Source of the DNA: Amphibacillus xylanus NBRC 15112
Lineage (GTDB): Bacteria; Bacillota; Bacilli; Bacillales; Amphibacillaceae
Assembly (NCBI RefSeq): GCF_000307165.1
Contig: NC_018704.1
Location: 930,001-994,000, forward strand
DNA: 64,000 nt
Direction of reading: 5' to 3'
Every line of letters begins with the position of its first letter. The first letter of the stretch is position 1. Shown in pieces: positions 1 to 64,000 of the stretch. The position numbers were made by a program, and so were the translations under genes. The notes beneath the pieces are model-generated. The model was not told the DNA's origin. It saw nothing but the letters and a program-made list of their open reading frames with translations, and did no database searches.

Positions 1-611
1 ATTCTATTTTTAAATTTCAATTAAATTGGGCTTCAACAACTTTAACTCAGATGTCGTTTTTAGATCATAACTATCATCACGATTTAAGATTAAAGTATTT
101 TATGCAAAGATTCCCTGATACATATTTATTTATGTATCGTCCAGTTTTCAAATTAAAAAATGCGGCGGTTGATGCAGATATAATCATGATTACACCAATA
201 GATGTTCAGGTGATTAATGTCGTAGAAATGTCATCAGATCATACGATTATTGCAGGTGATGATCGATCATGGTTTAGTGAGCATAATCGTGTTAAAGCGA
301 AATTTTTAAGTCCAATGCTCTCATTAAAAAGAACTGATAAAATTATTCGTTCTATTTTTGATTTTTATGGAATAGAGATGCCGATAAAAAAAGTTGTACT
401 ATCTAGAACAAATCAGATAAAATTTGATTTAGAGCCATTTCAAACGCAATATATTGATCGTGATCAACATGAAAGTTGGCTTATGCGACAACGGCAATTA
501 AGCTCTCCGTTAAAACATCAGCAATTAAAAGTAGCTGAAGTATTACTAAAGCATTCCGACACAGTTTCTGTTTATCGACCAGAATGGGATCGAAATGAAG
601 GAAAAGAATAA
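1..611 (+). CDS. NERD-like domain protein, 5' end cut by window edge
   Basis: The frame is open from base 3 and no ribosome binding site precedes the first ATG at 51, so the gene very probably begins before the window. At least 203 residues are visible. The stretch ADIIMITP, VQVINVVEM, then W and conserved hydrophobic strands ending KKVVLSRTNQIKF resembles the NERD (nuclease-related) fold, in which a predicted nuclease-like core follows a short N-terminal helix. The usual catalytic Glu/Lys pattern is not clear, so activity is uncertain. It lies upstream of ytmP on the same strand. The family call is inference from pattern and moderately uncertain. Confidence 0.6.
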   Translation, partial: SIFKFQLNWASTTLTQMSFLDHNYHHDLRLKYFMQRFPDTYLFMYRPVFKLKNAAVDADIIMITPIDVQVINVVEMSSDHTIIAGDDRSWFSEHNRVKAKFLSPMLSLKRTDKIIRSIFDFYGIEMPIKKVVLSRTNQIKFDLEPFQTQYIDRDQHESWLMRQRQLSSPLKHQQLKVAEVLLKHSDTVSVYRPEWDRNEGKE

Positions 612-726
612 AATCAGGAAAAATTCCTCTTGATCTTTACCCTCTTGATGGGGTAATCTAGAATTGGACTTTTTTTTGAACTTATTAGATTAATAAAATG
701 CTAGCTTAATTGTGAGGTGAATTCCT

Positions 727-1521
727 GTGCAACATGTATTAGGTAAAGATTGGGTAATTAAATCTGCTGGTGGCTCTAGTGGTGAAGCGTACTATGCGCA
801 ATCTAAACAAAAGCGTATATTTTTAAAGAGAAATTCTTCACCGTTTCTAGCAGTTCTATCTGCACAAGGAATTGTTCCTAAGTTAATTTGGACAAAACGT
901 TTAGAAAATGGCGATGTCATTACTGCACAAGAATGGCATGATGGCAGAGAGATGCAACCTGAAGTGATCCATCACCCTAAAGTTGCGGAATTATTAGGTC
1001 GGATCCATCATTCTGCAGAATTGCTTGACATGCTCACCCGAATGGGCAAAAAGCCATTAAGGCCAACAACGCTTTATCGAGAAATTGAACAAACTGTGTT
1101 AGAAAATGATAGAACTAACTCAGATCTAATTATTAATGATGCACTTGCTTGGATGCGAGCACAACTTTCCAAACTTATTCATATAAAACCAGTTGTCTGT
1201 CATGGTGATTTAAACCACAACAATTGGCTGATTACTAATAAGGGACAACTTTATTTAATTGACTGGGATAATGCCGCAATCGGTGATCCAGCAATTGATT
1301 TAGCCATGCTATTTTCTACTTATGTTGAGAATAAAGAGTGGGATACGTGGTTAATGAATTATGGTGTGAAGGGTAATCGATCATTGTATCTTCGGATTCA
1401 TTGGTATATGCTCTATCAAGTAATAAGAGAAATACATTCTTCAAATGAAGATGAATATCAAGTACAAAAAGCAAGATTAATAGAAATGCTAGCAAGAGCT
1501 AATAATTATATAACCCAATAA
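727..1521 (+). CDS. ytmP: YtmP-type aminoglycoside/choline kinase-like phosphotransferase
   Basis: This 264-residue protein has the APH/choline-kinase fold. The catalytic loop HGDLNHNNW lies near residue 159 and the metal-binding segment LIDWDNAAIGDPAIDLA near residue 178. The substrate is unknown; family members phosphorylate small hydroxylated compounds. The start is GTG at 727, preceded by GAGGTG at 714-719. In B. subtilis the next gene is trmB (tRNA m7G46 methyltransferase), but here the gene ends in a terminator and faces an opposite-strand gene. The identity with YtmP rests on length, motifs and synteny. Confidence 0.85.
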   Translation: MQHVLGKDWVIKSAGGSSGEAYYAQSKQKRIFLKRNSSPFLAVLSAQGIVPKLIWTKRLENGDVITAQEWHDGREMQPEVIHHPKVAELLGRIHHSAELLDMLTRMGKKPLRPTTLYREIEQTVLENDRTNSDLIINDALAWMRAQLSKLIHIKPVVCHGDLNHNNWLITNKGQLYLIDWDNAAIGDPAIDLAMLFSTYVENKEWDTWLMNYGVKGNRSLYLRIHWYMLYQVIREIHSSNEDEYQVQKARLIEMLARANNYITQ

Positions 1522-1560
1522 TAAAGAGATAACTTATATAAAAAGTTATCTCTTTTATTA
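1522..1560. terminator. Bidirectional terminator between ytmP and the PepSY gene
   Basis: A 13-bp stem AAAGAGATAACTT pairs with its complement across a short loop, with a T-rich run on one side and an A-rich run on the other. It lies exactly between the two convergent stop codons. Confidence 0.85.
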
Positions 1561-1561
1561 T

Positions 1562-1882
1562 TTAAATAATGTTATTTGTTTCCTCTGTTGAAATAATTGT
1601 TCCGGTATGGGCATCTACATAAAATTCATACTGTTTGTTTTCTTCGTTAATCGTTCGAGTAATCCCACCACGGTAAACAAGATAATTTAAGCCGTGCAAT
1701 GTGATTTCTTCGCTTTTCATATAGATCCAAGAGCCACTAACAGCTCCGCCTTCTTTAAATTTTTCCTTTGCTATTTTTAGTGCTTGTTCTGCTTGAATAG
1801 GCATATCATTAATTTTTGATTTTGCAATATAACCAATTGTAATGCCGAGCCCTAAAATGCCCAACGCCTTCTTCCAATTCAT
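1562..1882 (-). CDS. Small membrane-anchored PepSY-like protein (YtzB-like)
   Basis: 106 residues. The N-terminal segment (about residues 6-21) is hydrophobic and could anchor or export the protein. The remainder resembles a PepSY domain: helix QAEQALKIAKEKF, then strands including WIYMKSEE and the terminal YEFYVDAHTGTIIS typical of PepSY C-termini. PepSY domains are associated with protease inhibition or cell-surface regulation, but no target can be named. The ATG is preceded by GAGGTG with 5-base spacing. It is divergent from ytoP. The YtzB name comes from remembered synteny and is less certain than the domain. Confidence 0.75.
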   Translation of the reverse strand: MNWKKALGILGLGITIGYIAKSKINDMPIQAEQALKIAKEKFKEGGAVSGSWIYMKSEEITLHGLNYLVYRGGITRTINEENKQYEFYVDAHTGTIISTEETNNII

Positions 1883-2033
1883 CTACTTCACCTCGAATAT
1901 TAAAGTTAATGATAGTATACCTTATTTAACTCTAATAAGAAAACAGCTTGGACGAGATTTCTTAAAAAGTGGAAAAGAATTTGATCTTTCGATACAATAA
2001 AGCATGAGGTTATAAAATGGGAGGTTGTACATA

Positions 2034-3101
2034 TTGAAACAAGAAACCTTGGATATGTTTAAAACATTGACAGAATTACAAGGAGCGCCAGGAAACGAAC
2101 ACCTTGTACGTCAATATATGCGAACGGAGTTAGAAAAATATTCTGATGAGATCATTCAGGATCGTCTAGGTGGCATTTTTGGTGTTAGAAAAGGTAAAGG
2201 ACCTAAAGTTTTAGTGGCTGGTCACATGGATGAAGTCGGCTTTATGGTTACTCAAATTACGAAGAACGGTATGATCAAATTTCAACCATTAGGTGGTTGG
2301 TGGAATCAAGTCATGTTGGCTCAACGTGTACAAATCATGACTGACAATGGTCCGGTTATTGGTGTGATTGGTTCAATACCACCACATAACTTAACGCCTG
2401 AACAACGTGCGAAGCCTATGGAAATGAAAAATATGTTGATTGATATTGGTGCGGATGATGAAGAAGATGCAAAAGCAATTGGTATTCGACCTGGTCAATC
2501 GATTTTACCGGTTACACCATTTACACCAATGAGTAACCCTAAAAAAATATTAGCTAAAGCATGGGATAATCGCTACGGTTGCGGTCTTGCGATTGAATTA
2601 TTAAAAGAGTTAAAAGACGTAGAGTTACCGAATGAGCTTTACTCTGGAGCAACAGTTCAAGAAGAGGTTGGCTTACGTGGAGCACAGGTAGCGGCTAATA
2701 TGATTAAGCCAGATATCTTTTATGCGCTTGATGCGTCTCCAGCAAATGATATGTCAGGTGATGATAAAGAGTTTGGTCAAATCGGTAAGGGAGCCTTATT
2801 ACGTATTTTTGACCGCACGATGATCACTCATCGAGGTATACGTGAGTTTGTATTAGATATTGCTGAGTCTAATAATATTAAATACCAATACTTCATTTCT
2901 CAGGGAGGAACGGACGCAGGGCGCGTTCATCTTTCAAACGATGGTGTACCTTCAGCAGTTATCGGTATTCCATCACGCTATATTCACACACATGCATCAA
3001 TTATTCATGTAGATGACTATGCAGCTGCGAAAGAACTAATCGTTGAGCTAGTTAAGCATACAGATGCTAATATGGTGGAATACTTAAGAAATAATAGTTA
3101 A
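2034..3101 (+). CDS. ytoP: M42-family glutamyl aminopeptidase-like metallopeptidase (YtoP)
   Basis: 355 residues. Metal-binding signatures of the M42 family are visible: AGHMDEVG (about residue 63), WDNRYGC (about 179), [10 protein letters not shown] (about 208), ALDASP (about 231) and SQGGTDAG (about 287), followed by the late His of the active site (IHTHAS). M42 enzymes are cytosolic dodecameric aminopeptidases that trim peptides. The start is taken as TTG at 2034 with GGGAGG at 2019-2024. An in-frame TTG at 2025 lies against that ribosome binding site and is unlikely to be used. A terminator follows the stop. Confidence 0.9.
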
Positions 3102-3127
3102 AAAAGTGGGGTATCCCACTTTTTTTA
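3101..3127 (+). terminator. Terminator after ytoP
   Basis: The stem AAAGTGGG/CCCACTTT is closed by a GTAT loop and followed by seven T residues. It starts right at the stop codon. Confidence 0.85.
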
Positions 3128-3166
3128 TGTCTTCGACTATTTTTCGAGGAGGATAAATTATAACGT

Positions 3167-3691
3167 ATGAAAATAATCATTGGTTCACAAAATAAAGCTA
3201 AAATAACAGCTGTAAAAAATATATTTAGAACAAGTGAAATTATCGGCATCCAAGCTCCTTCTGGAGTATCTGATCAGCCCATGTCTGATCAAGAGACACT
3301 AACCGGATCTATCAACCGTGCAAGGTATTGTCAGGAATCTGAACTAGGTGTAATTGGCATTGGCTTAGAAGGTGGAGTGATGCAATTAAATCATCAGTTG
3401 CTCTTGTGCAATTGGGGAGCATTGGTTGATCCATCAGGAAATGTCTATATAGCAAGTGGAGCAAGAATTCCATTGCCAGATCAAATTACTAAAGCTTTGC
3501 GATCAGGTCGTGAATTAGGTGAAATTATTGATGAATTTGCGAAAAAAGAAAATGTCCGCCATCATGAAGGGACGATTGGGATATTAACGAACGAAGAACT
3601 GACCCGTAGTGAAATGTTTGAGCATGTGGTTAAACAATTAAAAGGGCAATATATGTTGGCAAAACAACAATATAATGTGGATAAAATATGA
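3167..3691 (+). CDS. DUF84 / YjjX-like inosine-xanthosine triphosphatase homologue
   Basis: 174 residues. The N-terminus MKIIIGSQNKAKITAVKN and the segment GIGLEGGV match the YjjX/DUF84 NTPase family, related to Maf/HAM1-type pyrophosphatases. These hydrolyse non-canonical nucleoside triphosphates such as ITP and XTP and so protect nucleic acids. The nearest ribosome binding site (GAGGAGGA, about 3146-3153) is 13 bases from the ATG, which is long, but the conserved N-terminus supports this start. It stands alone between the ytoP terminator and a lipoprotein gene. In vivo substrate is inferred only from family. Confidence 0.82.
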   Translation: MKIIIGSQNKAKITAVKNIFRTSEIIGIQAPSGVSDQPMSDQETLTGSINRARYCQESELGVIGIGLEGGVMQLNHQLLLCNWGALVDPSGNVYIASGARIPLPDQITKALRSGRELGEIIDEFAKKENVRHHEGTIGILTNEELTRSEMFEHVVKQLKGQYMLAKQQYNVDKI

Positions 3692-3770
3692 AGAATAATT
3701 CAAAAGATTTGTTATTCTACTTTGTTGTAGTAATATGGTTGTGAATATTTTTTAAGAAAGGAGGCCAATC

Positions 3771-4286
3771 ATGGTTAAAAAAATAATGAGCCTGCTCATC
3801 ATTGGTTTTACAGTCATGATTGTTTCTGGATGCGGGCTTTCAGAAGAAGAAGTGATTGAAAATATTAGTGAGACGATGCACGAAGCTTTTAATCGTCAAA
3901 GTCCTGAACCTAACAAAGACATTGAGAATTTTAAAATATATTTTCCCGAAGATCATACGATTATCGAAGAATCTGAGGGTAATTTGATCTTTGATACACA
4001 AGATCAAACTTATATTTTATTTTATAATGTGTTAGAACCACCTACAAGTGATGCATTTTATTTAGCGGAAGAAAGAAGAGGTAATTATCTCTTTTTAGAA
4101 AGCTATCAAGATGATGAACGCTTTCTATATGTTAAGGTTAGTGAAGTAGATCGTGATTATGAGCTTCAAGTCGGTATGGGTGGCTTACGCTTAACAGCAC
4201 AGACAGATTTAAAAGAGTTAGAAGAAACGTTCAATCAAATGGTAGACATGATTAATTCTATTGAATTAGTTAAAATTGAAGAATAA
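3771..4286 (+). CDS. Small lipoprotein of unknown function
   Basis: 171 residues. A type II signal peptide is clear: KK near the start, a hydrophobic run, then the lipobox VSGC with the lipidated Cys at about residue 21. The mature part is acidic, has an alternating strand/helix pattern, and ends in a helix containing FNQMVDMINSIE. I do not recognise a catalytic motif. It resembles small membrane-anchored lipoproteins found near ytpP in Bacillaceae. The ribosome binding site GAAAGGAGG precedes the ATG and a terminator follows, so it is probably monocistronic. Confidence 0.8.
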   Translation: MVKKIMSLLIIGFTVMIVSGCGLSEEEVIENISETMHEAFNRQSPEPNKDIENFKIYFPEDHTIIEESEGNLIFDTQDQTYILFYNVLEPPTSDAFYLAEERRGNYLFLESYQDDERFLYVKVSEVDRDYELQVGMGGLRLTAQTDLKELEETFNQMVDMINSIELVKIEE

Positions 4287-4301
4287 TAAGTAATATCATG
4301 C

Positions 4302-4334
4302 AAACTCTAGCTATATTAGCTAGAGTTTTCTTTA
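4302..4334 (+). terminator. Terminator after the lipoprotein gene
   Basis: The stem AAACTCTAGCT pairs with AGCTAGAGTTT over an ATATT loop, followed by a T-rich tail. Confidence 0.85.
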
Positions 4335-4407
4335 TTACTTAACTACTGTCTTGTCAGTTGTATAATCTTGTTGTAAAATAAATGAGAATTGAAAAGGGGG
4401 AATTAAA

Positions 4408-5448
4408 ATGCAAACATTTCTAAAAAGAAAAAATATTGAATTATCCGCATATGCTTATTTTATTACTGCGTTAAGTTACATGGCATTAGGTTTATTCTCA
4501 TCTCTCATTATTGGACTTATCATTAATACGCTTGGAGAGCAACTTGAGCATTTTCTTGGTGCTTCTTCAATTAGTGAGTTTTTCATTGAAATGGGTACAT
4601 TCGCAATGGATGGTAAAATCGTTGGTGGTGCAATTGGGATTGCTGTTGCTTATAGTTTAAAAGCACCACCACTTGTGTTATTTTCTACTTTATTTGCTGG
4701 TGCATTTGGTTATAGCTTAGGTGGTCCAGTTGGTGCTTACGTTAGTGTTATATTTGCGACAGAGTTTGGTAAAATAGTTTCAAAGGAAACTAGAGTCGAC
4801 ATAATCGTAACACCTCTTGTCACGATTGTGGTAGGATATGTAGTAGGGAAATTTATTGGCCCGCCGATAGGTGCTTTTATGACTGGCTTAGGTGAAATAA
4901 TTAACTGGTCAACGAATCAACAGCCATTCGTAATGGGGATTATTGTGTCTGTATTAATGGGCTGGGCGCTAACAGCACCAATCTCTAGTGCTGCGATTGC
5001 AATTATGCTATCGCTAGACGGTCTAGCCGCAGGTGCAGCTGTGATCGGTTGTTCAGCACAAATGGTAGGATTTGCTGTGAGTAGCTACCGCGAAAATGGA
5101 GTTGGTGGACTACTCGCACAAGGGATTGGGACTTCAATGCTCCAAGTTGCCAATATCATTAAGCGTCCATTGATCATGATCCCACCAACTGTTGCCTCGA
5201 TAGTTATGGCACCGATTGGAACAGTATGGCTTCAAATGACTAATAACCCATCAGGAGCAGGCATGGGAACTTCGGGGTTAGTTGGTCAAATGATGGCCTT
5301 TCAAACAATGGGTTTTACTTTCCCGGTTTTTCTACAAGTCTTATTCGTTCATATTATTGGTCCAGCTCTTGTCAGTCTACTTGTTTCTGAATGGATGAGA
5401 AGAAAAGGTTTAATTAAATATGGCGATTTAGCACTTGTATATGATTAA
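4408..5448 (+). CDS. Orphan PTS-type IIC membrane permease (PTS_EIIC_2 family)
   Basis: 346 residues and strongly hydrophobic, with roughly eight to ten membrane segments and many Gly-rich turns (GGPVGAYVS, GPPIGAFMTG, NPSGAGMGTSGLVGQ). The pattern matches the PTS_EIIC_2 family, in which the membrane IIC domain is encoded without fused IIA or IIB. No EIIA, EIIB, kinase or sugar enzyme lies nearby, so neither substrate nor phosphorylation partner can be inferred. GAAAAGGGGG upstream is a good ribosome binding site. The downstream thioredoxin gene begins 20 bases after the stop, so the two are probably cotranscribed. Confidence 0.78.
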   Translation: MQTFLKRKNIELSAYAYFITALSYMALGLFSSLIIGLIINTLGEQLEHFLGASSISEFFIEMGTFAMDGKIVGGAIGIAVAYSLKAPPLVLFSTLFAGAFGYSLGGPVGAYVSVIFATEFGKIVSKETRVDIIVTPLVTIVVGYVVGKFIGPPIGAFMTGLGEIINWSTNQQPFVMGIIVSVLMGWALTAPISSAAIAIMLSLDGLAAGAAVIGCSAQMVGFAVSSYRENGVGGLLAQGIGTSMLQVANIIKRPLIMIPPTVASIVMAPIGTVWLQMTNNPSGAGMGTSGLVGQMMAFQTMGFTFPVFLQVLFVHIIGPALVSLLVSEWMRRKGLIKYGDLALVYD

Positions 5449-5468
5449 AATCTAGGGGGATTATTTAA

Positions 5469-5789
5469 TTGAAAAGTTTACAGACAGAAGCACAATTCTA
5501 CGAACTATTAGAAACAGGGAAAACTGTATTTTTATTTACTGCTGAATGGTGCTCAGATTGCCGAGTAATTGAACCGTTTTTACCAGAGTTAGAAGAGACG
5601 TTTAGTGATATCACATTTATCTCAGTAGATCGTGATCAATTTATCGATCTGTGTATAAAATATGATATTTTCGGCATTCCTAGTTTCTTAGCTTTTGATC
5701 AAGGAGAAGAAGTAGCTCGTTTTGTGAGTAAAGATCGAAAGACTCGTGAGGAAATTGAAGCCTTCTTATCAAAGATAAGTGCAGCCTAA
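5469..5789 (+). CDS. ytpP: Thioredoxin-like protein YtpP
   Basis: 106 residues with a thioredoxin fold. The redox motif WCSDC sits at about residues 27-31 in the context TAEWCSDC, and the cis-proline segment GIPSFLAF lies near residue 76. It is presumably a cytosolic thiol-disulfide reductase; its clients are unknown. The start is TTG at 5469, preceded by AGGGGGA at 5454-5460. The variant WCSDC (instead of WCGPC) usually shifts the redox potential. It is probably cotranscribed with the IIC gene upstream and ends at a terminator. Confidence 0.88.
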   Translation: MKSLQTEAQFYELLETGKTVFLFTAEWCSDCRVIEPFLPELEETFSDITFISVDRDQFIDLCIKYDIFGIPSFLAFDQGEEVARFVSKDRKTREEIEAFLSKISAA

Positions 5790-5806
5790 AATCAAAATAA
5801 AATTTT

Positions 5807-5836
5807 AATAAAAGCGCCTAAGGGTGCTTTTATTTT
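5807..5836 (+). terminator. Terminator after ytpP
   Basis: AATAAAAGCGCC pairs (with one G-U) with GGTGCTTTTATT over a short TAAG-type loop, and a T-run follows. Confidence 0.8.
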
Positions 5837-5902
5837 CAACTAAATGAAAGTCATGTTACAATATACTACGAAAATTAAAAGACCTCGAAAAGGGACGATA
5901 TC

Positions 5903-6730
5903 ATGGCTATAACAACACTTCAACTAAAAAAGAAACTTGATCAGATGTTTTCAGAAAATGAGTGGAGAACATCTTTTAAACGTGACAAGGATCAATATCG
6001 AGTTGAATGGAAAGATACAGGCAAAGGTGTTAATATTGCATTACCTAACCTTGTAGCTAAGTATGAAAAGCATGGTGAACAGGCAATTAAAGAGATCGTA
6101 TCTCATGTAAAATTGTCATTACAAATGATAAGTCAAAAGGCGGAGTTAATTGGAAATGAAAAAAATATTTTCCCAGTAATCCGTAGTACTTCTTTTCCTA
6201 AAGAATCTAAAACGGGGAAAAAGTTAGTTTACCAAGACCATACAGCTGAAACACGGATATATTATGCAATTGACTTTGGCCAAACCTATCAATTAATCGA
6301 TCAGGATTTGCTAGATCAAGCAAATTGGTCAGAAAGTCAGTTGAAAGAAATGGCGACATTTAATTTGAGATCATTACCAATAGATTTGAAAAAGGATACA
6401 GTAGCTGGAAATGATTTTTATTTTGTGTCAGCAAATGATGGCTATGATGCAAGTAGAATTCTAAATGAATCCTGGCTAATTGAAATGAAAGAAAGAGTAA
6501 AAGGCGAATTAGCACTTGCTGTGCCACATCAAGATACATTAATTATCGCAGATGTACAAAATGATATGGGCTATGATATTCTAGCACAGATGGCGATGCA
6601 ATATTTTGCTGAGGGACGCGTCCCAATTACAGCTTTATCTTTTCTGTATGAAAATAAAAAGCTAGAGCCAATATTTATTTTAGCAAAGAAAAAACCAATC
6701 GATCAAAAAAATAAGCAAAAGGATGAGTGA
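5903..6730 (+). CDS. ytpQ: DUF1444 family protein YtpQ
   Basis: 275 residues. Length, sequence style and position directly upstream of ytpR match YtpQ (DUF1444), a soluble protein of unknown biochemical role conserved in Bacillales. Recognisable segments include [25 protein letters not shown] and [10 protein letters not shown]. The ATG has AAAGGGACG upstream. The stop overlaps the translation initiation region of ytpR, so the two are translationally coupled. The C-terminal tail is very Lys-rich. No enzymatic motif was identified. Confidence 0.85.
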
Positions 6731-6732
6731 AA

Positions 6733-7338
6733 ATGTTGATTTACTATAATACAGTTGGAATCGGTGATGTACTATTGATACCTTTAAAGGAAGGGAATCG
6801 AGATACGACTGATTTTCGTAAATATGGCGATGTTGTAGAGATTTATGATACAGAATCAAACCAAATTAACGGCTACAATATTTTTAATAGCTCAAAGTAC
6901 ATTGAATTAACAGATGGAAAACATGAATTAACTGAGGAATTATTAAAGCAAATTAATGAGATCTTTGAAAAAAACGGTGCGCCTAATCCATTAGAAGTTG
7001 ATTTGTCACCTAAATTCGTAGTCGGTTATGTAAAGTCAAAAGAAAAACATAAAAATGCAGATAAATTAAGTGTCTGTCAAGTTGATTTAGGTGATGAAAC
7101 GGTACAAATCGTCTGTGGAGCAGCTAATGTCGATGCTGGTCAGCACGTTGTCGTTGCAAAAGTAGGGGCGGTTATGCCGAGCGGAATGGAAATAAAAGAA
7201 GCAAAATTAAGAGATGTAGATTCATATGGCATGATTTGCTCTAAGAAAGAATTAGGATTACCTACCTCACCAGAAGAAAAAGGAATTTATGTTTTATCAG
7301 GTGACGTTGAAGCGGGTCAACCGTTTAAATTTAATTAA
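6733..7338 (+). CDS. ytpR: tRNA-binding-domain protein YtpR
   Basis: 201 residues. The C-terminal half is an EMAPII/Trbp111-type OB fold, as at the N-terminus of bacterial PheT. Key pieces are [37 protein letters not shown], and GVMPSGM/SYGMICS-like segments. The N-terminal half is the YtpR-specific extension. It probably binds tRNA or structured RNA in the cytosol. The start is set at ATG 6733, using the AAAGGATG region at the end of ytpQ as ribosome binding site; an in-frame GTG at 6727 is less well placed. It forms an operon with ytpQ and is followed by a strong terminator. Confidence 0.88.
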
Positions 7339-7345
7339 TTCAGTC

Positions 7346-7379
7346 AAGCGTAAAAGAGCCGAATTCTTTTACGCTTTTT
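7346..7379 (+). terminator. Terminator after ytpR
   Basis: AAGCGTAAAAGA pairs with TCTTTTACGCTT, followed by a run of T. Confidence 0.88.
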
Positions 7380-7466
7380 GTCGTTGAATAAATGACTAAC
7401 GGAAGATTCTCTTGATAAAGTCTGTTAAAATAAGAAGTAATGATTGTTATGGAAGAGTGAAAGCTA

Positions 7467-9578
7467 ATGAGAGAAAGATTTATCGGTAAAATTAAGCAAT
7501 TTTTTTCTTCTGAGCAACAAGAGGAAAAACAAGTCGCAATACCAAAGCAAAAAAGTAGTGAAACTATTAAAGCAAGAGTATCTTACCAATATCCGAAAAA
7601 TGACTCTTTCCGTTTTCCAATGCCAATAGATCAACCGACAGTAGGGGATATGGAACGTGAGACAATAAGGCGTGATCGTCGTTATCACGAACGCCAAATT
7701 GAAGCCCCAGTTCCATCTACGAAGCGACCATTTAAGCCATCTGTGGTTGCTTCACCAATTCATGGATTCCAATCATATGAACATGATAATGAAGATTTAC
7801 TAGATAAGCCAGCATTTTTACGACGTGACCGTGAATCTCGGATCAAGGACAGATTACAAAATGCAGAAGTTGATAATCAACAAGATAATCGTCAAAGTGA
7901 ACCTGCAGTTGATGTTGATCTAAATGAGTTAATAAGTGAAAAACGTAAGAGTCAGATAACGAGTGATATGCCGTTACTAAAAGAGAAAGTTCAGCATACT
8001 GAAACCGAACCAGACGATAAGTTGGAACATCAAGAACCAGTGATTTCAACTAAAGATACAAAACAAGAACAAACATCACGAATACAAGAAAAAATGAGGC
8101 CATACAATGTCATCATGACACCTAGTGATAAGCGCCGATTACGTGAAAAAAAGATTCAACAAGTTAGCACAGAAAAACGTGAATTACCAAGTTTACATCT
8201 GTTAAATGATCAGCCAACTGGTTTAAATCAAGATCAAGCATGGATTGATGATCAAGCAAAAAAACTAACAGAAACGTTGGCTGAATTTAATGTAAATGCA
8301 CAAGTAGTTAACGTGATGCAGGGACCTGCTGTCACTCGTTTTGAGATTAAACCTGAAATGGGCGTTAAGGTTAGTAAAATTCGTAATTTAAGTGATGATA
8401 TTAAGCTAAATATGGCGGCAAAGGATATTCGAATCGAAGCACCAATCCCAGGGAAAAACGCAGTAGGGATTGAAATACCAAATAAAGTGGCTTCACCAGT
8501 AAGCTTGCATGAGATTTTTGCTACTGATCAATTCAAAGAAGCTAAATCGCCGTTAACCATTGGATTAGGCTTAGATATTGCTGGGCGACCAGTGATAACG
8601 AATATTAACAAAATGCCGCATGGATTAATTGCAGGTGCAACAGGATCAGGAAAAAGTGTTTGTATTAACACGATCTTAACTTCCATCATTTTCAAAGCAA
8701 CACCAAGAGAAGTTCGATTGTTATTAATTGACCCGAAAATGGTTGAACTGGCATCGTATAATGATATCCCACATCTAGTATCACCTGTTATTACCGATGT
8801 GAAAGCTGCTACCCAAGCATTAAAGTGGGCAGTAGAAGAAATGGAAGAACGCTATCAGAAATTTGTTCAGACAGGTGCTCGTGATATCAATCGCTACAAT
8901 CAAAAGATGCTAGAGCAAAATAATCCTGAAGGAAAAATGCCTTATATCGTTATTGTAATTGATGAGTTAGCAGATTTAATGATGGTCGCACCACAGGATG
9001 TTGAAGATTCAATTAGCCGGATTGCTCAAAAGGCTAGAGCTTGTGGGATCCACTTAATCCTTGCTACACAACGTCCATCAGTCGATGTTATTACTGGCTT
9101 GATTAAAGCAAATATTCCAACACGAATCGCATTTAGTGTAGCATCTCAAATTGATTCAAGAACGATTATTGATCACGCTGGAGCAGAACGATTATTAGGA
9201 AAAGGCGACATGCTATTTGTTGAGAATGGTGCTAGACACCCATTAAGGGTTCAAGGTGCATATGTATCTGATGAGGAGATCGACAGAATTACCGCAGATG
9301 CGCGGAAAAGAGAACAAGTAAATTATTTATTCGAGCAAGAGGACTTATTAGAAAAAATTGAACAAGAAGAAAGCGAAGATGAACTCTACGAAGATGTCGT
9401 TGCATTCGTACTAGATCATAATAGTGCTTCTACATCACTATTACAGCGTCGTTTTAAAATTGGTTATAACCGTGCTGCAAGATTGATTGATACATTAGAG
9501 TATAATGGTATCATATCTGGTCAAAATGGTAGTAAACCTAGAACAGTTCTTATCTCAAAAGAAGACTACCATTCATGA
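7467..9578 (+). CDS. sftA: Soluble FtsK/SpoIIIE-type DNA translocase SftA
   Basis: 703 residues. The N-terminal 250 residues are charged and low complexity with no membrane segment, which distinguishes SftA from SpoIIIE/FtsK. The alpha/beta motor follows: Walker A GATGSGKSV (about residue 391), Walker B IVIVIDELADLMM (about residue 493) and QRPSVDVITG. A winged-helix gamma domain (about residues 640-703) should read chromosome polarity sequences. SftA clears DNA from the closing septum during vegetative division. B. subtilis SftA is about 950 residues, so the linker here is much shorter while the motor is complete. The ribosome binding site is weak (GGAAGAGTG). Confidence 0.9.
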   Translation: MRERFIGKIKQFFSSEQQEEKQVAIPKQKSSETIKARVSYQYPKNDSFRFPMPIDQPTVGDMERETIRRDRRYHERQIEAPVPSTKRPFKPSVVASPIHGFQSYEHDNEDLLDKPAFLRRDRESRIKDRLQNAEVDNQQDNRQSEPAVDVDLNELISEKRKSQITSDMPLLKEKVQHTETEPDDKLEHQEPVISTKDTKQEQTSRIQEKMRPYNVIMTPSDKRRLREKKIQQVSTEKRELPSLHLLNDQPTGLNQDQAWIDDQAKKLTETLAEFNVNAQVVNVMQGPAVTRFEIKPEMGVKVSKIRNLSDDIKLNMAAKDIRIEAPIPGKNAVGIEIPNKVASPVSLHEIFATDQFKEAKSPLTIGLGLDIAGRPVITNINKMPHGLIAGATGSGKSVCINTILTSIIFKATPREVRLLLIDPKMVELASYNDIPHLVSPVITDVKAATQALKWAVEEMEERYQKFVQTGARDINRYNQKMLEQNNPEGKMPYIVIVIDELADLMMVAPQDVEDSISRIAQKARACGIHLILATQRPSVDVITGLIKANIPTRIAFSVASQIDSRTIIDHAGAERLLGKGDMLFVENGARHPLRVQGAYVSDEEIDRITADARKREQVNYLFEQEDLLEKIEQEESEDELYEDVVAFVLDHNSASTSLLQRRFKIGYNRAARLIDTLEYNGIISGQNGSKPRTVLISKEDYHS

Positions 9579-9700
9579 TCACCAATTATTAATTTCTAGC
9601 AATTGCTCATTTGATTTAGTGCTTGAGTAATCTTATGTTTTCTTATATGATAAACAAAATGACAACAATCTTTAGGATAAGTTAACGAGGTGTTTTACCA

Positions 9701-10810
9701 ATGGAAAAAGAACTTACGAGAAAATTAAATGGCGAGATTGATCGACTAACGAACGAAACATTTAAATTTGATCAGCGCCTAAAAGAGGGTTGGTTTTCAG
9801 CTGTCTATTTCTTAAAAACTAAAGAAATAGCTGAGAAAACAAAGCCTAATAATGAAGTTGTTATGCAGTTTTTCCAAAAAGAGAATGCAGTATTGTGCGG
9901 TACAGATGAGGCTATCGCATTACTACATACATTTGCAGATAACCCAGAAAATCTTGAGATCCATTCATTAAAGGATGGAGATAAGATTTCTCCATTTGAA
10001 ACGGTACTAACAATAAAGGGACCTTATCAATCATTTGGTTATTTAGAAGGGGTTATCGATGGAATCCTAGCAAGACGTACATCCGTGGCAACAAATGTAT
10101 ATAATGTTGTAAAGGCGGGACGAACATCAGGTAAGCAGAAGCCGATTATATTTATGGGTGATCGTGATGATCACTACACGCAACAGGCTGGTGATGGTTA
10201 TGCTGCATTTATTGGTGGATCTACTGCTCAAGCCACACATGCTATGAATGAGTGGTGGGGTAAGACGGGAATGGGTACGATGCCACATGCATTGATTCAG
10301 TTATTTGAAGGAGATACCGTTGCTGCTGCCAAAGCATATCATGAGGTGTACCCTGAAGATGATTTAACCGTATTAATTGATTACAATAATGACGTCATAA
10401 CAGATGCTTTAAAAGTTGCTCGAGAATTTGGCGATACGTTAAAGTGTGTCCGTTTAGATACATCAAATAATATGGTTGACAAATATTTCTTAAGAAATGC
10501 ACATCTATTAGGTAAATTTGATCCACGTGGAGTTAATCCAGAATTAATCTTTGCATTAAGAAAAGCTTTAGATGATGAGGGTTATCATCATGTGAAGATT
10601 ATGGCAAGCGGTGGTTTTACAGAAGAGAAAATTCGTATGTTTGAAAAACGAAACGTACCAGTTGATTTATATGGGGTCGGTAGAAACTTATTAGATATAA
10701 ATATTGGTTTTACAGGCGATAACGTTATCTTAAACGGAAAGCCAGAGTCCAAAGCAGGACGTCAATATCAACCGAACCCAAGATTAGAAAAAGTAGAATA
10801 TAAAAAATAA
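9701..10810 (+). CDS. Nicotinate phosphoribosyltransferase, short form
   Basis: 369 residues. The barrel and substrate regions of the type II phosphoribosyltransferase family are visible: GVIDGILARRTSVATNVYNV, the phosphate-binding part AFIGGSTAQATHAMNEW, VRLDTSN and IMASGGFTEEKI. The enzyme joins nicotinate to PRPP to make nicotinate mononucleotide for NAD salvage in the cytosol. It is much shorter than the roughly 490-residue B. subtilis PncB and looks more like the compact archaeal/Thermoplasma-type form. It sits between sftA and murC with no obvious functional link. GAGGTG lies upstream of the ATG. Confidence 0.85.
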   Translation: MEKELTRKLNGEIDRLTNETFKFDQRLKEGWFSAVYFLKTKEIAEKTKPNNEVVMQFFQKENAVLCGTDEAIALLHTFADNPENLEIHSLKDGDKISPFETVLTIKGPYQSFGYLEGVIDGILARRTSVATNVYNVVKAGRTSGKQKPIIFMGDRDDHYTQQAGDGYAAFIGGSTAQATHAMNEWWGKTGMGTMPHALIQLFEGDTVAAAKAYHEVYPEDDLTVLIDYNNDVITDALKVAREFGDTLKCVRLDTSNNMVDKYFLRNAHLLGKFDPRGVNPELIFALRKALDDEGYHHVKIMASGGFTEEKIRMFEKRNVPVDLYGVGRNLLDINIGFTGDNVILNGKPESKAGRQYQPNPRLEKVEYKK

Positions 10811-10823
10811 ATGCTGTTCAAAC

Positions 10824-10851
10824 TGTGAACGAATTAATTTTATGATATAAT
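10824..10851 (+). promoter_or_regulatory. Candidate SigA promoter for murC
   Basis: TGTGAA, a 16-base spacer and a perfect TATAAT lie about 63 bases upstream of the murC ATG. The minus 35 box is imperfect, so this is a candidate only. Confidence 0.45.
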
Positions 10852-10913
10852 AATTTATTGGTTAATCATTGTTATTTACTTTGAATGTAGAAAAACCTTG
10901 GAGGTACACGTTT

Positions 10914-12212
10914 ATGACTACTTACCATTTTATAGGCATTAAAGGAACAGGTATGAGTGCACTTGCTCATATCTTATATGACGCTGGTAAAAGTGTTCAA
11001 GGTTCAGATGTCAACAAAACATTTTTCACAGATGCAGCATTAAAAGAAAAAAATATACCTATTTTTCCATTTGCTAAAGATAATATTAAAGAAGGATTTA
11101 CGATAATTGCAGGTAACGCATTTTCTGATGAACATGAAGAAATTGTAGAGGCTAAGAGGCTAGGTTTACCGATTTATCGTTATCATGACTTTCTAGGTGA
11201 ATGGCTAAAGAATTATAAAAGTGTAGCCGTAACAGGCTCACACGGCAAAACATCGACAACAGGCTTATTAGCGCATGTTTTAAGTCAAACACATCCAATA
11301 TCTTATTTAATTGGTGATGGAACAGGATTAGGGCATCAAGATAGTGATTATTTTGTATTTGAAGCATGTGAATATAAGCGACATTTTTTAGCCTACGAAC
11401 CAGACTATTTGATTATGACAAACATTGACTTTGATCATCCAGACTATTTTTCAAGTATTGATGATGTCTTTTCAGCGTTTCAAGAAATGGCACATCAGGC
11501 GAAACAAGGCATTATTGCTTATGGTGACGATGATCATCTACAAAAAATTCAGGCAAAAGTTCCAGTGGTTTATTACGGATTTAGCGATACAAATGATTTT
11601 CAAGCAAAAAATGTGGTTGAAGTCGAGGGAGGAACACAATTTGATGTATATGTAAGACATCATTTTTATGAAACCTTCACAATACCGATGTATGGAAATC
11701 ATAATGTATTGAATGCTCTTGCTGTCATTGCTTTATGTCACTATGAGGGTATGAACGCAGAAGATATGAAGCATTTAGCTACTTTCTCAGGAGTAAAGCG
11801 CCGTTTTTCAGAATATAAGTTGAATGATCAAATCATTATTGATGATTATGCACACCATCCTAAAGAGATTGAAGCAACGATTGAGTCAGTCCGTAAGAAA
11901 TACCCAGGCTTGAAAGTAACAGCAATTTTTCAGCCCCATACTTATACTCGGACGAAGATATTCTTAAACGAGTTTGCACAAGCTTTATCGCTTGCTGATG
12001 AAGTATTTTTATGTGATATTTTTGGCTCAGCACGTGAAGCCGATAAGAAACTATCCATTGAAGATTTGCAAGTTTTAATACCCGAAAGTAAGTTACTTAC
12101 AATTGATACTACCGATCAGTTAAAATTAAATGAAAATGGTGTATTAGTATTTATGGGTGCGGGAGATATTCAAAAATTCCAAAAAGCATATAAAGAGTTA
12201 GTGACAGAATAG
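10914..12212 (+). CDS. murC: UDP-N-acetylmuramate-L-alanine ligase MurC
   Basis: 432 residues. The N-terminal nucleotide-binding segment [14 protein letters not shown], the Mur ligase ATP loop [14 protein letters not shown] (about residue 105) and the late motifs [10 protein letters not shown] and [10 protein letters not shown] identify MurC. It adds L-Ala to UDP-MurNAc in the cytosol, the first step of peptidoglycan stem peptide synthesis. The start is ATG 10914 with GGAGGT at 10900-10905. The frame remains open to 10869, but that extension lies upstream of the ribosome binding site. A strong terminator follows. Confidence 0.95.
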
Positions 12213-12222
12213 TCAATTAAAC

Positions 12223-12270
12223 AACCGCTCAAAAATACATCTATGTTTGTAGTGTTTTTGAGCGGTTTTT
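12223..12270 (+). terminator. Terminator after murC
   Basis: A 13-bp stem AACCGCTCAAAAA pairs with TTTTTGAGCGGTT, followed by further T residues. Confidence 0.9.
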
Positions 12271-12318
12271 ATCCATGTATAAATTAGTTAGTTAAGGATC
12301 ATTTTATAAGAAGAGCAT

Positions 12319-12343
12319 GTTTATTAGTTGTTAAATAGGGTAA
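12319..12343 (+). promoter_or_regulatory. SigB-type promoter before ytxG
   Basis: GTTTAT, a 13-base spacer and GGGTAA closely match the general-stress sigma-B consensus (GTTTAA, 12-14 bases, GGGTAT). B. subtilis ytxGHJ is known as a SigB-controlled operon, so the position agrees with family knowledge. The start point would leave a leader of about 40 bases. Confidence 0.7.
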
Positions 12344-12389
12344 ATAACACTAAGTTAATAATACATACATATATAAAGGAGACGATTTA

Positions 12390-12812
12390 ATGGAAAACCT
12401 TCTATACATCTCAGCAATTATTTTTGCACTAGCATTTGTTGCTTTAGTTGTATACTTAATCAAAGTATTAAAAGAAACTGAACGGACTATGAGTAGTGTT
12501 GCCAATACACTTGAAGGTCTAGAAAAACAGATGGTTGGCATCACAACAGAAACTACTATATTATTAAACCGAACGAATGCTTTAGCTGAAGATATTAGTG
12601 ATAAATCACAACGTTTAAATGGATTAGTTGATAGTGTGACGGGATTAGGTACAACAATTACAGGATTTAATCAGTCACTACAACAATTCTCAAAATCCGT
12701 TACAGGTATCGCATTAGATAATACTGAAGAAACAGCCCAACTAGTAAAATGGGGCACAGTCATCATGGAGTTAATCAATAAAAGAAAAAGTAAAAAGAAT
12801 AACTCAATCTAA
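12390..12812 (+). CDS. ytxG: DUF948 membrane protein YtxG
   Basis: 140 residues. One N-terminal membrane helix (about residues 4-26, ISAIIFALAFVALVVYLI) is followed by a long amphipathic alpha-helical cytoplasmic part with repeated T/N and hydrophobic positions, as in DUF948 proteins. The B. subtilis homologue belongs to a general-stress operon; its biochemical role is unknown. AAAGGAGACG precedes the ATG. It is followed 34 bases later by ytxH and shares the candidate SigB promoter. Confidence 0.85.
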   Translation: MENLLYISAIIFALAFVALVVYLIKVLKETERTMSSVANTLEGLEKQMVGITTETTILLNRTNALAEDISDKSQRLNGLVDSVTGLGTTITGFNQSLQQFSKSVTGIALDNTEETAQLVKWGTVIMELINKRKSKKNNSI

Positions 12813-12846
12813 TAAATCATAAATATCAATGAGGAGGAATGATCAA

Positions 12847-13332
12847 ATGACAAACAACAGTAATAAAAACGATAATATTAATGCAAAAGACTTTTTAATT
12901 GGATCTTTAGTCGGAACGTTAGTAGGTGCTTCCTTAGCGCTTTTATTCGCACCTAAATCGGGTAAAGAACTTCGACAAGATATCAATAAAGGTGCTCATG
13001 AATTAAAAGATAAAGCGCATGAATTAAAAAACGTAGCTTATGAAAAAACAGACGAACTAAAAAGTTACGCTAAAGAACAAACAGCTCACCTACAAGAAGT
13101 AGTTAGCGAGAAAACACAAGGCTTACAAGATAAATATCAAGAAGCTAAAAAGATCGTGAAAAATAAGGCTGAGGATCTACAAGAAAAACTAGAATTCAAA
13201 AAAGCTGAAGCTAAAGACAAAGTAGAAGATGCAAAAGATAAAGTGAGTGACAAAGCTGAAGCGGTAGTTGAAGCATCTGAAAAGGTTAAAGAAGCTGTTG
13301 AAGAAGCGATAGAAGACGTAAAAGAAAAATAA
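12847..13332 (+). CDS. ytxH: YtxH-like general stress protein
   Basis: 161 residues. The conserved membrane segment AKDFLIGSLVGTLVGASLAL and following LLFAPKSGKELR (about residues 13-47) are hallmarks of YtxH. The rest is a highly charged helix built from Lys/Glu-rich heptad or 11-residue units (HELKDKAHELKN, EDAKDKVSDKAE), resembling LEA-like stress proteins. The start is ATG 12847, preceded by GAGGAGGA; an in-frame ATG at 12829 overlaps that site. No ytxJ gene follows, unlike B. subtilis. Instead the stop is directly followed by a dispersed element whose end supplies the terminator. Confidence 0.88.
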   Translation: MTNNSNKNDNINAKDFLIGSLVGTLVGASLALLFAPKSGKELRQDINKGAHELKDKAHELKNVAYEKTDELKSYAKEQTAHLQEVVSEKTQGLQDKYQEAKKIVKNKAEDLQEKLEFKKAEAKDKVEDAKDKVSDKAEAVVEASEKVKEAVEEAIEDVKEK

Positions 13333-13661
13333 AGTTCTATAATTTTTGGTGTTGGTGAGTTCTTTTTTCGAATTCGCTGGCACCTTTTTTGTGTTTCCAT
13401 AGTAAAAGGCCCATAGATTCCTTTAGAATTAAGTTGACGAAAAACAGCAGGTGAAATACACTCGCTTTCCGCGGGCACGGCTTTTAGCTAACTAAGGCAA
13501 GCAAAGATCGCTTGCCTTAGTGGATCTTCAGCTCGTGCAGTTCCCGCAGGAGTCTCGTGTATTTCACCTTTGATGAACAAGTTGTATCTTAATTAAACTT
13601 AATATAAATTTATTCCCGACTAAATATAAAACCTACCAACACTATTTGACATTGAACAAAA
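13333..13661. repeat. Dispersed non-coding element, copy A
   Basis: Three parts can be seen. A terminator-bearing left end (13337-13445) is nearly identical to the reverse complement of 22377-22485. The middle (13449-13569) is a 121-bp imperfect palindrome bounded by AGGTGAAATACAC and its inverse. The right tail (13570-13656) is shared with copies B and C, including AAAACCTACCAACACTAT. The ends GTGTTGGTGAGTT and the inverse of AACCTACCAACAC resemble short terminal inverted repeats. No protein is supported. It lies between convergent ytxH and the FtsA-like gene, which is now separated by an IS. Confidence 0.85.
13346..13392 (+). terminator. Terminator for ytxH supplied by element copy A
   Basis: GGTGTTGGTG can pair with CGCTGGCACC (several G-U pairs) across a T-rich loop, followed by six T residues. 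The same structure follows the PBP gene in copy B. Confidence 0.65.
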
Positions 13662-15349
13662 AATAATAAAAAAGAGGCTGGGACATAACCAGTCTTAGAT
13701 GAGAAAAATTGCGGAATCAACATTGAATTGTTGTTTCCGCAATTTCTATTTTGTTTTGGATTGTTAGGATTATTTTCATTTTGGATTTTGGCGGTATACT
13801 TTCTTAAGTTTACCGCCATTAAGGCAAATGCTAATTCATTTTCTACTTTCGATTTTCCTCTAACGGAAAATCGAGTGAACGACAAATTAGCCTTCAAGAA
13901 TCCAAAAACTGGTTCAACATCTATTTTGCGTTTTTTATAAATGTCTCCAGTTTCTTCTTCCGAAAGCTTAGTTCTTATATATTCTTTTTGCTCTTCCCAC
14001 TTTTTATTAATAAACAACCTTCGATTGTTCCCCTCTTTTGCTTTTGTGCAATGAGAGCGTAATGGACAATCATTACAATTTTCAGATTGATATACCCTAA
14101 ATTCCCTTGTAAATCCATAACGATCTGTACGATTAAAAAAGTACTGGAAAGTTAATTTTTGTCCGTTCGGACAAACGTAATAGTCATGCTCTCCATTGTA
14201 CTCCCAATTGTCCGTCTTAAATGGATCATTCTTATATTTTCTTTTCTGCTCTTTCCTATAACTGTTATATGTAATAAGAGGTGTCCGGTTGCGATTCTCT
14301 AAAACATCATGATAATTTTGTTCACTACCATATCCAGCATCAGCGACGATATAGTCAGGTAAATCAAAAAAGTGCTTTTCAATTTTATCTAAAAAAGGAA
14401 TGAATGTACGTGTATCCGTTGGATTTGGAAAAACATCGTAAGCAAGCGTGTATTGACCTTCTGTTGCGATTTGAACATTGTATCCAGGCTTCAATTGTCC
14501 ATTCCTCATATAGTCATCTTTCATACGCATAAAAGTAGCATCATGATCGGTTTTAGAATAACTGTTTCTTTCTCCAAATATATCCATATCTTGTGCGTAT
14601 TTCTTCTTTCGATCAATAAAGTCCTTTATTCGTTTCAATGCTTGCTTAGGAAACTTTCTCTCTGAACGAATTTTTTTACGTTCACTTCCAAGTTCACATT
14701 CCTCAATTTTCTTATTATAATCGTTCACCGTTTCTTCTAATCTTTCAGCTATTTCTTCAAGTTCAGTAATGGAAAGTTCGTCAGGACTTTCACGTTTAAT
14801 TTCCGGGATAATTTCTTTTTCAAGTAGCTCATCATATATTTTATTTGAGTTTTCGATTAACTTCTCACTATAATTTTTAACTGCTTTTTTCCATACAAAA
14901 GTAAATTTATTTGCATTAGCTTCAATTTTTGTTCCATCAATAAATATTGCATCATGATCGATGATTTTTTCTTCAACCAATTGACAGCGAAATTGGATGA
15001 ATAATTGTCGTAATAATTCTTGTACATCTGGATCGACTCGGAAACGATTGATTGTGCGATAACTTGGTTCATAACCTTGTGCAAGCCACATCATACGAAT
15101 ACTGTCTTTGAGGAGAGCTTCGATTTTCCTGCCGGAAAATACTGATTGAGAGTAAGCACATAATGTTATTTTTAACATCATTCGTGGATGATATGAAGGA
15201 CGACCTGTTTTTCGAAGAAAATTTTCAAAAGCTTCTTCAGGAATACTCTCTACTAAATCATTAATGACAAAAGCAATATCATTTTCCTGAAGTTTCACTT
15301 CCAAATCTATAGGCAAAACCAATTGATTCATGTTATAATTTTGATACAT
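13610..15349 (-). CDS. IS1182-family DDE transposase
   Basis: 579 residues from ATG 15349, which has GGAGGTG at 15356-15362; an in-frame GTG at 15358 overlaps that site. The N-terminal DUF772-like part has PSYHPRMMLKITLCAYSQSVFSGRKIE and MMWLAQGYEPSYRTINRFR. The catalytic core has IFIDGTKIEANANKFTFVWKK, VADAGYGSEQNY and, late, KRKIDVEPVFGFLKANLSFTRF with the final Glu. A Cys-rich CPNGQ / CNDCPLRSHC segment is typical. No in-frame stop occurs within the IS. The frame runs through the left inverted repeat and ends about 20 codons out, inside dispersed element A. It appears otherwise intact. Confidence 0.88.
   Translation of the reverse strand: MYQNYNMNQLVLPIDLEVKLQENDIAFVINDLVESIPEEAFENFLRKTGRPSYHPRMMLKITLCAYSQSVFSGRKIEALLKDSIRMMWLAQGYEPSYRTINRFRVDPDVQELLRQLFIQFRCQLVEEKIIDHDAIFIDGTKIEANANKFTFVWKKAVKNYSEKLIENSNKIYDELLEKEIIPEIKRESPDELSITELEEIAERLEETVNDYNKKIEECELGSERKKIRSERKFPKQALKRIKDFIDRKKKYAQDMDIFGERNSYSKTDHDATFMRMKDDYMRNGQLKPGYNVQIATEGQYTLAYDVFPNPTDTRTFIPFLDKIEKHFFDLPDYIVADAGYGSEQNYHDVLENRNRTPLITYNSYRKEQKRKYKNDPFKTDNWEYNGEHDYYVCPNGQKLTFQYFFNRTDRYGFTREFRVYQSENCNDCPLRSHCTKAKEGNNRRLFINKKWEEQKEYIRTKLSEEETGDIYKKRKIDVEPVFGFLKANLSFTRFSVRGKSKVENELAFALMAVNLRKYTAKIQNENNPNNPKQNRNCGNNNSMLIPQFFSSKTGYVPASFLLFFVQCQIVLVGFIFSRE
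13706..13745 (-). terminator. Hairpin with T-run inside the 3' part of the transposase frame
   Basis: AAATTGCGGAA pairs with TTCCGCAATTT, extended inward by AACA/TGTT. On the minus strand it is followed by a short T-run, so it looks like a terminator. It lies before the transposase stop codon. Confidence 0.6.
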
Positions 15350-15426
15350 AAAGGGCACCTCCGGTAGTTATTGTGTGGTACTTTAATTTTACCAAAAGGT
15401 GCTCTTTTTGTTGAATAAAATTATGT

Positions 15427-15566
15427 ATATTGACTGGAACGAAAGACATTTGACTCCAGCGGGAAAAGAACGTGTCCGAAGATCACTGTATCGACTCTGG
15501 AGGAGTCGATACAGAAGCTGAGGCCGTTCCCGCGGAAAGCAAATGTCTGAAGTGGAGGTCAATATT
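15427..15566. repeat. Large palindrome inside the IS, related to the dispersed elements
   Basis: The outer arms are ATATTGAC / GGTCAATAT and AGACATTTG / CAAATGTCT. The inner hairpin is CTGTATCGACT / AGTCGATACAG. Between these, GACTCC-GCGGGAA and GAAGATC on one side and GCTGA-GCCGT-CCCGCGGAAAG on the other match the arms of the palindromes at 13449-13569 and 30933-31052. It lies upstream of the transposase start. Confidence 0.8.
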
Positions 15567-15574
15567 TTTCATAA

Positions 15575-15615
15575 AACAACGGTGTACAGTCTTATACTGA
15601 ACACCGTTGTTATTT
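15575..15615 (-). terminator. Hairpin near the right end of the IS
   Basis: AACAACGGTGT pairs with ACACCGTTGTT over a 15-base loop. On the minus strand it is followed by TTTTAT, so it could stop transcription from the FtsA-like gene before it reaches the transposase. Confidence 0.6.
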
Positions 15616-15646
15616 TACTGGGTTTTGTCCCAGCCCCTTTTTTTTG

Positions 15647-17785
15647 TTAAAATATAATCTCGATTTGATCATTGTTTTCTAGTGGGTCTAAAAATGTTGT
15701 CGGCTCGCCATTTTTAAGAATGCGAAGATTTGCTTTAACTTGTGATAAGTCAATCGAAATAAACCTGAACAAATCTTGAAAAATAAATGGTTCATCATCA
15801 AGCTTCCGTACAGTAAGCCTATCTCCAGATTTAACGAGATCAGACCTCGAAAGGGTACGATTATCTTGCTCGATGACCGTAACATCCTTATCAAGTGTAA
15901 TGCGTTGCCCGTTATAAACGACATTGATTGTTTCTTTCATTTGAATGTTTAATACTTGAACAAGATCATCGACAGTTACTTGCTTAGTCGAGCTTAAATT
16001 AATTTGATCATTCGGTTTTAAAGTATGCGTTAAGCTACCTGGTCTGCCGTTGATTTCAATCTGACCAGAAAATTGTTCAAGCACTGTATACTCATCATTG
16101 ATATAGACAACATACTTATCTAAATTGGATAACATTGATTGCTTACCTATAAGATGGAGCCAATCTGCTAATGTCGTCGTATTTTGCACAGTCAGTAAAT
16201 CATGATCTTGTAACTGATAATCAAGATTTACTTTACGATCATTTACATAGAGACTTGGCTCAACATGGTATACTTCACCATTAAAATGAATGGAAAATTG
16301 ATCATAATCATCAACAATTTCTCTTACTGTTACATTTGGTTCTTCTCCATCTGCACCTTTTCGAACATGTAAAATATCGCCGTGCTTGATCGGATGATCT
16401 ACACTAATAGACTCACCATTTAGTTCGAGTTGTGGTGGTTTTCCATATGTACCTGGTAATGTAACTGTGTGGCCATTAAACTTGATCATATACGCCATTC
16501 CAGGACGACCATACATTTTATCTATTTCAATCCCAGCAGCGAGTAAACAATCTCCAACGGTTAATTGATTCATGTCAAATAAGCGAACAGCTCGATCATT
16601 GACTGTAACACTAATGTAGTGGACAGGGTTTTGCTTTGCTGCGATTCCAATTCCAATCGGTGTAATAAATAAAGGTCCAGATGGAATCTCTACAAGTGCT
16701 TCAAAATTTTTGATTGCGTCGATACCTCGCGTTGCAATTCGATTAGGAGGTAAATTTAAGTATGTGCTAATGGCTTGCTCTAACCGTGGAGTTAAGCTTC
16801 CTCCACCAACTAACATAATAGCCATTGGCGGCTGATTATTTAGTAAAAGGATTTCATCTGAAATACATTTAGCTAAACTATTAATTGCTGGTTCGATGTC
16901 TTTTGCTAATTGGTCTAATGAAACAGTCTGTTCAAATCCAAGTATATCAGTCATATTTGTTGATCCGTGTGTCGTTATATCACGTTTAACTCGTTCTGCC
17001 TCATTAAAGTCTAGTAAATAGTGATCGCTGATTGCTTCTGTCATTTCATCGCCAGCCTTAGACACCATTCCATAGGCAGTTACCGTACCTTCCTTCGTTA
17101 TCGCAATATCACTAGTCCCTGCACCAATATCAACTAAAGCAATATTAAGTCGTCGCATAGATTCAGGTATCAGCACATTAATTGCTGCAATTGGCTCTAA
17201 TGTTAGTGCCTCCATCTCTAAATCAGCATGCTGTAGGGCTGAAAGTAATGACTCGACCACAACCTTCGGTAAGAAAGTTGCGATAATTTCAACTTCTGCT
17301 AGTTTACCTTCTTGATCAATTAAAGAACCGATAGATTGATTATCTAAGCGATATTCAAGTACAGAATACCCGACACAGTAATAGTGCGTATCATTGTTTT
17401 GATTAGATTCTTCAATTGCTAAATCATGTTGAGCTTGCTGAACAGCACTGTATTCAAGGAATAAAATATCCTCTTTACTCATAAGTGGCTGTTGTTCAAT
17501 CTCCTTAGAAATGCTTGTCCGTTTTGTTTTTAATGCACGCCCTGCTGCCGCGACACTGACTTTTGTTAGTTTAATTGAGTGTCGATTCTCGAGTTCTGTT
17601 TTGACTTTTTTTATCACGTCAGCTACGAGGGCAATATCATGAATTTGACCGTCTATCATCGAGCGTTTCGAATGTTCTTTCATCACGTAATCAATCAATT
17701 TATAACTGTCAACATGATCTTCTATTAACAATCCAATGACTGATCGTGTTCCAATATCAAGTGTAAAAATCATTTCACTCATCAT
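15647..17785 (-). CDS. FtsA/PilM-like actin-fold protein with C-terminal beta-grasp-like repeats
   Basis: 712 residues. Residues 1 to about 380 form an actin-fold ATPase of the FtsA/PilM type: phosphate 1 loop FTLDIGTRSVIG, phosphate 2 region ALVDIGAGTSDIA (about 215) and adenosine loop MLVGGGSLTPRLE (about 324), with an SHS2-like insertion near residues 75-190. The remaining 330 residues are repeats of the type NG, polar/hydrophobic strand, then GD or ND with I-x-V, seen at least five times (for example ELNGESIS..HGDILHV and VYNGQRITL..GDRLTV). This looks like tandem ThiS/SLBB-like beta-grasp units. It is distinct from the usual ftsA-ftsZ locus protein, lacks an obvious C-terminal membrane-targeting helix, and its function is unknown. 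Confidence 0.75.
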   Translation of the reverse strand: MMSEMIFTLDIGTRSVIGLLIEDHVDSYKLIDYVMKEHSKRSMIDGQIHDIALVADVIKKVKTELENRHSIKLTKVSVAAAGRALKTKRTSISKEIEQQPLMSKEDILFLEYSAVQQAQHDLAIEESNQNNDTHYYCVGYSVLEYRLDNQSIGSLIDQEGKLAEVEIIATFLPKVVVESLLSALQHADLEMEALTLEPIAAINVLIPESMRRLNIALVDIGAGTSDIAITKEGTVTAYGMVSKAGDEMTEAISDHYLLDFNEAERVKRDITTHGSTNMTDILGFEQTVSLDQLAKDIEPAINSLAKCISDEILLLNNQPPMAIMLVGGGSLTPRLEQAISTYLNLPPNRIATRGIDAIKNFEALVEIPSGPLFITPIGIGIAAKQNPVHYISVTVNDRAVRLFDMNQLTVGDCLLAAGIEIDKMYGRPGMAYMIKFNGHTVTLPGTYGKPPQLELNGESISVDHPIKHGDILHVRKGADGEEPNVTVREIVDDYDQFSIHFNGEVYHVEPSLYVNDRKVNLDYQLQDHDLLTVQNTTTLADWLHLIGKQSMLSNLDKYVVYINDEYTVLEQFSGQIEINGRPGSLTHTLKPNDQINLSSTKQVTVDDLVQVLNIQMKETINVVYNGQRITLDKDVTVIEQDNRTLSRSDLVKSGDRLTVRKLDDEPFIFQDLFRFISIDLSQVKANLRILKNGEPTTFLDPLENNDQIEIIF

Positions 17786-17954
17786 TTTTTATCCTTTCAT
17801 ACCCGATACTCATACTAATCAGTTTAGCATATTTAAATCGTTCTATAAATGAATTGCTTTGATCTTTTTCGTTGTTTGAAATGATAATTCTTTATTTAAG
17901 GTGATAGATTAGTTGACTTAATTAAGAGAAAATACAAAATATTTTAACAATATA

Positions 17955-17983
17955 GTGACAAGTGAGCATTTTTTAGCTATAAT
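17955..17983 (+). promoter_or_regulatory. SigA-type promoter for aroA
   Basis: GTGACA, exactly 17 bases and TATAAT lie about 100 bases upstream of the aroA GTG start, in the divergent region with the FtsA-like gene. Confidence 0.6.
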
Positions 17984-18084
17984 GATTTTTAATTCTTATT
18001 TAATTAGTCGTGTCAGCTTAGCTAGACGAATTTTTTAATGACAGCATATTGGATAAATAAAAGTAAGGGATTGGGGGACTTATA

Positions 18085-19149
18085 GTGAGTAAAGCAAAAT
18101 TGGAACAATTGAGAAGTGAGTTAGACAAGGTTAATCTTGAAATCTTAGAATTGATTAACAAACGAGGCGAATTGGTTAAACAAACAGCACAAGCAAAAGA
18201 AAATCATGGTGCAGACAAGAATTATGACCCTGTTAGAGAACGAGACATGCTAGAGTTAATTAAGAAAAACAACACAGGTCCTTTTAAGAATGCAACAATT
18301 ATCCATCTATTTAAAGAAATCTTTAAAGCAGGCCTAGAATTACAAGAGAAAGATCATACGAATGATTTACTTGTATCACGAAAACACAAAAATGATAATA
18401 CGATCATTGACGTCAACGGTGCGAAATTTGGTGATGGTGCTCCTCACTATATTTTTGGACCTTGTGCAGTAGAAAGCTATGAGCAAGTCGCACAAGTCGC
18501 TGAGCAAATTAAAAATAAGGGATTGAAGATTATTCGTGGTGGCGCATTTAAACCAAGAACTTCACCTTACGATTTCCAAGGTTTAGGATTTGATGGATTG
18601 AAAATCTTAAAAGAAATTGCTGATGAGTTTGGTTTAGCTGTTGTGAGTGAGATAGTAAGTCCTTCAGATGTTGAAAAAGCAGCTGAATACTTAGATGTGA
18701 TTCAAATCGGTGCTCGTAATATGCAAAACTTTGAATTACTAAAAGCAGCTGGAGAAGTAAATAAACCTATTGTCTTAAAACGGGGTATGTCAGCAACGGT
18801 GTCTGATTTTATTAATGCGGCAGAGTATATCCATTCACGTGGTAATGGTGAGATTATCTTATGTGAGCGTGGTATTAGAACGTATGAAACTTCTACGAGA
18901 AACACATTAGATATCACAGCAGTACCAATTCTAAAACAAGAAACACATTTACCTGTCATTGTAGATGTAACACACTCTACTGGTCGAAGAGATCTTCTTA
19001 TCCCTGCAGCTAAAGCGGCCTTAGCAATTGGTGCTGATGGTATCATGGCAGAAGTTCACCCAGATCCAGCAGTTGCCCTTTCTGATGCTCAACAACAGAT
19101 GGATTTTGATCAATTTGATCAATTCTACAACGAAGTAGTCAAAAAATAA
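18085..19149 (+). CDS. aroA: Bifunctional chorismate mutase / DAHP synthase
   Basis: 354 residues. The N-terminal AroQ-type chorismate mutase domain (residues 1 to about 88) starts [20 protein letters not shown] and contains [13 protein letters not shown]. The DAHP synthase domain follows with [44 protein letters not shown] and [11 protein letters not shown]. It condenses PEP with erythrose 4-phosphate, the entry step of aromatic amino acid synthesis, and the fused mutase domain usually serves as feedback sensor for prephenate or chorismate. The GTG start has GGGGGA at 18073-18078. It is followed by a terminator and then ccpA, as in B. subtilis. Confidence 0.93.
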
Positions 19150-19158
19150 CAGACACTT

Positions 19159-19203
19159 AGACCCAAGTTAATTCCGTTATTAGGAATAATGAGGGTCTTT
19201 TGT
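19159..19203 (+). terminator. Terminator after aroA
   Basis: AGACCC...ATTCC pairs with GGAAT...GGGTCT as an interrupted stem, followed by TTTTG. Confidence 0.7.
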
Positions 19204-19387
19204 TTTGCTTTGAAAAATAATAACAGACTAGATTCAAATAATTTGCTATACTATAAGGTAGAAAACTGGTCACAAACTGCTTGAATGGCGTATAATTAGT
19301 CAGGTTGTCTCAAGTATGGAAAAGCATGAATTATGCTATACTGTAACTATTATAAAAGTAAAATATTTTTAAACGGAGGTTACTGAA

Positions 19388-20383
19388 ATGAACGTAACAA
19401 TATACGATGTTGCTCGAGAAGCGAATGTATCTATGGCTACAGTTTCTAGAGTTGTAAACGGAAATCCAAATGTAAAACCCGCTACGCGGAAAAAAGTATT
19501 AAAAACAATTGAAGAATTAGGCTATCGTCCAAATGCAGTTGCTAGAGGATTAGCAAGTAAACGTACGACAACTGTCGGAGTTATCATTCCAGATATTTCG
19601 AATATGTTTTTAGCTGAATTAGCTCGTGGAATTGATGATATTGCCAATATGTATAAGTACAACATTATCTTAAGCAACTCTGATCAAAATATCGATAAAG
19701 AAATTAAATTGATTAATAGTATGCTTGAAAAACAAGTTGATGGTATTGTTTATATGGGAAGTAAAATTCAGGATGAGCATTTAAAAGAATTTAAAACGTC
19801 ACCAGTTCCAATTGTTCTTGCAGCAACAATTGAACCTACTAATGCAATTCCTTCTGTTAATATTGATTATGAAGCAGCTGGTTATGCCGCAACTAAGCTA
19901 TTAATTGATAATGGTCATAAACAAATTGCCTTTATCACTGGTACTGATGAGACAACAGCAAATATAGCTAAGTCGGTTGGTTTTAATCGTGCGCTAGAAG
20001 AAGCGGGTCTATCTGTTAGTCCTGATTTCATTTATTCAGGTGATTTATCTTATGATTCAGGTGTTAAAGCAGTTGAAGAGTTATTTAAGTTAGATAATAA
20101 ACCAACAGCTATCTTTGCATCATCAGATGAAATTGCCTTAGGTGTAATTCATGGTATACAAGATCTTGGCTTAAGCGTGCCAAATGATGTTGAAGTGATT
20201 GGATTTGATAATACACGTTTAGCAACAATGATTCGTCCAACACTTTCAACTGTTGTTCAGCCAATTTATGATATCGGTGCTGTCGCAATGCGATTACTGA
20301 CTAAATATATGAATAAGGAAGAAGTGGAATATTCTAACGTTATTTTACCGCATCAAATTATTAAAAGAAACTCAACAAAATAA
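19388..20383 (+). CDS. ccpA: Catabolite control protein A
   Basis: 331 residues of the LacI family. The N-terminal helix-turn-helix is [21 protein letters not shown] (first 22 residues) with hinge [20 protein letters not shown]. The periplasmic-binding-type core runs to the end ([21 protein letters not shown]). Length, synteny between aroA and motPS, and the HTH sequence point to CcpA, which with Ser46-phosphorylated HPr binds cre sites for carbon catabolite control. GGAGG precedes the ATG. I found no convincing cre site in the window. No terminator separates it from motP, so read-through into motPS is possible. Confidence 0.93.
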
Positions 20384-20471
20384 TAAACTTTCCGATAATA
20401 GAAGTACTAGTCTTTATATGAATTTGTAACATCAGAGAAAAAGATAAGTATTCATGTTGGGGAGAGAGTTT

Positions 20472-21296
20472 ATGAAACGTAGAGATATTTTAACATCATT
20501 TGGTATTTTATTTGGACTTCTAATGATTTCCTTTGGTATCTTTTCAAGTGCTGGTTTAAAGGGATTTCTAAGCTTTATCAATATACCATCCTTAATTATT
20601 GTATTAGGTGGGGTTATTGCTGGGATTCTGATTAACTTTAATGTCGATCAAGTAAAGCTTATGGGTAAAGTTGTTAAGGAATCATTTAGGAAGAACCATT
20701 ATGATCTTCCTGAATTAATCGCCTTATTTGAACAGTTATCTGAAAGAGCCCGAAGAGAAGGTTTATTAGCGTTAGAAAATGAATTAGAGGAAGTAGAAGA
20801 TCCGTTTATTAAGAAAGGTGTTCTGCTTGCAATTGATGGTATTGAACCAGAAGTTATTCAAGATATTATGAATGCTGAAATAATCGCAATGGAGGATCGT
20901 CATACTGTTGGACGTAAGATTCTTCAAAAAGCCGGTGAATATGCTCCAGCATGGGGAATGGTGGGGACTTTAATAGGCCTTGTTTTAATGCTTATTGATT
21001 TAAATGATCCATCTATGGTTGGTCCTCAAATGGCTGTTGCTTTAATCACAACTTTTTATGGTGTTGTTTTAGCCAATTTAATTTTCTTACCAATGGCTAG
21101 TAAGCTTGAAACTAAGACAGATGAAGAAGTCTTTATGAAGCAAATTATTATTGAAGGTGTTATAGGTGTCCAATCTGGGCAAAACCCACGTATTCTTAAA
21201 GAGAAGTTAAGTGCATTTTTATCAAGCGATATGAGAAAACGTCGTAATGAATTAAATGAAGATTCGGTGGGTGAGTTATCAAATGAAGCGTCGTGA
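20472..21296 (+). CDS. motP: Flagellar stator subunit MotP (sodium type)
   Basis: 274 residues with four membrane helices in the MotA/TolQ pattern. The first is about residues 8-25, then IPSLIIVLGGVIAGILINF (about 36-54), and the last two flank AWGMVGTLIGLVLMLIDL and MAVALITTFYGVVLANLIF. The cytoplasmic loop has charged residues for rotor contact. The start is ATG 20472 with GGGGAGAG immediately upstream; an in-frame ATG at 20454 precedes that site. It overlaps motS by 14 bases. Synteny with ccpA matches B. subtilis motPS (ytxDE), whose stator uses Na+. Confidence 0.9.
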   Translation: MKRRDILTSFGILFGLLMISFGIFSSAGLKGFLSFINIPSLIIVLGGVIAGILINFNVDQVKLMGKVVKESFRKNHYDLPELIALFEQLSERARREGLLALENELEEVEDPFIKKGVLLAIDGIEPEVIQDIMNAEIIAMEDRHTVGRKILQKAGEYAPAWGMVGTLIGLVLMLIDLNDPSMVGPQMAVALITTFYGVVLANLIFLPMASKLETKTDEEVFMKQIIIEGVIGVQSGQNPRILKEKLSAFLSSDMRKRRNELNEDSVGELSNEAS

Positions 21297-22044
21297 TAAA
21301 AACACACAAGAAGGTGGAAGTGCAGGTTGGATGACCACATACTCAGATTTGGTCACATTACTACTATGTTTCTTTGTTTTGCTATATTCAATGTCACAGC
21401 TTGATATTGCACGTTTTGAAGCGGTGGCTGAATCATTTCGTAATCGAGTAATTTTCTTTGATGGTTCACCATCAAAGATCGATTTTGAACAGACTGGTGA
21501 AAGTGCAACAATTCGCGAACCGAATAAGGATATTGAAAAAGATAATATCCTTGATCCAGATAGAGTTACGTCAAACCAACGTTCGTTGGAGGAACTCTTG
21601 AATGAAGTTGAAGGATTTCTAGAAGAAAATCAATTACGAGATGTAATTTCAGCAAATCGAACTGATCAAGGTGTAGTACTTATACTACAAGAACGAATTC
21701 TCTTTGATTCGGGACAAGCAGAGTTAAAACCTGACGGGTTACCGTTTTTAGATAAAATATCGCTATTATTAAGTAAAATACCTAACTATGTTCGTGTAGA
21801 GGGTCATACAGATAATCGACCGATTTCAACAGTACAGTACCCATCAAACTGGGAATTGTCTGGTGCTCGTGCGAGTAGTGTAATTCGTCACATTCTAGAT
21901 TCAGGTGAGTTTAATCCTTCGCGATTTATAGCTGCTGGTTATGGTGATACAAGACCGATTGTACCAAATACATCATCAGAAAACTGGCAAAAAAACCGTC
22001 GTGTTGAAATTGTAATCTTAGAATTATCAGAAGGTCAAAATTAA
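21283..22044 (+). CDS. motS: Flagellar stator subunit MotS (sodium type)
   Basis: 253 residues. The single membrane helix contains the ion-binding Asp in TTYSDLVTLLLCFF (about residue 24). The Leu-Val after the Asp fits Na+-type stators, although this single position is weak evidence. An OmpA-like peptidoglycan-binding domain follows: ILFDSGQAELKPDGLPFLD, VEGHTDNRPI, NWELSGARASSV and GYGDTRPI, ending NRRVEIVI. The start is ATG 21283 with GGTGGGTGAG; the open frame extends to 21256 within motP, but the ribosome binding site favours 21283. A strong terminator follows. Confidence 0.9.
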   Translation: MKRRDKNTQEGGSAGWMTTYSDLVTLLLCFFVLLYSMSQLDIARFEAVAESFRNRVIFFDGSPSKIDFEQTGESATIREPNKDIEKDNILDPDRVTSNQRSLEELLNEVEGFLEENQLRDVISANRTDQGVVLILQERILFDSGQAELKPDGLPFLDKISLLLSKIPNYVRVEGHTDNRPISTVQYPSNWELSGARASSVIRHILDSGEFNPSRFIAAGYGDTRPIVPNTSSENWQKNRRVEIVILELSEGQN

Positions 22045-22071
22045 TAAATATGAACGTATATGAAAAGCAAT

Positions 22072-22118
22072 AGAGCACTTAGCTGTCGGAGATCCGACGC
22101 TAAGTGCTCTGTTTTTTT
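22072..22118 (+). terminator. Strong terminator after motS
   Basis: The stem AGAGCACTTAGC (with one mismatch) then TCGG pairs with its inverse around a GATC-type loop, followed by seven T. Confidence 0.92.
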
Positions 22119-22129
22119 GCTTCAAAGTC

Positions 22130-22487
22130 AAGTATTGTTGGTAGGTTTTATAATTAGTCGAGAATAAATATATATTAGCTTTAATAAAGATACAACTTGT
22201 TCACCGCAGGTGAAATACACTCGCTTTCCACGGGCACGGCTTTTAGCTAACTAAGCAGTTTTCTCTTGCTTTCGTTCCTCTGTAACTGTAAGGGATCTAA
22301 CCCTTCCTCCTTAATATTAAATGTTTTTCGTATACAAAGAGCGTAGGCTATGTAGATTCTCCTTTAAATTGGTTTTCGTCAACTAAATTATAAAGGAATC
22401 TACTGGCCTTTTTCTATGGAAACACAAAAAAGGTGTCAGTGAATTCGAAAAAAGAACTCACCAACACCAAAAATTATAGAATCTGTT
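22130..22487. repeat. Dispersed non-coding element, copy B
   Basis: It is in the opposite orientation to copy A. The tail part (22131-22201, with TTGGTAGGTTTTATAATTAG) adjoins the motS terminator. One palindrome arm follows (22207-22257, AGGTGAAATACAC then CACGGGCACGGCTTTTAGCT). About 115 bases are not shared with the other copies and replace the second arm and inner hairpin. The terminator-bearing end (22377-22485) lies downstream of the PBP gene. No coding sequence is supported. It sits between convergent motS and pbp. Confidence 0.82.
22428..22476 (-). terminator. Terminator for the PBP gene supplied by element copy B
   Basis: On the minus strand GGTGTTGGTG pairs with CACTGACACC across a T-rich loop and is followed by TTTTTT. 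It is nearly identical to the terminator after ytxH. Confidence 0.65.
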
Positions 22488-22500
22488 TTACGCTAAATAT

Positions 22501-25494
22501 TTATTCACCATTTTCAGGAGTATCATTACTATCTCCGTTATCAGGTTCCTGTTTGTTATCGTTATTTCCAGGTTTGTCGTCTGGTTTATTATTCCCTTTG
22601 GAATCATCATTTTTCTTATCTGGTGCTTTATTGTCATTACCTTTATCTTTGCCTTTATCTTTGCCTTTATCTTTATCCTTGTCCTTATCATCATCAAATT
22701 TACCATCAATATAGACAGTACTTGGCTCAGATTCTCGTCCGAAGTAATCAACGGCAACGACAGTATAAAGAGCAGGCTTATTACCAACATTTAACTCAGT
22801 CTCAATGGTTGATTCAACAAACTTAAATGTTTCATCCTCTGGACTGTTAGCTCGGTACACACGGTAACCAACAATATTGCGACTTGATGGAGCACTCCAC
22901 TCCAACTTGTTTCCAGATTTAGATAATGATTGTGGAGCACTTGGTGCCTTACCAGTATCCTCTATATCACTTGCCTCTAGTTCTGGGAATTCAATACCTT
23001 CCCAGGCAGGGTTATTAATTGGAATCAATTGACTTAAGTCTCCAAATTTATCATAACCCATTTCACTTAACCATTTAGGGTTAAAGATTATACCATCACC
23101 TTGGATAAACTCACGTGGTGTTTTATCACCAGGAATGACAGCTTTATCGTCAACTAATACGTAGTTACCTTCAATTAAGCTGTTATCTTCACCACTAGGT
23201 AAATATTTTGCATTAAAGATATCTGAACCTACCAATCCAAGCGATTTTGCAACTCCTGAAGGTGGTAAACCAGAGACTAAAGAGAATGATCGTGAAACGA
23301 TTCCTTCAGGTTGTTTGAATCGATTAGATGGTGCCATTAATTCTGGATCAATTTCTGTAGCTGCGTTAACTAACTGTGCCCAGTAAGCTTGGTTTCGTCC
23401 ACTATATCCATCATCAAGTGACTGACGATAACCATAACCCATCCATGTTCCGAGTGTGACATTAGGGTTTGTTGCAACAAACCATGCATCGACAAGATCG
23501 TCAGACGTACCCGTTTTACCAGCCCAATCGACATTAGGGTATCTTAAGTTTGCTCGAGCAGTACGTCCAGTACCTTTAGCAAGTACATCACGCATAATAT
23601 CAATAATTAAGTAACTTGTTTGAGGACTAAATACATCTACAGGCTCAACTTCATGTTGATAAACTACTTCACCATCAATTGTTTCAATTTTCTCAATCAT
23701 ATAACCTTCAATAAATTTACCGTTATTACCAAATGTAGAAAAAGCGCTAGTGTTTTCTTCTACTGTTGCTTCAAAGGATCCTAAAGCCATTGATGCATAA
23801 GAATATTGACTTTCAGGAATATGATCAAATCCCATTTTTACTAAATAATCTGGTACTGGGTTATGTTTAGATAATAAATCAATATAACCATAAGCTGTAG
23901 AGACGTTATATGAATGTGTCATTGCAGTTCTAGCTGTAACTAAACCATAAAATCTACTGCGATTAAAGTTACTTGGGCTCCATGTATTCGTACCGTCAAA
24001 GTAATTAAATTTAGCATCAGGTAAAATTGATCCCGGTTGAAGTGTACCTTCTTCAAATGCAGGAGCATAGACAATCAATGGTTTTGCTGTACTACCTAGT
24101 TGTCGTCTAGCAGTACCAACAGCAAAGTTAACGTTATCTCGTTCAAAATCACGACCTCCAACAAACGCTATGATAGCGCCAGTTGCGTTATTTCTTAATA
24201 CAGCACCAGCCTGTTGTTGCTGTACGAGGGGAACTAATTCACCTGTTTCAGGATCTTCGGTCATAATTGTTTTAGTTTCATTATTTTCACGTACAATCGC
24301 TGTTTTATCTCGACCATAATTATTATAATTTGCTGTTACTTCTTGAAAAACATCGTAAATCTCTTTGTTGATTGTCGTATGAATTTTGTAGCCACCTTGT
24401 GAAATTTCACGAGCGGCTTTAATTTGATATTGTTCATTCAGATCACTATTTGATTTCAACTCTTCAAGGGTATAGCCGTCTTCAAGTGCAAGTTTTTCTT
24501 TGAAAATAATTTCAACACGTCTACGTACTTCCTCAGATAAGTATGGATATTCTTCATAAGCGGAAGGTTTACGTTTTGTAAAACTAGCTACTAGGTCAAA
24601 TTTTAATGCCTCTTCATATTCTGCTTCTGTAATATATCCTCCAGAGAGCATTCTTGATAATACCGTCTCCATCCGATTTAAACCAGCTTCCAGTCCTTCT
24701 TCTGATTTAAGTACACCGATGTTTGTGAATGGACTGTAAGCAATTGGACTTTGTGGTAAACCAGCTAAATAGGCTGCTTGGGCAAGATTGACTTCATTTG
24801 CATTAACACCAAAAATACCTTGTGCTGCTGTTTGAATTCCAGCGATGTTTCGACCATTAGCATTACGCCCAAAAGGTACAATGTTAAGATAAGCTTCTAA
24901 AATCTCATCCTTTTCCAGAAAGTTCTCTAATCTCATAGCTAGAACAATTTCTTTAGCCTTACGATCGAAGGAAACTTCATTTGTTAGAATTTGATTTTTA
25001 ATAATCTGTTGCGTTAAGGTACTTCCACCAGTCTGGACATCTGATCCTGTTACCTCTTGGAATACTGCTCTTAATATTGCTTTTGGAACAATTCCTTCGT
25101 GCGTTTCAAAGTATTCATCTTCAGTTGCAATAATTCCATTAATAATATCTTCTGAGACTTGATCTAACGTTGTAACTTCACGATGAAGATCAGAACTAAC
25201 TTCTCCTAAATAGACATTATTTGCGAAATAAATCTCAGATGTTTCTTCGTAATTATAAATTGCATTAACCATTTCTTCACTTGGTCGCAAAGGCTCGTCC
25301 TTTATGAGTGAGGCGAAATAACCAGCACCGATCCCACCAATAAAGAAGAATCCAAGTAAACCTATGACGATAAAATAGAGGATAATATTCCAAATGACAT
25401 CATAGGATATTCGGAAGAATCTTTGGATAACACCCTTATCAATAAGTGCAATTACTTTTCGACCAAATTGCTTTAATCTATCTTGAAAATTCAT
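22501..25494 (-). CDS. Class A penicillin-binding protein (PBP1A type) with FN3 domain and charged tail
   Basis: 997 residues. A cytoplasmic N-terminus is followed by one membrane helix (about 34-60). The glycosyltransferase 51 domain has EDEYFETHEG (about 125) and GGSTLTQQ (156-163). The transpeptidase has GSTAKPL (about 465), HSYNVS (about 526) and KTGTSDD (about 660). A fibronectin type III-like domain lies near 845-930, and the last 70 residues are a low-complexity Lys/Asp/Gly/Asn tail. It polymerises and cross-links peptidoglycan outside the membrane. ATG is preceded by GGAGGT. It is divergent from tyrS and terminated by dispersed element B. Such a PBP next to tyrS is seen in other Bacillaceae; B. 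subtilis has acu/acs genes near here instead. Confidence 0.9.
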   Translation of the reverse strand: MNFQDRLKQFGRKVIALIDKGVIQRFFRISYDVIWNIILYFIVIGLLGFFFIGGIGAGYFASLIKDEPLRPSEEMVNAIYNYEETSEIYFANNVYLGEVSSDLHREVTTLDQVSEDIINGIIATEDEYFETHEGIVPKAILRAVFQEVTGSDVQTGGSTLTQQIIKNQILTNEVSFDRKAKEIVLAMRLENFLEKDEILEAYLNIVPFGRNANGRNIAGIQTAAQGIFGVNANEVNLAQAAYLAGLPQSPIAYSPFTNIGVLKSEEGLEAGLNRMETVLSRMLSGGYITEAEYEEALKFDLVASFTKRKPSAYEEYPYLSEEVRRRVEIIFKEKLALEDGYTLEELKSNSDLNEQYQIKAAREISQGGYKIHTTINKEIYDVFQEVTANYNNYGRDKTAIVRENNETKTIMTEDPETGELVPLVQQQQAGAVLRNNATGAIIAFVGGRDFERDNVNFAVGTARRQLGSTAKPLIVYAPAFEEGTLQPGSILPDAKFNYFDGTNTWSPSNFNRSRFYGLVTARTAMTHSYNVSTAYGYIDLLSKHNPVPDYLVKMGFDHIPESQYSYASMALGSFEATVEENTSAFSTFGNNGKFIEGYMIEKIETIDGEVVYQHEVEPVDVFSPQTSYLIIDIMRDVLAKGTGRTARANLRYPNVDWAGKTGTSDDLVDAWFVATNPNVTLGTWMGYGYRQSLDDGYSGRNQAYWAQLVNAATEIDPELMAPSNRFKQPEGIVSRSFSLVSGLPPSGVAKSLGLVGSDIFNAKYLPSGEDNSLIEGNYVLVDDKAVIPGDKTPREFIQGDGIIFNPKWLSEMGYDKFGDLSQLIPINNPAWEGIEFPELEASDIEDTGKAPSAPQSLSKSGNKLEWSAPSSRNIVGYRVYRANSPEDETFKFVESTIETELNVGNKPALYTVVAVDYFGRESEPSTVYIDGKFDDDKDKDKDKGKDKGKDKGNDNKAPDKKNDDSKGNNKPDDKPGNNDNKQEPDNGDSNDTPENGE

Positions 25495-25580
25495 ATGATT
25501 ACCTCCTAAATTTCCAATTAATATTATAACATATTTACCTAGTTGTCATTAGATTTTTGTAAATATTATTTCATTTGATC

Positions 25581-25609
25581 TTGCGTTTGTCATGAAAATG
25601 TGATAATAA
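25581..25609 (+). promoter_or_regulatory. SigA-type promoter for the tyrS T-box leader
   Basis: TTGCGT, 17 bases and TAATAA lie about 300 bases upstream of tyrS, directly before the T-box leader. Confidence 0.55.
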
Positions 25610-25619
25610 TAGTTAACAA

Positions 25620-25878
25620 TATATATTTTTTGCGATGAAGGAATCCAGTAGTTTTATTACCGCTACGTTTAAGAGAGCTGATGGTTGGTGTAAATCAGTG
25701 TAAGTAATAAAGCGAATTACAATTCTTGAGCTGTTTCTTTTATACATGGCATTTTACGGTATAAAAGACGGTACGGGGTGTACCGTTATCAAATAGAGTG
25801 GCAATTTATATTGCAACGAGGGTGGTACCGCGAGTAGATCTCGTCCCTTTTTTAGGGATGTGATCTACTTTTTTATTT
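25620..25878 (+). promoter_or_regulatory. T-box riboswitch controlling tyrS
   Basis: The T-box core GAGGGTGGTACCGCG lies at 25818-25832 and is followed by the terminator hairpin AGTAGATC / GATCTACT with a T-run (25833-25876). Stem I begins near 25672. A TAC triplet at 25718-25720 within GAATTACAA is the likely Tyr specifier codon. Uncharged tRNA-Tyr should stabilise the antiterminator and allow tyrS transcription. The gene downstream is tyrosyl-tRNA synthetase, which agrees. Confidence 0.92.
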
Positions 25879-25904
25879 GAATTTAATTCTAAAAAGGAGA
25901 ATGA

Positions 25905-27170
<1,266 letters not shown>

Positions 27171-27185
27171 CTGAAAAATAGAATT

Positions 27186-27234
27186 AAATCCTTCAGGAGT
27201 TTAAGTGCTAATAACAACTTCTGAGGGATTTTTG
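27186..27234 (+). terminator. Terminator after tyrS
   Basis: AAATCC-TCAG-AGTT pairs with AACT-CTGA-GGATTT as an interrupted stem, followed by T residues. Confidence 0.75.
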
Positions 27235-27307
27235 TATGCTTAAAAATCTTTTATTATTTTTCTATTGTGGGGATAATAAAGTTATAAAATCATTAGGAGG
27301 AAAAATA

Positions 27308-27547
27308 GTGATTTGTCCTAGGTGTAAAAGTGAACGTATTAATGTTCAAGCAGTCAATCATATTAAAAGTAAGGGTAAAGGATGTATCTACTGGTTATTC
27401 ATAGGTTGGTGGCTTGAAATGATTATGTGGATATTCTTTACATTGCCATGGTTAGTCATAAAAATAATTAAACCTAAAAATTATTCGCAAAAGATGAGTA
27501 AGCATGCAGTCTGTCAGAATTGTGGCCATAGTTGGAGAGTTAGATAA
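27308..27547 (+). CDS. Small zinc-ribbon membrane protein
   Basis: 79 residues. Two CXXC pairs, CPRC at the N-terminus and CQNC at the C-terminus, bracket a hydrophobic segment (about residues 27-50, rich in Trp and Ile). This suggests a zinc ribbon split by a membrane hairpin or helix. The start is set at GTG 27308, preceded by AGGAGG at 27295-27300; the longer open frame from 27236 overlaps the tyrS terminator and is not favoured. Function is unknown. Confidence 0.7.
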   Translation: MICPRCKSERINVQAVNHIKSKGKGCIYWLFIGWWLEMIMWIFFTLPWLVIKIIKPKNYSQKMSKHAVCQNCGHSWRVR

Positions 27548-27604
27548 ACTTCTAAAATAAAGTAGAGCATACTCGGTTTAAAAAATATATAGTGGTTATT
27601 AATA

Positions 27605-27645
27605 ATAAAAAACCTTGAACACCGATTTAAGATGTTCAAGGTTTT
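27605..27645 (-). terminator. Terminator after rpsD, bidirectional
   Basis: AAACCTTGAACA pairs with TGTTCAAGGTTT over about 11 bases. T-runs are present on both strands, serving rpsD and the convergent zinc-ribbon gene. Confidence 0.85.
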
Positions 27646-27659
27646 GATTATTGAATCTA

Positions 27660-28262
27660 TTAACGTGAGTACCACTCAACGATAAGAGCTTCGTTAATTT
27701 CTGCTGGTAACTCAGAACGTTCTGGGTAACGTGAGTATGTTCCTTCTAAATTATCTGCATTAAAAGTTAAATACTCAGGTACAAATGCGTTAGCTTCAAT
27801 TGATTCTTGAATAATTGTAAGCTTACGTGATTTTTCACGAACGCTAATTGTTTGTCCAGGTTGTACTAAGTAAGATGGGATGTCAACACGGCTACCATCT
27901 ACAAGGATGTGTCCGTGGTTAACTAATTGACGAGCTTGGCGACGAGTACGTGCTAAGCCTAGGCGATAAACGATATTATCCAGACGTGATTCTAAAAGGA
28001 TCATAAAGTTTTCACCGTGAACCCCTTTAAGTTTAGCAGCTTTATTGAAAAGTGTTCTAAATTGACGCTCATTTAATCCATACATGAAGCGTAATTTTTG
28101 TTTTTCTTGAAGCTGTAAACCATATTCACTTAATTTTGTACGTTGGTTAGGACCATGTTGTCCTGGTGCGTAAGGACGTTTTTCTAATTCCTTACCTGTA
28201 CCTGTTAACGAAATTCCGAGACGACGAGACTTTTTCCATACAGGACCTGTATATCGAGCCAT
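27660..28262 (-). CDS. rpsD: 30S ribosomal protein S4
   Basis: 200 residues. The N-terminus [17 protein letters not shown], the segment [43 protein letters not shown] (the S4 domain, given here by its key residues R-x-D and NHGH) and the terminal WYSR identify S4. The N-terminal Cys zinc-binding residues are absent, so this is the C-minus paralogue form. It is a primary 16S rRNA-binding protein. A GGAGAG ribosome binding site precedes the ATG, and a long leader suggests autoregulation. Confidence 0.96.
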
Positions 28263-28490
28263 AGTGCATTCTCTCCTTTATATTAAAATTTGCATAAACA
28301 AGATACTGTGTTCCATTATCGCTTGACATTTTATTTTCATGTACCATCGCTCCAGCAGCAGAGAGTTACACGATACACCTTACTAATGAAGTATCTTCAA
28401 TATTTAGACGACGCGGTAGTCGATTGAAGATGAATTGTAAGGAATAAAATGAACAACCGGTGGTTCACATAGGCTACCTTTTTTACACAA
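28263..28490 (-). promoter_or_regulatory. Long rpsD 5' leader, candidate S4 autoregulatory element
   Basis: About 225 bases separate the predicted start site from the rpsD ATG and contain no ORF. Several hairpins are possible, including AACCACCGGTTGTT near 28454-28467. B. subtilis rpsD is known to be repressed by its own product through such a leader, so the same is inferred here. Confidence 0.55.
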
Positions 28491-28495
28491 AGTCT

Positions 28496-28524
28496 ATTAT
28501 ATGATTTTCTGCGTATGAAGTCAA
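28496..28524 (-). promoter_or_regulatory. SigA promoter for rpsD
   Basis: On the minus strand TTGACT, 17 bases and TATAAT form a near-consensus promoter, about 230 bases upstream of the rpsD start codon. Confidence 0.75.
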
Positions 28525-28754
28525 CAATTTTCAAGTTGATAATTATTGAACATTGATAAGGAAAAAAGTCACGGATATATTTTTAACGCTAATATCGCCC
28601 TCAACATTAATGATATCTAAGAGTTTTGATGATTTTAGTCGAAAAATGTAGTAAGTATAAAATACTGTTTTTTTAGTAGGCAATTTGTAATATTTCGGTT
28701 ATAATGAATAAAGAACAAACAGGATTATATACATGAGGCGGGTGGAAGTGGTTA

Positions 28755-30614
28755 ATGAAATCATATACGCTAACTGACGATCATGAATTATTCATCTATG
28801 ACCCAAAGCGATACTATAAGAATAGTGAATGGCTAAATGCAATATTAAAACAGATGAAATTGTTGTTGAATGTGAATAGTGTAGCTTTATACTTATTTGA
28901 CTTTTGGGCAGATCAATATACCTGTGTTCAATCGATAAGTGATGACGAGATAGAATTACCCCATCATCTACCAATGTCGATTCTAAACAAAGTCCATCAG
29001 TACAAAAAGTTGTCGACTAAATCAGCTCAATTACTGATGGGAGATAATGAGTTTGAGCGAATTGCAATCGCTAGCTTAGAAGAAGATGGCGATGTATTTG
29101 GGTACTTTTTATTTTTCGCCAAAGATAAGCATCAACTTGCGAGTGATAAAAAGCACTACATCACTCAAATCGTGAAAGATATGGAATTAATTATTTATGA
29201 AATGAGAAAAGCTCGTCAATCAGTTGCGCAAGCCAATAAGTATGAAAATATGTATAATATCACCCAGAAATTTCACTCATCTATGAACCCGCGAGATGTA
29301 TTGGCTGAAATAACTGAAATTATCTACTCAATTTATCCTAACTTCAAATGTGAACTATATTTATCAAAAAACTATCAAGAAGATTTATCCTTACCTATAA
29401 AAGAATTTATTTATAATGAGCGATATGCTGATAAAGCAAGTGCGCAAGCATTCTTGACAGGAAAATTAAAGATTGAGTCGACGAATGATTCAATCACACT
29501 CTATGCTCCCTTTAATGGGAAACAGGGTGTCTACGGTGTCATGCAGTTAACTTCAAATGAAATCAGTCATATACCAAATAGTGAAGTAGAGTTTATTCGC
29601 CTATTAGCTAATACTGCTGGTAATGCACTTGAAAATGCTCAGTTATATCAACAGTCCAATTTCTTAATTCAAGATTTACAATTAATCAATACATTTGCAC
29701 ACGAATTAAATAAATTAGAATGTTTAACATCAATTACTCAATTTATTAGAAAACAATTCCGTTCTTCTTTTAACGCTGAAGAAGTAGGTTTTGTATTAAT
29801 AAATGATCTGGGAAAATATGAAATAGAAGATGCATCAACTTCATTCTTTCATTCTGTAAATAATACTGAACTTATTACATTTTTACTTGATAAAGTGAAG
29901 AATGAAAAAGAAGCAATTTTCATTAGTGATTTCAAAGATCGTTTTGAGGATGTTTTGTTACCTTTTAGCTCCGTTATCTTGTTACCAATGGTACAGACAG
30001 ATCATTTAATTGGAATCATAATTGTCTTACATTCGGATTCATATTATTTTACCTTTGACCAATATAAATTGATGATATCACTTGTGCAGCATTCGACGCT
30101 CGCCTTTGACAACATCATTTTACGTGAAAAACTAGAGCAATCTGTCATCACAGATTACTTAACGAAACTATACTCTCGGGAATATTTAGATGAGAAGTGT
30201 CAGGAGCATTTGAATGTCGATGAACAAGGCGTGTTCTTGTTAATAGACCTTGATGACTTTAAGCTTGTCAATGATTCATTTGGTCATGATGTTGGAGATA
30301 TGGTCTTAATTCAAGTATCGAATATTATTCGACGCGAAATTGATGGACAAGGATTTGCTGCTCGGTGGGGTGGCGAGGAGCTTGCAATTTATCTACCAGA
30401 AAAAAATATGCAGATGGGAAGAGTCCTTGCAAATAAATTACTTTCATTAATTGAACAGTCTACAAAGCCAAGAATCACCGCTTCAATCGGTCTCGCACAC
30501 TGGGACCATACAATGAAATTAACGTTAGATGAGCTATTAGATAAAGCTGACCAAGCGCTATATCGAGCAAAGCGTCTAGGGAAAAATCAATATCAAATCA
30601 TCTCAAATTATTAA
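28755..30614 (+). CDS. dgcP: GAF-GGDEF diguanylate cyclase, DgcP-like
   Basis: 619 residues, no membrane segment. Up to three GAF-like sensory domains (about 20-150, 165-300, 310-455) precede a GGDEF domain (about 460-619) with DYLTKLYSREYLDEK, LIDLDDFKLVNDSFGHDVGD and the active-site loop RWGGEELAIYL. It should make cyclic di-GMP from GTP in the cytosol. The signature reads GGEEL instead of GGDEF/GGEEF, and no RXXD inhibitory site is present at the usual distance. Position after rpsD and before ytsP/ezrA matches B. subtilis dgcP (ytrP). GGTGG upstream of ATG serves as ribosome binding site. Confidence 0.85.
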   Translation: MKSYTLTDDHELFIYDPKRYYKNSEWLNAILKQMKLLLNVNSVALYLFDFWADQYTCVQSISDDEIELPHHLPMSILNKVHQYKKLSTKSAQLLMGDNEFERIAIASLEEDGDVFGYFLFFAKDKHQLASDKKHYITQIVKDMELIIYEMRKARQSVAQANKYENMYNITQKFHSSMNPRDVLAEITEIIYSIYPNFKCELYLSKNYQEDLSLPIKEFIYNERYADKASAQAFLTGKLKIESTNDSITLYAPFNGKQGVYGVMQLTSNEISHIPNSEVEFIRLLANTAGNALENAQLYQQSNFLIQDLQLINTFAHELNKLECLTSITQFIRKQFRSSFNAEEVGFVLINDLGKYEIEDASTSFFHSVNNTELITFLLDKVKNEKEAIFISDFKDRFEDVLLPFSSVILLPMVQTDHLIGIIIVLHSDSYYFTFDQYKLMISLVQHSTLAFDNIILREKLEQSVITDYLTKLYSREYLDEKCQEHLNVDEQGVFLLIDLDDFKLVNDSFGHDVGDMVLIQVSNIIRREIDGQGFAARWGGEELAIYLPEKNMQMGRVLANKLLSLIEQSTKPRITASIGLAHWDHTMKLTLDELLDKADQALYRAKRLGKNQYQIISNY

Positions 30615-30636
30615 AAAACAGACAAAATGAGGTTGT

Positions 30637-31145
30637 ACAATATATAACGTTGGTGAGTTTGAAGACTTACTAACGTTATATTTTTATTTTAAGTATATTT
30701 AATTTAATTGCTCACGTTATAAATCGCAGTTAGCCGAACCACCGCGTTCCATGGACACGGCTTTTAGCTAACTCAGTTAAGAAAAGTCACATACGGTTAT
30801 CGTAATTTTTATAATTTCAAGAAATGAATTTTGATTCACCTCAAGTTTAAAGCAATAGAAACAAATTTGAGTAAAAAATGCAAATAGAAACACGATATGA
30901 AGCAGCCATTTAATTTAGAAGTGAAAAACAGCAGGTGAAATACACGAGACTCCTGCGGGAATAGCACGAGCTGAAGATCCACTAAGGCAAGCGCTCTTTG
31001 CTTGCCTTAGTTAGCTGAAGCCGTGCCCGCGGAAAGTGAGTGTATTTCACCTGCGGTGAACAAGTTGTATCTTTATTAAAACTAACATAAATCTATTCTC
31101 GACTAATTATAAAACCTACCAACACTATTTGACAATGAACCCAAA
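30637..31145. repeat. Dispersed non-coding element, copy C
   Basis: It starts with the hairpin at 30641-30690 and includes a degenerate half palindrome at 30741-30775 (GACACGGCTTTTAGCTAACT). A full 120-bp palindrome follows at 30933-31052, bounded by AGGTGAAATACAC and its inverse with inner stem CTAAGGCAAGC / GCTTGCCTTAG. It ends with the shared tail to AAAACCTACCAACAC near 31128. It is bracketed by 24-base inverted arms (30613-30636 and 31152-31175, 23 of 24 matching) that look like the two halves of a split terminator. No gene is supported. It lies between convergent dgcP and ytsP. Confidence 0.82.
30641..30690 (+). terminator. Hairpin after dgcP, left end of element copy C
   Basis: ATATAACGTTGGTGAGT pairs with ACTTACTAACGTTATAT, followed by a T-rich tail. 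The GTTGGTGAGTT core resembles the left end of copies A and B. Confidence 0.75.
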
Positions 31146-31178
31146 ATGATCACAACCTCATTTTGTTTGTTTTTTCAT

Positions 31179-31670
31179 TCAAATAATTTCAGGAAGATAT
31201 GCCATAAGCTTTTCGCAAAATTGCTCAAGATGAATCTGATCTTGTTTAGTGAAACGATTCTTTTCTGGACTATCAATATCTAATACACCAATTACTTTTT
31301 TATTTTTAAAGAGCGGAATCACAATTTCAGATTGGCTTCGTGCGTCACAAGCGATATGACCAGGAAATTGATGAACATCTGCTACAAGTTGTGTTTTTTC
31401 CTCTGCTACTGCAGTCCCACATACACCTTTACCAATATCAATTCTCACACACGCTGGAAGACCTTGAAATGGTCCTAATACTAATTGATCTTCTCTCAAT
31501 AGATAGAATCCAACCCAGTTAATCCGATCTAAAAATTGATTTAATAAAGCTGCACTGTTAGATAAGTTTGCGATTGGATCTGACTCGTCTTCAATAAGAG
31601 CTTCTAGCTGCTTAATTAATAATTGATAATTTTTTTCTAGTGATTGACTGTACTCAATTTGTTCAAACAT
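31179..31670 (-). CDS. ytsP: Free methionine-(R)-sulfoxide reductase, GAF type
   Basis: 163 residues forming a single GAF domain. The conserved segments NWVGFYLLREDQLVLGPFQG, PACVRI, GKGVCGTA and the Cys in HIACDARSQSEIVIPL match fRMsr enzymes, which reduce free methionine-R-sulfoxide with the three conserved Cys residues. The C-terminus has VIGVLDIDSPE. It is cytosolic. Synteny between dgcP and ezrA matches B. subtilis ytsP. It is transcribed opposite to both neighbours; the original shared terminator with dgcP appears to have been split by element C. Confidence 0.88.
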   Translation of the reverse strand: MFEQIEYSQSLEKNYQLLIKQLEALIEDESDPIANLSNSAALLNQFLDRINWVGFYLLREDQLVLGPFQGLPACVRIDIGKGVCGTAVAEEKTQLVADVHQFPGHIACDARSQSEIVIPLFKNKKVIGVLDIDSPEKNRFTKQDQIHLEQFCEKLMAYLPEII

Positions 31671-31857
31671 GGTATAAAACCCCCTATATATAAAAAATTA
31701 GAATATATTTGTGCCAAAAATCGATTAATTTTGATTTTTTTTAGCAAAATCTTTGCTGTTCATGGTATGATAATTATAACTATGACATAATTAAGTTAAA
31801 TTAACAATTAATATTACATAACAGGATTGAATGTCGAGGTCACTGAGGAGGATTAAC

Positions 31858-33558
31858 ATGGTTGCCTATATTATAGGGTTCATTCTCATTATTATAGCAT
31901 TAATTATTACTGGACTTATTTTCAGAAAAATTATTTATGATCGTGTGGATAAATTAGAAGCTTGGAAATTAGATATTATGAATCGAAATGTTACGGCAGA
32001 ACTTCAGCGAGTTAAAGCGTTGCGACTAGCTGGTGAGACCCAAGAAAAATTTGAATCTTGGAAAGATAATTGGGACCGTATATTAACACAAGAGTTGCCA
32101 GATATCGAGGAATATCTTTTTGATGCAGAGGATGCTGCGGATCGATTTAGAGTACCAACTGCTAATAGGATATTAGAAGCAGCTGAGAAAATTTTAAACG
32201 ATACTGAAAAAGTTATTGAGAATATGTACAGCGAATTAGATGATTTACTTGACTCCGAAAAGCAAAGTCGCAAAATTGCAGAAGAAGTGGTGCCACACAT
32301 AAGAAGCCTAAGAAATTTATTATTGCAGGATTTATATGCTTATGGGGCCGCAGAAGCGCGATTTGAAGAAGAAATTAACAAGTGCCAATTAAAGCTTGAG
32401 CATTTTTATTATGAAACGGAACAAGGGAATTACTATGAAGCGCATCAAATAATTACAAATCTCCAACAAGAACTCAATGATCTTGAGGAACGCTTAGAAA
32501 CTTTCCCGGCTATTTATCGTCAGTGTAAAGTAGAACTACCGGATCAAATTCATCAATTGAAAAATGGAATTGAGCAGATGAAGGCTGATGGTTATCAAAT
32601 TGAACACCATAACTTCCAAAAGGAATTACGTGATTTAGAAGAGCAACTTTCTGTATATGTAACACGAATTGAAGAACAAGATGATCAAACCGTTTTTGAC
32701 TTTGTGGCGACAATCGATGAACGCATTTCAGAAATTTATCACATCCTCGAGGAAGAATCGAAAGCTAGAAATTATGTTGATAAGCATTTGCAGAATTTCG
32801 AGAAGTTAATTGAAGAAGTTGTTGATGAGTTTAAATTAACGGATGAAGAAGTAACAGAATTGCAAAAGACATATTACTTAGAGGGCAGCGATCTAGAACT
32901 TTATGAGAACTTAGAGAAATGGATCCACCAATTAGAGCGTCAACATATGAAAATAAAACAAGATCTAGCTGATGAACAACAAACATACACAGCATTAAAA
33001 GACGAATTGGAGACAAATTATCAAGATCTCCAAAAATTAAAAGAGGTTCATCAAGAATTTAAAGAACAAATTAGTACAATTCGTAAAGATGAGATTGAAG
33101 CAAAGGAAAAAATTACAGTACTTAAGCGCGATTTATTTGAAGTGAATCGCCATATTGAAAAGAGTAATTTACCTGGTATCCCTTCATTCATATGGAATCA
33201 AATGGATGATGCGAGTGAGAAGTGTGAACGTGTATTAGAGAAATTAGCTGAAGAACCTTTAGATATGGGACAAGTCAGTCATTGTTTAAATGAGGCAACA
33301 TCATCAGTAGAAACTTTAATAAAGCAAACAGAGACAATGATGGAGCAGGCTTACTTAATTGAACGCATCATTCAATATGCGAATAGATATCGTAGCCAGT
33401 ATCCAGTTTTATCAGCGCGACTGTCTGAGGCAGAGAAATTGTTCAGAGAGTGTCAATATGAGCAATCATTGGAAATTGCCTCTGAATCGTTAGAGGAAGT
33501 AGAGCCAGGTGCTTTGCGACGCCTTGAAGTTAAAATTAATGTGAAGATCCCAAGTTAA
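31858..33558 (+). CDS. ezrA: Septation ring regulator EzrA
   Basis: 566 residues. One N-terminal membrane helix (about residues 2-23) is followed by a long spectrin-like coiled-coil cytoplasmic part with heptads throughout (for example DLEERLETF, DLADEQQTYTALKDELETNYQ in two runs). EzrA limits FtsZ ring assembly to midcell and connects division with cell wall synthesis. The start is ATG 31858 with GAGGAGGA just upstream; the frame is open to 31831 before that site. It is followed 13 bases later by a small membrane protein gene. Confidence 0.93.
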   Translation: MVAYIIGFILIIIALIITGLIFRKIIYDRVDKLEAWKLDIMNRNVTAELQRVKALRLAGETQEKFESWKDNWDRILTQELPDIEEYLFDAEDAADRFRVPTANRILEAAEKILNDTEKVIENMYSELDDLLDSEKQSRKIAEEVVPHIRSLRNLLLQDLYAYGAAEARFEEEINKCQLKLEHFYYETEQGNYYEAHQIITNLQQELNDLEERLETFPAIYRQCKVELPDQIHQLKNGIEQMKADGYQIEHHNFQKELRDLEEQLSVYVTRIEEQDDQTVFDFVATIDERISEIYHILEEESKARNYVDKHLQNFEKLIEEVVDEFKLTDEEVTELQKTYYLEGSDLELYENLEKWIHQLERQHMKIKQDLADEQQTYTALKDELETNYQDLQKLKEVHQEFKEQISTIRKDEIEAKEKITVLKRDLFEVNRHIEKSNLPGIPSFIWNQMDDASEKCERVLEKLAEEPLDMGQVSHCLNEATSSVETLIKQTETMMEQAYLIERIIQYANRYRSQYPVLSARLSEAEKLFRECQYEQSLEIASESLEEVEPGALRRLEVKINVKIPS

Positions 33559-33571
33559 GGAGGGAATACAG

Positions 33572-33970
33572 ATGCGAGTTATATCTGTATTTAGTATCGC
33601 TATTTTAGCAGTTAGTATTTGGTCATTATTTTTTACTATTTTTCATCTTAATAATGAAAACCAACAAGATACGATAGCAACGGAAGAAATTACAGAAGAA
33701 ATTCAAGAACTAAATGAAGAAGAAGCGCTAGATGAGCGCGAAAAAATTGAGCAGGAAGTTAAATCAAAAGTAGAAGAATTAGTTCAGACTAATGATCAAG
33801 CTGAAAAATCAGTAGACAAAGTAACACATTCAACACAAACTACTGAAAATAAACCGGAGGACTTGGTAGCGAGGGCAAGTAGTCCTTACAACGATATTTT
33901 ATACGATTTCGAAAAGGACAACCCTGTATCAGTCGATGATTTACTTGATTTACTATCTTTAGTTGAATAA
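33572..33970 (+). CDS. Small membrane-anchored acidic protein, unknown
   Basis: 132 residues. An N-terminal hydrophobic helix (about residues 4-25) is followed by a very acidic, Gln/Glu/Lys-rich region that may be disordered or coiled, and a C-terminal motif SSPYNDILYDFEKDNPVSVDDLLDLL. No family is recognised. It begins 13 bases after ezrA with its own AAGGAGGG ribosome binding site and ends at a terminator, so it is cotranscribed with ezrA. A role near the divisome is possible but only suggested by the neighbour. Confidence 0.75.
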   Translation: MRVISVFSIAILAVSIWSLFFTIFHLNNENQQDTIATEEITEEIQELNEEEALDEREKIEQEVKSKVEELVQTNDQAEKSVDKVTHSTQTTENKPEDLVARASSPYNDILYDFEKDNPVSVDDLLDLLSLVE

Positions 33971-33975
33971 TTAAA

Positions 33976-34003
33976 TCCCAGCGTGAGCTTGGGGTTTTTT
34001 TAT
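33976..34003 (+). terminator. Terminator after the ezrA operon
   Basis: CCCA-GC pairs with GCTTGGG over GTGA (one bulge), followed by seven T. Confidence 0.75.
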
Positions 34004-34017
34004 GTCTTAATTTAGAG

Positions 34018-34062
34018 CATATTTTAACACTCCATATTTTAACACTCCATATTTTAACACTT
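34018..34062. repeat. Three tandem 15-bp repeats
   Basis: The unit CATATTTTAACACTC occurs three times head to tail, with only the last base differing in the third copy. It lies between the ezrA-operon terminator and nifZ. No function is evident. Confidence 0.85.
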
Positions 34063-34174
34063 ATGATCTTTCTATTTAATTTATCAATTGATTATGATAA
34101 AATAATTCATTGCATAAGAACGTAATAATTCATGATGATCCAATAATAAAGATAAAAGATTGAAGGGGAAAAAG

Positions 34175-35314
34175 ATGATCTATTTTGATAATAGTGCTAC
34201 AACAGAGCCAAATGAAGAAGTTTTAGCTACTTTTGTTGAAGTGTCAAAAAGGTATTATGGTAATGCTTCATCAGCTCATCAGCTAGGCCTAAATGCAGAA
34301 CAGTTATTAAGAAAATCTTATCAACATATTAGTCGATTACTATCAGTTAAACCGACAGAAATTATTTACACTTCTGGGGGAACAGAAGGAAACAATTTAG
34401 CGATAAAAGGAATCGCGCTTGCCTATCAAAGTCGAGGTAAACACTTAATTACTACGTCAATCGAGCACCCTTCAGTTTTAAATCCATTTAAAGCATTAGA
34501 AGAATTGGGTTTTGAGGTTACTTATTTACCAGTCGATCAGTCTGGTATCGTATCAGTTGACGATTTAAAGCAAGCCTTACGTGATGATACCATCCTTGTC
34601 AGTGTCATGCATGTTAATAATGAACTCGGGACAATTCAACCAATCCGAGCAATTGGAGAAGTGTTAAAGAATAGAAAGTACACCTTTTTCCATGTTGATA
34701 ATGTTCAAGGGTTTGGGAAAGTTGAGTTAGATTTAAAAGCAAGTTATGTTGATCTAGCAACAATCTCTGGTCATAAAATTCACGGCTTAAAAGGGACAGG
34801 TCTTCTTTATCAGAGGGAAGGTGTCCGACTGTTTCCATTGTTACATGGTGGTGGACAACAGGATAATCGTCATTCGGGAACGGAAGATATTGCCGGGATT
34901 GTCTCATTAGCAAGGGCAATGCGACTAATCTTAGAAAAGCAAACTAATCAAGTTATTCAATTAAGACAACTGAATCAATTACTCCGTGAGAGGCTAAATG
35001 AAATTGAGGATGTTGTGATTAACACACCAGAAGATCAAGCACCACATATTATCAATTTCTCAATTCCTGGTTTTAAACCGGAAATAATCTTACACGCATT
35101 AGAGGAACGTGGAATTTATGTATCAACACAATCTGCGTGTTCATCTAAAAAGGCAGATGAAAGTTCTGTACTAAGGGCTATTCATTTACCACCAAATCAA
35201 AGAAATTCAGCCCTTAGAATTAGTTTTTCATATCAAAATACGCCTGATCAGGTCGACAAATTTGTTCAATCATTAAAAGCAATAATTACAGAATTAAAAC
35301 AGGATATGAGGTAA
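34175..35314 (+). CDS. nifZ: Cysteine desulfurase (NifZ/IscS type) partnered with ThiI
   Basis: 379 residues of the class V aminotransferase family. N-terminus MIYFDNSATTEP, TSGGTEGNNLAI, the PLP lysine in SGHKIHGLKGTGLLY and the catalytic Cys in STQSACSSKK (about residue 325) are visible. It takes sulfur from Cys as an enzyme persulfide and passes it to ThiI for 4-thiouridine synthesis. The start is ATG 34175 with AGGGGA upstream; an in-frame TTG at 34160 lies before that site. thiI begins 6 bases after its stop, so they form an operon. Confidence 0.92.
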   Translation: MIYFDNSATTEPNEEVLATFVEVSKRYYGNASSAHQLGLNAEQLLRKSYQHISRLLSVKPTEIIYTSGGTEGNNLAIKGIALAYQSRGKHLITTSIEHPSVLNPFKALEELGFEVTYLPVDQSGIVSVDDLKQALRDDTILVSVMHVNNELGTIQPIRAIGEVLKNRKYTFFHVDNVQGFGKVELDLKASYVDLATISGHKIHGLKGTGLLYQREGVRLFPLLHGGGQQDNRHSGTEDIAGIVSLARAMRLILEKQTNQVIQLRQLNQLLRERLNEIEDVVINTPEDQAPHIINFSIPGFKPEIILHALEERGIYVSTQSACSSKKADESSVLRAIHLPPNQRNSALRISFSYQNTPDQVDKFVQSLKAIITELKQDMR

Positions 35315-35320
35315 ATAATA

Positions 35321-36523
35321 ATGTTATATGATCATATAATTTTAAAATATGGGGAAATTTCCCTGAAACAAAAAAACCGCAAAGAATTTATTTTTCAATT
35401 ACATCGAAATGTAAAAAAGCTTCTTAAAGCATTTACTAACCTTGAGATTAAAAGCTCAAGAGACTGGATTACAATTACACTGAATGGTGAAGATCCAGAA
35501 GAAATTATTCCGATTTGCCAACGTATATTTGGTATTCAAAATATCAGTGTGGCCATGAAGGTAAGTAATGACGTAGAGTCGATTAAAGAAGCGGCTCTAT
35601 TTGCGTTGAAAGAAGCAGAAGATGTTAAAACATTTAAAATATCTGTTAGAAGAGCCAATAAAAAATTCCCGCACCGTTCTCCTGAAATGAACCAAATCCT
35701 AGGTGCGCACTTATTATCAAATACAGACGGATTTAAAGTTGACGTTCATCATCCAGATTTAGAACTTAAGGTAAATATCCGAGAAGATCACACATTTATT
35801 ACGTCAAAACAATATCCAGGAGCGGGTGGATTACCTGTTGGATCGTCAGGTAGCACATTATTACAGCTATCTGGTGGAATCGATAGTCCAGTTGCTGGCT
35901 ATTTAGCGATGAGTCGAGGTCTTAGAATAGAAGCGATTCATTTTCATTCACCACCATATACTAGTGACGGAGCTAAACAAAAAGTACTTGATTTAGCTCG
36001 CAAACTTGCAGAGTATGGTCATGATATCAATATTCATATTGTTCCATTTACTGCAATGCAACAAAAAATCCATCGTGAAATCCCATTCGGGTATTCAATG
36101 ACAGTCATGCGCAGAATGATGCTACGCATTAGTGAAATTGTTGCCTCAAAACGAGGGATTCTCTCGATTGCGACAGGTGAAAGCTTAGGGCAAGTAGCTA
36201 GTCAAACCCTAGAGAGTATGCATGCGATTAATGCTGTGACATCATACCCAGTAATACGACCGCTTATTACAACGGACAAAAATGAAATAATTGAGATCGC
36301 AAAAAAAATTGACACATATCCGATCTCGATTCGTCCATTTGATGATTGTTGTACAGTTTTTGTACCGCGATCACCAAAAACAAAGCCGAAAAAAGATAAA
36401 GTTGAATATTATGAAAATCAACTAGATTTAACTAAAGAGCTAGATGAGCTGTTAGCAAATATTGAAGTTGTTCAGGTCAGCTCTAGTGCTCAAGCGAAAG
36501 ACACTTTAGATGAATTGTTCTAG
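35321..36523 (+). CDS. thiI: tRNA 4-thiouridine synthase ThiI, no rhodanese domain
   Basis: 400 residues. An N-terminal ferredoxin-like part plus THUMP domain (to about residue 165) is followed by the adenylating PP-loop LLQLSGGIDSPVAGYLAMSRG (about residue 185, key residues SGGIDSP). The C-terminal rhodanese domain found in E. coli ThiI is absent, as in Bacillus, so sulfur must come from the partner desulfurase encoded immediately upstream. It thiolates U8 of tRNAs. Confidence 0.95.
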   Translation: MLYDHIILKYGEISLKQKNRKEFIFQLHRNVKKLLKAFTNLEIKSSRDWITITLNGEDPEEIIPICQRIFGIQNISVAMKVSNDVESIKEAALFALKEAEDVKTFKISVRRANKKFPHRSPEMNQILGAHLLSNTDGFKVDVHHPDLELKVNIREDHTFITSKQYPGAGGLPVGSSGSTLLQLSGGIDSPVAGYLAMSRGLRIEAIHFHSPPYTSDGAKQKVLDLARKLAEYGHDINIHIVPFTAMQQKIHREIPFGYSMTVMRRMMLRISEIVASKRGILSIATGESLGQVASQTLESMHAINAVTSYPVIRPLITTDKNEIIEIAKKIDTYPISIRPFDDCCTVFVPRSPKTKPKKDKVEYYENQLDLTKELDELLANIEVVQVSSSAQAKDTLDELF

Positions 36524-36573
36524 TATGGGCGGTAATCTCAGCCTAAGTATGTAACAACTACCAACTAAATTTT

Positions 36574-36603
36574 TGTATGAAACCTCTGAATCTGCACAAT
36601 CTA
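36574..36603 (+). promoter_or_regulatory. Candidate SigG promoter for the SASP gene
   Basis: TGTATG, 17 bases and CAATCTA resemble the forespore sigma-G consensus (TGAATA, 17, CATACTA). The downstream gene encodes a spore protein normally made under SigG. Confidence 0.45.
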
Positions 36604-36634
36604 GAAATGCATCAAGGAGGAGGTGAATACAGAA

Positions 36635-36835
36635 ATGGCAAATAACAATAGTAATCAATTACTTGTACCTGGTGTAAGTCAAGCACTTGATCAAATGAAG
36701 TATGAAATTGCACAAGAATTCGGTGTAACGCTCGGCCCTGATACAACTTCACGTGCTAATGGTTCTGTTGGTGGTGAAATTACAAAACGTCTAGTACAAA
36801 TGGCAGAACAACAATTAAGTGGACAATCAAATTAA
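36635..36835 (+). CDS. Alpha/beta-type small acid-soluble spore protein
   Basis: 66 residues. The sequence [24 protein letters not shown] has the typical first helix and the GPR protease cleavage region around [28 protein letters not shown] is the second conserved helix. These proteins coat spore DNA and protect it from UV. The start is ATG 36635 with GGAGGAGGTG 9 bases upstream; the GTG at 36623 lies within that site. A strong terminator follows. It is direct evidence that the organism can sporulate or derives from a spore former. Confidence 0.95.
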
Positions 36836-36855
36836 TTTAAATCAATAATAAAATA

Positions 36856-36890
36856 AAGGATAGTACTGAATTTTAGTACTATCCTTTTCT
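36856..36890 (+). terminator. Terminator after the SASP gene
   Basis: AAGGATAGTACT pairs with AGTACTATCCTT over a 7-base loop, followed by T-rich sequence. Confidence 0.9.
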
Positions 36891-36985
36891 TCATTTTAAG
36901 AATGAATTTCCTCACTTCAGGTCATAATTGAGTTAGAGGTAATCGTTATTTACTTGGATATTGTCCGAAAGGTAGGAACGTTCTC

Positions 36986-37486
36986 ATGATTTGGCTAATA
37001 TTGATTATTATTTTTCTAGTTATAGTTTTATCTTTAAGTTTATTCCTACCTCTCGTTTGCCAACTTTCAATATATCTCACACATGAGATTGAAATTGAAA
37101 TTAGCGTAAAGCTGGCGAAGATTCAAGTTTACTCAAAAACAATCGAGTATTCTTTAGAAGCTGTAATAGATGAGATAATTCCAAAACTCTTTAATAAAGA
37201 ACTGCCAAAATCATCAATTCAATTTAATAGGTTAAAACTAAACCAACTAACATGGTACTCAACGATAGGATTAGAAGATGCAGCGATTACGACATTAAGT
37301 GCAAGTGGATTATGGTTAATTAAAGGAATGGCTTGTCAATATATATTTTCCTTAATGAATCAACCAAAGGATTATCAATATCAAGTAAAGCCAAGCTTTG
37401 ATCAATTCGTTATTCAATCTGAGTGTGAATGCATAATATCAACACCACTTTGGCAAGCTATTTATATGAAATATAAACGACAATAA
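36986..37486 (+). CDS. ytfI: DUF2953 family protein YtfI
   Basis: 166 residues. A strong N-terminal membrane segment (about residues 2-25) is followed by an amphipathic region with WYSTIGLEDAAITTLSASGLWLIKG, which resembles DUF2953 (YtfI). The protein is shorter than typical members (about 220 residues), with less sequence between the membrane helix and that motif. Function is unknown. ytfJ follows 20 bases downstream and the pair is kept in B. subtilis. Confidence 0.78.
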   Translation: MIWLILIIIFLVIVLSLSLFLPLVCQLSIYLTHEIEIEISVKLAKIQVYSKTIEYSLEAVIDEIIPKLFNKELPKSSIQFNRLKLNQLTWYSTIGLEDAAITTLSASGLWLIKGMACQYIFSLMNQPKDYQYQVKPSFDQFVIQSECECIISTPLWQAIYMKYKRQ

Positions 37487-37506
37487 GGAAAAGGAGATCG
37501 AGAAAA

Positions 37507-37944
37507 ATGCATCAACAGCACCCAATTGAAGGGTTAATGTCTGAAACAATGGAACAATTAAAACATTTAATCGATGTAAGGACAATTATCGGTGAACCAA
37601 TTCAAACAGCTGACGGCAGTACGATCATTCCAATATCAAAGGTTAGTTTTGGCTTTGTGGCAGGGGGAAGTGAGTTTTCTAGTCAACAGAATAGCTCAAA
37701 CGATGAGAGTCAAGGCAACCAAGGTGAATCTGAATTACCATTTGGCGGTGGTAGTGGTGGCGGTGTATCAATTACACCAATTGCTTTTTTAGTTACCCAT
37801 AGACAAGGTCATGAAATTATCCACTTGCATGATCGTATTCATTTATATGATAAGTTGTTTGAAGTAGCACCACAGGCAGTAGATAAAATTAAAGAAATGT
37901 TAGCGGATCGAAAAAGTGAAAAAGAAGATAGTAGAAAGTCTTAA
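37507..37944 (+). CDS. ytfJ: GerW-family sporulation protein YtfJ
   Basis: 145 residues. The conserved N-terminus HPIEGLMSETMEQLKHLIDV and IIPISKVSFGFVAGGSEF, plus a Gly/Ser-rich loop (GGGSGGGVSITPIAFL), match the YtfJ/GerW family. B. subtilis gerW is needed for normal spore germination with L-Ala. AAAGGAGATC precedes the ATG. It is cotranscribed with ytfI and followed by a terminator. Confidence 0.9.
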   Translation: MHQQHPIEGLMSETMEQLKHLIDVRTIIGEPIQTADGSTIIPISKVSFGFVAGGSEFSSQQNSSNDESQGNQGESELPFGGGSGGGVSITPIAFLVTHRQGHEIIHLHDRIHLYDKLFEVAPQAVDKIKEMLADRKSEKEDSRKS

Positions 37945-37967
37945 CCCATAGCGCTAACGATACTCTT

Positions 37968-38015
37968 AAAAAGACTCTTGGTTTTATCAATTGATAAATT
38001 CAAAAGTCTTTTTTT
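37968..38015 (+). terminator. Terminator after ytfJ
   Basis: AAAAAGACTCTTG can pair with CAAAAGTCTTTTT (one mismatch) around an internal TTTATCAATTGATAAA hairpin. A T-run follows. Confidence 0.8.
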
Positions 38016-38090
38016 ACGCGAAGGGTAAATTTAATGTTTTTTTGTTGGTTTATGTTATACTATATTACTGGGTAGAGGAGGAGAGCGAAT

Positions 38091-39053
38091 TTGATTGAAC
38101 AGCATTTTAATCAATTAGACGTGATAGTAGAAGAACATGCAAACCAAAAAACACAAAATTATTTAGATAGCTTAATTGATGTTTTAGAATTGACTTTAGC
38201 TGATAAAGATCAAATATCGGACCAATCTTTGTTTGAAAAAGTGAAGCAACTACAATTTGATCAATTAGAGAAGGATCAAATTCGTAAAGTAATTGAATTA
38301 GCTAGCCTCAAAGGACTACAAGGAGCTGTTCAAACGCAACATTTGATTACACCAGATACAATTGCGAGTTATATGGTTTATCTGATTGAAAAGATTTTTC
38401 CTAAAAGACAGGAATTAAGGATATTTGATATTGTTTCAGGATCAGGAAATCTGCTTACAGCGGTAATGAATCAGTTAGAACGTACAGTTCATGCCTATGG
38501 TAGTGAAGTTGATCCTACTTTGATTGAGTTAAGTGTATTAAGTGCAAATTTACAACAAAATGTGATTGAATTTTTCCATCAAGATAGTTTGCAACCTTTT
38601 TTACTAGATCCAGTTGATTTAGTAATTGCTGATTTACCAATTGGTTATTACCCTGATAATGATCGTGCAAAATCATTTAAAGTCTATGTCGAGGATGAAC
38701 ATACATACGCTCATCACCTACTAATTGAACAAAGTTTAAATTATACAAAAGAAGCAGGTTTCTGTATTTTTGTTATTCCAAACTCACTGTTCTCTAGTGA
38801 TCAAGCAACTCAATTACACGCGCTCATTCATCAGTCGGCTCATGTTGTTGGTTTATTGCAATTACCTAATACGATCTTTAAATCAAAACAAAATGCAAAA
38901 AGTTTATTTGTTCTACAGAAAAAGGGGAAAGATACAAAAGCGCCTAAAGAAGCGTTATTAGCACAGTTGCCGTCATTTAAAGATTTGCAGGCAACAGAAA
39001 ATATAGTCGCTAAAATGAATCAATGGTTTAAAGAGGCAGGATACGATCAATAA
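38091..39053 (+). CDS. ytxK: Class I SAM-dependent methyltransferase YtxK
   Basis: 320 residues. A helical N-terminus is followed by an N6-adenine DNA methylase-like (HsdM-like) fold: LITPDTIASYMVYL, the SAM-binding DIVSGSGNLLTAVM (about residue 111) and IADLPIGYY (about 182) in place of the NPPY/F catalytic motif. The change from NPP to DLP makes DNA methylation uncertain. The start is TTG at 38091 with GAGGAGGAG. Position immediately upstream of ackA matches B. subtilis ytxK. Substrate is unknown. Confidence 0.88.
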   Translation: MIEQHFNQLDVIVEEHANQKTQNYLDSLIDVLELTLADKDQISDQSLFEKVKQLQFDQLEKDQIRKVIELASLKGLQGAVQTQHLITPDTIASYMVYLIEKIFPKRQELRIFDIVSGSGNLLTAVMNQLERTVHAYGSEVDPTLIELSVLSANLQQNVIEFFHQDSLQPFLLDPVDLVIADLPIGYYPDNDRAKSFKVYVEDEHTYAHHLLIEQSLNYTKEAGFCIFVIPNSLFSSDQATQLHALIHQSAHVVGLLQLPNTIFKSKQNAKSLFVLQKKGKDTKAPKEALLAQLPSFKDLQATENIVAKMNQWFKEAGYDQ

Positions 39054-39171
39054 AATTTGTTCGAAAATGCCGAAAAATGAATTGCGTTCTAGTTGCATTT
39101 TATATTGTTTGTTCGTTAATATAGGGTAGGTAAGAAAAATTGATTAAATAGGTATTTGAAAGGATAGGATA

Positions 39172-40368
39172 ATGTTGTATAAAGTATTATCAATTAATGC
39201 TGGGAGTTCGTCGTTAAAGTTTCAATTGATTGAAATGCCAGGAGAAAAAGTGTTAGCAAAAGGATTAGTAGAGCGTATTGGACTTGAAAATTCAATTTTC
39301 GGTTTAAGCTATGGAGATAAAGAGGATGAGCAAGTTTTAGACATCCCAAATCATGATAAAGCTGTACAATTACTTTTAGAAAACTTGCAAGCATCTGGTG
39401 TTATTAAGTCACTAGATGAAATTGATGGTGTTGGACACCGTGTTGTGCATGGTGGAGAGAAATTTAGTGATTCTGTATTAGTTACAGATGAAGTATTAGA
39501 AGAAATTGAAAAGGTTTCTGAATTAGCTCCATTACACAACCCAGCAAATATTACTGGTATTAAAGCATTTAAAGAAGTATTACCAAATGTTCCAGCAGTA
39601 GCTGTGTTCGATACTGCTTTCCACCAGACAATGCCAGCTGAATCATATCTGTATAGTTTACCGTATGAATACTATGAGAAATATGGTATCCGTAAGTATG
39701 GTTTCCACGGAACAAGTCATAAATATGTATCAGAGCGAGCTGCAGAAATGTTAGATGAGCCACTTGATCGATTACGTTTAATTACTTGCCATATTGGAAA
39801 TGGTGCAAGTGTTGCAGCAGTTGAAAATGGTAAGTCAATTGATACATCAATGGGCTTTACACCACTAGAAGGTGTAACAATGGGGACGCGTTCAGGAAGT
39901 CTAGACCCTGCGCTTATTCCATATATTATGGACAAAACAGGTAAAGACGTTAACGAAGTTCTACAAGTTCTTAATAAAGAAAGTGGAATGTTAGCTTTAT
40001 CTGGTTTTTCTAGTGATTTACGTGATATTGAGAAGGAAGCAAATGAAGGAAACGAACGTGCTATTTTAGCATTAAACATCTTTGCTGATCGTATCCATCA
40101 ATACATTGGCTCATACGCTTCAAAAATGAACGGTGTAGATGCAATTGTATTTACAGCTGGTATTGGTGAAAATAGTGTCGTTGTTAGAAAATTAATTTTA
40201 CAAGGACTAGAGTTCATGGGTGTTTATTGGGATCCAGTTCTAAATGAGACTAGAGGTAAGGAAACAATGATCAACTATCCTCACTCACCAGTTAAAGTAT
40301 TAGTAATCCCAACAAACGAAGAAGTTATGATTGCACGTGATGTTAACAGATTAGCACTTCAGAAATAA
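39172..40368 (+). CDS. ackA: Acetate kinase
   Basis: 398 residues. Family motifs are [52 protein letters not shown] and FTAGIGENS. The enzyme converts acetyl phosphate plus ADP to acetate plus ATP, giving the final ATP step of overflow or fermentative metabolism. No pta lies nearby, as in B. subtilis. AAAGGATAGG upstream of the ATG serves as ribosome binding site. No clear cre site was found, although B. subtilis ackA is CcpA-activated. Confidence 0.96.
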
Positions 40369-40372
40369 AAAG

Positions 40373-40416
40373 AGACGGCGGGACACCAATAAAATTGGTT
40401 TCTCGCCGTTATTTTT
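40373..40416 (+). terminator. Terminator after ackA (and towards usp)
   Basis: ACGGCG-G-ACCAAT pairs with ATTGGT-C-CGCCGT, with T-rich sequence following. It lies between convergent genes. Confidence 0.8.
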
Positions 40417-40438
40417 GTGGGATTTTACTTAGATATCA

Positions 40439-40891
40439 TCAATCATCAGAACGAATGACAAGAACATCGCATGGTGCATATCGAACGATATTTTCAGAAA
40501 CACTACCGATTAAGAAGCGTTCAACTGCATTTAATCCCGTAGCGCCACAAATAATTAGATCAGCTTTAAATGCTTTTGCGACATGCTTAGGAATTCTTAC
40601 TTTGGGAGAGCCATAGTCGATATGGGTTTTGACGTTTGTGAGTCCTGCTGCCTCTGCTTGTTGTTTGTAATCGTTAAGTAATTGTGTTGCATAAGTTTCA
40701 GATCGATTGATCATCGTCTGATCATATGTTTCTGCCGTTGAAATGGTCTTAGTATCGACGACATGCGCAATAACTAAATTAGCATTGTTACGCTTACAAA
40801 CCATTAAAGCCTTTTTAAAAGCTCTTAATGAAGCTTGTGAACCATCAATGGCAACGACAATGTTTTTATAAGTCTCATCTAATAACATCAT
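40439..40891 (-). CDS. Universal stress protein (UspA family)
   Basis: 150 residues. The N-terminal strand KNIVVAIDGSQASLRAFKKAL and the ATP-binding pattern GATGLNAVERFLIGSVSENIV (G-2x-G-9x-GS, given as key residues) identify an ATP-binding UspA-type domain. It is likely a soluble stress-related nucleotide-binding protein. The start is taken as ATG 40891 with GGAGTG upstream; the next codon is also ATG (40888), and the frame stays open to 40948 without a ribosome binding site. Confidence 0.88.
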   Translation of the reverse strand: MMLLDETYKNIVVAIDGSQASLRAFKKALMVCKRNNANLVIAHVVDTKTISTAETYDQTMINRSETYATQLLNDYKQQAEAAGLTNVKTHIDYGSPKVRIPKHVAKAFKADLIICGATGLNAVERFLIGSVSENIVRYAPCDVLVIRSDD

Positions 40892-41094
40892 AATCACTCC
40901 CTGACTTTTATACTGATAATATACCACAACAGCCATAAAACTAAACAACTGTTATAGTCAAACGTAAAAAAATTAACTCAGTTAGCATAAAAATAAGCTG
41001 TTTTTAAGCATGAATTGATACTTTACATAATTAACTGTATAATAACACTAATTCAAATTTTAGTGGTACAGATTCTTAAGGACAGGTGATAAAC

Positions 41095-42408
41095 GTGGCG
41101 ACAAAGCACGAGCAAATATTGAAACACATTGAAACATTAAGCGTTGGAACTAAGATCTCAGTTAGACAAACTGCTAAAGATTTAAGTGTAAGTGAAGGAA
41201 CTGCTTATCGAGCAATTAAGGAAGCAGAAAACCAAGGATTAGTTAGTACAATTGAGCGAGTTGGAACGATCCGAATCGAACAGAAAAGTAAAGAGAATTT
41301 TGAGCATCTGACATTTGCTGAGATTATCGGTATTGTAGACGGCCAAGTATTAGGTGGTCGAGACGGACTTCATAAGACATTACACAAATTTGTAATTGGC
41401 GCTATGAAAAAAGATGCTATGCTACGTTATTTAGAAAAGGACTCATTACTAATTATCGGAAATAGAACTGATGCACATCAGCTTGCTTTAGAAAAGGGTG
41501 CTGCTGTCTTAATTACCGGCGGGTTTGATACAGCAGAAGATATTAAACGCTTAGCTGATGAATTAAAGTTGCCGATTATATCAACGAGCTATGACACATT
41601 TACCGTGGCAACGATGATTAACCGAGCGATTTATGATCAGTTAATTAAAAAGGAAATTGTCCTTGTAGGTGATATATATACGCCATTAAGCAAAACTCAC
41701 TACTTAAATCGTAATGACACTTTAGCGAAATGGTATCAATTAAATCAAGAAACGACTCACACACGCTATCCAGTAGTTGATGATCAGAATAAAGTGGTCG
41801 GTATTGTAACTTCTAAAGATGTAATTGGTAAAGGTGAAGACACTTTAATTGATAAAGTGATGACTAAAGCACCGAAAACAGTCTTTAAGCAAACATCACT
41901 CGCATACGCTGCCCATATGATGATTTGGGAAGCGATTGAACTTGTTCCAGTAGTTGAGCAGAATCATCAATTAATTGGCTTGATTTCAAGACAAGATGTT
42001 TTAAAAGCGCTACAACATGTGCAACGTCAGCCACAAGTAGGAGAAACGATAGATGATATTGCAACAAGTGGATTTTCAATGCAACAAGATGGTCATCAAA
42101 TCTCTTTTAAAACAAAGATTACGCCGCAAATGACAAATGCCTTAGGTACTTTATCAAATGGTGTGTTTGTTTCTTTTGTGTCAGAAGTTTGTACGCGACT
42201 CATTACAAACATGAAAAAGGGTGACTTAGTAGCAGAAAATATTTCAGTCTATTTTATTAGGCCGGTACAAATAGAAAGTGTTGTCGAGATCATTCCGAAA
42301 GTCCTTGAAATTGGCCGTAAATCGGTAAAAATAGATGTTGAGCTTTATCATGAAAAAGATATCGTTGGTAAAGCAGTGTTAATCGGTCAATTAATTGAAA
42401 GGTATTAA
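41095..42408 (+). CDS. ytoI: YtoI-type HTH-DRTGG-CBS-thioesterase protein
   Basis: 437 residues. The N-terminal helix-turn-helix (MATKHEQILKHIETL ... SEGTAYRAIKEAENQG, first 60 residues) is followed by a DRTGG-like domain (about 75-175), two CBS domains (about 190-310; RYPVVDD, GIVTSKD, LVPVVEQ, LIGLISRQDVL) and a hotdog thioesterase-like C-terminus (about 335-437). CBS pairs usually sense adenine nucleotides, so this could be a regulator or a metabolite-gated enzyme. The start is GTG 41095, spaced 6 bases from AGGTG; the GTG at 41086 overlaps that site. nrnA follows 21 bases downstream. Confidence 0.88.
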   Translation: MATKHEQILKHIETLSVGTKISVRQTAKDLSVSEGTAYRAIKEAENQGLVSTIERVGTIRIEQKSKENFEHLTFAEIIGIVDGQVLGGRDGLHKTLHKFVIGAMKKDAMLRYLEKDSLLIIGNRTDAHQLALEKGAAVLITGGFDTAEDIKRLADELKLPIISTSYDTFTVATMINRAIYDQLIKKEIVLVGDIYTPLSKTHYLNRNDTLAKWYQLNQETTHTRYPVVDDQNKVVGIVTSKDVIGKGEDTLIDKVMTKAPKTVFKQTSLAYAAHMMIWEAIELVPVVEQNHQLIGLISRQDVLKALQHVQRQPQVGETIDDIATSGFSMQQDGHQISFKTKITPQMTNALGTLSNGVFVSFVSEVCTRLITNMKKGDLVAENISVYFIRPVQIESVVEIIPKVLEIGRKSVKIDVELYHEKDIVGKAVLIGQLIERY

Positions 42409-42429
42409 GAAGGGAAGGTTATTTAGTAA

Positions 42430-43371
42430 ATGAACGTTACAGCTGAAATTAGAGAGAAAATTAAACAAAACGATAAAATAATTATCCATCGTCATGTCCG
42501 CCCAGACCTAGACGCTATTGGTTCTCAGGTCGGATTGGCAACGTGGATTAGGGACAATTTCCCTGAAAAACAAGTTTATTGTGTAGGAGAAGATGATCAA
42601 TCATTAAGCTACTTAGCGACGATGGATCAAATCGAAGATGACACATATAACGATGCACTAGTTATCGTCTGTGATACTGCGAATCATCCACGAATTGACG
42701 ATGATCGATATCACTTAGGTAAAGAAATCATTAAAATTGATCACCATCCAATCGTTGATCAGTACGGTCATACCAATTGGGTTGATACAGAAGCAAGCTC
42801 AACTTCAGAAATGATTTATCAATTAATTACCGAAAATCATGATCAAGAATATAAGTTAACAACAAAGGTTGCACAATTAATTTATGCTGGAATTATTGGT
42901 GATACGGGTCGGTTTTTATTTCCAAGTACAACGCCGAGAACATTTGAAGTTGCATCGGAATTAGTTAAGTATCCATTCGATCGTTCGGAAATCTATCAGA
43001 ACCTTTATGAACTTGAACCTCACATTGCGAAGCTACAAGGCAGGTTACTTGATCAGTTAGCAATTGATGAGACAGGTGTTGTTGGCATCAAGCTAACGAA
43101 GGAGTTGTTAGATAAGTATCAAGTAACTGTAGATCAATCGAGTTCGTTGATTCAAGTCTATGGCAATATTAAAGGGATTAATTGCTGGGCAATGTTTGTT
43201 GAGGAAGATGATCAAATTCGTGTTCGGATCCGTTCCAAAGGGAAGAAAATTAATCATGTAGCTGAGCAGTTTAATGGCGGAGGTCATCCTCTAGCATCAG
43301 GTGCAACTGTATATAGCTGGGAGGAAGCGGATCAACTTTTAGCTACATTAAAGCAAGTTTGCAGTAAATAA
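42430..43371 (+). CDS. nrnA: DHH-DHHA1 oligoribonuclease / pAp phosphatase NrnA
   Basis: 313 residues. The DHH phosphoesterase motifs are present: HVRPDLDAIGSQVGLA, VIVCDTANHPRID, IKIDHHPIVDQYGHTNW and AGIIGDTGRFLF. The DHHA1 substrate-binding end is FNGGGHPLASGATV. NrnA degrades nano-RNAs and pAp, and may hydrolyse pGpG from c-di-GMP turnover. A GGAAGG ribosome binding site is about 11 bases from ATG. It is downstream of ytoI in an apparent two-gene operon, as in B. subtilis (ytoI-ytqI). Confidence 0.93.
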   Translation: MNVTAEIREKIKQNDKIIIHRHVRPDLDAIGSQVGLATWIRDNFPEKQVYCVGEDDQSLSYLATMDQIEDDTYNDALVIVCDTANHPRIDDDRYHLGKEIIKIDHHPIVDQYGHTNWVDTEASSTSEMIYQLITENHDQEYKLTTKVAQLIYAGIIGDTGRFLFPSTTPRTFEVASELVKYPFDRSEIYQNLYELEPHIAKLQGRLLDQLAIDETGVVGIKLTKELLDKYQVTVDQSSSLIQVYGNIKGINCWAMFVEEDDQIRVRIRSKGKKINHVAEQFNGGGHPLASGATVYSWEEADQLLATLKQVCSK

Positions 43372-43378
43372 TTGATAT

Positions 43379-43440
43379 GCTGGGAAATGCTATTTTGATA
43401 ATCAATGATGCAAATTGAATCGAAATATTTCCCAGCTTTC
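43379..43440. terminator. Bidirectional hairpin between nrnA and ytrI
   Basis: GCTGGGAAAT pairs with ATTTCCCAGC over a long loop, between the two convergent stop codons. Confidence 0.65.
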
Positions 43441-43441
43441 A

Positions 43442-43945
43442 TTACCTTGCTTTATCAAGCTCTATATGAATTTCACTGTGTTCATTAATAAACAGATGCT
43501 TAACTTTAGCCTGGTAGGAGAAATCATCAACTTTATATGGTTTATTTTCAACTGTGCGAATTAGCAACGGGTAATGCTCTGTCAACGTTGTAACTTCTTT
43601 ACCGAGTATTACATTTACTTCATTTCTTAATAGCTCCTGTAATTCATGTAAACTAAAACGATCTAGTTTAAATGTTTCAGCATTAGTAATTTTAATCTCA
43701 ATTGAATGGACAGTTAATTTTTCTTGATACTTTTGATTTAGATCAGACATTTTCTGTTCTAAAGTTTGGTAAGCTAATTGTAACTCTTGTTTCTCTATTC
43801 TCAATTGCAAATTTTCTTCAATGCGTTTTTCTAATAGTTGACCGTACATATAAATAAAGACGAAATAACTTAAAAGAGCGCCAACGAAAAGACCAGCCAA
43901 AAATCGCTGCCAATTTTTATTCTTATAATATGGTACTAGATGCAT
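43442..43945 (-). CDS. ytrI: Sporulation membrane protein YtrI
   Basis: 167 residues. One membrane segment (about residues 15-35, FLAGLFVGALLSYFVFIYMYG) is followed by a coiled coil (about 38-75) and a mixed C-terminal domain. Features and order ytrH-ytrI match the SigE-controlled sporulation pair. The start is ATG 43945 with GAGGAG 8 bases upstream, overlapping the ytrH stop as TAATG; the frame extends to 43972 inside ytrH but that is not favoured. Function in sporulation is known genetically in B. subtilis, not biochemically. Confidence 0.88.
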   Translation of the reverse strand: MHLVPYYKNKNWQRFLAGLFVGALLSYFVFIYMYGQLLEKRIEENLQLRIEKQELQLAYQTLEQKMSDLNQKYQEKLTVHSIEIKITNAETFKLDRFSLHELQELLRNEVNVILGKEVTTLTEHYPLLIRTVENKPYKVDDFSYQAKVKHLFINEHSEIHIELDKAR

Positions 43946-44277
43946 TAGCTTAACTCCTCTTGTGTAAACCATTCAATCACAAAAAGTGCAACCTGAACAC
44001 CGCCCATAGCAGTAATAATGACTAATATTTGCTTAATAATATCAATTGTAGAACCTTGCATAAGCCCACGCTCAAAATTTGAAATAACATCAAACGTTCC
44101 ACCAATTGCGGCAACAATCGCCCAGATTCTGAGACTTTTTGCGATTCTTGCGATCGATGTTAAGGGTGGTTCCCCACTGGCAAACGCCCCGATACTCCCA
44201 ATAAAGGCCCCACCAATTATGACACCTAGTGCGAGGAAAAAACATTGAATAATAGTAGCGAAAAAACGTTCTTCCAT
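43945..44277 (-). CDS. ytrH: Sporulation membrane protein YtrH
   Basis: 110 residues with three predicted membrane helices (about 8-32, 50-66, 76-103). The segments GVIIGGAFIGSIGAFASGEP and IGGTFDVISNFERGLMQG match YtrH. It is expressed in the mother cell under SigE in B. subtilis and is needed for efficient sporulation. AAAGGAG precedes the ATG. It is translationally coupled to ytrI through a TAATG overlap, and a SigE-like promoter lies upstream. Confidence 0.9.
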   Translation of the reverse strand: MEERFFATIIQCFFLALGVIIGGAFIGSIGAFASGEPPLTSIARIAKSLRIWAIVAAIGGTFDVISNFERGLMQGSTIDIIKQILVIITAMGGVQVALFVIEWFTQEELS

Positions 44278-44335
44278 TGCTTTACTCCTTTATCTTCGTT
44301 TCCGAGTCCTTAATTGTGCTATATGACTATATTTC

Positions 44336-44363
44336 ATTGTATGTTTAATCGTTTGTGTCTATG
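44336..44363 (-). promoter_or_regulatory. Candidate SigE promoter for ytrHI
   Basis: On the minus strand CATACAAT is a perfect minus 10 element for sigma-E (CATACAnT), preceded by CATAG after 15 bases, a weaker match to the minus 35 box. B. subtilis ytrHI depends on SigE. Confidence 0.5.
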
Positions 44364-44440
44364 TTTTTATTTTTTTTCAAACGTTGAAACTTCAGCTATA
44401 ATGAAGTCAGTAAGTTCTTTTTAAAAAGGAGGTCGTTTTC

Positions 44441-47400
44441 ATGTCGTTTGTTCATTTACAAGTTAAAAGTGGCTATACTTTTATGCATAGTACAATAAAT
44501 TTGGATCAACTAGTTAAAAAAGCCAAGCAAGATAAGATGACGGCGATTGCGCTAACTGATCATAACGTCCTTCATGGTGCGATTGAATTTTATCAAGCGT
44601 GTAAAAGAGAGAACATTAAACCTATAATTGGAATGGAAACGAGTGTTGTGATAAACGATCGGGTTAATGAGCTCATTATTTTGGCTAAGAATAATCATGG
44701 TTATCAATCTTTACTCAAAATCTCCAGTCTAATTCAAACGAGTGATGTCAAACAAATATCATTTAATGATTTATCAACCATTTTAACTGATTGTCTGATT
44801 ATTTTACCGATCGGATCAACTAGTTTAAAAGGGTTAATTCAAAATGGTGACATCAACGCCATTCAAGGATTTCTAAATATGTGGCCAGTTAGACCTGTCG
44901 TTGGTGTGACTCGCTTTGAGCTCGATTTAATTCAAATATTACATAAAAGTGGTGTAGATTTAGTAGCGCTTGGTGATGTTCGTTATTTAGAACAAACCGA
45001 CCAACAAGCCTATCGCTACCTTAGAGCAATTGATCAAAAAGAAAAAATATTTGTTAAAGAAGATCAGCCTTATCGACATTTTTTCACTCAGAGTGAAGCA
45101 AGCTCATATTTTCAAGCATATCCTGATTTACTCAGTCAAACAGTAAGGATTGCCGAACAATGTGAAGTATCATTTGATCTTGGTCAAAATCATTTACCTA
45201 AATTTCCGGTACCAGAAGGCTATTCTTCAGCATCTTATTTAAAACAATTGTGTCTTAAGTCATTAAATGAAAAATATTCAAATCAAATGAGAGAAAAAGC
45301 ACAGCAACGGTTAGACTATGAACTATCTGTCATTGAGAAGATGGGATTTAGTGATTATTTCTTAATTGTATGGGATTTTGTTCGGTTTGCTAAAAGTAAA
45401 GGTATTTTAGTAGGGCCAGGTCGAGGTTCAGCTGCAGGATCATTAGTCGCTTATTTATTATCGATTACTGAGATCGATCCAATTGAATATAATCTATTAT
45501 TTGAACGATTTTTAAATCCGGAAAGAATCTCGATGCCGGATATTGATATTGATTTTTCAGATTACCGTCGTAATGAAGTGATTGAATATGTAAAACAAAA
45601 ATATGGACACCAGTCAGTGGCTCAAATCGGCACATTCGGCTCATTTAAAACACGTTCAATTATTCGGGAACTTGCAAAAGCATTTTCATTACCGAAAGTA
45701 GATCTAGATTTTATTCTAGGAGAAATACCTGCGCAAGGGGCAGGATCAATTACGCAAGCTGTTAAGGCTTCAAAAGCATTATTAGATTATATTCAAAATC
45801 ATGATCATTTAAAAGATTTTTTCAAAGTGGCAAGAATATTGGAAGGTCTACCTAGAAATATGTCTACACATGCTGCAGGGGTTATTATCCATGATCATCC
45901 ATTAGTCGATTTTGTTCCACTAATTTCAGATGGTTCTGGTAATCAACTGACGCAGTTTTCAATGAATGATGTAGAACGAATTGGTTTACTGAAGATGGAT
46001 TTTTTAGGATTACGTAATTTAACAACGATTGAGCGGATTCTAAAAATGGTTTCGCGATATGATGCTAAAGAGATAGATTTAGAGCAAATTCCATTAGATG
46101 ATCAGAAGACTTATGCTATTTTTCAAACTGGACAAACAAACGGTATTTTCCAATTTGAATCACAAGGGATGAAAAGAGTATTAACACGCCTAAAACCAAC
46201 ACAATTTGAAGATATTGTAGCTGTTAACGCACTGTATCGTCCAGGGCCAATGGACTTTATTGATACGTATATAAATCGTAAACATAAACGGGAAAAAGTT
46301 AACTTTCCTCACAATGATTTAATCCCGATTCTAGCAACAACGTATGGTGTACTGATTTATCAAGAACAAATTATTCAGATCGCACACCGTTTTGCTGGTT
46401 TTAGTTTAGGTAAGGCCGATTTATTACGCCGAGCCGTTTCAAAAAAGAATCATGATGACTTACAGGGTTTAAAATCTGACTTTATTAATGGAAGTGTATC
46501 ACGGGGCTATACAGCAGATCTTGCTGAAGAGTTATTTTCTTGGATTGTCAGATTTGCCAATTATGGATTTAACCGTAGTCACGCAGTTGCATACAGTAAG
46601 ATAGCGTATCAGTTAGCTTATTTAAAGGCCAATTATCCAGTCTATTTCATTACAGAATTACTAAATACGGTAATTGGTGACCAGTCAAAAACGATCGAGT
46701 ATTTTAAAGAAGCTAAGCAGAAAAAAATTAAGCTACTCCCGCCATCAATTAATAAAAGTCATTATTATTATCAACCTGATCACGGTCATATTCGAATGGG
46801 CTTATCATCGATTAAAGCAATCGGCTATCCAATCGTTAATGAGATTATTCAAGCGAGACAGCAAGGAAGGTTCAAGAGTTTATTTGACTTTTGTATGCGT
46901 GTCTCACTAAAAATTGTTAATCGTGGTGCAATTGAAACTTTAATTTTAGCAGGAGCTTTTGATGAATTTGGTATTGAGCGTGCTTCTTTATTAGCATCTG
47001 TTGATCAAGCGATTGAGCAAGGTGAGCTGTTTGGTGGACTTGAAGGAGAAGACTCATTATTTGGAGATGCATTAAACTTGGAAGACGATTATCAAAAAGT
47101 TGAACCATTTGAATTATTAGAAAAGCTCAGCTTTGAAAAGGAGTTACTCGGAGTTTATATCTCTGACCACCCACTTGAAGTGAATCGTCGTCATTTACGA
47201 GCGAATGGAATTATGGATTTCCACTATTTCTATCAACAAGAGCAGGTGAAAGACATTCGTTTTGCTACATTAATCCAAGATATTAATCAAATTCGCACGA
47301 AGCGCGGTGATTCAATGGCGTTCGTAAAGCTTACTGATGAGAATTTTGAAGTAGACGGTGTTATTTTCCCTAATTTATATCGGGAAGTAAAGGTGATGTT

Positions 47401-47749
47401 AAGTGAACAGATGTTTTGTCTTGTAACGGGTAAAAAGGACATCCGTAATGGCAAAGAACAACTAATTATTGATCAAATTACACCACTAGATTTAGCTGAG
47501 ATCAGTTCGATCGACTCTCATTCAGCTCGTCTATATTTACAAGTAGCTGATGCCGCTAAACTAAAATTAGCTATTCACACATTGGAACGACTAGCTCGAC
47601 GTCATCCAGGTCCGATTGAAATTATTGTTCATCAGAAAGATCAAAATCAAACATTTAAGTTATCGGAGCAATATTTTATCTCAAATCATTATGAGGTACT
47701 AAATGAATTGAAAAAACAATTCGGCACAGAGAATGTTGTGCTTAAATAG
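44441..47749 (+). CDS. dnaE: DNA polymerase III alpha subunit DnaE
   Basis: 1102 residues. The N-terminal PHP domain has HLQVKSGYTFMHST and AIALTDHNVLHGA. The catalytic core has GPGRGSAAGSLVAYLL (about 325), the two catalytic Asp residues in MPDIDIDFSDYRR (about 367-371), HAAGVIIHD and ALYRPGPMDFI. Helix-hairpin-helix and OB-fold domains end the protein (IRTKRGDSMAFVKLTDE). This is the DnaE-type polymerase, which extends RNA primers in Bacillota beside PolC. AAAAGGAGGTCG precedes the ATG. It is divergent from ytrHI. Confidence 0.95.
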   Translation: MSFVHLQVKSGYTFMHSTINLDQLVKKAKQDKMTAIALTDHNVLHGAIEFYQACKRENIKPIIGMETSVVINDRVNELIILAKNNHGYQSLLKISSLIQTSDVKQISFNDLSTILTDCLIILPIGSTSLKGLIQNGDINAIQGFLNMWPVRPVVGVTRFELDLIQILHKSGVDLVALGDVRYLEQTDQQAYRYLRAIDQKEKIFVKEDQPYRHFFTQSEASSYFQAYPDLLSQTVRIAEQCEVSFDLGQNHLPKFPVPEGYSSASYLKQLCLKSLNEKYSNQMREKAQQRLDYELSVIEKMGFSDYFLIVWDFVRFAKSKGILVGPGRGSAAGSLVAYLLSITEIDPIEYNLLFERFLNPERISMPDIDIDFSDYRRNEVIEYVKQKYGHQSVAQIGTFGSFKTRSIIRELAKAFSLPKVDLDFILGEIPAQGAGSITQAVKASKALLDYIQNHDHLKDFFKVARILEGLPRNMSTHAAGVIIHDHPLVDFVPLISDGSGNQLTQFSMNDVERIGLLKMDFLGLRNLTTIERILKMVSRYDAKEIDLEQIPLDDQKTYAIFQTGQTNGIFQFESQGMKRVLTRLKPTQFEDIVAVNALYRPGPMDFIDTYINRKHKREKVNFPHNDLIPILATTYGVLIYQEQIIQIAHRFAGFSLGKADLLRRAVSKKNHDDLQGLKSDFINGSVSRGYTADLAEELFSWIVRFANYGFNRSHAVAYSKIAYQLAYLKANYPVYFITELLNTVIGDQSKTIEYFKEAKQKKIKLLPPSINKSHYYYQPDHGHIRMGLSSIKAIGYPIVNEIIQARQQGRFKSLFDFCMRVSLKIVNRGAIETLILAGAFDEFGIERASLLASVDQAIEQGELFGGLEGEDSLFGDALNLEDDYQKVEPFELLEKLSFEKELLGVYISDHPLEVNRRHLRANGIMDFHYFYQQEQVKDIRFATLIQDINQIRTKRGDSMAFVKLTDENFEVDGVIFPNLYREVKVMLSEQMFCLVTGKKDIRNGKEQLIIDQITPLDLAEISSIDSHSARLYLQVADAAKLKLAIHTLERLARRHPGPIEIIVHQKDQNQTFKLSEQYFISNHYEVLNELKKQFGTENVVLK

Positions 47750-47772
47750 ATTTCATTCCCTTGATTTACGGA

Positions 47773-47822
47773 AGAAATGGAACTCAACACTTAGTTAATT
47801 AATGAGTTCCATTTCTATTTAT
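47773..47822 (+). terminator. Terminator after dnaE
   Basis: AGAAATGGAACTCA pairs with TGAGTTCCATTTCT over about 16 bases, followed by a T-rich tail. Confidence 0.88.
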
Positions 47823-47962
47823 TAAGCGGTGAATAAACTGTTTTTTCTAAAAATAAGCTCTTGTTATTTACACCAGGTACTAATTTGGTATAATAGAGAA
47901 GTTAATTCAATAAATCGTTAATATACAAAATGATATAGAAAATATGAAGGGTGCGGTTTAGA

Positions 47963-49147
47963 TTGACAAATTTAAGAGAAAAAGCATTAAAAATGCATCG
48001 AGATCATCAAGGAAAGTTAATGGTTGAATCAAAAGTAAAGGTAACAAACTCTGAGGATCTAAGTTTAGCATATTCTCCAGGAGTAGCAGAACCTTGTTTA
48101 GAAATTAATAAAGGTAAAGAGAATGCATATTTATATACAATGAAAAGTCATATGGTCGCTGTTGTATCAAATGGGACCGCAGTACTAGGATTGGGTAATA
48201 TTGGAGCTCAAGCTGCATTACCGGTTATGGAAGGTAAGGCTGTCTTGTTTAAAAATTTTGCTAATGTAGATGCGTTTCCAATTTGTCTTGATACCGCTGA
48301 TCCAGATAAATTAATTGAAACAGTTGAAATGCTTGCGCCAAACTTTGGCGGAATAAATCTTGAGGATATTGCAGCTCCGGATTGTTTTTATGTCGAAGAA
48401 GAATTGAAGAAACGATTAGATATCCCAGTTTTCCATGATGATCAACATGGAACAGCTATTGTTACTGTAGCTGGTTTAGTTAATGCACTCAAATTAGTAA
48501 ATAAACAGACAGATCAAATTAAAGTTGTAATTAATGGCGCAGGTGCTGCAGGTATTGCGATTGTTAAATTACTAAATAAATTTGGTGTAAATCAAATCGT
48601 TATTTGTGATTCGCAAGGTGCGATTTATCAAGGTAGAGAGTTTGGGATGAACCCCATTAAAGAAATGATTGCTAAAGAAACGAATCAGCAGATGGAAACA
48701 GGTGATTTAAGATCTGTCATGAAAGGTGCAGACGTTTTTATCGGTGTATCTTTAGCTAACTTAGTTGATCAAGAAATGGTTCGTTCAATGAATGATGATC
48801 CGATTATCTTTGCAATGGCAAACCCAAATCCTGAAATCATGCCAGAAGATGCCCTAGCAGCAGGAGCAAGAATTGTAGGTACGGGTCGATCTGATTATCC
48901 TAATCAAGTAAATAATGTACTTGCTTTTCCAGGAATCTTTAAGGGTGCGTTATCCGTTATGGCAAATGAAATCAATGATGAAATGAAGGTTGCAGCAGTT
49001 CATGCGATTGCTGGGATTATTGCTGAAGCTGACTTAACAGAGAACTATATCATTCCGGATCCATTCGATCAACGAGTGGCAGTAGCCGTTAGTCAAGCAG
49101 TTGCAAAAGCAGCCATAGAAACTGGAGTTGCTAAACAAATTAAGTAA
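47963..49147 (+). CDS. ytsJ: NADP-type malic enzyme YtsJ
   Basis: 394 residues. Motifs are LAYSPGVAEPCLEI, KSHMVAVVSNGTAVLGLGNIG, INLEDIAAPDCF, VFHDDQHGTAIVTVAGL and the dinucleotide fold VINGAGAAGIAIVKLL. It decarboxylates malate to pyruvate; YtsJ in B. subtilis uses NADP, which cannot be proved here. The start is TTG 47963 with GAAGGGTG 9 bases upstream; the GTG at 47951 overlaps that site. accD follows about 50 bases downstream, so malic enzyme may be cotranscribed with fatty acid genes and supply them with NADPH. Confidence 0.92.
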   Translation: MTNLREKALKMHRDHQGKLMVESKVKVTNSEDLSLAYSPGVAEPCLEINKGKENAYLYTMKSHMVAVVSNGTAVLGLGNIGAQAALPVMEGKAVLFKNFANVDAFPICLDTADPDKLIETVEMLAPNFGGINLEDIAAPDCFYVEEELKKRLDIPVFHDDQHGTAIVTVAGLVNALKLVNKQTDQIKVVINGAGAAGIAIVKLLNKFGVNQIVICDSQGAIYQGREFGMNPIKEMIAKETNQQMETGDLRSVMKGADVFIGVSLANLVDQEMVRSMNDDPIIFAMANPNPEIMPEDALAAGARIVGTGRSDYPNQVNNVLAFPGIFKGALSVMANEINDEMKVAAVHAIAGIIAEADLTENYIIPDPFDQRVAVAVSQAVAKAAIETGVAKQIK

Positions 49148-49198
49148 CTTTGAGTTATTTATCAAATCCAGAAAATCTTGATATGAGGGGGACTCAGG

Positions 49199-50065
49199 AT
49201 GCCTTTTAAACGTATTTTTAAGAAACAGCGAAAATATGCGACAATTCCAACAGAAAAAGCAAAACAAGATATACCAGAAGGTCTTGTGGAAAAGTGTTCG
49301 TATTGCTCTAAGATTTTTTATGAAAAAGAATGGAAAAATAATCTTCGCGTTTGTCCATCCTGTGGAACACATCATAAGATGACGGCTTGGGAGAGAATTG
49401 CAAGTATTGTTGATGATATTGACAGCTTTGATGAGTGGGACGCTGAATTAGTCACTGATAATCCACTTAATTTCCCAGAATATCAACAAAAACTAATTTC
49501 AGATCAAAAGAAAACAGGCTTAAATGATGCTGTTGTAACAGGAAAAGGCACAATTAATCAATTTGAAGCAGTCCTAATTGTAATGGATCCTTTTTTCCGC
49601 ATGGCTAGTATGGGAGCAGTAGTTGGTGAGAAAATTGCACGAGCGTTAGAACGAGCAAAAGATGAAAACTTACCTGTAATTATATTTACTGCCTCTGGTG
49701 GAGCTAGAATGCAAGAGGGGATGATTAGTTTAATGCAAATGGCAAAAACAGCATTTGCAATTGATCGCTTTGATCAAGCAGGTGGTTGTTTAATTGTGGT
49801 GATGACTAATCCAACAACAGGCGGCGTGACAGCAAGCTTTGCTTCAATTGGTGATTATCACTTTGCAGAGCCAAATGCTTTAATTGGTTTTGCCGGACGA
49901 AGAATTATCGAACAAACAATTCGCGAAAAGCTTCCTGATGATTTCCAAACAGCAGAATTTCAATTGAAACAAGGTCAAATTGATCGAATTGTTAAACGAC
50001 CAGAATTAAAGCAGTTCTTAACAACAGTACTTGACCTACACGCTGTAGGGGGTGAACGGACTTGA
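49199..50065 (+). CDS. accD: Acetyl-CoA carboxylase carboxyltransferase beta subunit
   Basis: 288 residues. The N-terminal zinc ribbon CSYC...CPSC lies at residues 32-54. The crotonase-like core contains [46 protein letters not shown] and [12 protein letters not shown]. It transfers the carboxyl group from biotin to acetyl-CoA together with AccA. AGGGGGACT precedes the ATG. It overlaps accA by 4 bases, so both subunits are coupled. Confidence 0.95.
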
Positions 50066-51009
50066 AATATATTTTAGATTTCGAAAAACCAATCTATGAA
50101 TTAAAAGATAAAATAGCTGAATTAAAACAGATGGCTGAAGAAAGTGAACTTGATTTAACAGAAGATATCAGTCGTCTTGAGATGAGGCTAGTTAATTTAG
50201 AACAAAATGTTTATCAAAATTTATCACCATGGGATCGAGTCCAAATTGCTAGACATCCAGAACGCCCGACAGCGTTAGACTATATTCAAGAGCTTTTTAC
50301 TGATTTTATTGAGCTACATGGAGATCGTTTATTCCGTGATGATCCAGCAATAATTACAGGTATTGCGAAATATAAAGGATTACCAGTTACAGTAATCGGT
50401 CAACAAAGGGGAAAGAACACAAAAGAAAATATTTACCGTAATTTTGCAAGTGCGCATCCAGAAGGCTATCGTAAAGCATTAAGACAAATGAAATTAGCAG
50501 AGAAATTTAATCGCCCGATTATTTCATTTATTGATACAAAAGGAGCTCATCCAGGTAAAGGTGCAGAAGAGCGCGGCCAAGGTGAAGCGATTGCTAGAAA
50601 CTTAAAAGTTATGGCACAACTTGCTGTTCCAACACTGTCAATTGTGATTGGCGAAGGTGGAAGTGGTGGTGCATTGGGTGTTGGAGTTACGGATCATATT
50701 TATATGCTGGAAAATTCGATTTACTCAGTAATTTCACCAGAAGGTGCAGCGAGTATTTTGTGGAAGGATGCCACTAAAGCAAAGGAAGCAGCAAAATCGT
50801 TAAAGCTAAATGCTAAAGATTTAAAACAAATGAATATTATTGATGATATTATCCCAGAGCCAAAGGGCGGGGCTCATCGAGATTTTCAATTGCAAGTCGC
50901 ATACTTAGATCTTCATATTAATAAATCATTAAAATACTTACAGGGCCTACCTAAAGATCAGTTGATTGAAAAACGTTGGCAAAAGTATAAAAATATTGGC
51001 AGTTTTTAA
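50062..51009 (+). CDS. accA: Acetyl-CoA carboxylase carboxyltransferase alpha subunit
   Basis: 315 residues. Family motifs are [78 protein letters not shown] and [13 protein letters not shown]. It forms the A2B2 carboxyltransferase with AccD for malonyl-CoA synthesis. The start is TTG at 50062 with GGGGGTGA upstream, overlapping the accD stop. A terminator follows, separating it from pfkA. Confidence 0.95.
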
Positions 51010-51075
51010 GTATATTTAATAAAATTATTGTAAATAATTTAACAAACTCAAAATGTTAGTAAAATTATTTCATTT

Positions 51076-51111
51076 TCACCCCTAAAAGTGTATATTTAGG
51101 GGTGAGATTTT
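51076..51111 (+). terminator. Terminator after accA
   Basis: TCACCCCTAAA pairs with TTTAGGGGTGA over about 8 bases, followed by ATTTTG. Confidence 0.85.
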
Positions 51112-51200
51112 GTCGACTTTCATGTATAATCTTTATGGGCGTGATATTAGGATATATCTACATGTTTATGTTAAGCTAATAGATGTAGATTTAAGATTGA

Positions 51201-52169
<969 letters not shown>

Positions 52170-52220
52170 ATTTATTATAGATATTTTAGTGTTTTACAAA
52201 TACCAAGGAGGAAATTAGTA

Positions 52221-53984
52221 ATGAGAAAAACAAAAATCGTATGTACGATAGGACCAGTTTCAGAATCATTAGAAAAAACAACAGAATTGATTGCAGCAGG
52301 TATGAACGTTGCACGTCTGAACTTTTCACATGGTGATTTCGAAGAGCATGGTAATAGAATTAAAAACATTCGCGAATCAGCGAAAAAATTAGGTAAAACA
52401 GTAGCTATCCTTTTAGATACTAAAGGTCCAGAAATCCGTACTGGTGTAATGGCTGAAGGTAAAGTGGAAATTGTTAAAGGTCAAACAATTAACATTTCTA
52501 TGGACGAAACTGTTAAAGGTACTAAAGAGCGCTTTGCAGTAACTTATCCAGATTTAATTAACGATGTTCACGTTGGATCAAAAATCCTTCTAGACGACGG
52601 TTTAGTTGAATTAGAAGTAACTGCAATTCTAAAAGAAGAAAATGAAATTGAAACAAAAGCATTAAACTCAGGTATCTTAAAAGATAAAAAAGGTGTAAAC
52701 GTACCTAATGTTAGTGTTAACTTACCTGGTATGACTGAAAAAGATGCTAAAGATATTCTATTCGGTATTGAGCAAGGTGTAGACTTTATCGCTGCATCAT
52801 TTATTCGCCGTGCTTCTGACGTATTAGCAATCCGTGAGCACCTAGATAAAAATGGTGGTAAAGACATTCAAATCATTTCAAAAATTGAAAACCAAGAGGG
52901 TGTTGACAACCTAGACGCTATTCTACAAGTATCAGATGGAATTATGGTTGCTCGTGGGGACTTAGGGGTTGAAATTCCACCTGAGGATGTTCCAGTTGTT
53001 CAAAAACTTATGATCCAAAAATGTAATCTAGCAGGTAAGCCAGTTATTACAGCTACACAAATGCTAGACTCAATGGAGCGTAACCCAAGACCTACTCGTG
53101 CTGAAGCTTCAGACGTTGCTAACGCGATTTTTGACGGTACAGATGCAATTATGTTATCTGGTGAAACAGCAGCGGGTGATTACCCAGTTCAAGCAGTACA
53201 AACAATGCACAATATTGCAATTAAAACAGAATCTGTATTAGATCATAAAGCAATTCTAGCTAAGCGTACGAAATCAACTGAGGTTTCAATGACTGATGCA
53301 ATTAGTCAATCAGTTAACCACACAGCTATGAATTTAGATGTTAATGCTATTTTAGCTCCAACTGTAAGTGGTCATACAGCACGTGTTATTTCAAAATACC
53401 GTCCTAAAGCACCAATCATTGCAGTAACATTTGACGAAAGAGTTAGCCGTGGTCTTTCATTAGTATGGGGTGTTCACTCAATCGTAGGTGACGTAGCATA
53501 CACGACAGATAAAGTATTAAACGTTGCTATCGATCGTGGTTTAGAAACTAACCTTCTAAAACGCGGAGATCGTGTAGTTATTACTGCAGGTGTACCAGTA
53601 GGTGAAAGTGGTACAACTAATATGATGAAAGTTCACATCATTGGCGATGTTTTAACAAAGGGCCAAGGAGTAGGTAAAGGTAGCTCATTCGGTCGTGTTG
53701 TAATTGCTAAGGATGCTAAAGAAGCAAATGAAAAAGTAAACTATGGTGACATTTTAGTAACTCAAGCAACTGATAAAGATATGATGCCTGCTTTAGAAAA
53801 AGCAAATGGTATTATTACAGTTGAAGGTGGTTTAACTTCACATGCTGCAGTTGTAGGTCTTGATTTATCAATTCCTGTAATTGTTGGTGTTGATAATGCA
53901 CTTTCAGTTCTAGAAGAAGGTAAAGAAATCACTGTTGACGCTAAACGTGGCGATATCTACAGTGGTAGAGCAAGTATCTTATAA
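52221..53984 (+). CDS. pyk: Pyruvate kinase with C-terminal PEP-utiliser domain
   Basis: 587 residues. The barrel shows [79 protein letters not shown] and [11 protein letters not shown]. After about residue 475 comes an extra domain resembling the His-containing domain of PEP-utilising enzymes ([23 protein letters not shown]), as found in Bacillus and Geobacillus pyruvate kinases. It makes pyruvate and ATP at the end of glycolysis. AAGGAGGAAA precedes the ATG. Confidence 0.97.
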
Positions 53985-54009
53985 TATTAATAACAAGTTA
54001 TAATAAAAT

Positions 54010-54038
54010 GAAAGAGGGGGGCTAACCCCCTTTTTTCA
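54010..54038 (+). terminator. Terminator after pyk
   Basis: GAAAGAGGGGG pairs with CCCCCTTTTTTC (a stem with a short AA-rich loop), followed by T residues. Confidence 0.88.
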
Positions 54039-54070
54039 TCTAAAAATATTTGTGTCATGGAGGTGCGGTT

Positions 54071-54466
54071 ATGTTTAGATGGTTGTTTTTACTTTTAATA
54101 ACAGTACCGCTAATTGAATTAGCCATTATCGTTTGGGCAAGCACATATATAAGTGGTTGGTCAATTATTGGTATGATTATCTTAACTGGTTTCATCGGCG
54201 CGACTCTAGCAAAGCAACAAGGAATTGAAGCACTTCGTCGTGCCCAAATTAGCATGCAAAATGGTGACCTACCTAGTGACCTATTTATTGACGGTATATG
54301 CATACTGATCGGTGGCATTGCTTTATTAATGCCAGGATTTTTGACTGATTTATTTGGCTTTGCTTTACTTATACCTCTGTCAAGACGCTTATTTAAGTCA
54401 TGGCTAAAAGCAATCTTCCAAAATATGATTAATAAAAATCATCGAATTATATATCGTCGTTTTTAA
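54071..54466 (+). CDS. fxsA: FxsA-family membrane protein
   Basis: 131 residues. Membrane segments at about 3-25 and 28-46 with PLIELAIIVWASTYISGW, then GATLAKQQGIEALRRAQ and DGICILIGGIALLMPGFLTDLFG, match FxsA. E. coli FxsA relieves phage T7 exclusion by F; the Bacillus role is unknown. The start is ATG 54071 with GGAGGTG at 54059-54065; an in-frame GTG at 54050 lies before that site. Its stop overlaps that of the convergent ytvI by 4 bases. Confidence 0.88.
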   Translation: MFRWLFLLLITVPLIELAIIVWASTYISGWSIIGMIILTGFIGATLAKQQGIEALRRAQISMQNGDLPSDLFIDGICILIGGIALLMPGFLTDLFGFALLIPLSRRLFKSWLKAIFQNMINKNHRIIYRRF

Positions 54467-55593
54467 ATGTTTAGTTGTCCATTTACTATATAACGGTAGA
54501 CGATCTGATCTAATTGACTACGTTTAATTGATTGAATCGTAATCAGTACGATCGGTGTATACAAAATACCCCAAAGACCAAAATACAAAATGCAAAGATA
54601 ACCAATGCTAATAATGAAGAAAGAATTCATTCCAATTTGTTCAGAGACTAATTTGGGTTCTAAAAATTGCCTTAAACAAACAATGATGATATATATTACG
54701 GCAAGCTCAATTGCGACAATAAATTGACTCGTTACTAAGCAATAAATAATCCATGGCCAAAGTAAAATACCAACTCCAATTATTGGAATAAAGTCAATTA
54801 AGCCAAAGGCAACTCCAACTCCAAATGCACGGTCAATATTAATAAAATAAAACCCAATGATAAGCACAATCGTTGTCGCTAAACAGACGAGTAATTGTGC
54901 TTTTATATATCCCCAGCCCATACTGAAAAAGTGTCGTGAAAACTCACTTATTTTCTTGACTGCTTTTTTAGGTAGCCATTTTGTTAAATAGTATTTATAT
55001 TTCTCCCAATCCTTACACAATAGGATGGTCAAGATTATGACGATGATTGTTGAGGACGTCAATTCGATTGTTTGAATAAACGCATTAGAGACAAAAGGGA
55101 TAAACTGATTAGCTAAGTTATGGCTAATCGTCATTACAAGACTATATAAGTAATCGATTAATTTAATTAATTGACTTGAGAGTTGATCATTTAATGGTGT
55201 TGGTAGAAAATCTATATTAGGCAAGGTATAGTTGGTGAAATTATAAATCCATTGTTTGAAGAACTCGATGATTGTTTCAAAGTAATCTGGAATTTGAATG
55301 ACAATCGCATTAAAAATATCAATTAGGTAAATTAAAATTAAGCTGAAACTAATTGAAATAGTAATCATAAAGCTAAGTAAGCAAATGATTATTGCCATCA
55401 TCCGATTGACGCGCATTTTAGCTACAATTAATTGAATTGGCTTCTGAAGTATTGCACTGATACCGATGACAAGAACAAAGATAAATAAATTTTGGATCAC
55501 ATAATAGACCGCTGCGACTAATGCTGTAGCTATTAATATAACGAAGAAAAGTCTTAATAACATTGGTTTATACTCTGAAATCAGTTTTATCAC
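54463..55593 (-). CDS. ytvI: AI-2E family membrane protein YtvI (sporulation)
   Basis: 376 residues with about seven to eight membrane helices of the AI-2E/PerM family. Conserved features are FGVGVAFGLIDFIPIIGVGILLWPW (key residues G-D-P-GVG), EPKLVSEQIGMNSF and GLWGILYTPI. YtvI is annotated as a sporulation membrane protein in Bacillus; family members export small ions or signals. The GTG start at 55593 is uncertain because no strong ribosome binding site precedes it; an ATG at 55560 is possible. CATATT and CATAGTAA 12 bases apart lie just upstream and loosely resemble a SigE promoter. Confidence 0.85.
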   Translation of the reverse strand: MIKLISEYKPMLLRLFFVILIATALVAAVYYVIQNLFIFVLVIGISAILQKPIQLIVAKMRVNRMMAIIICLLSFMITISISFSLILIYLIDIFNAIVIQIPDYFETIIEFFKQWIYNFTNYTLPNIDFLPTPLNDQLSSQLIKLIDYLYSLVMTISHNLANQFIPFVSNAFIQTIELTSSTIIVIILTILLCKDWEKYKYYLTKWLPKKAVKKISEFSRHFFSMGWGYIKAQLLVCLATTIVLIIGFYFINIDRAFGVGVAFGLIDFIPIIGVGILLWPWIIYCLVTSQFIVAIELAVIYIIIVCLRQFLEPKLVSEQIGMNSFFIISIGYLCILYFGLWGILYTPIVLITIQSIKRSQLDQIVYRYIVNGQLNI

Positions 55594-55728
55594 CTGCTTG
55601 TCTCTTACTATGCTTATAAATTAAAATATGATATTATATAACAGATCATGCTTGAATTTTGCTAATATTTAATTATCTGTGGTAAGATAGAATTTAACTA
55701 TTAAATCACCTAGACCGAGGGATCATAT

Positions 55729-56196
55729 ATGCTAAACTTATCGACATTATTTTTAATTTTAATATTTATTCTTGGCTATATTGGTAAAAACCAATCGATT
55801 ATGATTGCTGTATACATTTTGTTAGGAATACAGTTGTTAAACCTAAATGACAAAGTCTTCCCGTTTTTACAGCAAAAAGGCATGACAATCGGTATAACGG
55901 TTATTACGGTATCGGTACTGATCCCGATCGCAACAGGTGATATTGGCTTTAAAGAGTTAATTGATAGTGTAAAAGGCTATTATGGTTGGATTGCACTAGG
56001 ATCAGGTATGTTCGTTGCCATTGTAGCACGTGGTGGCCTTGATTTATTAACTAATGATCCTCACTTAACAACAGCACTTGTTATGGGTACAATTATTGCA
56101 GTTGTCTTCCTCCAAGGTGTTGCTGTTGGTCCATTAATTGGAGCTGGAATTGCATATATGATCATGCGAATTGTAGACTTCTTTATAGCAAATTAA
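55729..56196 (+). CDS. ytwI: DUF441 membrane protein YtwI
   Basis: 155 residues with four membrane helices (about 3-18, 22-38, 50-68, 110-150). The segments LIFILGYIGKNQSIMIAVYIL, GITVITVSVLIPIATGDI and GVAVGPLIGAGIAYMIM match DUF441 (YtwI). Function is unknown. GAGGGAT precedes the ATG. It lies upstream of citZ on the same strand with 111 bases between; whether it is in the citZ operon is not clear. Confidence 0.88.
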   Translation: MLNLSTLFLILIFILGYIGKNQSIMIAVYILLGIQLLNLNDKVFPFLQQKGMTIGITVITVSVLIPIATGDIGFKELIDSVKGYYGWIALGSGMFVAIVARGGLDLLTNDPHLTTALVMGTIIAVVFLQGVAVGPLIGAGIAYMIMRIVDFFIAN

Positions 56197-56307
56197 GAAA
56201 GATAGTTTGAGATTTAAATAGTTTGCTAGATTTTGTTGGCTCAAAATGAAATCAACTCAAATTACAGCTGATTACCTTTTAATTTTATTGTAAAAGGAGG
56301 AAATAGT

Positions 56308-57423
56308 ATGATTAAAGCGCGAGGTCTTGAAGGCGTAGTTTTAACGGATACGAAGATCACTTCAATTTCGGGAACAAAGTTATCATACGTTGGTTATGAT
56401 TTAGATGATCTCGTTAACTATGCTACATTTGAAGAAGTAGTCTTCTTGCTTTGGTATAAACGTCTACCAAACCAAGCTGAATTAACTGAATTTAAAGAAA
56501 ATTTATTCGAAGTGATGGAATTACCAGAAGAAATCTATCCACATATTGAACATATGGATTTAAATAAAATTCATCCAATGTCTGCTTTACGTTCTGTTAT
56601 TTCATTGTTGGGTGCTTATGATCCTGAGGATTCTTTGACTCACAAAGATGCAACAATGGAAAAGGCACTTCGATTACAAGCGCGCATATTAACAGTGATT
56701 ACGACACTCTCACGATTGCGTAATGGAAAAGAGATCCTACATCCTAAGAAAGAATATGGTTACGCAGAGAACTTCTTGTATTTATTAAAAGGTGATCCTG
56801 TTGATCCAATCGAAGCCAGAGCATTTGATCAGGCATTAATATTGCATGCTGATCATGAATTAAATGCTTCAACTTTTACAGCTCGTGTTTGTGTGGCAAC
56901 TTTATCAGATTTATATTCTGGTATCACAGCAGCGATTAGTGCTTTAAAAGGAGAGTTACATGGTGGGGCGAATGAGCAAGTGATCAAGATGCTAATGGAA
57001 ATTGGTGAGGTAGATCGCGCTATTCCCTATATTCAAGAAAAAATTAATAATAAAGAAAAAATCATGGGAATGGGCCACCGAGTTTATAAAAAAGGTGATC
57101 CACGAGCCAAATATCTGAAAAAGATGTCAAAGGAACTAACTCGAAAAGCCGGACAAGAGAAATGGTATCAAATATCTGAAATTATTGAAGAATATATTAA
57201 AAAAGAAAAAGGATTACCTGCAAATGTTGATTTTTATTCAGCATCAACCTATCATTCTATGGGAATTGAACATGATTTGTTCACACCAATATTTGCTATG
57301 AGTCGAACTTCTGGTTGGATTGCTCATATGCTTGAACAATATGACGATAATCGATTGATTCGACCACGGGCAAACTATGTTGGACCTAAAAAGCTTGAAT
57401 TTATTCCAATATCCAAACGCTAA
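56308..57423 (+). CDS. citZ: Citrate synthase
   Basis: 371 residues. Motifs are KARGLEGVV near the N-terminus, LHADHELNASTFTARV, GALKGELHGGANEQV-like (first active His), KIMGMGHRVYKKGDPRAK (second His) and NVDFYSASTYHSMGI (catalytic Asp). It forms citrate from acetyl-CoA and oxaloacetate. AAAAGGAGG precedes the ATG. icd follows 53 bases downstream; this is the conserved citZ-icd pair. Confidence 0.96.
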   Translation: MIKARGLEGVVLTDTKITSISGTKLSYVGYDLDDLVNYATFEEVVFLLWYKRLPNQAELTEFKENLFEVMELPEEIYPHIEHMDLNKIHPMSALRSVISLLGAYDPEDSLTHKDATMEKALRLQARILTVITTLSRLRNGKEILHPKKEYGYAENFLYLLKGDPVDPIEARAFDQALILHADHELNASTFTARVCVATLSDLYSGITAAISALKGELHGGANEQVIKMLMEIGEVDRAIPYIQEKINNKEKIMGMGHRVYKKGDPRAKYLKKMSKELTRKAGQEKWYQISEIIEEYIKKEKGLPANVDFYSASTYHSMGIEHDLFTPIFAMSRTSGWIAHMLEQYDDNRLIRPRANYVGPKKLEFIPISKR

Positions 57424-57476
57424 TTATATTAAAATAATTTAGTGATTTGGTTTTAGACTATATTAGGAGGGGTTTT

Positions 57477-58748
57477 ATGGTACAAGGAGAAAAAGTAACA
57501 GTTGTAGATGGTGTAGTAAAAACACCAGACCACGTAACAATTCCATTTATCGAAGGAGACGGAACTGGTCCAGATATTTGGGCTGCATCTAGTCGTGTAT
57601 TAGAAGCGGCTGTTGATAAAGCTTACGAAGGCAAGCGAAGTATCGTTTGGAAAGAAGTTTTAGCTGGTGAAAAGGCGTTTGAAACGACTGGTGAATGGTT
57701 ACCAGAAGAAACTTTAGAGACAATTCGCGAATATAAAATTGCAATTAAAGGTCCTCTAACGACACCAATTGGCGGTGGATTCCGTTCATTAAACGTCGCA
57801 CTACGCCAAAAATTAGATTTATTCACATGTCTTCGTCCAGTGCGTTATTTTGACGGTGTTCCATCACCTGTAAAACGTCCTGAAGATACAGATATGGTTA
57901 TTTTCCGTGAGAATACTGAGGATATTTATGCGGGAATTGAGTGGGAAAAAGGTACTGAAGAAGTTGAAAAGATCATTAAATTCTTAAAAGATGAAATGGG
58001 CGTAACGAATATTCGCTTCCCGGAAACATCAGGTATTGGTATTAAGCCAGTTTCTGAAGAAGGTACACATCGTTTAGTAAAAGCAGCGATTGAATACGCT
58101 ATTAAAGAAAATAGAAAGAGTGTGACTCTCGTTCATAAAGGCAACATTATGAAGTTCACTGAGGGAGCCTTCAAAAATTGGGGTTATGAATTAGCGGAAA
58201 GAGAATATGGTGATAAAGTATTTACTTGGGCTCAGTATGATAAAATTGCTGAAAAAGAAGGTCGAGAAGCTGCTAATAAAGCTCAACAAGAAGCTGAAGC
58301 AGCAGGGAAAATTATTGTAAAAGACGTTATTGCAGATATCTTCTTACAACAAATTCTTACTCGTCCAAGAGAGTTCGATGTAGTTGCAACTATGAACTTA
58401 AATGGTGACTATATTTCTGATGCTTTAGCAGCGCAAGTAGGTGGAATTGGTATTGCGCCAGGCGCAAATATTAATTATGAGACAGGGCATGCTATTTTTG
58501 AAGCTACACATGGGACAGCTCCAAAGTATGCGGGTCTTGATAAAGTTAACCCATCATCAGTGATTTTATCCGGTGTATTGATGTTAGAGCACTTAGGATG
58601 GAATGAAGCAGCTGATTTAATTATTGAATCAATGAATAAAACAATTAGCTCAAAAGTCGTTACATATGACTTTGCACGTTTAATGGACGACGCTAAAGAA
58701 GTGAAAACATCAGAGTTTGCTGATGAATTAATCAAGAATATGAATTAA
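57477..58748 (+). CDS. icd: NADP-dependent isocitrate dehydrogenase
   Basis: 423 residues. Features are [14 protein letters not shown], the substrate Ser in [16 protein letters not shown](T)[23 protein letters not shown] and the cofactor region [17 protein letters not shown], where Lys-Tyr indicates NADP use. It makes 2-oxoglutarate from isocitrate. The start is ATG 57477 with AGGAGGGG; the frame is open to 57447 before that site. A terminator follows directly, and no mdh gene is present, unlike the B. subtilis citZ-icd-mdh cluster. Confidence 0.96.
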
Positions 58749-58755
58749 TTATAAC

Positions 58756-58790
58756 AATGCTGACAATGCTAAAGTTGTCAGCATTTTTTC
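58756..58790 (+). terminator. Terminator after icd
   Basis: AATGCTGACAA pairs with TTGTCAGCATT over about 8 bases, followed by six T. It closes the citZ-icd operon. Confidence 0.92.
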
Positions 58791-58822
58791 TTAGCAAAAT
58801 ATTATGACATATATGCAGAAAA

Positions 58823-58879
58823 TTTACGGAATATTTACATTGTAAAGGATATTTTACATGGTTTTGATAGCTTTATAAT
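58823..58879 (+). promoter_or_regulatory. Candidate phoPR promoter with Pho-box-like hexamers
   Basis: TTTACG (58823-58828) and TTTACA (58834-58839) are spaced 11 bases start to start, as in PhoP binding sites. A further TTTACA lies at 58853-58858, off phase. TATAAT at 58874-58879 could be the minus 10 box. B. subtilis phoPR is autoregulated by PhoP. The match is partial. Confidence 0.4.
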
Positions 58880-58934
58880 TCACAATTTCATAGTTAAGTT
58901 GTATGATTAAGCTAAAGACAATGGGGGTAGAGAA

Positions 58935-59642
58935 ATGAATCAAAGAATACTGATTGTGGATGATGAGGATTCAATCGTTACATTATTACAATACAATATT
59001 GAAAAAGCAGGATTTGATACCGCTGTTGCATATTCTGGAACAGAAGCTTTCGACAAGGCGATGAAAGAGTCATTTGATCTCATTGTCCTTGACTTGATGC
59101 TACCAGGAATGGAAGGAACCGAGGTTTGTAAACGGTTGAGACAGGAGAAAGTAGATACACCAATTCTAATGTTGACTGCTAAGGGTGATGAGTTTGATAA
59201 AGTTCTTGGTTTAGAGCTTGGAGCAGACGACTATTTGACTAAGCCGTTCAGCCCTAAGGAAGTTGTTGCTAGAATTAAAGCTATTTTACGTCGGACAAAT
59301 AAGCAAGTAGAAAATGATTCCTCGCAACTAAAAGTAGGAGAAATCGTAATTTTCCCAGATCGATATGAAGTGTTACAAAATGGAGAAGAACTCACCTTTA
59401 CTAGGAAAGAGTTTGAATTACTTGTTTATTTAGCGAAACACAAAGGCAAAGTGCTATCACGCGATCAATTACTTAGTGCAGTATGGAATTATGATTTCTC
59501 AGGTGATACACGAATTGTTGATGTTCATGTCAGCCATATTCGAGAAAAAATTGAGCCAGATACGAAGCAACCTATCTATATTAAAACAATCAGAGGATTA
59601 GGTTATAAAATGGAGGAGCCTACGTTTGAAAAGATCGAGTAA
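58935..59642 (+). CDS. phoP: Phosphate-regulon response regulator PhoP
   Basis: 235 residues. The receiver domain has acidic residues DDED, the phosphorylated Asp in LIVLDLMLPGMEG (about residue 53) and LTKPFSPKE (Lys about 101). An OmpR-type winged helix follows (EFELLVYLAKHKGKVLSRDQLLSAVW, VHVSHIREKI, IRGLGYKM). It overlaps phoR by 17 bases. PhoP rather than another OmpR-type regulator is favoured by synteny between icd and polA. Confidence 0.92.
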   Translation: MNQRILIVDDEDSIVTLLQYNIEKAGFDTAVAYSGTEAFDKAMKESFDLIVLDLMLPGMEGTEVCKRLRQEKVDTPILMLTAKGDEFDKVLGLELGADDYLTKPFSPKEVVARIKAILRRTNKQVENDSSQLKVGEIVIFPDRYEVLQNGEELTFTRKEFELLVYLAKHKGKVLSRDQLLSAVWNYDFSGDTRIVDVHVSHIREKIEPDTKQPIYIKTIRGLGYKMEEPTFEKIE

Positions 59643-61014
59643 ATTCACATTTGTTATTTTCGTAACTATATTGACCGTTCTTTTTCTAAGTCTCTTATAT
59701 GTATTCGTTCCACTTGTCCAAGGCAGCGACCGTATTATTGTTGTGTTAGCTTTAATCGGTGCACATGCGGTCATTTTCATCTTAATCTATCAAATATATC
59801 TAACCTATTTAAAACCAAATGAGCAAATTAAAGTAGTCTTAGATGAATTAATTAAAGGTAACTATAGTGCCCGTGCCTATGAGAAAAGTCATCATGGCAT
59901 AGATCGATTAGGATATGCAGTGAATAAGCTTGCATTTAATTTACAAAATTTAAACCGACAGGATAAAATGCATTCAAGACAACTGCATACCGTGATTGAT
60001 AATATGGAAAGCGGAATTATGCTACTAGATACACAGGGTTACGTTCAATTAATTAATCGCAAATTTACAAATTTATTTGATTTGACCGAACAAGAGGTTA
60101 AGAATAAGCTGTACTACCATGTTTTAACCCATGATAGTATTTATCAAGCAGTTCAAGATGCCTTCTTATATGAAGATACAATCAAAAATTCAATCACTTT
60201 AACAAAAGGAAATGCAAAGATTTATATTGAGATCGTTGCTGTTCCATTTTTTAATGAAAGTAGAGAATTAAGAGGCCTTGTCTTCGTATTTCATGATATT
60301 AGTGAATTAAAACAAGTTGAACAAATTCGTAAAGATTTTGTTGCGAATGTATCGCATGAATTAAAGACACCAGTTACCTCAATTAAAGGTTTTGCCGAGA
60401 CAATGCTAGACGATGATTCGATTGATCCAGAAATGTTACGGAAATTCCTGACGATTATCTATAAAGAAAGTGATCGACTCCAATCTCTAATTCACGATTT
60501 ATTAGAATTAAGTAAACTAGAACGAGATGAATTTAAAATTAATCTTAATAGAATAAATTTTTCATCAATTGTTCGTGAGAGTGTTACAATCGTTAAAGAT
60601 ATGGCCAATAAGCGGAATGTTGAGCTAATCTTGGATGTTAATGATGATTTAAATTTAACTGGTGATGAGCAACGTCTAAAACAAGTTATTTTAAATCTAC
60701 TTTACAATGCAATTAGCTATTCAAAAAAAGATGGTAAAGTGCATGTTTCGGCTTATAAGAACCAACAGTGGTTAACATTAACAGTTAAAGATAATGGTAT
60801 TGGTATTCCTGAATCATTGATTGGTCGAATTTTTGAACGATTTTATCGAGTTGATCAAGGGCGCAGTCGAGAAACAGGTGGTACTGGGCTTGGCTTAGCG
60901 ATTGTAAAACATATAGTTGAAGCACATGATGGTTTTATTGAAGTTGACAGTCAGTATGGCGTAGGGTCAACATTTACAATAAATTTACCCATTACACATG
61001 GATTAACAAACTAA
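59626..61014 (+). CDS. phoR: Phosphate sensor kinase PhoR, short form without extracellular domain
   Basis: 462 residues. Two membrane helices (about 10-28 and 36-58) are separated by only about 8 residues. A HAMP-like segment, a PAS domain (about 115-225), the DHp helix with the phosphorylated His in VSHELKTPVTSIKGF (about 244) and the ATPase domain (N box LKQVILNLLYNAISYS, DNGIGIPES, GGTGLGLAIVKHIVEAHDG) follow. B. subtilis PhoR (579 residues) has an extracytoplasmic domain between the helices, absent here. The start is TTG at 59626 with GGAGGAG; it overlaps phoP. Confidence 0.92.
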   Translation: MKRSSKFTFVIFVTILTVLFLSLLYVFVPLVQGSDRIIVVLALIGAHAVIFILIYQIYLTYLKPNEQIKVVLDELIKGNYSARAYEKSHHGIDRLGYAVNKLAFNLQNLNRQDKMHSRQLHTVIDNMESGIMLLDTQGYVQLINRKFTNLFDLTEQEVKNKLYYHVLTHDSIYQAVQDAFLYEDTIKNSITLTKGNAKIYIEIVAVPFFNESRELRGLVFVFHDISELKQVEQIRKDFVANVSHELKTPVTSIKGFAETMLDDDSIDPEMLRKFLTIIYKESDRLQSLIHDLLELSKLERDEFKINLNRINFSSIVRESVTIVKDMANKRNVELILDVNDDLNLTGDEQRLKQVILNLLYNAISYSKKDGKVHVSAYKNQQWLTLTVKDNGIGIPESLIGRIFERFYRVDQGRSRETGGTGLGLAIVKHIVEAHDGFIEVDSQYGVGSTFTINLPITHGLTN

Positions 61015-61038
61015 ACGAGTTGAACGACTCGTTTTTTT
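61014..61038 (+). terminator. Terminator after phoR
   Basis: AACGAGT pairs with ACTCGTT over about 5 bases, followed by seven T. Confidence 0.85.
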
Positions 61039-61093
61039 ATTTGCTCTAAACATGTTAAAATACTAATAGCACTGAAAATAAAGGAGACGAATC

Positions 61094-63736
61094 ATGACTG
61101 ATAAACAAAAACTGATATTAATTGATGGGAATAGTATTTTATATCGTGCCTTTTTTGCCCTTCCTTTATTATCAAATGATAAAGGTGTTTATACAAATGC
61201 AGTATTTGGTTTTACGAAAATGCTGATGAAAGTATTAGAAGAAGAAAGTCCAAGTCATATCATGATTGCTTTTGATGCAGGCAAAACGACTTTTCGCCAT
61301 GCAAAATATAAAGACTATAAAGGTGGTCGACAAAAAACGCCACCTGAGTTATCAGAGCAATTTTTATTAGTGAGAGAGTTGTTAGATGCGAGCTCAATTG
61401 TTCATTATGAGCTTGAACAATATGAAGCAGATGATATTATTGGGACTCTAGCTAAAAAAGCAGCTCAAGCTAACTTTAATGTTCAAGTTATTACTGGTGA
61501 TAAAGATATGCTTCAACTCGTATCTGAAGATGTTCATGTCCAAATTACGAGAAAAGGTATTAGTGAGCTAGATATTTATACGCCAGAATTCCTTGAGGAA
61601 AAGCTAACGATTAAACCTGAACAAGTTATTGATATGAAAGCACTAATGGGAGATAGTTCTGATAACATCCCAGGTGTAACAGGTGTCGGTGAGAAAACAG
61701 CGATTAAGCTGTTAAATCAATTTGGTACTTTAGAAAATATCTATCAAAACCTTGATCAAGTTAGTGGTAAAAAGCTAAAAGAGAATCTAACAAATCAGAA
61801 AGACTTAGCTTTTCTAAGTAAAGAGTTAGTGACGATTAACCAAGATTCACCTGTTGAGATAGAATTAGATCAAATTGCATATAAAGGCTATGATCAATCA
61901 AGATTAACAGCATTATTTAAGGATTTAGGCTTTAAATCGTTATTAAGTTCACTTGATGGTGAGTCAAGTGATGAATCAGAACAAACAGAGACATTAAGCC
62001 CAATCGATTTGAAGATTATCTCGTCATTTGATGAGGTTAAGCTTACTGGAACAGATGCGTTTACTGTGGAAATCTTAGAAGAGAATTATCATACTGGCGA
62101 GATTATCGGCTTTGGACTTGCAAATGATCAAGGAAATTACTTTATTCCAACAGATGTCGCACTAGGATCAGATCAATTTAAACAATGGCTTGAGGGTTCA
62201 ACAAAGAAAAAGATTACCTTCGATGCTAAAAAAGTAATGGTTAGCTTAAGACGATATGGTATTCAGGTAAAGGGGATTATCTTTGATTTATTACTGGCTT
62301 CATATTTAATTAATCCAGCTGAAAATAGTCACGATATTCCAGCGATTAGTCATCGATTAGGTTATCAGAATCTGTTATTTGATGAAGAAGTATATGGCAA
62401 GGGAGCCAAAATGTCTGTACCTGAGCAAGCAATTGTTGCTGATCACGTAGTAAGAAAAGCTAAAGCATTATTCCAATTGCAAAAAGATGCTGAGGCAAAA
62501 TTACAAGAAAATGAACAAGAAAGCCTATTTAAAGAACTTGAATTACCACTAGCATCGATCTTAGCTGACATGGAGTCAACTGGTGTAAAAGTTGACGAAA
62601 AACAATTAGAAGTGATGCAAAGTGAATTAAAAGCACGATTAAGTGCAATCGAAACAGAGATCCATGAGCAAGCAGGAGTGGCCTTTAATATTAATTCACC
62701 GAAACAGTTAAGTGAAATTTTATTTGAAAAGCTTAATCTTCCGGTTATTAAGAAGACTAAAACGGGATATTCAACATCAGCAGACGTATTAGAAAAGCTT
62801 GAGGACAAACACCCAATTATCCCTAGTATTTTACTATATCGTCAGCTTGGCAAATTACAATCGACATATATTGAAGGCTTGCTAAAAGTAATTCATGATG
62901 ATAAAAAAATTCACACACGATTTAATCAGGCGCTAACACAGACTGGCCGCTTAAGTTCCGTAGATCCAAACTTACAGAACATCCCAATTCGATTGGAAGA
63001 AGGACGCAAAATTAGAAAAGCGTTTATTCCAAGTGAAAACGATTGGATTATTTTAGCGTTTGACTATTCACAAATTGAATTAAGAGTATTAGCTCATATT
63101 GCTAATGACGAGAAGCTAATTGAAGCATTTAAATCAGATCGTGATATCCATACTCAAACTGCGATGGATGTCTTTAATGTTACAGCAGATGAAGTTGATA
63201 GCTTAATGCGTAGACAAGCTAAAGCCGTTAACTTTGGCATCGTTTATGGAATTAGTGATTATGGCTTATCACAAAACTTAAAAATCACTCGAAAAGAAGC
63301 GCAAGCATTTATCGATCAATACTTTGTTAGCTACCCTGGAGTTAAACAATATATGGATGATATTGTTCATAAAGCAAAACTTGATGGCTATGTGACGACA
63401 TTGATGAATCGACGACGTTACTTACCTGAGATCACGAGCCGAAACTTTAATCAACGTAGTTTTGCTGAGCGTACCGCAATGAATACGCCAATCCAAGGAA
63501 GTGCAGCTGACATTATTAAGAAAGCAATGATCGATTTAGATCATGCATTAAAAGCCGGGAATTTTGAAGCACGCTTATTACTACAAGTTCATGATGAGTT
63601 AATTATTGAAGCGCCAAGAGAAGAAGCAGACAAATTGTTAGAGCTAGTACCGAAAGTAATGACTGAAACGGTCACATTAAATGTGCCGCTTAAAGTTGAT
63701 GCTTCACAAGGCGAATCATGGTACGACGCTAAATAG
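61094..63736 (+). CDS. polA: DNA polymerase I
   Basis: 880 residues. The 5' nuclease domain (1 to about 290) begins LILIDGNSILYRAFFAL and includes YEADDIIGTLA, GDKDMLQLV and GDSSDNIPGV. The 3'-5' exonuclease-like domain (about 300-470) lacks the catalytic Asp-x-Glu (TVEIL here), so proofreading is probably inactive, as in other Bacillus Pol I enzymes. The polymerase has GRLSSVDPNLQNIPIR, the catalytic Asp in FDYSQIELRVLAH (about 657), RRQAKAVNFGIVYGISDYGL and LLQVHDELIIEAP (about 832). It acts in Okazaki fragment processing and repair. Confidence 0.96.
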   Translation: MTDKQKLILIDGNSILYRAFFALPLLSNDKGVYTNAVFGFTKMLMKVLEEESPSHIMIAFDAGKTTFRHAKYKDYKGGRQKTPPELSEQFLLVRELLDASSIVHYELEQYEADDIIGTLAKKAAQANFNVQVITGDKDMLQLVSEDVHVQITRKGISELDIYTPEFLEEKLTIKPEQVIDMKALMGDSSDNIPGVTGVGEKTAIKLLNQFGTLENIYQNLDQVSGKKLKENLTNQKDLAFLSKELVTINQDSPVEIELDQIAYKGYDQSRLTALFKDLGFKSLLSSLDGESSDESEQTETLSPIDLKIISSFDEVKLTGTDAFTVEILEENYHTGEIIGFGLANDQGNYFIPTDVALGSDQFKQWLEGSTKKKITFDAKKVMVSLRRYGIQVKGIIFDLLLASYLINPAENSHDIPAISHRLGYQNLLFDEEVYGKGAKMSVPEQAIVADHVVRKAKALFQLQKDAEAKLQENEQESLFKELELPLASILADMESTGVKVDEKQLEVMQSELKARLSAIETEIHEQAGVAFNINSPKQLSEILFEKLNLPVIKKTKTGYSTSADVLEKLEDKHPIIPSILLYRQLGKLQSTYIEGLLKVIHDDKKIHTRFNQALTQTGRLSSVDPNLQNIPIRLEEGRKIRKAFIPSENDWIILAFDYSQIELRVLAHIANDEKLIEAFKSDRDIHTQTAMDVFNVTADEVDSLMRRQAKAVNFGIVYGISDYGLSQNLKITRKEAQAFIDQYFVSYPGVKQYMDDIVHKAKLDGYVTTLMNRRRYLPEITSRNFNQRSFAERTAMNTPIQGSAADIIKKAMIDLDHALKAGNFEARLLLQVHDELIIEAPREEADKLLELVPKVMTETVTLNVPLKVDASQGESWYDAK

Positions 63737-63749
63737 AAAGGAAATAGTT

Positions 63750-64000
63750 ATGCCAGAATTACCAGAGGTCGAAACAGTTAGACAAACATTATTAAAACTA
63801 GTTAAAGATGAAGTGATTACATCAGTTGATGTGTTTTGGCCAAAGATTATTAAAAAACCAGATGATGTATCAATCTTTAAACAGTTACTAATCGGTCAAT
63901 CAATCAAGGATATTAACCGAAAAGGGAAATTTCTAATTTTTGAACTAGATCACTATTCATTAGTATCTCATCTACGTATGGAAGGAAAGTATGGTATTTA
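63750..64000 (+). CDS. mutM: Formamidopyrimidine-DNA glycosylase, 3' end cut by window edge
   Basis: 83 complete codons are visible. The N-terminus MPELPEVETVRQTL has the catalytic Pro1 (after Met removal) and Glu2, and RKGKFLIFEL with HLRMEGKY follow as in Fpg/MutM. It excises oxidised purines such as 8-oxoguanine. It starts 13 bases after polA with an AGAAAGGA ribosome binding site, so polA-mutM form an operon, as in B. subtilis. The zinc finger end lies outside the window. Confidence 0.95.
   Translation, partial: MPELPEVETVRQTLLKLVKDEVITSVDVFWPKIIKKPDDVSIFKQLLIGQSIKDINRKGKFLIFELDHYSLVSHLRMEGKYGI

Follow-up and report, generated by a model that had tools for sequence, protein, structure and literature searches.

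The palindrome carried by an IS1182-family insertion sequence of Amphibacillus xylanus NBRC 15112 belongs to a large family of hairpin repeats of about 130 bases, present in hundreds of Bacillus-related genomes. Our preferred reading, to which we give a probability of roughly 60%, is that the family is REPIN-like and was probably spread by REP-associated tyrosine transposases (RAYTs), and that this copy is now passively copied within the IS1182 lineage of a genome without a RAYT.

The IS-borne palindrome and its non-coding relatives

The window, i.e. the whole stretch of 64,000 nucleotides that was analysed, covers positions 930001-994000 of a single-contig genome of 2.57 Mb, and the coordinates of its features are collected in Table 1. 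Between the outer end of the IS1182-family element and the transposase lies a strong imperfect palindrome with a predicted folding energy of -63.6 kcal/mol, compared with -33.6 +/- 3.5 kcal/mol in shuffled sequences (z -8.5). It is enclosed by the outer arms TTGACTGGAACGAAAGACATTT / AAATGTCTGAAGTGGAGGTCAA; GAAGATC is the next element after the left core GACTCCAGCGGGA, and the inner hairpin is followed by GCTGAGGCCGTTCCCGCGGAAAGC, which ends at 15540. The initial annotation had proposed that this palindrome repeats the core order of non-coding copies elsewhere in the window with another inner hairpin and other outer arms, and both points were borne out: two non-coding copies have the core order in common with it and differ in inner and outer stems. 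The covariance model R1 was built from 89 class-2 palindromes, with the IS copy among the training sequences and both non-coding copies outside them; over the 64 kb it found exactly three sites, scoring 104.6 bits (IS copy), 64 bits (30925-31061) and 54 bits (13446-13571). The IS-borne palindrome represents another subtype within one broad family and is no mirror of the non-coding copies.

The assignment of the host element to IS1182 proved correct, since the reading frame matched the IS1182 transposase model NF033551 with 454 bits (cut-off 270) and inverted ends were found in three copies. Three full copies and one broken copy of the element occur in the genome. The full copies lie at different loci and are about 99.6% identical, and the palindrome is 100% identical in all three, so it moves with the IS. 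Within the IS, the transposase frame meets no stop codon and runs on into flanking DNA (window 13610-13674), its length differing among the three copies. Elsewhere in the window, a T-box leader (RF00230, 133.9 bits) occupies 25626-25851 (+), ahead of an open reading frame at 25908.

Table 1. Features of the window, and sites of one hairpin module at loci labelled L.
Feature	Position	Strand	Details
IS1182-family insertion sequence	13674..15636		transposase on -; ends GAGGCTGGGACATAAC (13674) / GGGTTTTGTCCCAGCCCC (to 15636)
Transposase reading frame	13610..15349	-	ATG at 15349; ends outside the IS, at 13610 (flanking DNA)
Transposase leader	15350..15410	-	GGAGG opposed by a complementary upstream stretch (RBS-sequestering arrangement); conserved in relatives
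Palindrome, class 2	15430..15566	+	outer arms TTGAYTGGARCG ... ARYGGAaRTCAA; GACTCC strand antisense to transposase
Left core, conserved	15452..15464	+	GACTCCAGCGGGA
Inner hairpin, variable	15486..15514	+	CTGTATCGACTC...GAGTCGATACAG
Right core, conserved	15528..15540	+	TCCCGCGGAAAGC
Terminator-like hairpin of IS	15577..15611	-	same place in 23 relatives without palindrome
Non-coding palindrome, type A	13446..13571	-	inner stem CTAAGGCAAGC; inside ISL3-like MITE
Non-coding palindrome, type A	30925..31061	+	
Half of type A palindrome and MITE flank	22114..22260	-	deleted derivative
Hairpin module TTTTCGGTGGGRCGAGTAAYCGCAGTCCCA	L038:1549, L040, L073, L114:1774, L296:1260, L320:1800		

A widespread intergenic repeat on several carriers

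With the family core defined as GACTCCNGCGGGA-N55-85-CCCGCGGAAAGC, matches were obtained in 117 of 159 genomes (40 of 46 genera) of the taxonomic family of the window and in 217 of 397 genomes (91 of 136 genera) of its order, with up to 148 copies per genome; the reversed pattern, used as the control, gave no hit in the same genome sets. Genera with matches include Oceanobacillus, Neobacillus, Peribacillus, Fictibacillus, Sporosarcina, Planococcus, Lysinibacillus and one Pisciglobus, and a single viral contig out of 2.9 million contained the core. Nearly all palindromes were intergenic (107/109), and the 103 sites placed relative to genes comprised 38 convergent, 60 tandem and 5 divergent contexts. 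Divergent promoters were thus avoided and convergent sites favoured, the pattern to be expected if the repeat is excluded from promoters. Palindromes in opposite orientation were sometimes separated by 100-250 bp, in the manner of BIME-like pairs (L136, L146, L155, L186 and L275). A literature search on repeats in Bacillus and on the core sequence itself returned no match, in a corpus mostly outside subscription papers.

The main copy types examined in the genus of the window sit in other transposons, namely IS1182, an ISL3-like MITE and a third MITE. In the genome of the window, type A lies in the ISL3-like MITE, with an 8-bp duplication AAAAAAAG at L032, and type B in another MITE with ends GAGTCAATTTCATAAT and 3-bp duplications in most copies. 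In other genomes, 23 of 118 palindromes were bracketed on both sides by matching inverted ends of four kinds (controls, 0). IS1182-type ends enclosed five of the 118, and MITEs of this sort were found in Evansella, Sporosarcina, Salibacterium and Alteribacter, one of them (L205) retaining the terminator hairpin. For the MITE ends seen most often (GGCTSTTTTCGTAAA...TTGTTG), no autonomous IS was present in the loci examined, where the units measured 100-800 bp and mostly 200-300 bp.

In the genome of the window, one IS110-family element (419 aa; NF033542) is present ten times (L063-L070, L072 and L073, e.g. L065:984-2607). All nine copies whose junctions were read are inserted at the same base of the type A core, after GCGGAAA, like REP-targeting IS elements; the IS110 guide matched its palindrome target over just 7 nt, which is uninformative.

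A probable passenger of IS1182

Twenty-three IS1182 relatives from other genera, aligned over the same interval, share an inverted end, a terminator-like hairpin with a T-run, an AT-rich spacer and a leader that opposes GGAGG. The palindrome of the window sits in the spacer of this common layout and is absent from all 23 aligned elements, which rules it out as a general part of IS1182. As a separate observation, the terminator-like hairpin and the leader complementary to the RBS are shared among the relatives (L080-L105) as if guarding against outside transcription. Among 29 relative loci scanned with the model, the palindrome was found at the IS in L104 alone, which comes from a congener, and a second hit, in L100, lay outside its IS; pattern and model scans of the relatives agreed except for L104.

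In all three genomes examined from the genus of the window, IS1182 carries a palindrome, and its place and orientation are the same in each. In the other two genomes the subtype is identical (inner stem TTATTGC) and comes with flanks of its own, subtype and flanks both being unlike those of the window. Two subtypes at one IS position therefore point to two insertions, or to one old insertion later exchanged, and the constant position and orientation could reflect either a role in the IS or a single old insertion.

It is unlikely, but worth weighing first among the alternatives, that the palindrome is a working part of the IS lineage, either insulating the transposase from outside transcription or forming a stem-loop that the transposase recognises. 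The constant placement in three congeneric genomes despite differing subtypes speaks for such a role, as do the palindrome-bearing IS1182-type MITEs of other genera, including the one at L205, and the report that IS1272, which belongs to the same transposase family as the IS of the window, replaces stem-loop targets (PMC5678879). However, the 23 aligned relatives possess terminator and leader but no palindrome, and the IS is present in as many as nine copies in several of their genomes. The suggestion of a transposase binding site accordingly found no support. A difference from IS1272 is that the palindrome lies inside the IS, not at its target, and is missing from relatives of other genera.

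Co-occurrence also argued against an IS1182-specific explanation of the family. By raw presence in 149 genomes, the palindrome occurred in 30 of 33 genomes with IS1182 and in 77 of 116 without it (p 0.0045), but palindrome number did not follow IS1182 within genera, where 723 of 2000 permutations reached the observed value. There are palindrome-rich genomes that lack IS1182 and, conversely, genomes rich in IS1182 that lack the palindrome. The proposed link between the non-coding palindromes and an IS family therefore stands in part: IS1182 ends recur as carriers, in MITEs and in three congeners, but the link is not specific to IS1182. Most likely, the palindrome in the window is a passenger of IS1182. 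A REPIN-like palindrome of about 130 nt would have inserted into the short spacer that separates leader and terminator-like hairpin in an IS1182 lineage, and would now be copied passively whenever its carrier transposes.

Pairing is conserved across the family

Covariation was analysed in 89 dereplicated class-2 copies against a named structure of 37 pairs. The pairs with the highest mutual information lay on the palindrome diagonals with Watson-Crick pairing mostly kept, and double (compensatory) changes were detected in 25 of the 37 pairs. Cells changed on both sides numbered 398, compared with 124 +/- 9 in shuffles and 59-79 with slid partners, and the covariation score was 0.333 versus about 0.05-0.09 with slid partners. 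The invariance of eight core pairs proves nothing, because the copies had been chosen by their core. Mismatched loops were conserved as well: GGA faces GGA around a helix of 2 bp with covarying pairs, and a tandem G.A alternates with Watson-Crick T-A/G-C at columns 61-62/105-106. The family is thus characterised by conserved arms, exchangeable inner and outer stems and conserved mismatched loops, in agreement with the earlier idea of a maintained structure with a replaceable inner stem.

Two further rearrangements were noted. The hairpin module listed in Table 1 is inserted into loops of different palindrome subtypes in four genomes of three genera, and in type B palindromes of L022, L023 and L025-L027 the right arm is swapped for a stretch of about 70 bp ending in ...CATCCTGTAGGCCC, with a similar insert in L320.

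A structured non-coding RNA travelling with mobile elements, a structured RNA being one role that the initial annotation had considered, would account for the strong compensatory changes, and a type A copy (window 30935-31050) aligned over its GACTCC / GGAAAGC arms with the Staphylococcus aureus sRNA tsr24 (RF02577). That match reached 26-30 bits, below the gathering score of 50, and the IS copy was unmatched; no Rfam family reached its gathering score for the palindrome. At mismatches flanked by Watson-Crick pairs, G.T was no commoner than A.C (82 versus 68 unique contexts, p 0.29), so there is no sign of one strand acting as RNA; a looser count on fixed columns (69 versus 42, p 0.013) was not reproduced by this unbiased count. 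Relative to tandem genes, no strand was preferred (34 versus 26). We consider an RNA role improbable.

Palindromes self-correct by template switching, and arm-to-arm correction of quasi-palindromes at replication forks could keep the pairing without selection in copies that are inert MITE debris, where many of them do sit, but the retention of mismatched loops (GGA/GGA and the alternating tandem G.A) and the RAYT association described below make this the least probable of the readings.

Palindrome number follows RAYT genes

A search for Y1 transposases showed, besides IS200, a weaker class that was identified as REP-associated tyrosine transposase (NF047646 over its cut-off, NCBIfam). Among the 149 genomes clearly covered by the searches, the palindrome was carried by 69 of 72 with a RAYT and by 38 of 77 without one (Fisher, 6e-11). 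Palindrome number followed RAYT within genera, with none of 2000 permutations reaching the observed value, the control for kinship being made at the level of genera. IS200, which has the same fold as RAYT, gave p 0.71, and 704 of 2000 permutations within genera. Thirty of the 36 genomes with at least 20 copies had a RAYT; the genome of the window is one of the other six, and the RAYT search detected none in its genus, despite the strong association over the 149 genomes.

The link between RAYT and palindrome is statistical. A REPtron arrangement, with the RAYT gene flanked by palindromes, was rejected (0 of 30 Y1/RAYT loci), no palindrome lying within 1.5 kb of these loci, and the alignment A1 contained no conserved GTAG or GTGG foot at the hairpin. 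In the preferred reading, the family most likely spread as single-stranded hairpin DNA through RAYT (TnpA-REP) Y1 transposases.

Relation to known repeats and implications

Several features recall the REPIN/RAYT systems of Pseudomonas and others, in which compensatory arms have been described (PMC3116915): high-copy intergenic palindromes, arms conserved around a spacer that keeps its pairing, and co-occurrence with low-copy RAYT genes. Unlike REPINs, the present palindromes are about 130 nt long and contain several conserved internal loops, have no GTAG foot, do not flank RAYT genes and occur in Bacillales, not Proteobacteria. The palindrome works like a long REPIN, with RAYT action putative, but the missing GTAG foot and RAYT genes that are not flanked by it keep it from being counted among the canonical members. 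A published classification lists RAYT-like subclasses without REPs, TnpA-Y1 2.1 and 2.3 (PMC6006769); the likeness to these lies in HUH/Y1 kinship with TnpA-REP and in a gene neighbourhood without REPs. Unlike in those subclasses, the gene here co-varies with a dispersed family of palindromes. The units also resemble bacterial MITEs such as RUP, Correia/NEMIS and bcr1 in being short and non-coding with inverted ends and internal hairpins, but differ in that one palindrome family occupies units with several unrelated inverted ends.

It is quite possible, if short of probable, that an undescribed RAYT-driven system operates in Bacillales, in which RAYTs would mobilise multi-loop palindromes of about 130 nt that lack a GTAG foot and are not found flanking the RAYT gene. 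The palindromes would in turn travel as cargo within IS1182, ISL3-like and other MITEs and serve as targets for an IS110 element. A repeat inside an IS need not belong to the IS, and the case of the window is a warning to that effect. A covariance model of the family would annotate thousands of intergenic sites that are at present unannotated. If such a system exists, some RAYTs regarded as lacking REPs would gain a substrate, and RAYT action on the palindromes, if real, would supply the agent behind an intergenic repeat that is very abundant in relatives of Bacillus.
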